A DNA stretch of 40,971 nucleotides, taken from positions 1-40,971 of the forward strand of contig NZ_JANXSO010000107.1 of the NCBI RefSeq assembly GCF_025352645.1, read 5' to 3'. Of this stretch, positions 1-40,971 are shown piece after piece (the first letter of the stretch is position 1; each line of letters begins with the position of its first letter). Made by a program: the position numbers and the translations under genes. This DNA is from Iodobacter sp. (GTDB lineage: Bacteria > Pseudomonadota > Gammaproteobacteria > Burkholderiales > Chitinibacteraceae). The notes below the pieces were generated by a model. The model made no database searches and had not been told where the DNA came from. It saw nothing but the letters and a program-made list of their open reading frames with translations.

Positions 1-285
1 GAGTACGCCAAAACCAAAGTCCCATGCCTTGTTGTTTTGGATAATGCATCGATTCATCACAGTGCTGAATTCAAAGCTCAAATTGATGGCTGGATGGCTC
101 AGGGAATATGCTTGCATTACCTGCCAACGTACAGTCCAGAATTGAACCTAATTGAAATTTTATGGAGAAAAATAAAGTATGAATGGATGCCCATGTCTGC
201 TTACAAAACGTATAGCTCATTGACATTATCTGTAAAAAACATTATCAGTTTATTTGGTACAAAATATAAGATAATTTTTGCATAG
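1..285 (+). mobile_element. IS630-family transposase, 3' fragment (cut by window edge)
   Basis: The reading frame is open from base 1 to a TAG at 283-285. It encodes the C-terminal third of a DDE transposase of the IS630/Tc1-mariner type. The VVLDNASIHHS stretch carries the second catalytic Asp, and YSPELNLIEILWRKIK carries the last acidic residue (E of NLIE) with the typical P-x-LN-x-IE-x-W signature. The 5' part lies outside the window, so integrity cannot be judged. The stop is followed within a few bases by RHS-type coding sequence, so the right end of the insertion sequence lies very close to 285-290 and the element appears to have inserted into an RHS gene. Confidence 0.85.
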
Positions 286-536
286 CTACTTACGATGATA
301 AAGACCAGCTGATTAGCATTACCGATCCGCTGGGCAATATCTGGCTGCGCGAATACGACGATAAAGGCAATCTACTTAAAGAAATCGATCCTAAGCAATA
401 CGTCACCCGTTACAGCTACAACGCGCAAGGCCTGCCTACCGCGATTAAAGACGCCAAAGGTGGCACAAAAAAACTGGCTTATTTGCCCAACGGCCAGCTT
501 TACCAATTGCTCCCCGATAAAAACATTCGGGGATGA
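285..536 (+). pseudogene. RHS/YD-repeat protein fragment
   Basis: The frame starting at 285 reads through GNIWLREYDDKGNLLKEIDP and RYSYNAQGLPTAIKDA, two typical YD repeats of RHS/polymorphic-toxin proteins, and ends at TGA 534-536. It has no start codon. Its 5' side is replaced by the IS630 element, and its 3' side runs into a dispersed inverted-repeat half-element (512-538) that supplies the last residues and the stop. I read it as a remnant of a large rhs gene destroyed by insertions. Bases 541-795 downstream show no convincing coding sequence. Confidence 0.75.
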
Positions 537-538
537 CG
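512..538. repeat. Half copy of dispersed inverted-repeat element A
   Basis: CCCCGA-TAAAAACAT-TCGGGG followed by ATGACG matches the right arm of the composite element described at 23735-23815. The left arm is absent. It lies at the broken end of the RHS fragment. Confidence 0.7.
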
Positions 539-795
539 CTTAGCCCTATAGGAAAGCTCCCCTATTGATTTTATTACCTACAAACCCGGCACTCTTGATT
601 TCTCAGAGATTCCATAGGGCGGCTATTTCAAGGCAAACCTTAAGTTGACAGGACTGGGGATTAACCTAGCACCCATGACATAAGAGCAAGGCGGCAGGAA
701 TAAAGAATCGGCAGCAAGCGAGCAAAGGGTAAACAAGATTCCCACCATGATATGCGAATTGACAGCCTATATGAGCTGGAGGGTGGATTGGGATT

Positions 796-1425
796 TTATG
801 CCAGAAAGCTACGAGAGAGCATTACCGCTACGGCAAGGAGTAAAACGGCACTGGTTTTATGCAATAGAGATTGCCTAGAAGGCTGATCAAGTAGTGGCTT
901 AATCCGCTGACCAAAATAACAATAGCTGCAACCACTGGCAAATTGAAGAATAAGAAATGTGATTCCTAAAATAGAAATATCTATCATTTGGTGTTCTTTT
1001 TGTGCTGAAAATTGAGGGAAAACAGCCGTAAACATCAGGATTGTTTTGGGATTAGACATTCCTGTCAGCATCCCTTTGCTAAATAAATCTTTGAAGTTTT
1101 TAAGATCAATATGGATATTTATTTGTATTTCTTTGCTGGTCCATTGCTTGTAAGCCAGATAAATAATATAGCTGATGCCTGTGAGTTGAATGGTGTGAGT
1201 TAGCAGCGGGTAATCTTTAATTATTTCTGAAAGGCCTACAGCAAAAATAATGATTGAAATTAAATAAGCAAGACTTGCACCCATTTGCGCTGGGAACGCA
1301 CTTCTCAAGCCACTTTTTAGACCAAGGCTAAGCAAGAAAATGGTCATTGGCCCCGGGCTGAATGTCATCGTAAGACAAAAAATAACAAAATAGCTAAAAT
1401 TCTCTAGGGTTAATCCTGTTGTCAT
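796..1425 (-). CDS. RhtB/LysE-family amino-acid exporter
   Basis: This 209-residue inner-membrane protein has the family N-terminus: a first helix followed by TFSPGPMTIFLLSLGLKSGLRSA, where the P-G-P and the downstream G-x-x-x-G region are LysE/RhtB hallmarks. About six hydrophobic segments and a central SNPKTILMF stretch also fit. Such proteins export amino acids or their derivatives by proton antiport. I chose the ATG at 1425 because it gives the usual family length (about 205-210); an upstream in-frame TTG at 1461 would add 12 hydrophilic residues. It is the last gene of a three-gene operon with the TIM-barrel and rubredoxin genes, so the exported substrate may be made or modified by them. 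A MocR regulator lies divergently upstream, a common arrangement for exporters of this family. Confidence 0.85.
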   Translation of the reverse strand: MTTGLTLENFSYFVIFCLTMTFSPGPMTIFLLSLGLKSGLRSAFPAQMGASLAYLISIIIFAVGLSEIIKDYPLLTHTIQLTGISYIIYLAYKQWTSKEIQINIHIDLKNFKDLFSKGMLTGMSNPKTILMFTAVFPQFSAQKEHQMIDISILGITFLILQFASGCSYCYFGQRIKPLLDQPSRQSLLHKTSAVLLLAVAVMLSRSFLA

Positions 1426-1478
1426 TGTCTTTTGTTCCGAGTGTGTGTATTTGCGAGGCAAAAATACTGCCTCTTTCC

Positions 1479-2336
1479 TTATGCTAGCGCTACATCCTGA
1501 ATAGCTTGATGTAAGTTTATTAATTCTTGTAGGCCTTGTTCTGTAGATTGATTCCTTGTTTCAAATGCAACAAGGCCACTCCATTGGGTCTGGTGTATAG
1601 CTAAAATTAGCTCAGCATAATCAATAGATCCATCACTAATTCCTAAATGCTGGTCTTGTATGCCATTGTTATTACTAAAAGAAATCCCTTTTAACCTTTT
1701 GTGATATTTTATAATCACATCTGCTGGTTTCCCTTCTCCGATGTGAGCATGTCCAATATCTAAAAAAAGATATACGTTTGTATAGTTATTCAGATTTCTA
1801 AGAACAAAGTCATACTCTTCAGCGCAAGTGAATATGTAGTGGAAAGGCCGGTAGTTTTTGTAGTTCGAAAGATTTTCTAAATAAATATCTACGTTTTTTG
1901 TCTTTGCGTAGTCAGCAAGCTCAATAATTGATTTAAGGTAGTTTTCTAATGCAATTTTTTTTGCCTGAATAACTGTTTTTGGTTCAACAATACAGCCGCC
2001 GTGAATAATTAACGGTGCATTTAATTGGCTTGCAATATCAATTTCTTTTTTTGTATAAGCCACTGCTGCTGCGCGAAAATCTTCAACATCGCTGGCGAGT
2101 GGTGCTTTGAAGTTTCCATGAAATAGTGGCTGAATTCTTGTTGAGAGGATAAGTTCTTTTAAAATTGAAATACGTGTTTCATTCCAGTCGCTGACCATTT
2201 CTCCAATAAGACTTCCATCAATATACCAGTGGCTGCATCCCGTTTCATAGGCTGTTTTTATTCCTTTCTCTGCAGTTAAATATTTTTGGTGTGCAATGCC
2301 ATTGCAAAATGGTAGTTCTTTATTAATTTTGTTCAT
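1479..2336 (-). CDS. Xylose-isomerase-like TIM-barrel enzyme (AP endonuclease family 2 fold)
   Basis: The 285-residue protein has the metal-site pattern of the sugar phosphate isomerase/epimerase superfamily: IIHGG (residues 110-114), a Glu in IYLENLS, D-x-G-H in FLDIGHAHIGEG, an Asp/His in QDQHLGISDGSIDY and a Glu near the end in LVAFETRN. These would bind a divalent metal. The substrate cannot be read: the family includes hydroxypyruvate and tagatose isomerases, dehydroshikimate dehydratases and diiron/triiron oxygenases. The start lies 19 bases after the rubredoxin stop, and the exporter follows about 50 bases downstream, so the three look co-transcribed. A rubredoxin partner hints at redox chemistry rather than simple isomerisation, but that is inference. 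Confidence 0.75.
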   Translation of the reverse strand: MNKINKELPFCNGIAHQKYLTAEKGIKTAYETGCSHWYIDGSLIGEMVSDWNETRISILKELILSTRIQPLFHGNFKAPLASDVEDFRAAAVAYTKKEIDIASQLNAPLIIHGGCIVEPKTVIQAKKIALENYLKSIIELADYAKTKNVDIYLENLSNYKNYRPFHYIFTCAEEYDFVLRNLNNYTNVYLFLDIGHAHIGEGKPADVIIKYHKRLKGISFSNNNGIQDQHLGISDGSIDYAELILAIHQTQWSGLVAFETRNQSTEQGLQELINLHQAIQDVALA

Positions 2337-2355
2337 ATGGTGTTTTGTTCTTTAT

Positions 2356-2520
2356 TTATATTTCAGTAAGTATGAAGTCTGATTTTCCCATTCCGCAGTC
2401 AGGGCATGTCCATGATTCAGGAATCTCTTGCCATGATGTGCCTGGCTCTATTCCTTCGTCTGGGATGCCTTCTTTTTCGGAATATATAAATCCACAGATA
2501 ATGCACATATATGTTTTCAT
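2356..2520 (-). CDS. Rubredoxin
   Basis: This 54-residue protein has the two Cys knuckles of rubredoxin, MCIICGFIYS (Cys6, Cys9) and WTCPDCGMGKSDF (Cys39, Cys42), and the classical EGIPDEGIEPGTSW segment between them. It should bind one iron through four cysteines and act as a cytoplasmic single-electron carrier. It is slightly longer than the usual 52-54 residues and shows no degeneration. The ATG at 2520-2518 opens the operon, and the TIM-barrel gene follows after 19 bases. The likely promoter lies in 2521-2730, shared with the divergent MocR gene. The partner oxidoreductase is not obvious; the adjacent metal-dependent TIM-barrel protein is the best candidate. Confidence 0.93.
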   Translation of the reverse strand: MKTYMCIICGFIYSEKEGIPDEGIEPGTSWQEIPESWTCPDCGMGKSDFILTEI

Positions 2521-2693
2521 TTTTTATTGCGGAGTTTCCTTAACTTTCGTTTTAGAAAATAAATGGGAAATGGTGTTTACGCGGTGTTTTTTTACTGAGT
2601 ACTAACTGATACTTCTTCCTGACGTGTGATTTAGCCAGTGTAGTTTGAATAACAAGGGCCATACAGCTTAAGTAATGATTTAACCGACCTTGC

Positions 2694-2705
2694 TTTACCG
2701 GTAAA
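2694..2705. promoter_or_regulatory. 12-bp perfect palindrome between divergent genes
   Basis: TTTACCGGTAAA is a perfect palindrome 25 bases upstream of the MocR start and about 175 bases upstream of the rubredoxin start. Its place suggests an operator for the MocR protein, but this is inference from position only. Confidence 0.3.
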
Positions 2706-2730
2706 ATAAGCGGCAAACAAAGAGAGTTCC

Positions 2731-4143
2731 ATGACATTTCCTGCTATTCATTTTCAAAAAGGGACTTCTAAAGTCCGGCAAATTATTGAGGTTTTATCTG
2801 CGTCAATAGAGAGCGGCGTGTTGCCTGCGGGTAGCAAATTACCCTCAGTCAGAGAATTAACTTTGCTCTTGGGCGTGGGTAAATTTACGGTCATTGATGC
2901 TCTAGATCGCTTACGTGCGCGAAATTTACTGATATCCAGGCAAGGCAAGGGATATTTTGTGGTAGCGCAAAGCCCTCAGGCGATTTATCCGCCGCAGGCT
3001 GATTTATTGCCCCAAGATTTGATTAGCGTGCTACGCCGTTCCTTATTGGTGGATAACGGTGAGCTGCGCCCCGGCTGCGGCCATTTACCTGAATCATGGC
3101 TGGATACCAATGCGTTTCGCCAAGCGATGCGCGCCACTGTTCGCTCCCCATTGCTACGTGTCTCTGCTTACGGCAGCCCCGCCGGATATTCGCCTTTGCG
3201 CAAAGCATTGCAAAAAAAACTCTCTGAGCAAGGAATGCCGGTGCATTTGGAGCAGATTGTGACCACATCAAATACGGTGCAGGGCATTGATATGCTGCTG
3301 CGCTTATTGCTCCGCCAGGGGGATACGGTGCTGCTTGATGATCCCTGCTATTTTAATTTTCATGCCAATTTAGCTTTGCATGGCGCTCAGGTCGTGACAG
3401 TGGAGCGGGGAGCAGAGGGGCCTGATTTTGAGCGTTTTCAAGCTGTGCTGGCCAAGCACAGGCCCAGCGTTTATTTAAGCTGTGGATTGCTGCATAACCC
3501 AACTGGGCATTCATTTACGCCTGCCCAGGCTTTCCGACTTTTACAATTATGCAAAGAGTATGGCTGCCATATTATTGAAGATGATTTATATGGAGACTTG
3601 CACAGCAATCCTCCCCCCAGACTGGCCGCATTGGCAGGAGCAGAGCATGTGAGTTATTTGTCGGGATTTTCTAAGATTTTAAGTGCCAATACACGAGTGA
3701 GTTATGTGATTGCTGCACCGCAATTAGCTGCAAAATTAAGCCACCTTAAGTTAATGAGCGGTGGTGGCACTTCAGAGTTATTAGAGCAATTGCTGTGCCG
3801 TATGCTTAATGAAGGCAGCTATGGCAAACATCGCAAAAGGATTGCTGATCGTTTACTTGAGTCCGGCGGGCGAGTCTCTGCGTGGTTAAAGCGAGCGGGA
3901 TGCACCCTGCCCTTTCCTTTTACCGGAGGGATGTTTATTTGGGCGAAGTTACCTGCAGGTGTGAATAGTGAAATGCTGGCGAGGGAAGGAATGAAGCAAG
4001 GCTTATTGCTCGCTCCAGGGGGGCTGTTTAGTCGTCAGCCGCAGACAGAGCAATATATGCGATTTAATGTTGCATTTAGTGACGATGAATTTGTTGAGCA
4101 CGCGTTTAGTGCTTTGTTAAAGCCATGTTTATTGAGTGTATAG
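2731..4143 (+). CDS. MocR-type regulator (GntR wHTH fused to PLP aminotransferase domain)
   Basis: The 470-residue protein has a GntR-type winged helix at about residues 10-75 (SGVLPAGSKLPSVRELTLLLGVGKFTVIDAL ... GKGYFV). A fold-type I aminotransferase domain follows from about residue 110. Lys315 in YLSGFSKILS is the expected PLP-binding lysine, and HNPTGHSF and IIEDDLYGDL match the cofactor-binding segments. MocR proteins are usually transcription factors that sense PLP or amino-acid-related ligands rather than enzymes. It is divergent from the rubredoxin, TIM-barrel and RhtB operon and probably regulates it. GAGAG stands 5-9 bases before the ATG. No defects are visible. Confidence 0.9.
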   Translation: MTFPAIHFQKGTSKVRQIIEVLSASIESGVLPAGSKLPSVRELTLLLGVGKFTVIDALDRLRARNLLISRQGKGYFVVAQSPQAIYPPQADLLPQDLISVLRRSLLVDNGELRPGCGHLPESWLDTNAFRQAMRATVRSPLLRVSAYGSPAGYSPLRKALQKKLSEQGMPVHLEQIVTTSNTVQGIDMLLRLLLRQGDTVLLDDPCYFNFHANLALHGAQVVTVERGAEGPDFERFQAVLAKHRPSVYLSCGLLHNPTGHSFTPAQAFRLLQLCKEYGCHIIEDDLYGDLHSNPPPRLAALAGAEHVSYLSGFSKILSANTRVSYVIAAPQLAAKLSHLKLMSGGGTSELLEQLLCRMLNEGSYGKHRKRIADRLLESGGRVSAWLKRAGCTLPFPFTGGMFIWAKLPAGVNSEMLAREGMKQGLLLAPGGLFSRQPQTEQYMRFNVAFSDDEFVEHAFSALLKPCLLSV

Positions 4144-4268
4144 GGAGGCGGATTTAACGAGTAAATGCAACGGCGATGTCGGTCACAGAACGGGAGAAAT
4201 GAGCTACATTTCTTAAAATTGGCTCCGTACTTAATTTTAATTATGCGTGATTATTCAACAGAGTTAGG

Positions 4269-4301
4269 CTCGATTGATTTTAGTTAATAAAATCAATCGA
4301 G
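4269..4301. terminator. Long perfect hairpin between convergent genes
   Basis: A 14-bp perfect stem (CTCGATTGATTTTA and its complement) with a 5-base loop lies between the stops of the MocR gene (plus) and the lipoprotein gene (minus). Neither side has a proper T-run, so it may be a bidirectional transcript-end structure rather than a classical intrinsic terminator. Confidence 0.5.
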
Positions 4302-4354
4302 TCCCCCATCTCTTTCTTCTTCACTATTTATGAAATAAACCGCTCAGATTATTA

Positions 4355-5164
4355 TCAATACCAAATACGGATATAATTTTTAGTGTTACTTGCATCATAT
4401 ACAATTTCCTGAATGGCAAGGCGCTCGCCATTTGAATCCCTAAACCAATAAAACTGCATTTCTCGAGTCGCCGTCTTATCCACGGTTGGCAGGCTTTGCC
4501 CCGAGGCTAATTGATTGATATCGTTAGATGATAAGGTTTCTTCAGTTGTATTGCCGTTTCTAATCCGCGCCCCACCATTTGTATCAAATTCCAACACTCT
4601 TCTGCTGCCCTCTTCCGAGCAAGTGCCCCGCTCGTAACGCTTACTCAGTAATTTTTTGCCCACAAACATACTACTGTTGTATTGGCGGTTGGCGGTTGGC
4701 GGCGGCATTAATCAAGAAATGCTGCTGATAGGGGCACATAAAGAAATAAAATCCATTGCCGGATTGGCTATATTTGCGGGCCCGTTGCCAATATTTGCGC
4801 GTGATTTTTGATCGGCATAGAGCAAATAATTCATACGATTGCCACTGATTTGCTCAGAACCGCCGGTAAAGTTTTCCCCATCCAAATTCCACGGGCGGCC
4901 TGCGGTAAAGATAAAGCCCAAGCTGCCTTGCTTGGCTTGGAAATAGCGTTTTTGCCCGTCTAGGACAACTTCTCCATTGCTGCTTTTCACTGAAATAGGT
5001 GTCGCATTACTTCTGGTATCGGGCTTATAGGCTTGGTATTTACTTGGCCCATTCCAAGGTTCAGGAGTAGGCGTAGTTGAATCATCAAATAGGCCACCTC
5101 CCCCGCAAGCGGTTAGTAAAGCAGCACTTGTAACCGCTGCCGCTTTAGAAAAAGAAATGGCCAT
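4355..5164 (-). pseudogene. Lipoprotein gene interrupted by an in-frame TGA
   Basis: The upstream part (5164-4712, 150 residues) starts with a lipoprotein signal, AAVTSAALLTACGGGG, whose lipobox is LLTAC, followed by a Ser/Thr/Pro-rich linker. It stops at TGA 4714-4712. The next codon but one in the same frame is ATG 4708, opening a further 117 residues that end in YIRIWY. The second part has no Shine-Dalgarno sequence and is in the same frame, so the simplest reading is one gene of about 268 codons with a nonsense codon. Two overlapping genes or TGA readthrough are alternatives. A short CCGCCAA tandem repeat lies just after the stop, a place where slippage could occur. The AAGGTAAT ribosome site precedes ATG 5164. 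No domain was recognised; the product would be an envelope lipoprotein. Confidence 0.55.
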
Positions 5165-5791
5165 GATCTTTATTACCTTTTAAATAATTTGTTGTGCTGC
5201 CTAAGCGTACCCAGCATAGGGAGTAGAAAAACATTTCTACTCCATCAAGCATCGCGTGGCTTAATAAAATAACGCCATATGCAAATGTATTTTTTTATGC
5301 ATGAAGCGATGCGGGTATAAGCCCAATCAAATACACATTGGCAAAAAGAATTGGATGTTTATAAAAAATTGAAGTTTAAACCATATGACTTTTTACCAAA
5401 AAAACATCACTCATTTATTTTCTAGCGGCGTTTTCTTTGAGGGGGAATTACCGCATTAAAGCATATTGCAACGCCTACATTTCGCCATCTAACTACGTTG
5501 CATATGAATAATTATCCATAAATATCATATAGATGCAGCATTCATCTTTTAAGCTGCGTCCTGCCGTATTTAACAATTTTGGTTTTTCTAGCGACTTTCC
5601 CCCTATTGCGATTTAAATTTACTCTTACCTTAGTCTTTCATCTCAAGACGGCGTGCTGATGCAGGTAAATAAATTACACACCTTATGTTCTTTGTAAGTA
5701 AAATAATAACTATCCATTGTTTTTGCTTTGAAAGCGTTAAGCATGCGCACACATCCTTACAATCATCTCGCCCTGAGATCAAAGCAAACCT
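5165..5791. other. 627-base gap with a 10-bp hairpin; otherwise nothing recognised
   Basis: GGAGTAGAAA-AACA-TTTCTACTCC (5220-5243) is a perfect hairpin about 55 bases upstream of the lipoprotein start. It could be an operator or leader structure. The rest is AT-rich, without a convincing ORF or known RNA. Promoters for both divergent neighbours must lie here. Confidence 0.5.
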
Positions 5792-7213
5792 ATGCTGAAA
5801 TACGCGGCCTACTTTTTATTTGTTTGTGTAATCATTAAACCATTACATGCTGAAACCGCGTTTCTTTCAGGCGAACCGACAGAGATTTCAGCCCCTGCGG
5901 GATATCCGCCAGATTGGCGCTACCATATGCAAGATTCGCCGTTTTTTAATGGCAAAGTATTTGTGCTACAAGCGGGGCAAGCACAGCAGCCAAGCGTTGT
6001 TCTTGTGCACGGGCTGGGTAGCCGCGCCAGCCGCGATTGGCTCACACAAATCCCAAGGCTCGCCCGTGATTACCATGTATTGGCTTTTGATTTACCTGGC
6101 TTTGGCCTATCGGGGAACAATGTAGAGCGCTTATCCCCCGCTCATTATGGTCAGCTGATTAACGCATTGATTGAGCAATACACCCAAAATGGGCCGGTGA
6201 TTTTAATCGGCCATTCTTTAGGTGGGGCCATTAGCTTGCGCTATGCCCATGATTACCCTGATAAAGTCAGACGATTAGTGCTGGTTGATGCTGCGGGCAT
6301 TTTGCAAAGAACGGTTTATCTTGATTACCTCAGCAAACTCAATTTTGAGCTGGCTGAAAGTAATTTACCCAATATGCTAATTAATTTTGCCACCCGAAAA
6401 GTAAATCAGCTGCGCTCTAGCCTTATCGAAACTGCAGACGATGTTTTGCCCGATCCCACTCCCCTATTAAAAATCCCCTCAGTAAGAGAGCAACTTTTTA
6501 AAGATTTGCACACCTTTAATGCTGCATTGTCTTTGCTGGATGAAGACTTTAACCAAACCATCAGTCAAACCTACACACCTACTGATATTTTTTGGGGGAA
6601 AAACGATCTTGTAGCCCCCTTACGCACAGCCTATCTATTGGCTGGGCGCATGCCCGAAACACGTCTCACCCTATTTGATACAGGCCATGTGCCGATGGTA
6701 GAGCGGCCAGAAGAATTTGCTGAACGATTACAGCAAATACTCACCACGCCTATCCCTACTAAAATCACTACTGTGCCCATTAATAGCCGCCGCGTCCATT
6801 TGTGTAATAAAACAAATAATCTACGTTTAAGCGGAGATTACGATAGGATTATTTTAAATGACTGTAAGCAGATGCAGCTCATTAATATCAATGCTAAATA
6901 TTTAGAAATAAACGATTCTAGCGTCTGGATGGATAATGTACAGATTAGCAATCCAGAGGCCGCTATGATTAGTAATCGCTCCAGTATTACTGCCACCAAT
7001 AGCTATATAAAGGGCCAGCCCGCGCTTTCTATCGATTCTAGCCAAGTGGATTTTGCTGGCGTATCTATCAACAGCTCAAGCATTCCTATCCAGACACGCG
7101 GGCGTAGTAAGTTTTATTTTTCTGTAAGCGATCAAAGCAAAGGTAATGTTCAGCGATTGCTACACCAAAGAATAACAATCAGCGCAAAGGACTATCAAGA
7201 GCTACTGAAATGA
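5792..7213 (+). CDS. Secreted alpha/beta hydrolase with C-terminal beta-helix-like extension
   Basis: The 473-residue protein begins with a Sec signal peptide (hydrophobic core AAYFLFVCVIIKPLHA, probable cleavage after LHA). An alpha/beta hydrolase domain spans about residues 60-325. The nucleophile elbow GHSLGG has Ser142, the oxyanion segment is VLVHGLGSRAS, the acid is Asp in FWGKNDLVAP and the catalytic His lies in DTGHVPMVERP. About 150 residues after the hydrolase do not belong to the usual fold. They alternate short hydrophobic strands with Asn/Asp/Ser turns (RIILNDCKQMQLININAK and similar), which looks like a solenoid or beta-helix. The substrate is unknown; esterase or lipase activity in the periplasm or outside the cell is plausible. 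It stands alone between two divergent or opposed neighbours. Confidence 0.8.
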   Translation: MLKYAAYFLFVCVIIKPLHAETAFLSGEPTEISAPAGYPPDWRYHMQDSPFFNGKVFVLQAGQAQQPSVVLVHGLGSRASRDWLTQIPRLARDYHVLAFDLPGFGLSGNNVERLSPAHYGQLINALIEQYTQNGPVILIGHSLGGAISLRYAHDYPDKVRRLVLVDAAGILQRTVYLDYLSKLNFELAESNLPNMLINFATRKVNQLRSSLIETADDVLPDPTPLLKIPSVREQLFKDLHTFNAALSLLDEDFNQTISQTYTPTDIFWGKNDLVAPLRTAYLLAGRMPETRLTLFDTGHVPMVERPEEFAERLQQILTTPIPTKITTVPINSRRVHLCNKTNNLRLSGDYDRIILNDCKQMQLININAKYLEINDSSVWMDNVQISNPEAAMISNRSSITATNSYIKGQPALSIDSSQVDFAGVSINSSSIPIQTRGRSKFYFSVSDQSKGNVQRLLHQRITISAKDYQELLK

Positions 7214-7365
7214 AATCCATTTCAAGGAAAAACGCTTTTCTATAGATATGACTTAAAAATAACAACGCTGGCAAATCACCATTTGCCATTAAATTAAATC
7301 ATCACTTCTTTGCTCGCTTATTTCTCAACATAAGTTTTCTTGCATTCTAGATTGGCTAACCAAGT

Positions 7366-7442
7366 GTCATCCCTGAGAATTTTTACCAGCGATCCAGTAG
7401 TACCACTGGATTACCGCCTGCAAGGAAATGCCGAGCAAGATG
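7366..7442. repeat. Degenerate copy of dispersed element A
   Basis: GTCATCCCTGAGA on the left, GATCCAG and CTGGATTACCG around the centre, and GCCGAGCAAGATG on the right follow the layout of element A. The arms have diverged and no longer pair well. It lies between the hydrolase and glycosyltransferase genes. Confidence 0.45.
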
Positions 7443-7459
7443 GGCATAATATTGGCAAT

Positions 7460-8752
7460 TTATTGCGAAGCACTTAACACCTCAGCAAAGCAGGCCTCAT
7501 GCGCCGGAATCAATACCGACCAGTCAAACTCCTGTTTGGCGCGTGCAAGGCCGCTTTCAATGAGACGCTGGCGTAATACGGGATCATGGTAAATGCGCTG
7601 AAATTGCTGCAAAAAATCAGCCGCATTATCACTTTCAAATAATAAGCCATTATCTTCATGGCGCACCACGCTAGGGATTCCACCCGAGCGGCTGGCGATC
7701 AGTGGAATACCAGCAGCGTTGGCTTCGCACAAGACGCGCCCCATTGTTTCGGCGTCCTGAAAGCCGCTGATTTGCTGGGTGGTGACTCGGCTGGCCAGCA
7801 CAAAATAATCTGCCGCCGCGTAATAGCGCTGAATCTCTGCCTGTGGCACGCGGCCTAAAAAGATCACCGCCTTCGCGCAGCCCAATGCACTAAGTTGGGC
7901 CTTACAGCGGCGTAGCTCCCGCCCATCGCCAACGATCAATAACTGCAATCCGGGCGCAATCTGGCGCAGCGCCAAGACTTGCCCCAGCAAAAAATCAAGG
8001 CCTTTCTTCGCTACCAAACGGCAGGCAGTAAGCAAGATCGGCACCTCAGCGCTTAGCCCCAATTCAGCACGTGTGCTCAACCTGAGGGTTAAGTTTGGCT
8101 GAAATCGCTGGCTATCGACGCCACCACTTAAAATTTGCACTCGCTGGGCTTTCACGCCGCTTGCTTGCAATAAATCACGGGTGTATGCGCTATTGGCCAG
8201 AATTCGTTGATGTGCACAGGCGCTGTGTTGCATCAGCTTGAGCCGTTGCCGCCTTAGCAGCGCCTCCAACCACTCCGGTGAATTCCAACGCCGATACCAA
8301 CGATGTAGAGATTTTTCTAGGCTAGGATGGCTAAGCCAACGGCTAGCAAATCGAAACGGATACGCAATCCAAGGGCGCTGCACATCATTGCCAACCGAGC
8401 GGCAAATCACGGGCAACTTTAGCATTGCGCCCAAGCCGCCGTAATACACATTCGAGGCGTAGATCAATTCGGCATGATCCTGTGCAATGCGCTTGGAGAG
8501 CAAATCCAAATTAGCCCAAAAACCAATACGGCTTAATACGCGGCGCACTGGATAGCCACAATCACGGTCAAAATCCGCCGCAGCATAACTCAAAGCAGGA
8601 TCATCACAGCGATAGGTGTAAACACAAATGCGATAGCCTGCGGCCTGCAAAGCACTCGCCAAAAATTCGGCATGCGTTTGCATCCCACCAAAGCTGGGCG
8701 GAAACTCAGTTAAAATCAAGGCAATATTGCGAGGCAATGCGGCACAAGTCAT
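7460..8752 (-). CDS. Glycosyltransferase family 4
   Basis: This 430-residue GT-B enzyme has an N-terminal Rossmann half opening with ALILTEFPPSFGGMQTHAEFLASAL, the acceptor-side glycine-rich loop. The C-terminal donor half contains ILLTACRLVAKKGLDFLLGQV, LLIVGDGRELRRCKAQL and the nucleotide-sugar motif MGRVLCEANAAGIPLIASRSGGIPSVV, equivalent to the family E-x7-E region. Such enzymes transfer sugars to lipid or polysaccharide acceptors at the inner membrane face; donor and acceptor cannot be told. I prefer ATG 8752 to the upstream TTG 8770, because conserved strand beta-1 begins about nine residues after it. No glycan-biosynthesis genes flank it, so it appears as an isolated gene. Confidence 0.85.
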   Translation of the reverse strand: MTCAALPRNIALILTEFPPSFGGMQTHAEFLASALQAAGYRICVYTYRCDDPALSYAAADFDRDCGYPVRRVLSRIGFWANLDLLSKRIAQDHAELIYASNVYYGGLGAMLKLPVICRSVGNDVQRPWIAYPFRFASRWLSHPSLEKSLHRWYRRWNSPEWLEALLRRQRLKLMQHSACAHQRILANSAYTRDLLQASGVKAQRVQILSGGVDSQRFQPNLTLRLSTRAELGLSAEVPILLTACRLVAKKGLDFLLGQVLALRQIAPGLQLLIVGDGRELRRCKAQLSALGCAKAVIFLGRVPQAEIQRYYAAADYFVLASRVTTQQISGFQDAETMGRVLCEANAAGIPLIASRSGGIPSVVRHEDNGLLFESDNAADFLQQFQRIYHDPVLRQRLIESGLARAKQEFDWSVLIPAHEACFAEVLSASQ

Positions 8753-8823
8753 TCGATAAAGTCCAATCAATTTAACATCAAGGAGAATGATTCTGCTTTA
8801 GATAGAAAGTATTGGGTGTATAG

Positions 8824-9086
8824 CCTGCCGCGCAAAATCAAAAGTTTCTTTGCCTATGGCATGAGTTTGAGACCAGAACCACGGCAGAAGCAAACTATGC
8901 TGCTGCCTTGGATAATTTACAGCCCATACTCAACCATTTATTGGCAATCTGCAGCAAACCCCAATCAGCAAAAGCCAAGTCATTGCAAAAAAAGAGTTTA
9001 TTATGCAAATCGCCCCCGAGCTTGGGGAACTGGCCTTGCAGCTCATCGATGAATCGGTAGCAAAAGGCCTCTTTTTAGATCAATAA
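8824..9086 (+). pseudogene. Remnant of an HD-domain phosphohydrolase, frameshifted
   Basis: Two pieces in different frames together resemble the C-terminus of YfbR-like HD hydrolases. Frame 8824 onward gives FLCLWHEFETRTTAEANYAA and ALDNLQPILNHLL, and the frame of 8964 onward gives ISKSQVIAKKEF, APELGELALQLIDE and SVAKGLFLDQ up to TAA 9084-9086. At least one indel separates them, between about 8925 and 8963. The N-terminal half with the metal-binding HD motif is missing; the glycosyltransferase occupies that side. The call rests on remembered family sequence. Confidence 0.6.
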
Positions 9087-9339
9087 TCTCTTTCCCTTTT
9101 TTTAACCTAAAACGCAAAACCACTCGCCACCTTAGTGACTTATTTTATGTGGAAATAAGCTGCTCTCCCATGCTAATAGCCACCACATTTATGCATATTG
9201 CTGAGCCCCCGTCCCTTGGTGAATTCAAGATCAGTTTGCGCTGAGTATTGTTGCCAAACTAAGCCCGCCAATTTATTACTTTGATTTGGCGTGCTTTACC
9301 AAGGAGGATAGCCCTTCTTTCTTGCTCTATTGCTGACCC

Positions 9340-10740
9340 ATGCTGCGCTATTTTTCCTTCCGTACCCTGCTGATGATTGGCTTTGCCTTAGTGGCGTTGA
9401 TGCCTTCGGCGGCTTTGGTGCAGCTTCGCTATGATTTGGCCGAGCTCACCATTAAGGCGCAACAGCAGCAGGTTTTAGCCAAAGATTGGTCGAATGCAGC
9501 ACAGCATAGCCAAGAGCAAGCTTTATATTTAGAGCGTGCTAGCCGGCAATTATTAATTTTGCCCGAAGACACATTTTTAAATGCCGCTCGTAGCGCCAAG
9601 GTCCAGCTGCTTATGGCGCAAGAGGTGTTGCAGCAGAGCAAAAACCCTTTAATCGGGCAAAGTAGCGAAAACATCCACCAACTACTTAACCAGCCAGGCC
9701 CGCGCTTAAAAAAGCCCCAGCTCAACCAACTTTTTTCACAGCTAGATAAAGAGTTAAAAGAGCAGAAGCGCTTAATTGAGCAGCAATTAGCCCAGCAAAG
9801 CCAGCAGTGGCTAGAGCAGGTTGGCCGTAAGCAAAAGCAGGCCGATCTACTAGCAGTTCTATCGCCGATTGCCGCGCTTACCTTGGCGCTCTTGATGGCG
9901 GTACTGTTTAGTTGGCCAATCGTGCAGCTTAAACGGCAGATTACTCTGCTGGCACAGGGGCAACGTGGCCAAAGCTGGCATATGGCTGGCCCAGCAGATT
10001 TGCAAGGCTTAGCCAAATCGTTAGCTGAGCTGGATTTACGCTTGGTACAGCTAGAGGCGCAAAAAGCGCAGTTTTTTCGCCATGTATCTCATGAATTAAA
10101 AACCCCACTTGCGGTAATTCATGAGGCCTCCTCTTTATTACAAGAGGAAGTGTTAGGTAGCTTAAATAGCCAGCAAAAAGAAATCAGTAGCATGGTACAA
10201 AGCAATGTTCACACCTTACGCCAGCGTGTGGATGCACTCTTGGCCCACGATGCAGGGCGTTGGCTCTCTGCCGAGCTAGAAATCCGCCCCTTAGTACTTA
10301 AAGCGTTTTTAGCCCAGCGCCTACAGCAGTGGCGCTTATTACTCGAAAAAAAATCGCTAAGCGTTAAGCAATCCGGCCAAGAGCCGTTTGGCTATGCTGA
10401 TCACGCCAAGCTAGGGATTATCCTCGACAACCTACTACTGAATGCCATCCGCTTTAGCCCGCCACAGGGTGAGCTACTGATTCGCTACGGCCGGGATCAC
10501 TCACTAAGCTGGCTAGAAATTGAAGACCAAGGCCCAGGCGTGGCCAAGCAAGATGCAGAAGCTATTTTTGAGCCCTTTCACTGTGGCGCAGCGCCAGCTG
10601 GCGAGAGCGCCGGATCGGGCATTGGCCTTACCATGGCCAGAAGCTTTGCCCAATTAATGCAAGGTGATGTTGAACTTATACCCTGCCCAAGCGGTGCATG
10701 CTTTCGCTTGCACTGGCAGTTAGCACAAGGCAAACCATGA
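9340..10740 (+). CDS. qseE: Sensor histidine kinase, QseE/GlrK type
   Basis: The 466-residue kinase has TM1 at about residues 8-28, a periplasmic helical and Gln-rich region to about 165 that is likely coiled coil, TM2 at about 168-193, a HAMP-like linker, the phospho-acceptor His251 in FFRHVSHELKTPL, and a HATPase domain with N box (LDNLLLNAIRFS), G1 (IEDQGPGV) and G2 (GSGIGLTMA). It is the first of three genes joined by 4-base ATGA overlaps, with a QseG-like lipoprotein second and a sigma-54 activator third. This is the order of the enterobacterial qseE-qseG-qseF (glrK-yfhG-glrR) operon. In that system the kinase responds to envelope conditions and phosphorylates QseF. An AAGGAGG sequence lies about 40 bases upstream of the ATG, too far to be its ribosome site. 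Confidence 0.88.
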   Translation: MLRYFSFRTLLMIGFALVALMPSAALVQLRYDLAELTIKAQQQQVLAKDWSNAAQHSQEQALYLERASRQLLILPEDTFLNAARSAKVQLLMAQEVLQQSKNPLIGQSSENIHQLLNQPGPRLKKPQLNQLFSQLDKELKEQKRLIEQQLAQQSQQWLEQVGRKQKQADLLAVLSPIAALTLALLMAVLFSWPIVQLKRQITLLAQGQRGQSWHMAGPADLQGLAKSLAELDLRLVQLEAQKAQFFRHVSHELKTPLAVIHEASSLLQEEVLGSLNSQQKEISSMVQSNVHTLRQRVDALLAHDAGRWLSAELEIRPLVLKAFLAQRLQQWRLLLEKKSLSVKQSGQEPFGYADHAKLGIILDNLLLNAIRFSPPQGELLIRYGRDHSLSWLEIEDQGPGVAKQDAEAIFEPFHCGAAPAGESAGSGIGLTMARSFAQLMQGDVELIPCPSGACFRLHWQLAQGKP

Positions 10741-11219
10741 AATTCACTCTAAAACCGTTGGCTCTTGCAGCGCTTATGTTGAGCGCCTGCGTCAGCCTCC
10801 CACCACCCGCCCCAATACCTGTACCTGCTGCTGCTCCCCCTACTACACCAAGCCCTGATATTCCTGCATGCAGCTTGGCAGCGGGCCTCAGCCAATTCAG
10901 CGCCCCAAATACCGGCAGCACCTGCGCTAGCGATCGCTTGCTCAATCTAGCGCAGCAAATGATGAATAACCATAGTGATATCAACCGCGTACAAGGCCAG
11001 CTCGATGCCCTGCTTGCGCAAGATCTGGATTCCGCCAACCGCAGCTTTGCCCTTATTTTAGCCAGCCAATTAAACGAGCGAAAACGGCTAAATGGCTTGC
11101 TAGATAAGCAAATCGCCGCCACCAAAGAGCAGCAAAAGCGCGCCAATGATTTGGCCGCCAAGCTAGATGCTTTAAAAGAAATGGAAAAAGAACTATTAGC
11201 GAGAGGTAAAAAACCATGA
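10737..11219 (+). CDS. qseG: QseG-like outer-membrane lipoprotein
   Basis: This 160-residue protein has a lipoprotein signal with lipobox MLSAC (ALAALMLSACVSLP), a Pro/Ala-rich linker and then a helical region rich in Gln, Leu and Lys that ends in repeated charged heptad-like segments, consistent with a coiled coil. In enterobacteria QseG sits in the outer membrane and contacts the periplasmic part of QseE. Position and features fit here, though sequence identity cannot be judged by eye. The ATG at 10737 overlaps the kinase stop by four bases (ATGA), which decides this start over the upstream in-frame one. The stop overlaps the qseF start in the same way. Confidence 0.75.
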   Translation: MKFTLKPLALAALMLSACVSLPPPAPIPVPAAAPPTTPSPDIPACSLAAGLSQFSAPNTGSTCASDRLLNLAQQMMNNHSDINRVQGQLDALLAQDLDSANRSFALILASQLNERKRLNGLLDKQIAATKEQQKRANDLAAKLDALKEMEKELLARGKKP

Positions 11220-12568
11220 GCGCTAAAATCTTACTGGTAGACGATGATCCAGATCTCTTGCGGCTCGTCTCCATCCGGCTGATTGCCGCAGGCTTTGAAG
11301 TGATCGCGGTAGAGAGCGCCGAAGAAGCCTTAAATGCGCTGGCCGTACAACGCGCCGATTTAATGCTGAGCGATTGGAAGCTGCCCGGCATGGATGGCAT
11401 GGCCTTGTTTGAAGAAGCCCGCCGCCGCTACCCTGCCTTACCGGTAATTATGCTGACGGCTCACGGCACTGTTCCCGATGCGATTGAGGCCATCAGCCAC
11501 GGCATGTTTGCTTACTTAATCAAGCCTTTTGACGGCAAAGCCCTGCTGGATAAAGTAAACCAGGCGCTGCTATTAAGTAGCCCACCCAATCCGCTAAAGC
11601 ACGATGTCGACGATTGGCGCTCAGGCTTTATCAGCTGCAGCCCCGTAATGGACGAGCTACTCGCCGAAGCGCGCTTAGTGGCGGTAACCGATGCCAGCGT
11701 GCTGATTCGCGGCGAAAGTGGCACCGGTAAAGAGGTATTGGCCCAAGCCATTCACCGCGCCAGCTTACGCGCGGCCAAGCCTTTTATCGCCGTAAATTGC
11801 GGGGCGATTCCCGATAATTTATTAGAAAGCGAATTATTCGGCCATGAAAAAGGCGCATTTACTGGTGCCAGCCAAAAGCAAAATGGCTTATTTGTAGAGG
11901 CCGATGGCGGGACAATTTTTTTAGATGAAATTGGCGATATGCCCTTGCCATTACAAGTTAAATTACTGCGGGTGCTGCAAGAGCGCGAAATTCGCCCCGT
12001 TGGCGCAGGGCGTGCCATCCCTGTGAATGTGCGGGTGCTTTCCGCCACCCACCGCGATTTACCCTCCTTACTGCAAGATGGCTCGTTTAGAGAAGATCTA
12101 TTTTACCGACTGAATGTGGTGTCGCTCGCCCTGCCCGCACTGATCGAGCGGCGCGAAGATATCCCACTGCTCGCCCGCCACTTTTTAGCCCAAGTAGTAG
12201 AGCGTTACGCCAAAACCGATTGCCACTTTGCCGCCGATGCGCTTAGTTTTTTAAGCACCGCAAACTGGCCGGGCAATATTCGCCAGCTATCTAATCTGGT
12301 TGAGCAATGCTGCGTGCTAGCTACCGGCCCCATGATTACGCTAGCCCAAGTACAAAAAGCCATGCTTAACGACGCTGCCGCCATCCAGCCGCTGGCAGAA
12401 GCCAAACGGCTCTTTGAGCGTGATTATCTAGAGCGCTTATTACGCCTTACCGGAGGCAATGTCAGTGATTGCGCCCGCCTTGCCGATCGCAACCGCACCG
12501 AATTTTATCGCCTCCTACAAAAACACGATCTTGCCCCTGCCGCCTTTAAGGCGGGTCTTGCACCATAA
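11216..12568 (+). CDS. qseF: Sigma-54-dependent response regulator, QseF/GlrR type
   Basis: The 450-residue NtrC-family activator has a receiver domain (acidic pocket VDDDPD, phospho-acceptor Asp53 in LSDWKLPGMDG, Lys in LIKPFDG) and an AAA+ domain at about residues 138-370 with Walker A GESGTGKE (166-173), the sigma-54-contacting loop GAFTGA (213-218), Walker B TIFLDEIGDM and an Arg finger region FREDLFYRLNV. A Fis-type helix-turn-helix closes the protein (GGNVSDCARLADRNRTEFYRLL). Phosphorylated by QseE it should activate sigma-54 promoters. Two such promoters with sites of the known GlrR consensus (TGTC-N10-GACA) lie just downstream. The gene ends at a strong terminator at 12608-12642. Confidence 0.92.
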   Translation: MSAKILLVDDDPDLLRLVSIRLIAAGFEVIAVESAEEALNALAVQRADLMLSDWKLPGMDGMALFEEARRRYPALPVIMLTAHGTVPDAIEAISHGMFAYLIKPFDGKALLDKVNQALLLSSPPNPLKHDVDDWRSGFISCSPVMDELLAEARLVAVTDASVLIRGESGTGKEVLAQAIHRASLRAAKPFIAVNCGAIPDNLLESELFGHEKGAFTGASQKQNGLFVEADGGTIFLDEIGDMPLPLQVKLLRVLQEREIRPVGAGRAIPVNVRVLSATHRDLPSLLQDGSFREDLFYRLNVVSLALPALIERREDIPLLARHFLAQVVERYAKTDCHFAADALSFLSTANWPGNIRQLSNLVEQCCVLATGPMITLAQVQKAMLNDAAAIQPLAEAKRLFERDYLERLLRLTGGNVSDCARLADRNRTEFYRLLQKHDLAPAAFKAGLAP

Positions 12569-12607
12569 ACAAAGCTTGGCTCTAAATCCTGCTGCAGCTG
12601 AATTCCT

Positions 12608-12642
12608 AAAGCCCAACTAAGCCCGCCTTAGATGGGCTTTTT
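12608..12642 (+). terminator. Intrinsic terminator of the qseEGF operon
   Basis: AAAGCCCA-A-CTAAG pairs with CTTAG-A-TGGGCTTT across a 5-base loop, followed by TT. It lies 40 bases after the qseF stop. Confidence 0.85.
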
Positions 12643-12702
12643 GCTAGTGGATTAACCCTTAAAGCCTTGAATTACCAACGATACGCTGCCCTCAAGCCAA
12701 AT

Positions 12703-12720
12703 CGTCGTGTTTTAGCAACA
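12703..12720. promoter_or_regulatory. Upstream activator half-match, distal site of gene 12928
   Basis: CGTC-N10-AACA matches six of eight positions of TGTC-N10-GACA, the published GlrR/QseF site. It lies exactly 64 bp upstream of the stronger proximal site, the same spacing as in the second promoter. Confidence 0.5.
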
Positions 12721-12766
12721 ATATATATCCATATAAATCAATCACTTACAAAAGCCACAGTATTAA

Positions 12767-12784
12767 CGTCGCTAATTAGCGACA
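12767..12784. promoter_or_regulatory. QseF/GlrR-type activator site, proximal site of gene 12928
   Basis: CGTC-GCTAATTAGC-GACA matches seven of eight positions of TGTC-N10-GACA and contains the perfect 16-bp palindrome GTCGCTAATTAGCGAC (12768-12783). Its first base is 81 bp before the -24 element. Confidence 0.7.
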
Positions 12785-12847
12785 TCCATCACGCCCACAC
12801 TGAAGCACAAAAACGCTAACTTATTGAATATAAACAAATAAACGAAC

Positions 12848-12863
12848 TGGCACGGTGTTTGCT
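12848..12863 (+). promoter_or_regulatory. Sigma-54 promoter of the repeat-protein gene
   Basis: TGGCACGGTGTTTGCT fits the -24/-12 consensus TGGCAC-N5-TTGCW exactly, with 10 bases between GG and GC. The start codon is 65 bases downstream of the -12 end. ATTGAATA stands 25 bp upstream of its first base, as it does at the second promoter. Confidence 0.88.
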
Positions 12864-12927
12864 ACATGGTAGTCAAGCCCAACGAGAAATCGTTAAATCT
12901 AGACTTACCCTCCAAAGGAAACACACC

Positions 12928-13317
12928 ATGAAAAAGAATCTTCTCATCGCCGCCCTATTTGCTACTTGCGCCGCTACTGCTGTTTGGGCTAATTCAACAG
13001 ACGCTTCTGCGCCTGCTGGTTTACGTGCTACCCCAGCCGATGCTTCTGAGCCAGCTGGTTTACGTGCCGATGCAAATGATGCTTCAGTTCCAACCAGCCT
13101 ACGTGCCGATGCCAACGATGCTTCAGTTCCAACTAGCCTGCGTGCCGATGCCAACGATGCGTCGGTGCCAACTAGCCTGCGTGCTGATGCAACAACGGAT
13201 GCCTCTGCACCATCTAGCCTGCGTGCTGATGCAACCACGGATGCCTCTGCACCATCTAGCCTGCGTGCCGATGCAACAACGGATGCCTCTGCACCAGCGA
13301 GCGCTCGTATTGTTTAA
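12928..13317 (+). CDS. Small secreted protein of tandem DAS-x-P-x-x-LRADA repeats
   Basis: The 129-residue precursor starts with a Sec signal (ALFATCAATAVWA, cleavage before Asn22). The mature protein is almost wholly eight units of 11-14 residues with consensus DASxPxSLRADAN/TT, beginning at residue 25 and ending in SARIV. It has no Cys, is rich in Ala, Ser and Asp, and is likely disordered and periplasmic or exported. No family was recognised. It has an AAAGGAAA ribosome site, its own sigma-54 promoter with two activator sites, and a strong terminator, so it is a single-gene unit placed directly after the matching activator operon. Units 3-5 and 5-7 are nearly identical in DNA, so copy number probably varies between strains. 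Confidence 0.85.
   Translation: MKKNLLIAALFATCAATAVWANSTDASAPAGLRATPADASEPAGLRADANDASVPTSLRADANDASVPTSLRADANDASVPTSLRADATTDASAPSSLRADATTDASAPSSLRADATTDASAPASARIV
13000..13314 (+). repeat. In-frame 39/42-bp tandem repeats
   Basis: Eight units encode the repeat protein. The first five are 39 bp, the next two plus the preceding junction extend to 42 bp through an extra Thr codon, and the last is short. Neighbouring units share long identical stretches, as expected for recent slippage or recombination. Confidence 0.85.
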
Positions 13318-13328
13318 TCGCTTCACTG

Positions 13329-13370
13329 CCCATAAAAAAACCACGAATGCGTTCGTGGTTTTTTTATGGG
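13329..13370. terminator. Strong bidirectional-looking terminator
   Basis: A 19-bp perfect stem (CCCATAAAAAAACCACGAA and its complement) has a 4-base loop TGCG, with T-runs in the arms on both strands. It ends the repeat-protein transcript. Confidence 0.88.
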
Positions 13371-13438
13371 TGAAACTCAGCAAATAGATAAAAGACGGTG
13401 ACGACTCTATTAATAGTGCTTTATTTCCTTTTGATCAT

Positions 13439-13456
13439 CGTCGCTCATTAACTACA
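13439..13456. promoter_or_regulatory. Upstream activator half-match, distal site of gene 13659
   Basis: CGTC-N10-TACA matches six of eight positions of TGTC-N10-GACA and stands exactly 64 bp upstream of the perfect proximal site. Confidence 0.5.
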
Positions 13457-13502
13457 AATTATTTTCAAAGAAATCAATGGCTTATATAAAACAGTGTTTT
13501 TC

Positions 13503-13520
13503 TGTCGTGCAGCCCAGACA
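13503..13520. promoter_or_regulatory. QseF/GlrR-type activator site, perfect consensus
   Basis: TGTC-GTGCAGCCCA-GACA matches the published GlrR consensus TGTC-N10-GACA in all eight positions. Its first base is 81 bp before the -24 element, identical to the first promoter. Confidence 0.78.
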
Positions 13521-13583
13521 AAGCAATTCTAGTGCGGAGCACCATTAAATCATAAGTCATTGAATACATTGATAATATCAAAC

Positions 13584-13599
13584 TGGCACAGCACTTGCT
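13584..13599 (+). promoter_or_regulatory. Sigma-54 promoter of the second small secreted protein
   Basis: TGGCACAGCACTTGCT is a full match to TGGCAC-N5-TTGCW. Like the first promoter it continues as TTGCTAC and has ATTGAATA 25 bp upstream of its first base. Confidence 0.88.
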
Positions 13600-13658
13600 A
13601 CTAATGAAGTATCAGTGAGAAATCATTGATTGGTTTTCTACTCAGAAGGAAGTGCTCT

Positions 13659-13946
13659 ATGAAAAAATATCTATTGATTGCATCCATGATTGCCAGCTTT
13701 GCAGCTACTGCTGCTTGGGCAGATATCTCCAAGTGGGCTGATTACAGCGCGTTTAACAAAACCTCAGAAATGCACGCTGATGCGCGTACCCCGCCAGCCT
13801 CAGATATGAGAATCGACTCCCCAGAATATCCAAACCCTGATCAAGCATCTGCTCCTAGCCGCAGAATGCCGCCTCCTGATACAGCGCAAAATGGATCACC
13901 CAACGAAACACCTGACACATCACCCGAAGATGGCATGCAATATTAA
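13659..13946 (+). CDS. Small secreted Pro/Ser-rich protein, sister of the repeat protein
   Basis: The 95-residue precursor begins MKKYLLIASMIASFAATAAWA, closely like the signal peptide of the repeat protein, with cleavage expected before Asp22. The mature part is short, hydrophilic, rich in Pro, Ser, Asp and Asn, without Cys and without a recognised domain. It has AAGGAAG before the ATG, its own sigma-54 promoter, two activator sites and a terminator. Both transcripts also carry GAGAAATC in the leader. The two genes therefore look like paralogous units whose mature regions have diverged, both probably QseF targets. An upstream ATG at 13626 is possible but would put charged residues before the signal peptide. 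Confidence 0.8.
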   Translation: MKKYLLIASMIASFAATAAWADISKWADYSAFNKTSEMHADARTPPASDMRIDSPEYPNPDQASAPSRRMPPPDTAQNGSPNETPDTSPEDGMQY

Positions 13947-13957
13947 ACCCATCACTA

Positions 13958-13996
13958 AACCTAAAAAACCACGAATCTTTCGTGGTTTTTTTAGGT
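13958..13996. terminator. Terminator of gene 13659
   Basis: AACCTAAAAAACCACGAA pairs with TTCGTGG-T7-AGGTT around a tiny loop, with T-runs. It is clearly related in sequence to the terminator at 13329-13370 (shared ACCACGAA...TTCGTGGT core). Confidence 0.85.
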
Positions 13997-14047
13997 TAAA
14001 AAAATGAGCATAAATCGTTTAGCTGCTTTTATCTCTAGCAGAAGCAG

Positions 14048-14965
14048 CTAAAGCCCCTGAATTAAACCATACTCCACGCCACTGATCTGCCCCACCGTCA
14101 CCAGCATAGCGCGGGAGGTAATCACATCCGCCTGAGTTGTTAAAGGCGCCACAGACGATGCCCCCACAGCAGAGCCCGCAACATGCTCCGCCGTACCAAA
14201 TAAATTAGCCCGCACACAAATATCTGCATCAAAGCCCATCACCACAATGGTGGCAAAGCCCGTAACAAAGGTATTAAACGCCGCATGCACACCCCCCATA
14301 TGCCTAGCCCCAAGCTCAATTACCAGCATATTGGCGCAAAGATTAAATTCTGCCTGTAAATCTGGGCACAGCGGCGCAGCACCAATATTCAGCGCACAAA
14401 CGCCCCCATTGCGATACTCGATAGCCGTCAAAACTGATTTCATATGATCGACCACCCGCATTCCATCTACTCGCTCATAAATACCATTTGGCGTACCGGT
14501 TAAATGAATCATCACCACGCCCACAGCCCCTGCCGTGGTGTAAATAAAATCCTCAACACTCAAAGGATTGGGCGCCCCTTCCCACTGGCACACTGGGTGG
14601 ATGCGATGGGTCTGGTTATACATCCCTGGCCCTAATGGATTAAATGCCACAGGCATGGCCGCTTGGGTATAACGCACCGCTCTTGCTCTTTGCGCATACA
14701 GCGGCACCCATTGGGCCCGTGGCACTGGGTACATTCGCTGTAAGTAATGCAGGGCTTTTTTATACTTATTCGCTTTATTAACATACACAGCATCGGGTAG
14801 ACCTCTGATGCGTACGATTTCGGCTACCACCTGTAAGGTAGTGCCTGCCGGATCATTTAACACAGCCACCAAGGGCGCAAGCGAGCTAGTGCGAAACCGT
14901 GAATAGCTGGTGTTTACAGCGCGTACAAATTGCATAAACGTCACTACATGAGCAAAAACAGCCAT
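14048..14965 (-). CDS. Hypothetical protein, possibly isochorismatase-like
   Basis: No certain family. In the 305-residue protein the C-terminal half reads like a Rossmann-type cysteine hydrolase: VVMIHLTG, MLVIELGARHMGGVHAAFNTF and ATIVVMGFDADICVRANLF. The last resembles the G-x-x-T-D-x-C-V segment of isochorismatase-family enzymes. If so, the Cys is present but the family Lys (in an x-x-K-x-x-x-S-x-F context) is replaced and the first catalytic Asp is not obvious, so activity is doubtful. The N-terminal 140 residues are unmatched. There is no signal peptide. I chose ATG 14965 because GGGG lies a few bases upstream; a TTG two codons earlier is possible. It is single-gene and transcribed towards the sigma-54 module. 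Confidence 0.5.
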   Translation of the reverse strand: MAVFAHVVTFMQFVRAVNTSYSRFRTSSLAPLVAVLNDPAGTTLQVVAEIVRIRGLPDAVYVNKANKYKKALHYLQRMYPVPRAQWVPLYAQRARAVRYTQAAMPVAFNPLGPGMYNQTHRIHPVCQWEGAPNPLSVEDFIYTTAGAVGVVMIHLTGTPNGIYERVDGMRVVDHMKSVLTAIEYRNGGVCALNIGAAPLCPDLQAEFNLCANMLVIELGARHMGGVHAAFNTFVTGFATIVVMGFDADICVRANLFGTAEHVAGSAVGASSVAPLTTQADVITSRAMLVTVGQISGVEYGLIQGL

Positions 14966-15396
14966 ATTCAAACCCCGCAGAATAAAACTTAATTGCGCTC
15001 ATCTTAGTTATAAAAAGTAATAAACAAGTTAAATACCCATGCCACGAAGGTAAATACACTTCAAAAAACAACAGCTTTGTATAAATAATGAGCCACCCTA
15101 TAAGGCCAGCTCCTTTGAAGCTTTAGAGACATTCTTAAGCCTCATCGCCACCGCCAGTTATATCGTGATTGACGAGATAGCGGCCAGTAACTGCGGCAGG
15201 CAAATAGCAAGCTTTTCATCAGAGAGAAAGTCTAAGCACCTGAAATGCCCGTACTTGCACCGGCTATTAACATTTAATTCACAGTCAAGAATAAAATATG
15301 CGTATTTAAGGCAATCCACAACGCTAAAAGGCAGACAAGCCCAAACAATTAATGAATACTGGCGGCCTCCCGCTATTGCATAAACAAGAGAAATCC
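14966..15396. other. 431-base gap; possible coding remnant
   Basis: A continuous frame from about 15080 to 15383 translates as YKASSFEALETFLSLIATAS and then VIDEIAASNCGR. It lacks a credible start and ribosome site and loses any pattern after about 15200. It could be a relic of a transposase or other gene; I cannot name it. Promoters for both neighbours should lie here. Confidence 0.35.
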
Positions 15397-15780
15397 ATGC
15401 GCAGCCGCCCGCTCTATTACTTGATTGCCCTACTTATTTTATTCACAGAAATAGCTATCGCCAAAGGCATCGTTGGCAATACGTTTATCCGTGGCAGCGT
15501 GGGGGATATGTTGGTGATTGTGCTGATTTATGCCCTAATGCGTGCCAATAGCATCCAGCCTAAAATTAGCATGGTATTAGCGTGCTTGATCGGCTTTATT
15601 GTAGAAAGCCTGCAATATATTCATTTAGTGGATTTACTTGGCCTACAAAAAGGCAGCGTACTCGCTATTGCGATTGGCAATACTTTTAGCCCAAGTGATT
15701 TGCTGATGTATTGTATTGGCGGAATACTGGCTTTTAGTCTTGATCAAGGACTGATTATTTCACGCGTTCAACCTAGCTAA
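15397..15780 (+). CDS. DUF2809-family membrane protein
   Basis: This 127-residue inner-membrane protein has about four helices. The pattern GSVGDMLVIVLIYALMRA, then IVESLQYIHLVDLLGLQKGS and FSPSDLLMYCIGGILAF matches the small DUF2809 family (conserved GD-x-LVV, E-x-x-QY-x-x-x-D-LGL and DxxxYxxG). The function is unknown. The ATG at 15397 with AAGAGA ahead is favoured over the upstream 15352 start, which would add a charged leader. It is followed at once by the convergent Lcl-Hsp70 gene (stops 38 bases apart). Confidence 0.8.
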   Translation: MRSRPLYYLIALLILFTEIAIAKGIVGNTFIRGSVGDMLVIVLIYALMRANSIQPKISMVLACLIGFIVESLQYIHLVDLLGLQKGSVLAIAIGNTFSPSDLLMYCIGGILAFSLDQGLIISRVQPS

Positions 15781-15817
15781 TGCACAACAGAGTAAGTTGC
15801 GCATCAACTCAATCATC

Positions 15818-18496
15818 CTAAGCCAAGGCCAGCTGTAAAAAATGACAAGCTGGCTCTGGCTCGCCAGCATGGCTTAAATCATGCGCGAGGCAAATTTCGA
15901 TGAGGTTGGGGGCAATGGCGCGGGAGTAGACTTTTTGCCCTTCACTGCTTTCAGGAAAATCGATACGTTTATAGCGTAAATCGGGGTCGCTCCTGTCCAT
16001 GCGCTGATCGGTGCGAGCACGGGGGGAATGGGTATAGGCCAAATTAAAGACCCCATCTAGTGGCCGCCCTACTTCGTGCCACCGGCCATAAGGGCCATGC
16101 GCGGGCAGGCAGGGATCGAACTCACCATTCAGTAGCTTGCCTACAGAGAATAAAAATGGCGCGTCGTCTTTTAATAAAGAACGATTAATCACCTTTAGGG
16201 TTTCTCCAGGGCATAGCCGCAGCAACCCCAATGCCACGCCTGTTTTGGCGGTAGGCCGCCATGGGTTGCTTGGGTCGGCCAGTAATGGCGGGTGAACGGA
16301 GATTTCTAGCTGCTCAAACGCCATAATCGCGCCAATCAGTGAGCCCTCCAAGCCAAACAACTCTAGCACCCAAGGCGAGCGGCAGGCATTGCCCGCTAAT
16401 AACACATCCACCGCCTTGGGCAAGCCGCCGTGGCTTTTAAATGCGTCTTGCATGGCGGCAAAAAAAGCAATCGCACCGCGCTCAATCCGGCTACGTAGAT
16501 AATCCCGTAATGCATGCTGCGGAATCTGAAACGCCACCTCTACTTTTTGCCCATCCCGATCCAGCAGCGGCATTTTGCATACATCGCCCTGCTCCAAGCC
16601 TTCTAAATTGCCCGTTTCGCAAAAAGAGCGCAAACGCCCCATCAGTACAATGCTATTGGTCAGCGCAGAGCGGGTTTTCTCCAAAAACATATCCGATCCG
16701 GCAAAGTCTTCTGCATCCTGCGGCAATAAAAAAGCAATTTTATGCGCACGGCACTGCGGCAGATTATGCCGAAAAGTAAGGTAGGCAAGGTTTTCCAGCA
16801 ATTGCTCACCCCCCAACATCCTATCCCCCGATGCGCCAAAGTGCTCGATCACCTCTTCCCAACCTGCTTCCTGCTCGCTGGCATCCGGCAGGCGGTAATA
16901 GCCAAAATCAAAATCGGTGGTGCCTCCACCAAAATCAAATACCGCAAACGCCCGCCCCATTCCATGCGCAACTGGTGACAATTGCAGTGCTTTCAGAGCA
17001 CAGGCGGCGTAGGCGGCGGGCTCGGAGCCACGCTCTTCTACTCTAAATTGCGCCATATGCGGGCCATGCACCAGACACTCTGGTAGGCTGCGCTGCAAAC
17101 CATGCCGGAAGGCATTTAAGATGTTTTCCTTAGTGCTATGCGGAAAACTCACCGGAAAAGTCATGTAATAGCGCAGAAAAACCCCACGTTGTCGCCAATT
17201 AATAAACATACCCAAAAACCAAGCGTACAGCTCTATTGGATTAAAATCCGCATAAACATCCTCCACTTTTTTGGCTGGATAGCGATTAAAAGGCGGCAAA
17301 ATACGCTCTTCTTGGTGGATTTGATCGCTAATCCGCGTAGGAAAATCATCCAGTGCCCATTGCTTCATACGGCTAAAAATACTGGCGATACGTTTAGGAT
17401 CGCTATGGTTTTCGCGCAGATGATCACGGGCTTCATGGGCGCAATGAATATCTCGCCAATCCACCAAAGGGCGGTACACCTCGGAGGTCCACGCCGCCAT
17501 CAGCGCCTGCCAATCCATGATTTCTAACACCGTGGGGTTTTCATAATCACTGGCCTGCGGCTGCTCCCATAAATTGCTTTCGCCAATGCGTAGCAAACGG
17601 TCTTGCGCCCCTTCCCGAAACGCCACCACGGTGCTGCTGGTACCAAAATCAATCGCCACATTGGCGTCGCGAATATCCAGCTCTGGGTTACGCGAGCGGA
17701 TCAGCCCATCATTGATCAGGGCAATTTTTTTATGACTGGCCATATTGGGCACGGGCCATAGCTCCCACAAGCCTTTGGCCGCGTCAGAAAAAGTGCTGCT
17801 ATCAATATCAGGCAAGCGGGTGCTGATGTAATCTAGCTTGCGCAATAACGCTGGCCAATCTGTCGCATTAATATCTAGGGCATGAAAACCATCGTTTTCT
17901 GCCGAGGCAAGCGAGCGCCATCTTTTCCACGCCGTAAGCGCCGCATCAAACTTGCTAGATTTAGGAAAGCGCGCATTGCTGGTCCACGCCCCCAGCCAGC
18001 TCCAGCCCAGCTCAAACAAGCCTTGCGGATAGCTGCTCGGCCAATCAGCGCAAAGCGTATCGTCCACGGCAATCATATTGGCCACGCCATCTGGGCCCAT
18101 AAATTCATCAGGCTGATCCAGATACAAGCAGCCCTTATCGTGCAACCAAAGCGGACAATCAAACCAATTGTATTCTTCGCGTAGCGGAAAGCCTGGCGCG
18201 TAGACAATATCGATCAGCTCCGTGCGTGTAGGTAAGCGCCAATTGGCCAGACCAGCCCACTCTAGCTGGCGCACCTTGCTATGCGCCCGTGTTAAATCTA
18301 ACGCACTTGGCGTGTGTAGTTCTTGCCAAATTAAGCCGGTTTGCGGATTAAGAATCACCCCTTCGCCATCGTACCTATACATAAACCAAGCGATTCCCGA
18401 TTGACTAAATGCATGCCAAGCCTCACGCCGAGTTTGCAAATGGTGCAGATATAAAAGCTGACAAGCTTTAGCGTGCGAAAAGTGAAGCTGATCCAT
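15818..18496 (-). CDS. Lcl (DUF1566) domain fused to an Hsp70/actin-like ATPase
   Basis: The 892-residue cytoplasmic protein has two parts. Residues about 45-180 resemble the Lcl C-terminal/DUF1566 domain (NPQTGLIWQEL ... LANWRLPTRTELIDIV ... GWSWLGAWTSN), a C-type-lectin-like fold more often found in secreted proteins. Residues about 278-800 are an Hsp70/actin-type ATPase: phosphate-1 VAIDFGTSSTVVAF (280-293), phosphate-2 AVFDFGGGTTDFDFG (518-532) and adenosine motif VLLAGNACRSPWV (698-710). No typical DnaK substrate-binding domain or EEVD-type tail is visible, and there is no signal peptide. Function is unknown; Hsp70-like proteins of this size occur beside effector or stress systems. It is divergent from the orphan gene at 18929. 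Confidence 0.82.
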   Translation of the reverse strand: MDQLHFSHAKACQLLYLHHLQTRREAWHAFSQSGIAWFMYRYDGEGVILNPQTGLIWQELHTPSALDLTRAHSKVRQLEWAGLANWRLPTRTELIDIVYAPGFPLREEYNWFDCPLWLHDKGCLYLDQPDEFMGPDGVANMIAVDDTLCADWPSSYPQGLFELGWSWLGAWTSNARFPKSSKFDAALTAWKRWRSLASAENDGFHALDINATDWPALLRKLDYISTRLPDIDSSTFSDAAKGLWELWPVPNMASHKKIALINDGLIRSRNPELDIRDANVAIDFGTSSTVVAFREGAQDRLLRIGESNLWEQPQASDYENPTVLEIMDWQALMAAWTSEVYRPLVDWRDIHCAHEARDHLRENHSDPKRIASIFSRMKQWALDDFPTRISDQIHQEERILPPFNRYPAKKVEDVYADFNPIELYAWFLGMFINWRQRGVFLRYYMTFPVSFPHSTKENILNAFRHGLQRSLPECLVHGPHMAQFRVEERGSEPAAYAACALKALQLSPVAHGMGRAFAVFDFGGGTTDFDFGYYRLPDASEQEAGWEEVIEHFGASGDRMLGGEQLLENLAYLTFRHNLPQCRAHKIAFLLPQDAEDFAGSDMFLEKTRSALTNSIVLMGRLRSFCETGNLEGLEQGDVCKMPLLDRDGQKVEVAFQIPQHALRDYLRSRIERGAIAFFAAMQDAFKSHGGLPKAVDVLLAGNACRSPWVLELFGLEGSLIGAIMAFEQLEISVHPPLLADPSNPWRPTAKTGVALGLLRLCPGETLKVINRSLLKDDAPFLFSVGKLLNGEFDPCLPAHGPYGRWHEVGRPLDGVFNLAYTHSPRARTDQRMDRSDPDLRYKRIDFPESSEGQKVYSRAIAPNLIEICLAHDLSHAGEPEPACHFLQLALA

Positions 18497-18928
18497 GCAA
18501 TAAATCCCAATCAGGCTATAGCATCCAGCCTAGGCAATAATAAAGATGAATGGAGAGAAATTTACACAATATGGCATAAAAACATCAGCCCACTTAAATA
18601 ACTTAAAGCCCTTACCCCTTTAGATCTCTATAAATTCAGGCTTCGCCTTTCAGGAGATAAATTACGCAGTGATTCAATCCAATTTGTAAGTTTTTAAAAT
18701 AGCAAGGCGGCATATCCTAATAAATATGAATACACTCAATAATGTTGTTTTTTTTCTACTCTATTTTAGTTAACTAAAAATATGCCAATTAAATCACCTG
18801 GCCAATCCCTCCTTATTTTCAAAATAAATAAATAAATTACCTGACAGACACTCCAGTAATATGCTTTTATAACAATACATTCTTGCTTGCCCCTATATTT
18901 AATTGAAATACCTACTGGAGCTACCCAT
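18497..18928. other. 432-base AT-rich divergent gap with a 16-bp palindrome
   Basis: TTTTAGTTAACTAAAA (18764-18779) is a perfect palindrome about 150 bases upstream of the 18929 gene and could be an operator. No coding sequence or known RNA was recognised. The gap should hold promoters for both the Lcl-Hsp70 gene and the orphan. Confidence 0.45.
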
Positions 18929-19486
18929 ATGGCATTTACTTCGATTCAATATAATAGATTTAAGGATCACCCCAATCTGGAATGGCTACGTCGAAATGCC
19001 GCATCCAGCCGTGCAATTCATCAGAACACCATCAGAGCAAAAATTGAAGAGGCCATTCGATCTGCCTACCCAGATCGCGCCACCGAAGACAATATCCGCT
19101 GGGTAGCCCAAAAAGTAGATACACCCTGGGGAAGTCCGCATCGCCCCATTGAGCAATATTTAGGGCAGGTGCATCAGCAAGCGGTGGCCGAAATTGAAGG
19201 CAGCGACGCTCAAATGGCCCAAGCTGTTCGCATGGTTTTTAATAAAACAGCAGATGGCCGCTCGGCCCCAGGCACAAGCGGCATTAACCATATCCATGTA
19301 GGCGGCAATGCACAGCTTAATTTGCTCTTTGATTTAGCCAGCGCCACCATCCTTGGCGTTGTTAATGGCCATATGGATGGCCAGATGAAACCGGCAATTC
19401 GCACCGAAAGCATTAAAGTTGCCAGCCGCAAAGGCGGAGCAACGGTGCAGATGAAAGTATCGGGCAATGCCGTAAGCCAAGCCTAA
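18929..19486 (+). CDS. Hypothetical 185-residue protein
   Basis: No family recognised. The N-terminal half is charged and helical (EWLRRNAASSRAIHQNTIRA, KIEEAIRSAYPDRA). The C-terminal half begins with a glycine-rich hinge, NHIHVGGNAQLNLLFDLASA, and has His-rich elements (INHIHVGG, VVNGHMDGQ), ending in alternating-strand sequence. There is no signal peptide, membrane segment or Cys. TGGAG precedes ATG 18929, which is favoured over the upstream 18887 start. It is divergent from the Lcl-Hsp70 gene and may share regulation with it; a client or partner relation is only a guess. Confidence 0.65.
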   Translation: MAFTSIQYNRFKDHPNLEWLRRNAASSRAIHQNTIRAKIEEAIRSAYPDRATEDNIRWVAQKVDTPWGSPHRPIEQYLGQVHQQAVAEIEGSDAQMAQAVRMVFNKTADGRSAPGTSGINHIHVGGNAQLNLLFDLASATILGVVNGHMDGQMKPAIRTESIKVASRKGGATVQMKVSGNAVSQA

Positions 19487-19495
19487 GCAATAGAG

Positions 19496-19519
19496 GGGTG
19501 AAGTAACTCTATTTCACCC
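19496..19519. terminator. Weak hairpin after gene 18929
   Basis: GGGTGAA pairs with TTCACCC around a 10-base loop, just after the stop. There is no clear T-run. Confidence 0.4.
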
Positions 19520-19672
19520 ATCCACTCCAAACTATACCCAGAGCCATCTATAAGCACCGACATGCTGATTGCCAGCAAAGATTTTCCGCCTCAAGCGCGC
19601 CTTGGGCTCAGCTTAGTGCCATTGTTGAGCTGGCAACAAAGCCGCAGCAAGAAAAGCTGGCGCGCACCACCG

Positions 19673-20563
19673 CTACCCTTTTACCCCACCCGAAGTCAAA
19701 CCAGACACCATCCAGCGTTGAGCAAAGAGAAAAAGCAGGCTGATCGGCAGGCCAGATAAAATGGCGGCGGCGGCAAAATCGCCCCATAAGTAATTCTGGG
19801 TGTAGAGATAGAGTTTGGAGCCAACCGCCAGCGTCATATTGTTTTGCTCGTGCAGCAGCACAGATGCCACGGGGTATTCGATAATGCCGCTGATAAAGGC
19901 CAGCAAAAACACCACAAATAAAATCGGCACGGCCATCGGCAACAGCACGTAGCGGAAGGATTGAAACGCAGTAGCACCATCCACTCTGGCGGCTTCTTCA
20001 ATCTCTACCGGAATGGTGTCGAAATAGCCTTTAATCGTCCAAATATGCAGGGCAATACCCCCCGCATAAGCCAGCACTAAGCTGCCGTGAGTATCAATCC
20101 CCAGCCACGGCACATAATTGCCAATTTGATCAAAGATGGCATAAATCGCCACCAACGACAGCACGGCGGGGAACATCTGTAAGAGCAGCAAGGCATTCAT
20201 GCCAAATACGCGGCCACGGAATTTAAGCCGAGCAAAAGCATAGGCGCAGCTGGTAGACAGCAGCAAGATCACCCCCGCGCTAATAAACGCCACCTTCACC
20301 GAGTTAAACAACCACAGCAGCACAGGAAATTGCGGCTTAACCAGCACACCATCGCCATCTAAATAGCTAAAGCCCAGCGCCAGCTTCCAGTGCTCTAAGC
20401 TAATGGCGTCTGGGATTAAGCTACCGGCCGCAAAATTTCCTGGCCGCAGCGAGATAGAAATAATCATAAAAAACGGAAATAAAATCAGCAGTAAAAAGGC
20501 GATCAGCGCAAGATGCGCGCCCAGTACTCGCCATTTATGTGAACGATCCAGCACCATAGCCAT
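19673..20563 (-). CDS. malG: Maltose/maltodextrin ABC transporter permease MalG
   Basis: This 296-residue inner-membrane permease has six predicted helices. The EAA loop [20 protein letters not shown], which contacts MalK, lies about 90 residues from the C-terminus, and the ending [12 protein letters not shown] is typical of MalG. It pairs with MalF to form the channel for maltose and maltodextrins. Its ATG shares one base with the malF stop (TAATG), so translation is coupled. It is the last gene of the maltose locus. The 186 bases between its stop and the neighbouring plus-strand gene hold only a hairpin and a possible remnant. Confidence 0.92.
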
Positions 20564-22089
20564 TATCGTTTCTCCTCTTGATTAACACGGGTCAGCTTTA
20601 AGTTAATCAAGGACAACACCGCCACCAGCGCAAAAATCACCGTAGAAATGGCCGCAGCTAGGCCAAAATTCTGCCCCGAATCCTGAAATGCCAAGCGATA
20701 GGTATAAGAAACCAAGATATCCGTAGTGCCAGCGGGCACTTTGCTATCGATAAAATCTGGGCGGCCATCGGTGAGCAAGCTAATCAGCACAAAGTTATTA
20801 AAGTTAAACGCAAAAGAAGCAATCAACAGCGGCATCATGGGTTTTAAAATCAGCGGCAGGGTAATTTTAAATAGATTAGTCAGCGGACCTGCACCATTGA
20901 TGGCCGATGCTTCGTATAAATCGCTGGGGATGGATTTAATCAGCCCAGAGCACAGCAGCATAATGTAAGGATAACCCAGCCAAGTGTTTACAATTAAAAT
21001 CATTGCCTTGGCATTAAACGGGTTGGAAAACCAAGCGGGCCGCAAGCCAAACAGACCGTTAAGCACCATATTGATTTCACCAAAGCTCTCATTAAATAAG
21101 CCACGAAATACCAAAATAGAAATAAACCCCGGCACGGCGTAAGGCAAAAACAGTAAGGTGCGGTACACCCCGCGAAAACGCAGCGCTTCCCAATTCAGCA
21201 CCACCGCCAAAGCCATGCCCACCACAAAGGTAAACACCACGGTTAAAAAGGCAAACAACACCGTCCAGCCAAAGATTTTAAACATTGGCCCCTGGAAATC
21301 GTCGCTGGCAAAAATCCGCGTGAAATTACTAAAACCCACATTCACTTTAAAGCCCGGGGCAAGACTTTCACCTGAGGCTGTTTCGTAAAAGCCGGTTTTA
21401 AAGTTAGGCTTAATCAAGGAGTTATCTTGGGTATTACGCAAACTGCCATCGGCATTTTTTTGATATAAAAGCTGAGTGGGCGAAAACTGGCTGAGGCTGC
21501 TTAAGCGCCATTGTTTGGTCTCTGCGGGCAATGAAACACGCAACGCTTTTAATGCTGGCTGCTTGGCAATCACCGTTTTTAAGGACTCTTTCTCCGGCAA
21601 AACTTCATTGCCAACCGCTTGCAATTGCAGCTGCTGTGGCTTGTTGTCTTCTAACTTAACGGGTGGAGAAACCCAGCTCTGCCCTGCTTCATCGCTCAAT
21701 TTAATCTGGTATTGCCCGCCAGCCTGATGCAGGGAAAACGCCATACCAGCGCCATCTGCGGTAGTGGTTTCGCTCAGCATATAAGCCGTTACGCGATCAA
21801 AACTCAGCAGATTGGTCGAGCTGTAATTAGTAAAGCCAATGCCCGCGGTATACACAGCGGGGAAAACAATAAACACCAGCACGGCCGCCACGCCCGGATA
21901 GAGATAACGGTAAGCGTAAGCTTTGGGCGACAAAAACACCCAAGCGCTCGCTGCCATCACCACCAATCCACCCACGGCACTGAGCGGATGGCCAGCTTGA
22001 TAAACGCCCAATAGCAGCCACAAACCCGCCAAAAACAGCACCGCACCTAGCGAAGCCAACAGCCAGCGCATATTCAATCCGCCCATCAT
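20563..22089 (-). CDS. malF: Maltose/maltodextrin ABC transporter permease MalF
   Basis: The 508-residue permease has N-terminal helices, a large periplasmic loop of about 170 residues (the P2 loop typical of proteobacterial MalF, which contacts MalE), then six further helices. The EAA loop [20 protein letters not shown] binds MalK. Length agrees with E. coli MalF (514). GAAGGAAGA directly precedes ATG 22089. Together with MalG and MalK it forms the importer for substrates delivered by MalE. Confidence 0.93.
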
Positions 22090-22409
22090 TTCTTCCTTCG
22101 GCGCAAAACCCCGCTACGCCCTTGCTATTAAACATTTCAAACATCGAATCATCTTAGGGCGAGTAATACCCGCCGTGTTTTATCGTTTTGCTAGATGCTG
22201 GTGCATACCAAAATCTGGTGGGTTTTAGCCACCTTACACAAGAGGCAGTTCATGCCATCGGATTAACGACCAAGAGCGCAAAATCTCGAACCACAGAGAG
22301 CACAGAGTTTCACAGAAAAAATCCAAAGGCATGTCTTAGGTTTCCTCTGTGGAGCTCTGTGTCCTCCTCTGTGGTTCATCAAAGCTAAGGAAAACGTCTT
22401 GCGACTGCC
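22090..22409. other. 320-base malE-malF gap carrying repeat B
   Basis: The gap separates malE and malF on the same strand. The main content is the CACAGAG-type repeat at 22288-22377. An mRNA processing or attenuation role between malE and malF, as known in enterobacteria, is possible but not shown. Confidence 0.5.
22288..22377. repeat. Repeat B, CACAGAG-type inverted repeat
   Basis: The 90-bp unit is bounded by GAACCACAGAG and its exact complement CTCTGTGGTTC, with further CACAGAG and CTCTGTG copies inside. The same building block occurs at 26943-26975. Similar CACAGAG/CTCTGTG repeats are known from many bacterial genomes. Confidence 0.7.
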
Positions 22410-23609
22410 CTACTTACTGCTAATCCGTGCCGCCGCAGCATCCAAGCCCTGCTTAGGGGTTTGGCGGCCTTGGGTTACATTTTGCAATGCTGATTTTAAT
22501 GAAGCCCAGAAGCGGCCCATCTCTGGGATATTCGGCATAGGCTGGCCCGCTTTGGCGGATTCCATCGAGGCTTTAATGGCCGGATCAGATTTCAGCTCGT
22601 TAAAGAACACTTTATTGGCAGGCACACCCAAGGGCACATCGGCATTAATGGTTTTAAGGCCTTGCACGGACAGCATATGGTTTTCTAAAAACTCTACCGC
22701 CAGCTCTTTATTCTTGGATGAGCGATTCAACATCGCGCCCAATACGCCCACAAATGGCGCGCCTGGCTTGCCGTTAATGGTGGGGATGGGTGCAACCGCC
22801 CAATTGATTTTGCTCTTTTTCAGATTATCCCAAGCCCATGGGCCATTGATCATCATGGCGATTTTGCCCTGATTCACACCGGCTTCCATATCGGCATAGG
22901 TAGCGCTTTTTGGCATCACGCCGGTTTTAATCATTTTATTAATGGTTTCTAAGCCCGCAATCGCACCGGCATTGTTGACGCCCACATCTTTCGCATCGTA
23001 AGACCCATCGCCCTTAGGCTTAAAGGCATACGCACCGCCTGCTGCCAGCAAGGGCCAGCTAAAATAAGGCTCGCCGTAATCCCACAGAATGGCTTTTTTG
23101 CCCTGCGCGGCCAGTTTTTTATCCAGCGCCATCACATCATCAAAACTCTTAGGCGGCACAGGCACGAGGTCTTTGTTGTAAATCAGCGCCAGCGCTTCAA
23201 TCGCGATCGGATAGCCCCATTGCTTACCATTTACGGTAAAGGCTTTCCAAGCCAGCGGATCGATCTCGGCCTGCACTTTTTTGGATGGCGTAATCGGGCT
23301 AAGCAAGCCTGCCGTCATCCATTCCCCCAGGCGATCATGCGGCCAGATCCAGATATCCGGGCCTTTGCCTGCAGCGGCCGCTTGCTGAAATTTAGAAGGT
23401 GCATCTTCCGGATGCTCCACCACCACCTCTACCCCAGTGGCCTTGGTAAACGCTGCACCCACCTGCTCGATACCCTTATAGCCTTTATCGCCATTCACCC
23501 AAATCACCAGCTTATCCGCAGCAAACGCGGGGCCAGCAAAGGAAATCGCAATCGCTACTGCGATGGAAGAAACGGCAAACTTGCCAAATTGACGGCGTGT
23601 TGTATTCAT
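22410..23609 (-). CDS. malE: Maltose/maltodextrin-binding protein MalE
   Basis: The 399-residue periplasmic binding protein has a signal peptide (basic [11 protein letters not shown], hydrophobic core, cleavage after AFA). The mature N-terminus [20 protein letters not shown] is close to that of E. coli MalE, and [28 protein letters not shown] and [18 protein letters not shown] also match. It delivers maltodextrins to MalFGK2. I chose ATG 23609 because GGAGG stands seven bases ahead; an upstream frame extension to 23651 adds nothing conserved. The gap to malK upstream holds a dispersed repeat. Confidence 0.94.
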
Positions 23610-23734
23610 AAACCCTCCAAAAAAACCGAGCAAAGCCCCCGCCGCAATCACACCGTGCGAAGGCGAAAAGAACCTGCAATTGTTAAAACAGCCAAGTGAT
23701 TACCTGATTAGCGACTTAGCTCAGCTTGTTGAAT

Positions 23735-23815
23735 CGTCATTCCCGCGAAGGCGGGAATCCAGCTCTGCCGTGCTCAACCTCTCTGGATCCCCGATAAAAA
23801 CACTCGGGGATGACG
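23735..23815. repeat. Dispersed composite inverted repeat, element A (best copy)
   Basis: The left arm CGTCATTCCCG...CGGGAATCCAG and right arm CTGGATCCCCGA...TCGGGGATGACG are inverted relative to each other, and each arm is itself a hairpin. The left hairpin ATTCCCGCGAAGGCGGGAAT (23739-23758) has the form of neisserial dRS3 elements. It lies between malK and malE. Confidence 0.85.
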
Positions 23816-23876
23816 ATTTTCTTGTATTTAATATTTGAGATGATGTCTGCTGAGCGATCCAGCTAATCAGGAATGA

Positions 23877-24986
23877 TTATTCGGCCAGTGGGTGAAGACG
23901 GCGCATTGCGCTGCCATCGGCTTTAAACAAAAACCCGTGCTCTGGCTTAAAGTGCAGCACGCTGCGCTCACCCTGTTTTGAGCTAAATAGCGCAGGCATA
24001 CGGGCCACAAAGGTATCCCGCATACCGGGTACTTCTAAATACAACATCGATGCTTCACCCAGCTGCTCCAGCGCCAGCGTGGTGCCGCTCAACGCATTAC
24101 TGCCTGCCGCCGCTGAGATTTTTAAATGCTCGGGGCGCACACCCAGTGTGACTTCGTCACCAATGTTTGCGCCTGCCGCATCCACCGTCACCGCAAGCTG
24201 GCTGCCATCTGCTAAAGCGACCGTCACGCGGCCTTCATCAATAGCGACGATCTTGGCGCTTAAAGTATTCATTTTTGGCGAGCCAATAAAACCCGCTACA
24301 AACAGATTATCTGGCTGGTAATACAGCTCAATCGGCGTACCCACCTGCTCTACCTGCCCAGCACGCAGCACCACAATGCGATCAGCCAGCGTCATCGCTT
24401 CGGTCTGATCGTGGGTAACATAAATCATGGTACTACCCAGCTCGCGGTGCAAACGGGCAATTTCGATCCGCATCTGCACCCGTAGCGACGCATCCAGATT
24501 AGACAGCGGCTCGTCAAACAAAAACACCTTGGGCTTTTGCACAATGGCGCGGCCAATCGCCACCCGCTGCCGCTGCCCGCCGGACATATCGCGCGGCTTA
24601 CGGTGTAATAAAGGCTCGATTTGCAACACTTTGGCCACCCGCTCTACCAGCGGCGTGTATTCGGCTTTTTTCATGCCTGCCAGCTTCAGGCCAAAGGCGA
24701 GGTTTTCAAACACATCCATATGCGGGTACAGCGCATAGCTTTGAAACACCATAGAAATGCCGCGTTTTACCGGCGGCAGCTCGTTTACGCGCAGGCCATC
24801 GATACACATTTCGCCATCGGTGATGTCTTCTAAGCCTGCAATAGTGCGCAGCAAGGTCGATTTGCCGCAGCCCGATGGGCCAACAAACACAATAAACTCG
24901 CCATCTTTGATTTCTAAATCAATGCCATGCAGGGTGTATACCGATGAAAACGCTTTTTTAATGCCTTTTAATGAAACGGTTGCCAT
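23877..24986 (-). CDS. malK: Maltose/maltodextrin ABC transporter ATPase MalK
   Basis: This 369-residue ATPase (E. coli MalK has 371) has Walker [11 protein letters not shown]-loop [13 protein letters not shown], signature MSGGQRQR, Walker [13 protein letters not shown] and switch His in [17 protein letters not shown]-terminal TOBE/regulatory domain follows ([11 protein letters not shown]). It energises MalFG. Its ATG lies three bases after the alpha-glucosidase stop, with GAGG inside the upstream gene, so the two are translationally coupled. Confidence 0.94.
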
Positions 24987-24989
24987 TGC

Positions 24990-26606
24990 TTACGCCTCTA
25001 TACGGGCAATCAGCGCGCCCCAATGATCAAACTCAATCACACCTGATTTAATACTTGCGCCACTCAGGCCCGCATCGGCCAGTAGTGTGAGCTTGTCTTT
25101 ACAAGGCAGCGATTGATGACTTTCAGATAAATTAAACACGCACAGCCAGCGCTCACCATTGAGGCTGCGGCTAAAAGCCAGTAGCGGCTCAGGTGCATCC
25201 ACAAACTGAATGTCACCCTGCCAAAGCACGGCCTGCGCCTTACGCCAAGTAATAAAATGGCGATAAAAGTTTAAGGTAGATTCAGGATCACCCTCTTGCG
25301 TGCTGACGGCTAGCTGCTGATGTGATTCAGGCACCGGCAACCAAGGTGCGCCAGTACTAAAGCCAGCAGCGGCGGCATCATGCTGCCAAGGCATCGGGGT
25401 GCGGCAACCATCGCGGCCTTTAAACTCTGGCCACATGGCAATACCATAAGGATCTTGCAATAGCTCAAAGGGAATATCGGCCTCGGGCAAGCCCAGCTCG
25501 TCACCTTGCCACAGGCAGGCCGAGCCTCTGAAACACAGCAGCATCGCCAGCATGCTGCGCGAAAAGCGTGGATTATGGCTGTTCTTACCCCAGCGGCTCA
25601 GCACACGCATCACATCATGATTACCGATAGACCAGCAGCCCCAGCCATCGCCAATGCGTTTTTCAAGGTCTTCAATTTGCTTGCGGATATACGCCGCGCT
25701 AAAGTCTTTAGTCAGCAAATTAAAGCTATACGCCATATTCAGCTTATCGCCGCCGGTGGTGTACTCGGCCATCACTTTCAGGCTATCGTCATCCCCCACT
25801 TCACCCACGCTCATTGCGCAGTACTCATCCAGTAAGAGCCGCACGCGCTTTAGGAAAGCGATGTTTTCTGGCTGGGATTTATCATATACATGCGCTTGAA
25901 AGCCGTAAGGATTATCCGGACTAACCGTTTTGGTATCTTTACTTTTAGCGGGCGGATTATTACGCAGCTGGCGATCATGAAAATGGAAATTACACGCATC
26001 AAAACGGAAACCATCCACGCCACGCGCCAGCCAGAAACGAATCGCATCTAAAATGGCATCCTGCACGGCAGGGCAATGGAAATTTAAATCTGGCTGGCTA
26101 CTTAAAAAATTATGCAAATAATATTGGCAACGGCGGGTATCCCATGTCCACGCGGGGCCCCCAAATACAGATAGCCAATTATTAGGCGCAGAGCCATCAG
26201 CCTTGGCATCGGCCCACACATACCAATCGGCTTTGTCGCCCTTGCGGCTTAAGCGGCTATTGGCAAACCATGTGTTTTGATCCGAGGTATGCGAGAGCAC
26301 CTGATCGATCATCACTTTTAAGCCCAGCTCATGGGCTTTTGCTAGCACGGCATCAAAATCGGCCAATGTGCCAAACAGCGGATCAACCTGGCAATAATCG
26401 CTGACATCGTAGCCAAAATCTTTCATCGGCGATTTAAAAAACGGACTGATCCAGACCGCATCCACCCCCAGCGCGGCAATATAGGGCAATTTGCCGAGCA
26501 AGCCTTGCAAATCACCCACGCCATCGGCATTGGCATCTGCAAAGCTGCGTGGATAAACTTGATAGATGACTGCACCACGCCACCATTCACGATCTGTCTT
26601 GAGCAT
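24990..26606 (-). CDS. GH13 alpha-glucosidase (oligo-1,6-glucosidase/maltase type)
   Basis: The 538-residue cytoplasmic enzyme shows the GH13 conserved regions: the start REWWRGAVIYQVYPRSFADAN, region I MIDQVLSHTSD, region II DGFRFDACNF with nucleophile Asp, region III MSVGEVGDDD with the acid/base Glu, and region IV SIGNHDVMRV with the third Asp. A C-terminal beta domain follows. Without a signal peptide it should cleave imported maltose or maltodextrins to glucose. Val after the Asp of HDV is often quoted for alpha-1,4 rather than alpha-1,6 preference (GH13_23-like), but I would not decide on that alone. It is coupled to malK. Confidence 0.9.
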   Translation of the reverse strand: MLKTDREWWRGAVIYQVYPRSFADANADGVGDLQGLLGKLPYIAALGVDAVWISPFFKSPMKDFGYDVSDYCQVDPLFGTLADFDAVLAKAHELGLKVMIDQVLSHTSDQNTWFANSRLSRKGDKADWYVWADAKADGSAPNNWLSVFGGPAWTWDTRRCQYYLHNFLSSQPDLNFHCPAVQDAILDAIRFWLARGVDGFRFDACNFHFHDRQLRNNPPAKSKDTKTVSPDNPYGFQAHVYDKSQPENIAFLKRVRLLLDEYCAMSVGEVGDDDSLKVMAEYTTGGDKLNMAYSFNLLTKDFSAAYIRKQIEDLEKRIGDGWGCWSIGNHDVMRVLSRWGKNSHNPRFSRSMLAMLLCFRGSACLWQGDELGLPEADIPFELLQDPYGIAMWPEFKGRDGCRTPMPWQHDAAAAGFSTGAPWLPVPESHQQLAVSTQEGDPESTLNFYRHFITWRKAQAVLWQGDIQFVDAPEPLLAFSRSLNGERWLCVFNLSESHQSLPCKDKLTLLADAGLSGASIKSGVIEFDHWGALIARIEA

Positions 26607-26730
26607 GACTCAATCCATTTTAAAATTCTGGGCATGGCCCAAAGGGGTTAAACACGCTAAATCAGCCTAAATATCATCTAAACAACTTGGGCCAACTTAG
26701 CTCTTAGTTCATTTCCTGCCACAGCACACC

Positions 26731-26804
26731 CATCATCCCAGAATGGTTTTATCTGGGATCCAGTAGAGCCACTGGATTCCCGACAAAAGCACTCGGGAAT
26801 GATG
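26731..26804. repeat. Element A, second full copy
   Basis: CATCATCCCAGA...TCTGGGATCCAG and CTGGATTCCCGA...TCGGGAATGATG form two facing hairpins. The outer six bases CATCAT/ATGATG differ from the 23735 copy but still pair. Confidence 0.8.
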
Positions 26805-26942
26805 CTATGTGAGCCATTTCAGGAAGTTATTTCGAGACCGAACACGCAGGCCTTGTCTAATATTAGACAGCGGTAAAAATCTATATTTTTAAATTGAAAA
26901 AACTCAAAGTAAATAGCCAGATTTATAAACGCTTTTCTCCAT

Positions 26943-26975
26943 GAAACTCCGTGTTCTCTGTGGCCTCCGTGTTTC
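26943..26975. repeat. Partial repeat B
   Basis: GAAAC-TCCGTG-TTCTCTGTGG-CCTCCGTG-TTTC shares the CTCTGTG building block with the 22288 copy. Confidence 0.5.
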
Positions 26976-27021
26976 AAGATTTGGGTTGTCTAAATATCAG
27001 TTAAGACTGAGCCAGCCCAAC

Positions 27022-28813
<1,792 letters not shown>

Positions 28814-29827
28814 TTAAATCAAACAAGCCTGATCACTGGTGCCTGGCTGCAATACGGTTGGCCAAAGCACTTGCAGGGATGCAGGGTCTTCCCCTCTTAG
28901 CCGTGCCAACATCAGCGTTGCCAGCGTTACACCCGCTTCACGCGGTTCAGGCTGGCGGATGGCGGTAATGTTTTGCCCCATAGCCAGCTCAGGAGCTACG
29001 CCACCAAAGACAATCAATGAAATATCCGTTCCAGCCCTTAATTCAGCTTGGCGCAAGGCCGTTAACACCCCCATCGCCGCCAGATTATTATCCACCACCA
29101 CCGCAGTTGGCCGCAGGCTTTGCTTAAGTAGACGATGCATTAGTGCCTCACCCATTTGCGCCGTCAGTGCGCCTTCTTGTAGTAAGGCCGGATCAATCGT
29201 CACATTCGCGGCCTGCATCGCAGCCACAAATCCCTGCTTACGCTGCATGGCAAAATTAAGCGCCAAGGGCGCAGAAATCAGGGCGATTCGCTTATGCCCC
29301 AGAGCCAGCAAGCGCGCTACTGCAGCACGTGTGCCCGCATCATTATCGTAATCAAACCAAGGATAAGGCGTATCCATTTGTGAACGGCCATGCGCCACAA
29401 AAGGAAACTGGCACGATTGTAAATAGCGTAATCGCTCATCAAATACACAAGTGCGGGCCACAATCAGCCCATCCACCCTATGGCCTGCCGTAATGCGCTG
29501 GTAAGTCTGTAGCTCATTATGATTATCGGCTGAGATCAGCATCAGATCGATGCCCGCATCATTAAACTGATCGGTCATCCCGCCAACAATGGCATGAAAA
29601 ACGGGGTCATTTAAATCATTGGGTTGCAGTGGATAAATCATTCCAACGCAATCGGTGCGGCCCAGCGCCAGTTTTCTGGCGGTACTATTGGGGCGATACC
29701 CATGCCGCTCAGCCGCCGCAGCTACTTTTAGCCGCGTTTTTTCACTGACATCAGAAAAGCCATTTAAAGCGCGGCTTACCGTCGTTGGCGATAAATTCAG
29801 TAGCAGAGCCAATTCCCGCAAGTTCAT
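28814..29827 (-). CDS. LacI-family transcriptional regulator of the maltose locus
   Basis: The 337-residue protein has an N-terminal LacI helix-turn-helix and hinge (LRELALLLNLSPTTVSRALN ... RHGYRPNSTARKLALGRTDCVG), then a periplasmic-binding-protein-like sensor domain (IDLMLISADNH, VDGLIVARTC, ALGHKRIALIS, TAVVVDNNLAAMGVLTAL, ITAIRQPEPREAGVTLATLML). The ATG at 29827 gives the standard length and puts the helix-turn-helix at the start; the longer upstream reading lacks support. It lies at the head of the maltose genes and likely controls lamB and those downstream in response to a sugar. LacI-type control is known as MalI, MalR or AglR in other proteobacteria; I cannot pick a name. Confidence 0.88.
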   Translation of the reverse strand: MNLRELALLLNLSPTTVSRALNGFSDVSEKTRLKVAAAAERHGYRPNSTARKLALGRTDCVGMIYPLQPNDLNDPVFHAIVGGMTDQFNDAGIDLMLISADNHNELQTYQRITAGHRVDGLIVARTCVFDERLRYLQSCQFPFVAHGRSQMDTPYPWFDYDNDAGTRAAVARLLALGHKRIALISAPLALNFAMQRKQGFVAAMQAANVTIDPALLQEGALTAQMGEALMHRLLKQSLRPTAVVVDNNLAAMGVLTALRQAELRAGTDISLIVFGGVAPELAMGQNITAIRQPEPREAGVTLATLMLARLRGEDPASLQVLWPTVLQPGTSDQACLI

Positions 29828-30005
29828 TATGTGTACTGTAAGATTTTGATCATTGAGCTTATACCACGCTGCCAGTCGATTACACCAGAATTCAAAATTC
29901 TGAAGAGTGCAAATGCGAATATCACCTAAAAAAAGCAAACTGAATTAGCCCGCACTGATTCAAAAATGGATTCATAGACCAATGCAGGCCTTAAATAGCG
30001 CGATA

Positions 30006-30850
30006 TTATGCCGCCAACCATTTTTTTAGCATGGCTTGCAGTGCCTCGATATTAATGGGTTTAGCGAGAAAATCATCCATACCTGCGCCCCCGCACTCCC
30101 ATTATTGCCTTAAGCGCGGGTGTATTTGAGCAAGATCGCCAACAGTGCCTTGACGCAGCATGGTGATTCCTAGCTGGCGAATCTGCCGCGTGGCTTCAAA
30201 ACCATCAATATCCGGCATCTGGCAATCCACAAAAATCAGGGCAAGCTTAGCGCAATCGCTTCGCGCCCATCCTCTGCCAGCTTCAGCGCAAAGCCCAACT
30301 TAGATAAAATTGTTTTGATAACGGTTAAATTAAGCGGGTTATCGTCGACCACCAAAATAGGCAGTGCACACTTTGCAGCGGGGCTTGCATACAGTGCCTT
30401 AGCGGGCACGTAGCTAGGCGCGGAAAAATCCAACTCTATACGGATACAAAACCAAAAGCAGGAGCCCTTGCCAAGCTCGCTTTCCAGCCCTACCTCACCC
30501 TCCATTAACCTAGCCAATTCACGCACAATAGATAGCCCCAGCCCGCTGCCACCATATTTACGTGTATTGTTATTATCAATCTGAGAAAAAGGCAGAAATA
30601 GCGCTAATTGCTGCTCTGGGCTAATGCCAATACCCGAGTCATAGACTTTAAACATCAGCATGGCGTGGTCTTTTTCGCGGCGGCTTTCATAAGCCTCTAC
30701 GGTGACAGTGCCAGATTCTGCACGATAGTAAAAATACACAAGGCTATAAAGTGTAAACAAGCACCTTGCTCAGCCTCACCATCTCTGCCAAAATTTGCCA
30801 TCCTGTCATTGGGGAGTAGCTATCTTTCGCGCAAAGCGAGGGAGGTGACG
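30006..30850 (-). pseudogene. Hybrid histidine kinase remnant (HATPase plus receiver)
   Basis: Pieces in several frames rebuild the C-terminal half of a hybrid sensor kinase. These are WQILAEMVRLSKVLV (before 30760), then TVEAYESRREKDHAMLMFK, YDSGIGISPEQQLALFLPFS and GGSGLGLSIVRELARLMEG of the HATPase domain, LPILVVDDNPLNLTVIKTIL of a receiver, then after a frameshift near 30240 ALIFVDCQMPDIDGFEATRQ, and in a third frame MDDFLAKPINIEALQAMLKK to a TAA at 30008-30006. At least three indels or stops make it non-functional, and the sensor and HisKA parts are absent. Confidence 0.75.
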
Positions 30851-31005
30851 TCAACAAACTTGCAGTCTCTTGCTGCATGGCGTCATTAGTAATCGGCGAA
30901 TAGCGGATTACCCAGCGAGACCTTTGGCCTCGATGCGTTTGCCTGCCGGGCAAGCCGTATCGTTGCGCCATTGGTTTATTTGCTTGCCCGGCATTGTGAT
31001 TTTGC

Positions 31006-31998
31006 ATGTTACTTACCCTACTGCTGTTTTTTTGCTCCGCCATTGCCATCTATTTAGCCTGTGATTATTTCGTTAACGCCATTGAATGGTGTGGGCGACA
31101 TATGAAGTTAGGCGCAACTGCCGTGGGCTCGGTCTTAGCTGCTTTTGGCACCGCCTTACCAGAAAGCGCCGTCACTTTTACCGCCGTAGTATTGGGTAGC
31201 ACACCCGAACAAAAAGACATCGGGGTTGGTGCCGCCATGGGTGGTCCCTTGGTTTTGGCAACCATTGCCTATGCGGTAGTTGGCTTAGCGCTATGGCGTA
31301 ATCGTCAGCGATTAGCGCGCAAAGATTATTTAGTTCAAGTTGATCAAGTACGCCTTAGTCAAGATCAACTGGCTTTTTTAGCTATTTTTATATTTAAAGT
31401 AGCCCTTGGTTTAGTGGCGTTTGCCTATAAACCTTATCTAGGGCTGATCTTTTTACTCGCCTACGCCGTGTATGTATGGCGAGAGATTAATAGCGCCGAA
31501 ACCGCAGCGGAGGAAGAAGAGCTAGAACCGCTCAAGCTACGCCCCAATAGTAATAACTGGCGCTGGGCCGCTTTACAAGTCACGCTAGCGCTGGCCGTTA
31601 TCGCTTTTGCCTCGCATGTTTTTGTCGCCCAATTAGAAAGTTTAGGCGCACTACTTGGTTTGTCCCCACATTTAGTAGCGCTCTTACTCAGCCCCGTTGC
31701 CACCGAGCTACCAGAAATCATGAACACCCTAATTTGGGTACGCCAAGGGAAGGAGCGGCTAGCACTGGCTAATATCTCTGGCGCCATGATGATTCAGGCC
31801 ACTATTCCAAGCGCACTGGGTATTTTCTTCACCCCTTGGCGCTTTGATGGCCCATTACTGGCTTCTGGTATTGTCACCACAATTGCTATTGTGCTGCTAT
31901 GGCAGATGTTTAGGTGCGGGCACGTAAACTGCAAACAACTCAGCGCCATAGGGCTACTCTATGGCGTATTTGCGCTTGGCTTGGGGCTATATTTATAG
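31006..31998 (+). CDS. Na+/Ca2+-exchanger-type (CaCA superfamily) membrane protein
   Basis: This 330-residue inner-membrane protein has about ten helices and the two inverted alpha repeats of the family: GSVLAAFGTALPESAVTFTA (first, with G-T-x-x-P-E) and LLLSPVATELPEIMNTLIW (second, A-T-E-L-P-E), each supplying a Glu for cation binding. A charged cytoplasmic loop (AEEEELEPLKLRP) separates the halves. It probably exchanges Ca2+ or another cation for Na+ or H+. The first repeat has G-T-A-L-P-E-S as in YrbG-like proteins. It starts inside the upstream relic region and has no obvious operon partner. Confidence 0.88.
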   Translation: MLLTLLLFFCSAIAIYLACDYFVNAIEWCGRHMKLGATAVGSVLAAFGTALPESAVTFTAVVLGSTPEQKDIGVGAAMGGPLVLATIAYAVVGLALWRNRQRLARKDYLVQVDQVRLSQDQLAFLAIFIFKVALGLVAFAYKPYLGLIFLLAYAVYVWREINSAETAAEEEELEPLKLRPNSNNWRWAALQVTLALAVIAFASHVFVAQLESLGALLGLSPHLVALLLSPVATELPEIMNTLIWVRQGKERLALANISGAMMIQATIPSALGIFFTPWRFDGPLLASGIVTTIAIVLLWQMFRCGHVNCKQLSAIGLLYGVFALGLGLYL

Positions 31999-32182
31999 AT
32001 GGAATGGTCTTTATCAAAGGCTTAGAGCCCCTTGCCAGTTAGTGGATTCAACGATAAGAGGGTGTGCCCATCACAGCGCACACTCTTATTTATTTGTGTT
32101 TACACCTGCTACTGGCGCATTAAAGTACACAAGCAAAGCCACTGCTTAGGCATAATTTACAGCCTCGATACTCGGATTATAA

Positions 32183-32725
32183 ATGTGCAAAAAAATACAA
32201 CTTCTTGCCCTATCCGGCAGCCTGCGAGCCACTTCGCGCAATACTGCCTTGCTAAGAGCCATGCAGCAGCTTGCCCCCGCAAGTATCAATATCACGCTAT
32301 ATCAGCAGCTCGCGCTGATTCCCCCATTCAACCCTGATTTAGATATCGACGATTTTCCTGTTATTGCCGATTTAAGAGATCAAATCATCCAAGCCGATGG
32401 CTTAATTGTCGCTAGCCCAGAGTATGCTCACGGAGTGAGCGGCGTGCTCAAAAACGCCTTAGATTGGCTAGTGAGCACACCAGCTTTGGTCAATAAACCC
32501 GTAGTCACCTTCAACGCAGCGCCACGCGCCCATCACGCCTTTGACTCACTACAAGAAATACTCAAAATGATGTCGGCACACTGGATAGCTGATGCCTCTA
32601 TTACCCTCCCCATTATTGGAGCAATTGAAACGGCAGCAGATATTGTGGCGAATAAGGTATGCCATAGCGCAATTAGCTCGGCCCTAATATGCTTTACAAA
32701 TGAGATTGAAAGATTAAAGAACTGA
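32183..32725 (+). CDS. NAD(P)H-dependent FMN reductase family protein
   Basis: The 180-residue flavodoxin-fold protein has the FMN phosphate loop LSGSLRATSRNTALLRAM and the conserved SPEYAHGVSGVLKNALDWL segment that holds the flavin, as in ChrR/YieF-like reductases. It likely reduces quinones, chromate-like oxidants or azo compounds with NAD(P)H; the physiological substrate is unknown. The ATG at 32183 is directly followed by the first beta strand. It stands alone. Confidence 0.88.
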   Translation: MCKKIQLLALSGSLRATSRNTALLRAMQQLAPASINITLYQQLALIPPFNPDLDIDDFPVIADLRDQIIQADGLIVASPEYAHGVSGVLKNALDWLVSTPALVNKPVVTFNAAPRAHHAFDSLQEILKMMSAHWIADASITLPIIGAIETAADIVANKVCHSAISSALICFTNEIERLKN

Positions 32726-33004
32726 GCCGTGAAATGGTCAAGCAGATAGCTCAGGAGGCAGATCAAACGCCTTTAGCGCCGATTAAAGCACCACAAAACT
32801 CAGTTAAGCGGCATTAATAAACACATAAGTGATAACGCTAGCGGGTAAATCCCTTTATCATCTGCCACCAGCGCATATAGCAGCCTTGCTTTTCTTGGCT
32901 ACAAAGCGCCAAGGCCAATCAGTGCCTAGGCTTAATTTCAAGCAGCTGTTGTAAGCATCAACTAAAGCTAGCGTTTGACCGCATTTTTTTATCAGGATTA
33001 CCCA

Positions 33005-33499
33005 ATGAATCACGCTCTAATCACCGAATTATTCGAAATCATCGCCGACGGCGGCCTAGAAGAAAACGACATCGCTGCAATGAGCGCTGAAGTGATCAAA
33101 GCACATGCCGATGCTCAGACCTACCTCGCCAATGATCCAGCAAGTAGCTACAAAGAAGAGTTTGCTATTCCACTCTGGGAATGGGTATTGCTTGAGCAAC
33201 TTGAAGATGGCCTGATTTTTAAATCATCCCAAGCAGAAGAGCTATACAAGCAAATTGAAGATGCCTTTGGCGAAGGCGAGCTAGAACTCAGCGCCGATGC
33301 ACTTACGGCACTGACCACAGCCGGTGCGCTTAGCCGCATTCAAAACGAACTTGCCCCTGCCTTTACACTGATTAATTTCAGCAAGAACGTTGCAAACGAA
33401 ATGCAAATTCTGCTGGTGCGCAGTAATAAGCTCGAGCGTTTTATGGCGCTTTGCCAAGCCCTTGGCCTTGCTGCCACAGCAAGTTGTGCCAATCACTAA
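33005..33499 (+). CDS. Acidic hypothetical protein
   Basis: No family recognised. The 164-residue soluble protein is strongly acidic in the first two thirds (ELFEIIADGGLEENDIAAMS; KQIEDAFGEGELELSADALT) and appears all-helical. There is no signal peptide or membrane helix; two Cys lie near the C-terminus. AGGA stands eight bases before ATG 33005, so I prefer it to the upstream 32975 start. The gene is monocistronic, ending at a strong bidirectional hairpin shared with pldA. Confidence 0.7.
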   Translation: MNHALITELFEIIADGGLEENDIAAMSAEVIKAHADAQTYLANDPASSYKEEFAIPLWEWVLLEQLEDGLIFKSSQAEELYKQIEDAFGEGELELSADALTALTTAGALSRIQNELAPAFTLINFSKNVANEMQILLVRSNKLERFMALCQALGLAATASCANH

Positions 33500-33510
33500 T
33501 TTTGGCAAAA

Positions 33511-33550
33511 AAATAGCGCCGCAAATAAGTCATTATTTGCGGCGCTATTT
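33511..33550. terminator. Bidirectional terminator between gene 33005 and pldA
   Basis: An 18-bp perfect stem (AAATAGCGCCGCAAATAA and complement) has a 4-base loop. The minus strand is followed by a T7 run, so it also serves the convergent pldA transcript. Confidence 0.88.
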
Positions 33551-33629
33551 AATCAAAAAATTATTGATGTATTTTTAGTTTTTTGGCTAAATCTCATTTA
33601 ATTTACTTTAAATAACGCTAATTTAACAA

Positions 33630-34676
33630 TTAAAAGCCATCATTAATGGCAAGTCCAACGCCAATCGTGGTTTGCTTCCAATTATAATCAATCATACTTT
33701 CACCATAGCCACTAAAAACCTGCACGTAACCACGTAATGGCCCAAGCACAGGCGGCGTAAACCACCCCGCCTTGATTGCCCCCCTACCGGTACTTAGGTT
33801 ACCGCGCAGCTCACCCGTAAAGCTATTGCCTTGCCAGCGATAGACCGCACTTAGTTTTCCATGCCCTAAATAATCAACAATATCTGGGTTATCATCTGTA
33901 TCGGCATTTTCTTTGACCCGATACCAAACTGTACCAAACAATGCAAGATTACCTTTTTCTACACCCACTTCAGAATAAAACCGATTCCAACTGCGTGAAA
34001 TAGAATCTGAACGCCCATTAGATTCATGGATAAATCCTCCATTTAATAGCATCCACTTAACGCCAGCTCCTAAATCTAGATTTGGGCGATAGCTCACAAT
34101 TAATTCGGGCATATAATTGCTATCACGAAATGGCCGTGAAACTTCACTATTATACAATTGCCAATGGCTTTGCTGAGTATACGCAGCCCATATACCCCAG
34201 CGCCTATCATCCGTCGTCCAAAGACGGTTTTTAAAACTCAGTTGAAATTTTGCCTCAACCTTATTTAAATTATATTTTTCATCAGCAGAGGTGCGATAAG
34301 GGGCATTATTAGGATTATTTGAATAACGCCCAAGCAAAAAGTAATTTTCTCTAAAAAATGATATTTTGTATGGGTCAGATAAAGGATCAAAGCCCCAAGC
34401 AGCATCAATCACTGAAACAATGCTTGGATCCGCGCGCACAGATTCAACTTTCGGCGCTTCAGCCACATTTAAGGCAGGTACTGGGCTAGCCGCTACCGTA
34501 GCCTCTGGCTTATCAAAACGCTCGGCTAATAAATCGTAGCAAGCCAAGCGCTCTACTCTAGCAGTGATCTTTCTGCAATCCACTGCCGTGGTTGGTTCAA
34601 CCTGAGCAAAGCTACTACAAGCCGCCATAGTAAAAAAAAGTGCACTAAGGCAAAGTCTATTCTGAGACAATTTCAT
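33630..34676 (-). CDS. pldA: Outer-membrane phospholipase A1 (OMPLA)
   Basis: The 348-residue protein has an N-terminal signal (LCLSALFFTMAACSSFA), a variable linker, then the 12-strand barrel beginning SDPYKISFFRENYFLLGRYS. The catalytic region GGFIHESNGRSDSISRSWNR contains the His and Ser of the OMPLA active site (H-x-S-N-G-x-S-x-x-x-S-R-x-W-N-R). The protein ends in an aromatic Phe as outer-membrane barrels do. It hydrolyses phospholipids at the outer leaflet when calcium is present and the protein dimerises. The AAC in the signal could be a lipobox, but SP I cleavage after SFA is also possible. Confidence 0.92.
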   Translation of the reverse strand: MKLSQNRLCLSALFFTMAACSSFAQVEPTTAVDCRKITARVERLACYDLLAERFDKPEATVAASPVPALNVAEAPKVESVRADPSIVSVIDAAWGFDPLSDPYKISFFRENYFLLGRYSNNPNNAPYRTSADEKYNLNKVEAKFQLSFKNRLWTTDDRRWGIWAAYTQQSHWQLYNSEVSRPFRDSNYMPELIVSYRPNLDLGAGVKWMLLNGGFIHESNGRSDSISRSWNRFYSEVGVEKGNLALFGTVWYRVKENADTDDNPDIVDYLGHGKLSAVYRWQGNSFTGELRGNLSTGRGAIKAGWFTPPVLGPLRGYVQVFSGYGESMIDYNWKQTTIGVGLAINDGF

Positions 34677-34998
34677 GTTTAATCCAGTTTATTAATCAAT
34701 TTAAAAATCAAGCTTGCGTTAAATACCAAGAGATCAATAACACAGTAAGCGCCCACACTGATCACGGCTCATAAGACTCCGAAAATAACTAAAATCAGTG
34801 TCGCCATTCCCGCGTAGAGCCTGTCCTCGAATACTTTAGTCGGGAGCGGAAGCCAGCTACGCAGTTGGATTCCCGACAAAAACACTCGGGGATGGCGCTT
34901 TTTTAATCTGCTTGAAATTCATAAAAACTTGTTATTCTCTACTTATACATCAATAGGCAGTACATTCAATATCGCTCTTCTCATACTAAAAATTAGCA
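34677..34998. other. 322-base gap carrying element A
   Basis: Contains the third full copy of element A (34802-34897). No coding sequence was seen. The pldA promoter should lie near 34690-34790. Confidence 0.5.
34802..34897. repeat. Element A, third full copy
   Basis: CGCCATTCCCGC on the left and TTGGATTCCCGA...TCGGGGATGGCG on the right flank a longer, diverged centre. The ends CGCCAT/ATGGCG pair, with a different sequence from the other copies. Confidence 0.75.
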
Positions 34999-35661
34999 TC
35001 AGCCTAATAACCCTGCCCCAACGTTAATAGACAAGCCCAATATACTCATATTAAACAAAAAAGATAATACTGACTGCAGCAAAGCAATTTGCCGCACTTT
35101 AGGGCTAGCAATGGCAACATCTGCCGTTTGCGAAGCAACCGCAATAGTAAATGAAAAATAGAGGAAATCCCAATAAGAGGGCTCTGGTGGATGATCAGGA
35201 AACAACAGTGGCTTAGCCCCCACCCCAGACAAATAAAATATATGCGCATAATGCAGAGCAAAAGCGGTGGGCAATAATAGCCAAGATGCCGCCAAGGTAA
35301 AAAAAGTCAGCGCAATGCTAAATGTTTTCTCTAAGCCCCGTAATTGATTAACTGAGCTTATTTCTAATAAAATAGCCAACAGGCTTACTATACTCCCGAC
35401 ACAAACCAAAATCAGCACCAAAAAAGCGCTTTCATCCTGAAGTCGAGCAATTTTACGAATATGTTGAGGGTCTGCCCGCAGCATAAGCCACCAAAGTGTC
35501 ATCAAATAAAACCACGCTAATACATTCCAACTGACAATTCCCCGACTCAATGCAGACAACTCTTTGGGCAAAAAAACAAAACAAATCAGCCCAGCCAGAA
35601 CAGCTAAAATAAGCCGTGGCCTTGTTTGTGTAAACACAAATAAATTATTTTTAAAATTCAT
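34999..35661 (-). CDS. DUF1345-family membrane protein
   Basis: This 220-residue inner-membrane protein has about six helices. The sequence YWDFLYFSFTIAVASQTADVAIASPKVRQIAL, followed by LSFLFNMSILGLSINVGAGLL, is the conserved C-terminal core of DUF1345, which resembles the pore region of two-helix ion channels. Function is unknown. I chose ATG 35661 (MNFKNN), because the 12 residues before it in the longer frame are not conserved in style and no ribosome site supports them. Confidence 0.85.
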   Translation of the reverse strand: MNFKNNLFVFTQTRPRLILAVLAGLICFVFLPKELSALSRGIVSWNVLAWFYLMTLWWLMLRADPQHIRKIARLQDESAFLVLILVCVGSIVSLLAILLEISSVNQLRGLEKTFSIALTFFTLAASWLLLPTAFALHYAHIFYLSGVGAKPLLFPDHPPEPSYWDFLYFSFTIAVASQTADVAIASPKVRQIALLQSVLSFLFNMSILGLSINVGAGLLG

Positions 35662-36150
35662 AAAAAGTAGTACCCCACTTAAACTACCAACACACATCAG
35701 TATATTTAAAAGTGCATTGATCTACTCATTTTTAAATATACTTTAGGAAGTATCAAAAAACCTATACTCCTAAATAAGACAAGACGCGTATTAACAACTA
35801 GACGCCACATATATATTATATGTAAGAATATTTTTTAATGTGCAACGCAGTATTATGAGCAAAGATGGATTTTCCGAGGTTTCCTCTACTGAACTGATGC
35901 CCCATCAATAGCAACATACCGGTCTTAAATAGGGCGTTATTTTTACACCAAAGCAGAGTAGATTTAAAACGCGTTAAGTGCATGAGCGCCATTAATTTAG
36001 CTAAATTGACATTCTACATATCAAAGCATATTTGCCAATATTAAATAACACGCAAAAAATCGTAGCGTCCTATTTATGACGCTACGATTAAATTAAATTG
36101 CAATTAAAATAGCTAAGCCTGTGACCTATAAAACACAGCTTTTACCTTTA
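35662..36150. other. 489-base gap: only the usg terminator recognised
   Basis: AT-rich sequence without a convincing ORF. An AT-rich inverted repeat ACATATA-TAT-TATATGT lies at 35807-35823. The hairpin at 36058-36089 belongs to the usg transcript. Confidence 0.5.
36052..36089 (-). terminator. Terminator of usg
   Basis: AATCGTAGCGTC (36058-36069) pairs with GACGCTACGATT (36078-36089). On the minus strand the stem is followed by a T6 run, about 60 bases after the usg stop. Confidence 0.88.
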
Positions 36151-37113
36151 TCAGGCCGCTGCGCCTAATAAACGCAATACAGCCATAGCGCCAAGACGGG
36201 TGTTATCTCCTGCCAACCACATAGATACACCTTGACCACTGGCACGCACGCGGCTTACCCAAACTTTATCGCCACCAATTACGTCCTGTGGTGTAGCTAA
36301 GCCAGCGCTACCCTGCGCCTCTAAGAAGTACACGCCTTCTGCATCGCTCAATGCCGCTTTTAATGTGTTTAAGCTGATATCTTCGGCAAAGCGCACATTT
36401 AAGCTGATGCCGTGGCCAAAAAACATCGGCACGCGGGCACACGTTAAGGACATTGGCACGTCAGTAAATATGCTGGCCACTTCGCCAATGATGCGCTGCT
36501 CTTCCACGCTTGCACCGTACTCATCCACAGCGCCTGCCACCGGGTGCAAATTAAACGCCATGCGCTTTGGATAAACATGGCTTTGTACTTCACTTTGGGC
36601 AAACAGGGCGCGGGTCTGCTCAGATAGCTCATCAATCGCCGCCTTACCGTCTTGCGATACCGACAACATAGCCGTAACGGTTAAGCCAGAGAAGGGTGCT
36701 GCTTTAGCCAAGGCCTTGAGCACAGGCAACAAAATGGTGGTGACTTGATGCGGCAAACGTGCCACGCCACCTTTCTTTAGCCGAGCATCTGCTTCTGCCA
36801 ATGGCGCATCCGCACCGCCGCTTAAATCTACCACTGCCGCACCTGATTCAGCCGCTATCGTGGCATATTGCGCTGCCGCGGCAGTATCTTCGCCACAAAA
36901 CACCACCAAATCGGGCACTTGCCAGTTAAATTCATCCAGGGCAAGAATTGGGAAATCTTGGCCGCGAAACTCCACCATCTCGCCTTCATCTTCAAGCGCT
37001 AAAGGGAAAAAAGTAGAGAATGACTGGGACGTTGCTCCCAACACCTCCAATAATGTTTCGCCCGAAGTGCTATTAGCGCCGATTACCGCCAGAGAAAGTG
37101 GTTTTGTTGCCAT
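36151..37113 (-). CDS. usg: USG-1-type homologue of aspartate-semialdehyde dehydrogenase, lacking the catalytic Cys
   Basis: The 320-residue protein has the Asd fold: N-terminal Rossmann start LAVIGANSTSGETLLEVLG, VVDLSGGADAP, then FNLHPVAGAVDEYGASVEEQ and VPMFFGHGISLNV. At the catalytic site, where Asd has N-P-N-C-T-T, it reads RLPHQVTTILLPVLKAL, with no Cys. E. coli USG-1 has VPDSLTSQLLAALKPL at the same place, so this is a Usg-like paralogue rather than true Asd. Its function is unknown. The ATG at 37113 is preceded by AAAGGA. It follows leuB with a small terminator-like hairpin between. In related genomes usg often sits between leuB and asd; here no asd follows. Confidence 0.85.
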   Translation of the reverse strand: MATKPLSLAVIGANSTSGETLLEVLGATSQSFSTFFPLALEDEGEMVEFRGQDFPILALDEFNWQVPDLVVFCGEDTAAAAQYATIAAESGAAVVDLSGGADAPLAEADARLKKGGVARLPHQVTTILLPVLKALAKAAPFSGLTVTAMLSVSQDGKAAIDELSEQTRALFAQSEVQSHVYPKRMAFNLHPVAGAVDEYGASVEEQRIIGEVASIFTDVPMSLTCARVPMFFGHGISLNVRFAEDISLNTLKAALSDAEGVYFLEAQGSAGLATPQDVIGGDKVWVSRVRASGQGVSMWLAGDNTRLGAMAVLRLLGAAA

Positions 37114-37129
37114 GATCCAGTCCTTTAAT

Positions 37130-37163
37130 TTACTAAAACAAACAGGGCGCAATATGCGCCCTG
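37130..37163 (-). terminator. Terminator-like hairpin between leuB and usg
   Basis: CAGGGCGCA (37143-37151) pairs with TGCGCCCTG (37155-37163). On the minus strand it is followed by TTTGTTTTAG. It likely reduces read-through from leuB into usg. Confidence 0.65.
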
Positions 37164-37227
37164 CTTATAAATGCGTCCAGCGGTCTATTTTACAAGCCTT
37201 ATACCGCCGCGTCTGCGTGCTAAATAC

Positions 37228-38292
37228 TTAAAGCGCCGCCACCACGGCATCGCCCATTTCTGAGCAGCTTACTTTGCGAGTGCCTTCTTCATAAATATCG
37301 GCCGTGCGTAGGCCATCGGCCAATACTTTTTTCACGGCGTTTTCAATACGTAGCGCAACTGCTTCCAGATTAAAGCTGTAACGCATCATCATGGCCACCG
37401 ATAAAATAGTCGCCAGCGGATTAGCAATATTTTTACCCGCGATATCCGGTGCAGAGCCATGGCTAGGTTCGTACAAGCCTTTGTGATTTTTATCAAGCGA
37501 CGCCGAAGGCAGCATGCCAATCGAGCCAGTCAGCATAGAGGCTTCATCACTTAAGATATCGCCAAAGATATTGCCAGTGACCATCACATCAAACTGCTTA
37601 GGGTTACGCACCAGCTGCATAGCGGCGTTATCAACATACATATGCGTCAACGTGACCTCAGGGTATTCCTTAGCCACATCAATCATGATTTCTTTCCAGA
37701 ATTCGGTGGTTTCCAGCACGTTGGCTTTATCCACCGAACACAATTTTTTATTGCGCTTCATGGCAATATTAAAGGCCACATGCGCGATACGGCGTACTTC
37801 GGATTCGGCGTAAAGCATGGTATTAAAGCCCTCACGCTCACCGGCTTCATTAATGCGAATACCACGGGGCTGACCAAAGTAAATGTCGCCAGTCAGCTCG
37901 CGCACAATCATAATATCTAGGCCGCTCACCACTTCAGGCTTAAGCGTAGAGGCATTCGCCAGCTCTGGGTACAAAATAGCCGGGCGTAAATTGGCGAATA
38001 ATTGCAAGTCTTTACGAATCGCCAACAGGCCGCGCTCTGGGCGCAAAGGCCGATCCAGATTATCGTAAGCAGGGCCACCCACCGCACCCAGCAACACCGC
38101 ATCTGCTTCCCGCGCTAGCTTTTGGGTGACTTCAGGATAGGGCGAGCCGTATTGATCGTAAGCAGCACCACCCAGTGGCGCTTCGGTCAGCTCCATCACA
38201 AGGCCTTCTTGCTGCAAAACATTCAGCACTTTTCTCGCCTGAGCAACAATTTCTGGGCCAATGCCATCGCCTGGCAATACTGCAATCTTCAT
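37228..38292 (-). CDS. leuB: 3-isopropylmalate dehydrogenase
   Basis: The 354-residue enzyme starts [19 protein letters not shown] and carries [34 protein letters not shown], the substrate Lys/Asp region [38 protein letters not shown] and the NAD site [13 protein letters not shown]. It oxidises and decarboxylates 3-isopropylmalate in leucine synthesis, in the cytoplasm. AGAGG precedes the ATG. In many betaproteobacteria leuC and leuD lie immediately upstream of leuB. Here a DUF1653 gene, an IS481 element and prophage sequence lie there, so leuCD are not adjacent within this window. Confidence 0.96.
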
Positions 38293-38527
38293 ACAATCAA
38301 CCTCTGCTAATCATTTAAATGGATGATCAACGCTACCCAATATTCGCGTCAATTTTCTGGCCAGCGCCTGCCCCACTGCTGCATCCTGCAAATAAAGCCC
38401 AATTACAAATGCAACAAAGCGAAATACAATACGCGTAAAGATTCGCCTTGGATCTTACCTGCTATCCCCTGACACGCCAAGAAGTCATGCCGTGCCACCT
38501 TACATGCACAATACAAAAGTAGAGATG

Positions 38528-38743
38528 ATGAGTAGCATAAAAAACGGCATTTACCAGCACCACAAAGGCCCACTTTATCAAGTGATTGGCCTTGCAAAAC
38601 ACAGTGAAACCGAGGAAGAAATGGTGGTTTACCGCTGCCTTTATGGCGACTTTGATCTTTGGGTGCGGCCTTTAACCATGTTTACTGAAATACTGATAAT
38701 TGATGGCGAAAGTATTCCCCGCTTTCGCTGGCATTCTAAATAA
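38528..38743 (+). CDS. DUF1653 family protein
   Basis: The 71-residue protein is almost entirely the DUF1653 core: IYQHHKGPLYQVIGLAKHSE, then TEEEMVVYRCLYGDFDLWVR, PLTMFTEILIIDGESIPRF. Such small soluble proteins have an SH3-like barrel and unknown function. The start is uncertain; ATG 38525, 38528 and 38504 are all in frame, and I chose 38528 because it gives the usual length. Divergent from leuB. The insertion sequence begins about 35-50 bases after its stop. Confidence 0.8.
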   Translation: MSSIKNGIYQHHKGPLYQVIGLAKHSETEEEMVVYRCLYGDFDLWVRPLTMFTEILIIDGESIPRFRWHSK

Positions 38744-38792
38744 ATACAAAGACTTAAGCCGCTTCAAACACCCCTTCGGTAAGGTTCACACT

Positions 38793-40075
38793 CATAGGTA
38801 ACACATTCGTCCAAGGACATAGGTAACACTTCTCTGGTTTGTGATACGCACAACTGGAGCACGTTATGCCGTGGAATGAGGTGAAACCGATGGATGAAAA
38901 AGTGAAATTTATCGCCGAATATTTACGGGCCGATTTAACCTTTAAAGCCTTGTGTTTGCTGTATGGGATCAGTCGTAAAACGGGCTACAAATGGGTGCAG
39001 CGCTATCACGCTTTAGGCATTAATGGCTTGCAATGGCAAAGTCGTCGCCCGCATCACTCGGCTGTCACCCCCTATGTGGTGCGTCAAGCGGTGCTGGAGT
39101 ATCGCAATTACAAGGGCGATATCCTTGGTGCAAAGAAAATCCATCCGCTGTTGGCGACGCGTTTCGACGAATCACTGCTTCCATCAAAGACGACGATTAA
39201 CAATATTTTGAAAATAGCGGGCTGCGTCAAAACACGTCGTCGAGCTCAGCGTACACCCCGCTCGATTCAACCGCTCAAGGCGGCTACAAGCGCGAACCAA
39301 CTGTGGAGTGTCGACTACAAAGGGCAATTCAAGCTCGCCAATGGCCAGTGGTGTTATCCCTTGACGATCATGGATCATGCCAGCCGTTACTTGCTGGGTT
39401 GCCAAGGATTCAGTAGCACCTCAGTCGCAGATGCCAAGGCCGTGTTTGAACGATTGTTTCGCCAATATGGCTTGCCGGAGCGAATTCGCAGTGATAACGG
39501 CGCACCGTTTGCCAGCACGGGAGTCGGTGGGCTATCCAAGCTATCGATTTGGTGGATTCGCTTAGGGATTATTCCGGAACGAATTACCCCCGGAAAGCCG
39601 CAGCAGAATGGTCGGCATGAACGGATGCATCGGACGTTAAAGCTACGGATCGGCTCGCTTGGTGTAGAGGATTTACCGCGGCAACAGGTGATTTTAGATG
39701 AATTTCAGCGTCACTATAACGACGATCGTCTACACGAAGGATTAGGGCAACAGGTACCGAAATCGGTCTATCAAGCCTCGACGCGCAGCTACCCTGAAAT
39801 GCTGCCTGAGTTGGTTTACCCCAGCTATTTTGAGCGAGGACGTGTCTGTCAAAACGGGCTGATTTATTGGCATAGTTTGCGCATCTATATCGGCTATGTA
39901 TTGCGTGGTGAATGGGTGGGTTTGGAGCAGGTGGGTGAAGCGATGTGGGACGTTTACTTTGGGCCGATTCGACTAGGTTCGTTTGATGAGCGACAGGTAA
40001 CAGGTGCAAAAAATGATTACTTAACTTTAACGCGAAAAGTGTCACCTATGTCTGTGGACTAAAGTGTTACCTATG
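38793..40075 (+). mobile_element. IS481-type insertion sequence with about 39-bp imperfect inverted repeats
   Basis: The left end 38793-38831 and right end 40075-40037 (read inward) share CATAGGTAACAC, GTCCA and ACATAGGTRACACTT in register. Each end carries two copies of CATAGGT(A/G)ACAC, 25-27 bp apart. An AAGGT motif just outside both ends (38781, and the complement near 40087) may mean that the true ends reach about 38778 and 40090. The single transposase gene fills the inside. No target duplication could be assigned. Confidence 0.75.
38866..40062 (+). CDS. IS481-family transposase
   Basis: The 398-residue transposase begins MPWNEVKPMDEKVKFIAEYL, has a helix-turn-helix (FKALCLLYGISRKTGYKWVQRY), a second basic helical segment, and an rve/DDE integrase core: first Asp in LWSVDYKGQF, second in IRSDNGAPFAS, Glu in GRHERMHRTLK. 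The frame is intact to the TAA at the right end, so the element may be active. The stop codon lies inside the right inverted repeat. The unusual C-terminal beta-rich tail (RIYIGYVLRGEWVGLEQVG) is common in this group. Confidence 0.92.
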   Translation: MPWNEVKPMDEKVKFIAEYLRADLTFKALCLLYGISRKTGYKWVQRYHALGINGLQWQSRRPHHSAVTPYVVRQAVLEYRNYKGDILGAKKIHPLLATRFDESLLPSKTTINNILKIAGCVKTRRRAQRTPRSIQPLKAATSANQLWSVDYKGQFKLANGQWCYPLTIMDHASRYLLGCQGFSSTSVADAKAVFERLFRQYGLPERIRSDNGAPFASTGVGGLSKLSIWWIRLGIIPERITPGKPQQNGRHERMHRTLKLRIGSLGVEDLPRQQVILDEFQRHYNDDRLHEGLGQQVPKSVYQASTRSYPEMLPELVYPSYFERGRVCQNGLIYWHSLRIYIGYVLRGEWVGLEQVGEAMWDVYFGPIRLGSFDERQVTGAKNDYLTLTRKVSPMSVD

Positions 40076-40133
40076 TCCTTGACCTTTACACACGTGGGGT
40101 TTCAACGGATTGCAGCAGCATAGCCAGCTCCTT

Positions 40134-40966
40134 TTAAAAATTTACCGGGTTGGTAATGGCAGCGCTCCACATTGGATCAGTTGTGGTTCGAGGCGATACT
40201 TTTACCCCTCCTCCTGCATATGGAGAAGCAGGGTGCAAGGGACAAATGGAAGTGTTCGCAGCTATAATTGGCTTTAATAATTCAGTACCGAAAAGAATAG
40301 ATCCTACCCCCATATCAGAATCACTACTGATGGTATATTCCATCCCCCCGCCACGCAGGTAAATAATTCGTCCAATCAGTGAACTTTCAATGGCAGCGAC
40401 GGATTGGTGATATGCAAAACCGTAATACATCAATCTGGTTAGAGTAAAGTCGCTCCATGCAACACCACGCACCCATAGTTCTAGCAATAAACCTGCTACA
40501 TGATCTGCTCCTAATGATGCAGGGTGAGCCGAATTGTAATAGCGATACACAATCAATCGCGTCAATTTATGCTCTGGTGAAAAGAGGACAGGAACGGGGT
40601 AATAGGTATTCACATCCCCACCAACAATAATCGTTGTTGCAAACGGTAAACTACTGATCTTTTGGTTTATGGCATCTTGCACAAATGCGGTATTTGCTCC
40701 CAAAAAAGAAGAATCACCCCGCGAAGCGGTTGGAAATGTAGGCTTATCCGTAAAGTTAGGGCTTTTTAACGGGGCCAGTCGCCCCAACCGTTTGGCCAGT
40801 TGGCCTGAATCCCCAGCATCCAGTACCCCCCCCCTTCGCCGGTAATAGCATTCGCAATCTCATCTTGCACAGAATTCAGCCATGCTGCAGGCAGCACGGT
40901 ACCCAGCGTGCCGGTAACGGGATTGCCATCTACAAATTTATTATCTGCCGTGCCAATTTTCTGCAT
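40134..40966 (-). pseudogene. Prophage tail-fibre gene, out of frame at a G9 tract
   Basis: ATG 40966 opens MQKIGTADNKFVDGNPVTGT, then LGTVLPAAWLNSVQDEIANA, a frequent phage tail-fibre N-terminus. After ITGE a run of nine G (C9 at 40826-40834 on the plus strand) shifts the reading into a short tail ending at 40766. The alternative frame after the run, VLDAGDSGQLAKRLGRLAPL onward, continues openly for about 230 codons to TAA 40136-40134, with a typical fibre linker (SPNFTDKPTFPTASRGDS). Seven or ten G would restore one protein of about 276-277 residues. It could be a phase-variable switch caught in the off state, a decayed gene or a sequencing slip. The C-terminus likely binds a host-surface receptor. 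The prophage extends beyond the window. Confidence 0.7.
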
Positions 40967-40971
40967 ATCAA

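Follow-up and report, generated by a model that had tools for sequence, protein, structure and literature searches.

Two sigma-54 promoters (P1 and P2) located just behind the qseE-qseG-qseF genes of Iodobacter sp. are very probably the output arm of the QseE-QseG-QseF (GlrK-QseG-GlrR) envelope-sensing system, and their sequence suggests a mechanism that combines QseF, IHF, and sigma-54. The regulator is known and the output module is apparently undescribed. The window that we analysed is a stretch of DNA of 40,971 nucleotides. It contains an operon with the gene order qseE-qseG-qseF at positions 9340-12568, followed by two one-gene transcription units.

The first gene, a qseE (glrK)-type gene (9340..10740, plus strand), is predicted to encode a sensor histidine kinase with HisKA and HATPase_c domains. 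Its product and E. coli GlrK share 29% identity in an alignment of 412 columns (E=3e-41), and the GlrK model was absent among the 25 of its 66 NCBIfam matches listed. Between qseE and qseF is a qseG-type gene (10737..11219, plus strand) predicted to encode a lipoprotein with the lipobox LSAC. BLASTP gave no significant match between this protein and E. coli QseG, and profile comparison gave a weak one (hhalign probability 75%; HMMER 1.5e-7 with one target). Its tail has the sequence LKEMEKELLAR, similar to that with which QseG contacts QseE, the contact residues being those given in the accessible part of PMC12691602. Such a tail motif was found in 42 of 101 neighbours, the window counted in, versus 0/2020 shuffles. 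The third gene, qseF (glrR; 11216..12568, plus strand), is predicted to encode a sigma-54 activator with a receiver and a Sigma54_activat domain; GAFTGA is present in its translation and its Fis-type helix-turn-helix, RNRTEFYRLLQKH, aligns with RNRTEFYKLLSRH of E. coli, with HTH_8 just under the Pfam cut-off (19.1 vs 22). The top NCBIfam model for QseF is GlrR (NF011695), at 582 bits against an equivalog cut-off of 763 that is not reached, and the protein is 89% identical to the QseF of a same-genus relative (G006). The gene order and a QseF that is 54% identical to E. coli GlrR resemble the three-component system of E. coli, whereas QseG is barely similar in sequence. The genome also encodes RpoN and IHF-alpha.

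P1 contains a distal QseF-type site (CGTCGTGTTTTAGCAACA, 12703..12720, scoring 6/8), a proximal one (CGTCGCTAATTAGCGACA, 12767..12784, 7/8), and a sigma-54 -24/-12 element (TGGCACGGTGTTTGCT, 12848..12863), all on the plus strand. P2 has the same parts: a distal site (CGTCGCTCATTAACTACA, 13439..13456, 6/8), a proximal site (TGTCGTGCAGCCCAGACA, 13503..13520, 8/8), and a -24/-12 element (TGGCACAGCACTTGCT, 13584..13599), again on the plus strand. At both promoters the distal and proximal sites are 64 bp apart and the proximal site is 81 bp from the -24 element. The coordinates, site scores, and both spacings had been reported in a preliminary description of this DNA and were all reproduced to the base. 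When the published upstream activating sequence TGTN12ACA was scored on the letters, the site at 13503 matched 6/6 and those at 12703, 12767, and 13439 matched 5/6 each. A region scan with a simple scanner detected no sigma-70 promoter. Both promoters also carry predicted IHF-type sites, judged against WATCAANNNNTTR, which we take to be the IHF consensus. At P1, a consensus site (AATCAATCACTTA, 12736..12748, plus strand) is between the two QseF-type sites and a second site with one mismatch (ATTCAATAAGTTA, 12817..12829, minus strand) overlaps ATTGAATA; the counterparts at P2 are AATCAATGGCTTA (13472..13484, plus strand) and ATTCAATGACTTA (13553..13565, minus strand, one mismatch). The motif ATTGAATA, located at 12823 and 13559, is indeed 25 bp ahead of each -24 element as first described, and it is now assigned to the IHF-type site.

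Each promoter is followed by a small gene whose signal peptide, like its terminator, was read from the sequence. Gene 1 (12928..13317, plus strand) is predicted to encode a protein of 129 aa with a Sec-type signal peptide and DAS-x-P-x-SLRADA repeats; a 42-bp palindrome at 13329..13370 (plus strand) reads as its hairpin terminator. Gene 2 (13659..13946, plus strand) is predicted to encode a protein of 95 aa with a signal peptide resembling that of gene 1, and its hairpin terminator (13958..13998, plus strand) has a CCACGAA/TTCGTGG core like that of gene 1. Neither terminator was listed by the simple scanner. Each protein had no Pfam match and one NCBIfam match far under the cut-off. Our guess is that these Iodobacter proteins are disordered, are produced in large amounts under envelope stress, and reside in the periplasm or outside the cell. 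Gene 1 is composed of tandem repeats of 39-42 bp (13-14 aa), and its length differs among Iodobacter genomes. The minus strand has an open frame for 307 aa at 14048-14971; neither Pfam nor NCBIfam gave it a match at E 0.1.

Promoter, signal peptide, and terminator core all show the two cassettes to be paralogues, with identity at 98 of 190 aligned promoter positions. The equal spacing had been thought hard to explain by chance, and a pair of sigma-54 matches with two site distances in common occurred in 0/3000 dinucleotide shuffles of 12569-13700, but because the cassettes are paralogous this agreement is in part inherited, does not count as two independent events, and is weak evidence alone. 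Independent evidence therefore has to come from other genomes, where the conservation described below is strong evidence.

QseF was found in 9/9 Iodobacter genomes, the window included. The first promoter with both sites directly follows qseF in eight of them. The exception is G002, where the pair of promoters and their peptide genes stand at a distance of 675 kb from qseF; the activator sites there are at 146/81 and 145/81 bp, ATTGAATA is unchanged, and the architecture is thus intact though unlinked. The second unit is present in five genomes (window, G002, G004, G007, and G008), and in G004 its promoter retains the -24/-12 element and no longer has recognisable activator sites. Gene 1 varies from 113 to 165 aa beside qseF and is 85 aa in G002.

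Conservation of the sites in relatives with qseEGF, which the preliminary description had put forward as a check, was examined in 114 loci: a relatives set of 34 (the window and 33 others) and 80 named loci, the best 80 of 584 stretches confirmed after using the DNA-binding domain of QseF as a query, a sample skewed to close relatives, Variovorax, and Polaromonas. One locus (L124) was excluded as too short, and the 113 scorable loci, nearly all betaproteobacterial, are not all distinct since L119 and L134 are duplicate contigs of G006 and G011. A promoter was scored when, within 1.2 kb after qseF, a sigma-54 match of at least 9/11 had a TGTCG-N7-GCGACA-like site of at least 9/11 located 45-230 bp upstream. 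Such a promoter follows qseF in 103/113 loci of this combined set (34 relatives-set loci plus the best 80 of 584) versus 23/2260 shuffles (1%); these loci are related, so significance tests overstate their independence and give p-values that are too small. Real DNA used as a control gave 99/109 on the same strand and 3/109 on the opposite strand downstream of qseF, 0/101 and 7/101 far downstream, and 0/111 and 1/111 inside qseF. Upstream of the operon, the counts were 3/93 on the same strand and 15/93 on the opposite strand, several of the latter looking real. On the same strand, a candidate promoter ahead of qseE, sought between -4160 and -2900 relative to the qseF end, was rejected, its three occurrences in 93 loci having weak -24 elements. 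Ten of the 113 loci have no promoter after qseF by this test (L038, L044, L061, L062, L147, L151, L154, L175, L189, and L198). The first four are the misses in the relatives set of 34, and L038 is G002, where the promoter is present elsewhere.

Clustering 104 promoters at 72% identity gave 72 clusters, in which the proximal sites form a ladder with steps of approximately 10 bp at about 82, 92, 103, 112, and 122 bp before the -24 element. The nearest passing site is at 80-84, 92-93, 102-106, 111-113, or 121-122 bp in 65/72 clusters, the 106-bp value (L183) deriving from a weaker second -24 match, and the gaps at 85-91, 94-101, 107-110, and 114-120 bp are empty across all 72. The remaining seven clusters have it at 75 bp or at 138-179 bp, with just one site above threshold in the latter range. 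The resultant length R was 0.68 at 10.5 bp and had a maximum of 0.74 near 9.75 bp in the range tried (9.5-11.5 bp); this periodicity was matched by 0/3000 random sets. Distal and proximal sites are 64-68 bp apart in 49/52 clusters, and separate lineages occupy separate rungs. The 64/81-bp arrangement of the window thus belongs to a single rung of this ladder, whose steps agree with the DNA helix. Exact 64-bp and 81-bp spacing had been proposed as a search key; it holds in the window, but because relatives occupy other rungs, a search with it would miss most of them. An IHF-type site with at most one mismatch in minus orientation is 31-33 bp before the -24 element in 50/72 clusters versus 7/3600 shuffles, and one is located between the activator sites at fixed offsets in 41/52 versus 19/2600; the offset windows were picked after viewing the data and are hence fitted, and the enrichment is large. 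Anywhere in the region, such a site was found in 63/72 clusters versus 17% of shuffles.

The association with QseF was examined in 61 genomes, 34 of which were scored as QseF-positive (match at E <= 1e-100) and 27 as QseF-negative. The strict full site-promoter pattern was found in 18/34 positive and 0/27 negative genomes, or 7/18 versus 0/17 by genus. It occurs once per genome and is directly behind qseF in 17/18; half of these 18 genomes are Iodobacter. The hypergeometric chance, calculated by hand and ignoring kinship, is approximately 2e-6 when genomes are counted and 0.005 when genera are counted. Most of the 16 positive genomes without an exact strict match pass the looser test of at least 9/11. 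A looser half-site pattern was rejected as non-specific, matching in 49/61 genomes; since some of these are QseF-negative, the full pattern alone discriminates. Together with the identity of the site to the glmY enhancer consensus and the unlinked promoters of G002, this association argues for the earlier proposal that QseF drives the two sigma-54 promoters, which also withstood its own check of site conservation in relatives carrying qseEGF. An alternative is that P1 and P2 depend on sigma-54 and are driven by a different enhancer-binding protein, as further sigma-54 activators are to be expected in such genomes. The restriction of the strict pattern to QseF-positive genomes, its place directly behind qseF, and the identity of the site to one preceding E. 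coli glmY all count against this, and we consider it very unlikely. That the equal spacing is a remnant of a recent tandem duplication, with sites decaying without selection, would agree with the paralogy of promoter, signal peptide, and terminator and with the loss of recognisable sites from P2 of G004. However, 9/9 Iodobacter genomes retain the two sites of the first promoter while the flanks have diverged, and the architecture is found again in other genera, there in front of other genes, and persists unlinked in G002; such a remnant appears very unlikely.

It is also conceivable that P1 and P2 are minor targets of a QseF whose chief targets are other genes, for instance the glmY or rpoE known from enterobacteria. 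We searched 31 genomes, the window genome included, for the glmY RNA (RF00128) and found it in none, with a positive E. coli control. Matches to rpoE above the cut-off are present in 9/9 Iodobacter genomes, but as a target it was rejected: at these nine loci the site-promoter combinations reach just 8/11, in five of them. Of 23 matches to TGGCAYN5TTGCW in the window's own genome, those at P1 and P2 are the only ones with such activator sites, so that no third promoter of this architecture was seen. Many of the others are inside genes, and two precede genes whose translations read as pilin-like and flagellar-looking. Scans of this genome from the site side with the strict sigma-54 consensus found no further good site pair, although strict sigma-54 patterns could miss weaker promoters. 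Overall, a minor role for P1 and P2 seems unlikely.

Our preferred reading remains that P1 and P2 are direct outputs of QseF. Phosphorylated QseF would bind the distal and proximal TGTCG-N7-GCGACA-type sites, and IHF would bend the DNA between them and once more just upstream of the promoter, placing the QseF oligomer on sigma-54 RNA polymerase at the -24/-12 element. In Iodobacter, the cassette of enhancer, promoter, small secreted protein, and terminator would have been duplicated, so that one switch controls two genes, each with its own terminator, both proteins presumably being secreted. Many Betaproteobacteria have this enhancer-promoter right behind qseF, and the gene placed under it varies with the lineage.

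In each relative, a simple rule of ribosome-binding site and length selected the downstream gene, and the choice is unreliable for L059, L063, L125, L145, L162, L183, L184, and L187. Pfam assigned 29 representative downstream proteins to BON (16, including L123 just under Pfam's cut-off), MdoG (3), glycine zipper (2), and glycosyltransferase (1, which is MdoH by NCBIfam), with seven having nothing above cut-off. Classes for all 114 loci (34 plus the best 80 of 584) were assigned with models built from the chosen genes themselves, giving BON at 39, MdoG/MdoH at 39, Iodobacter-type repeats at 9, CGxCG/glycine-zipper at 6, short peptides at 5, and 16 unclassified. Where it can be classified, the controlled gene is thus predicted to encode a periplasmic or envelope-related protein. 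The proposal that the outputs are secreted peptides would apply to the Iodobacter repeat peptides and does not extend to the relatives, since 78 of these 114 loci, the best 80 of 584 included, have BON or MdoG/MdoH. When placed on a 108-row QseF tree, the output classes require at least 16 changes, compared with a shuffled mean of 57.5. Iodobacter falls within a supported 15-row QseF group whose other classified members have BON outputs, from which we infer that repeat peptides probably replaced a BON gene in Iodobacter. The OsmY/BON, MdoG/MdoH, and bactofilin families are found behind such promoters in relatives; the Iodobacter proteins match none of them.

Five loci have short peptides with a signal-like start (48 aa in L048, L049, L051, and L052; 42 aa in L050). 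The terminal motif of four of the five, S-x-P-Q-S-L-T-R/K, is similar to a single Iodobacter repeat unit, and the Iodobacter gene might therefore be an expanded short-peptide gene. In L126, L132, L157, and L163 (Variovorax/Pseudacidovorax), a 67-aa open frame that starts 27 bp after the -24 element is between the promoter and mdoH. One qseF and BON locus (L179) groups with Betaproteobacteria in a record labelled as a Pedobacter MAG and is probably a mis-binned contig.

On the opposite strand upstream of qseE, 12/101 loci have a divergent combination of a sigma-54 match with a site 79-123 bp before the -24 element. In nine of these (L053, L144, L156, L160, L161, L175, L185, L189, and L192) the divergent gene reads as bactofilin, and Pfam confirmed this in the five tried: L156 (1843-2493), L160 (2039-2575), L175 (2092-2640), L144 (2039-2560), and L053 (9590-10132). 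A sigma-54 promoter with QseF-type sites thus appears to drive a bactofilin gene divergent from qseE. Two bactofilin loci, L175 and L189, have no promoter after qseF. Of the remaining divergent combinations, L158 and L197 look like chance and L061 is unclassified.

Upstream of glmY, QseF binds three TGTN12ACA sites with the help of IHF, as given in the accessible part of PMC6075780. The E. coli glmY promoter carries TGTCGCTTTCTGGCGACA, which is the site consensus seen here, and is like P1 and P2 in the 63-bp spacing of its two sites nearest the promoter, in its linkage to qseEGF, and in having an IHF-consensus site between those sites and an IHF-type site 31 bp before the -24 element. By contrast, it has three sites with the proximal one at 107 bp, which is off the ladder, where P1 and P2 have two with the proximal at 81 bp, and the IHF-type site nearest its promoter points the other way. 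In enterobacteria the output gene, upstream of qseE, specifies a small RNA; here the outputs are protein genes downstream of qseF. The qseEGF genes are known in Betaproteobacteria (PMC12691602 and PMC8895600, in the parts accessible to us), and the accessible part of PMC12691602 names no betaproteobacterial QseF target. GlrR is described in Acidithiobacillia, with a figure on activator binding sites, in what is accessible of PMC12194929, and a QseF-like activator group is listed in PMC3162934, likewise in its accessible part, whose title argues that sigma-54 controls the bacterial exterior, in agreement with the outputs seen here. The preliminary description knew of no account of such a module, and the literature matches listed, which cover few subscription papers, included no report of it, of QseF targets in Betaproteobacteria, or of such a promoter family.

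We suggest, more tentatively and as a possibility that we would not yet favour, that QseEGF ancestrally served periplasmic homeostasis through direct envelope outputs, that the fixed QseF-IHF-sigma-54 enhancer takes lineage-specific genes, that glmY is derived, and that small periplasmic outputs may feed back on QseG-QseE. The genes so plugged in would be those for the BON protein, mdoGH, the glycine-zipper protein, bactofilin, and short or repeat secreted peptides. The QseEF/GlrKR targets described in the accessible parts of the literature found are enterobacterial (glmY and rpoE). Our results name candidate direct targets in many Betaproteobacteria, for example genes for the synthesis of periplasmic glucans (Variovorax and Polaromonas), and the envelope or periplasm is the common theme of the outputs. 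They would also provide a clear case in which an enhancer geometry, the distance ladder with its two IHF-type sites, persists while the gene that it controls changes.
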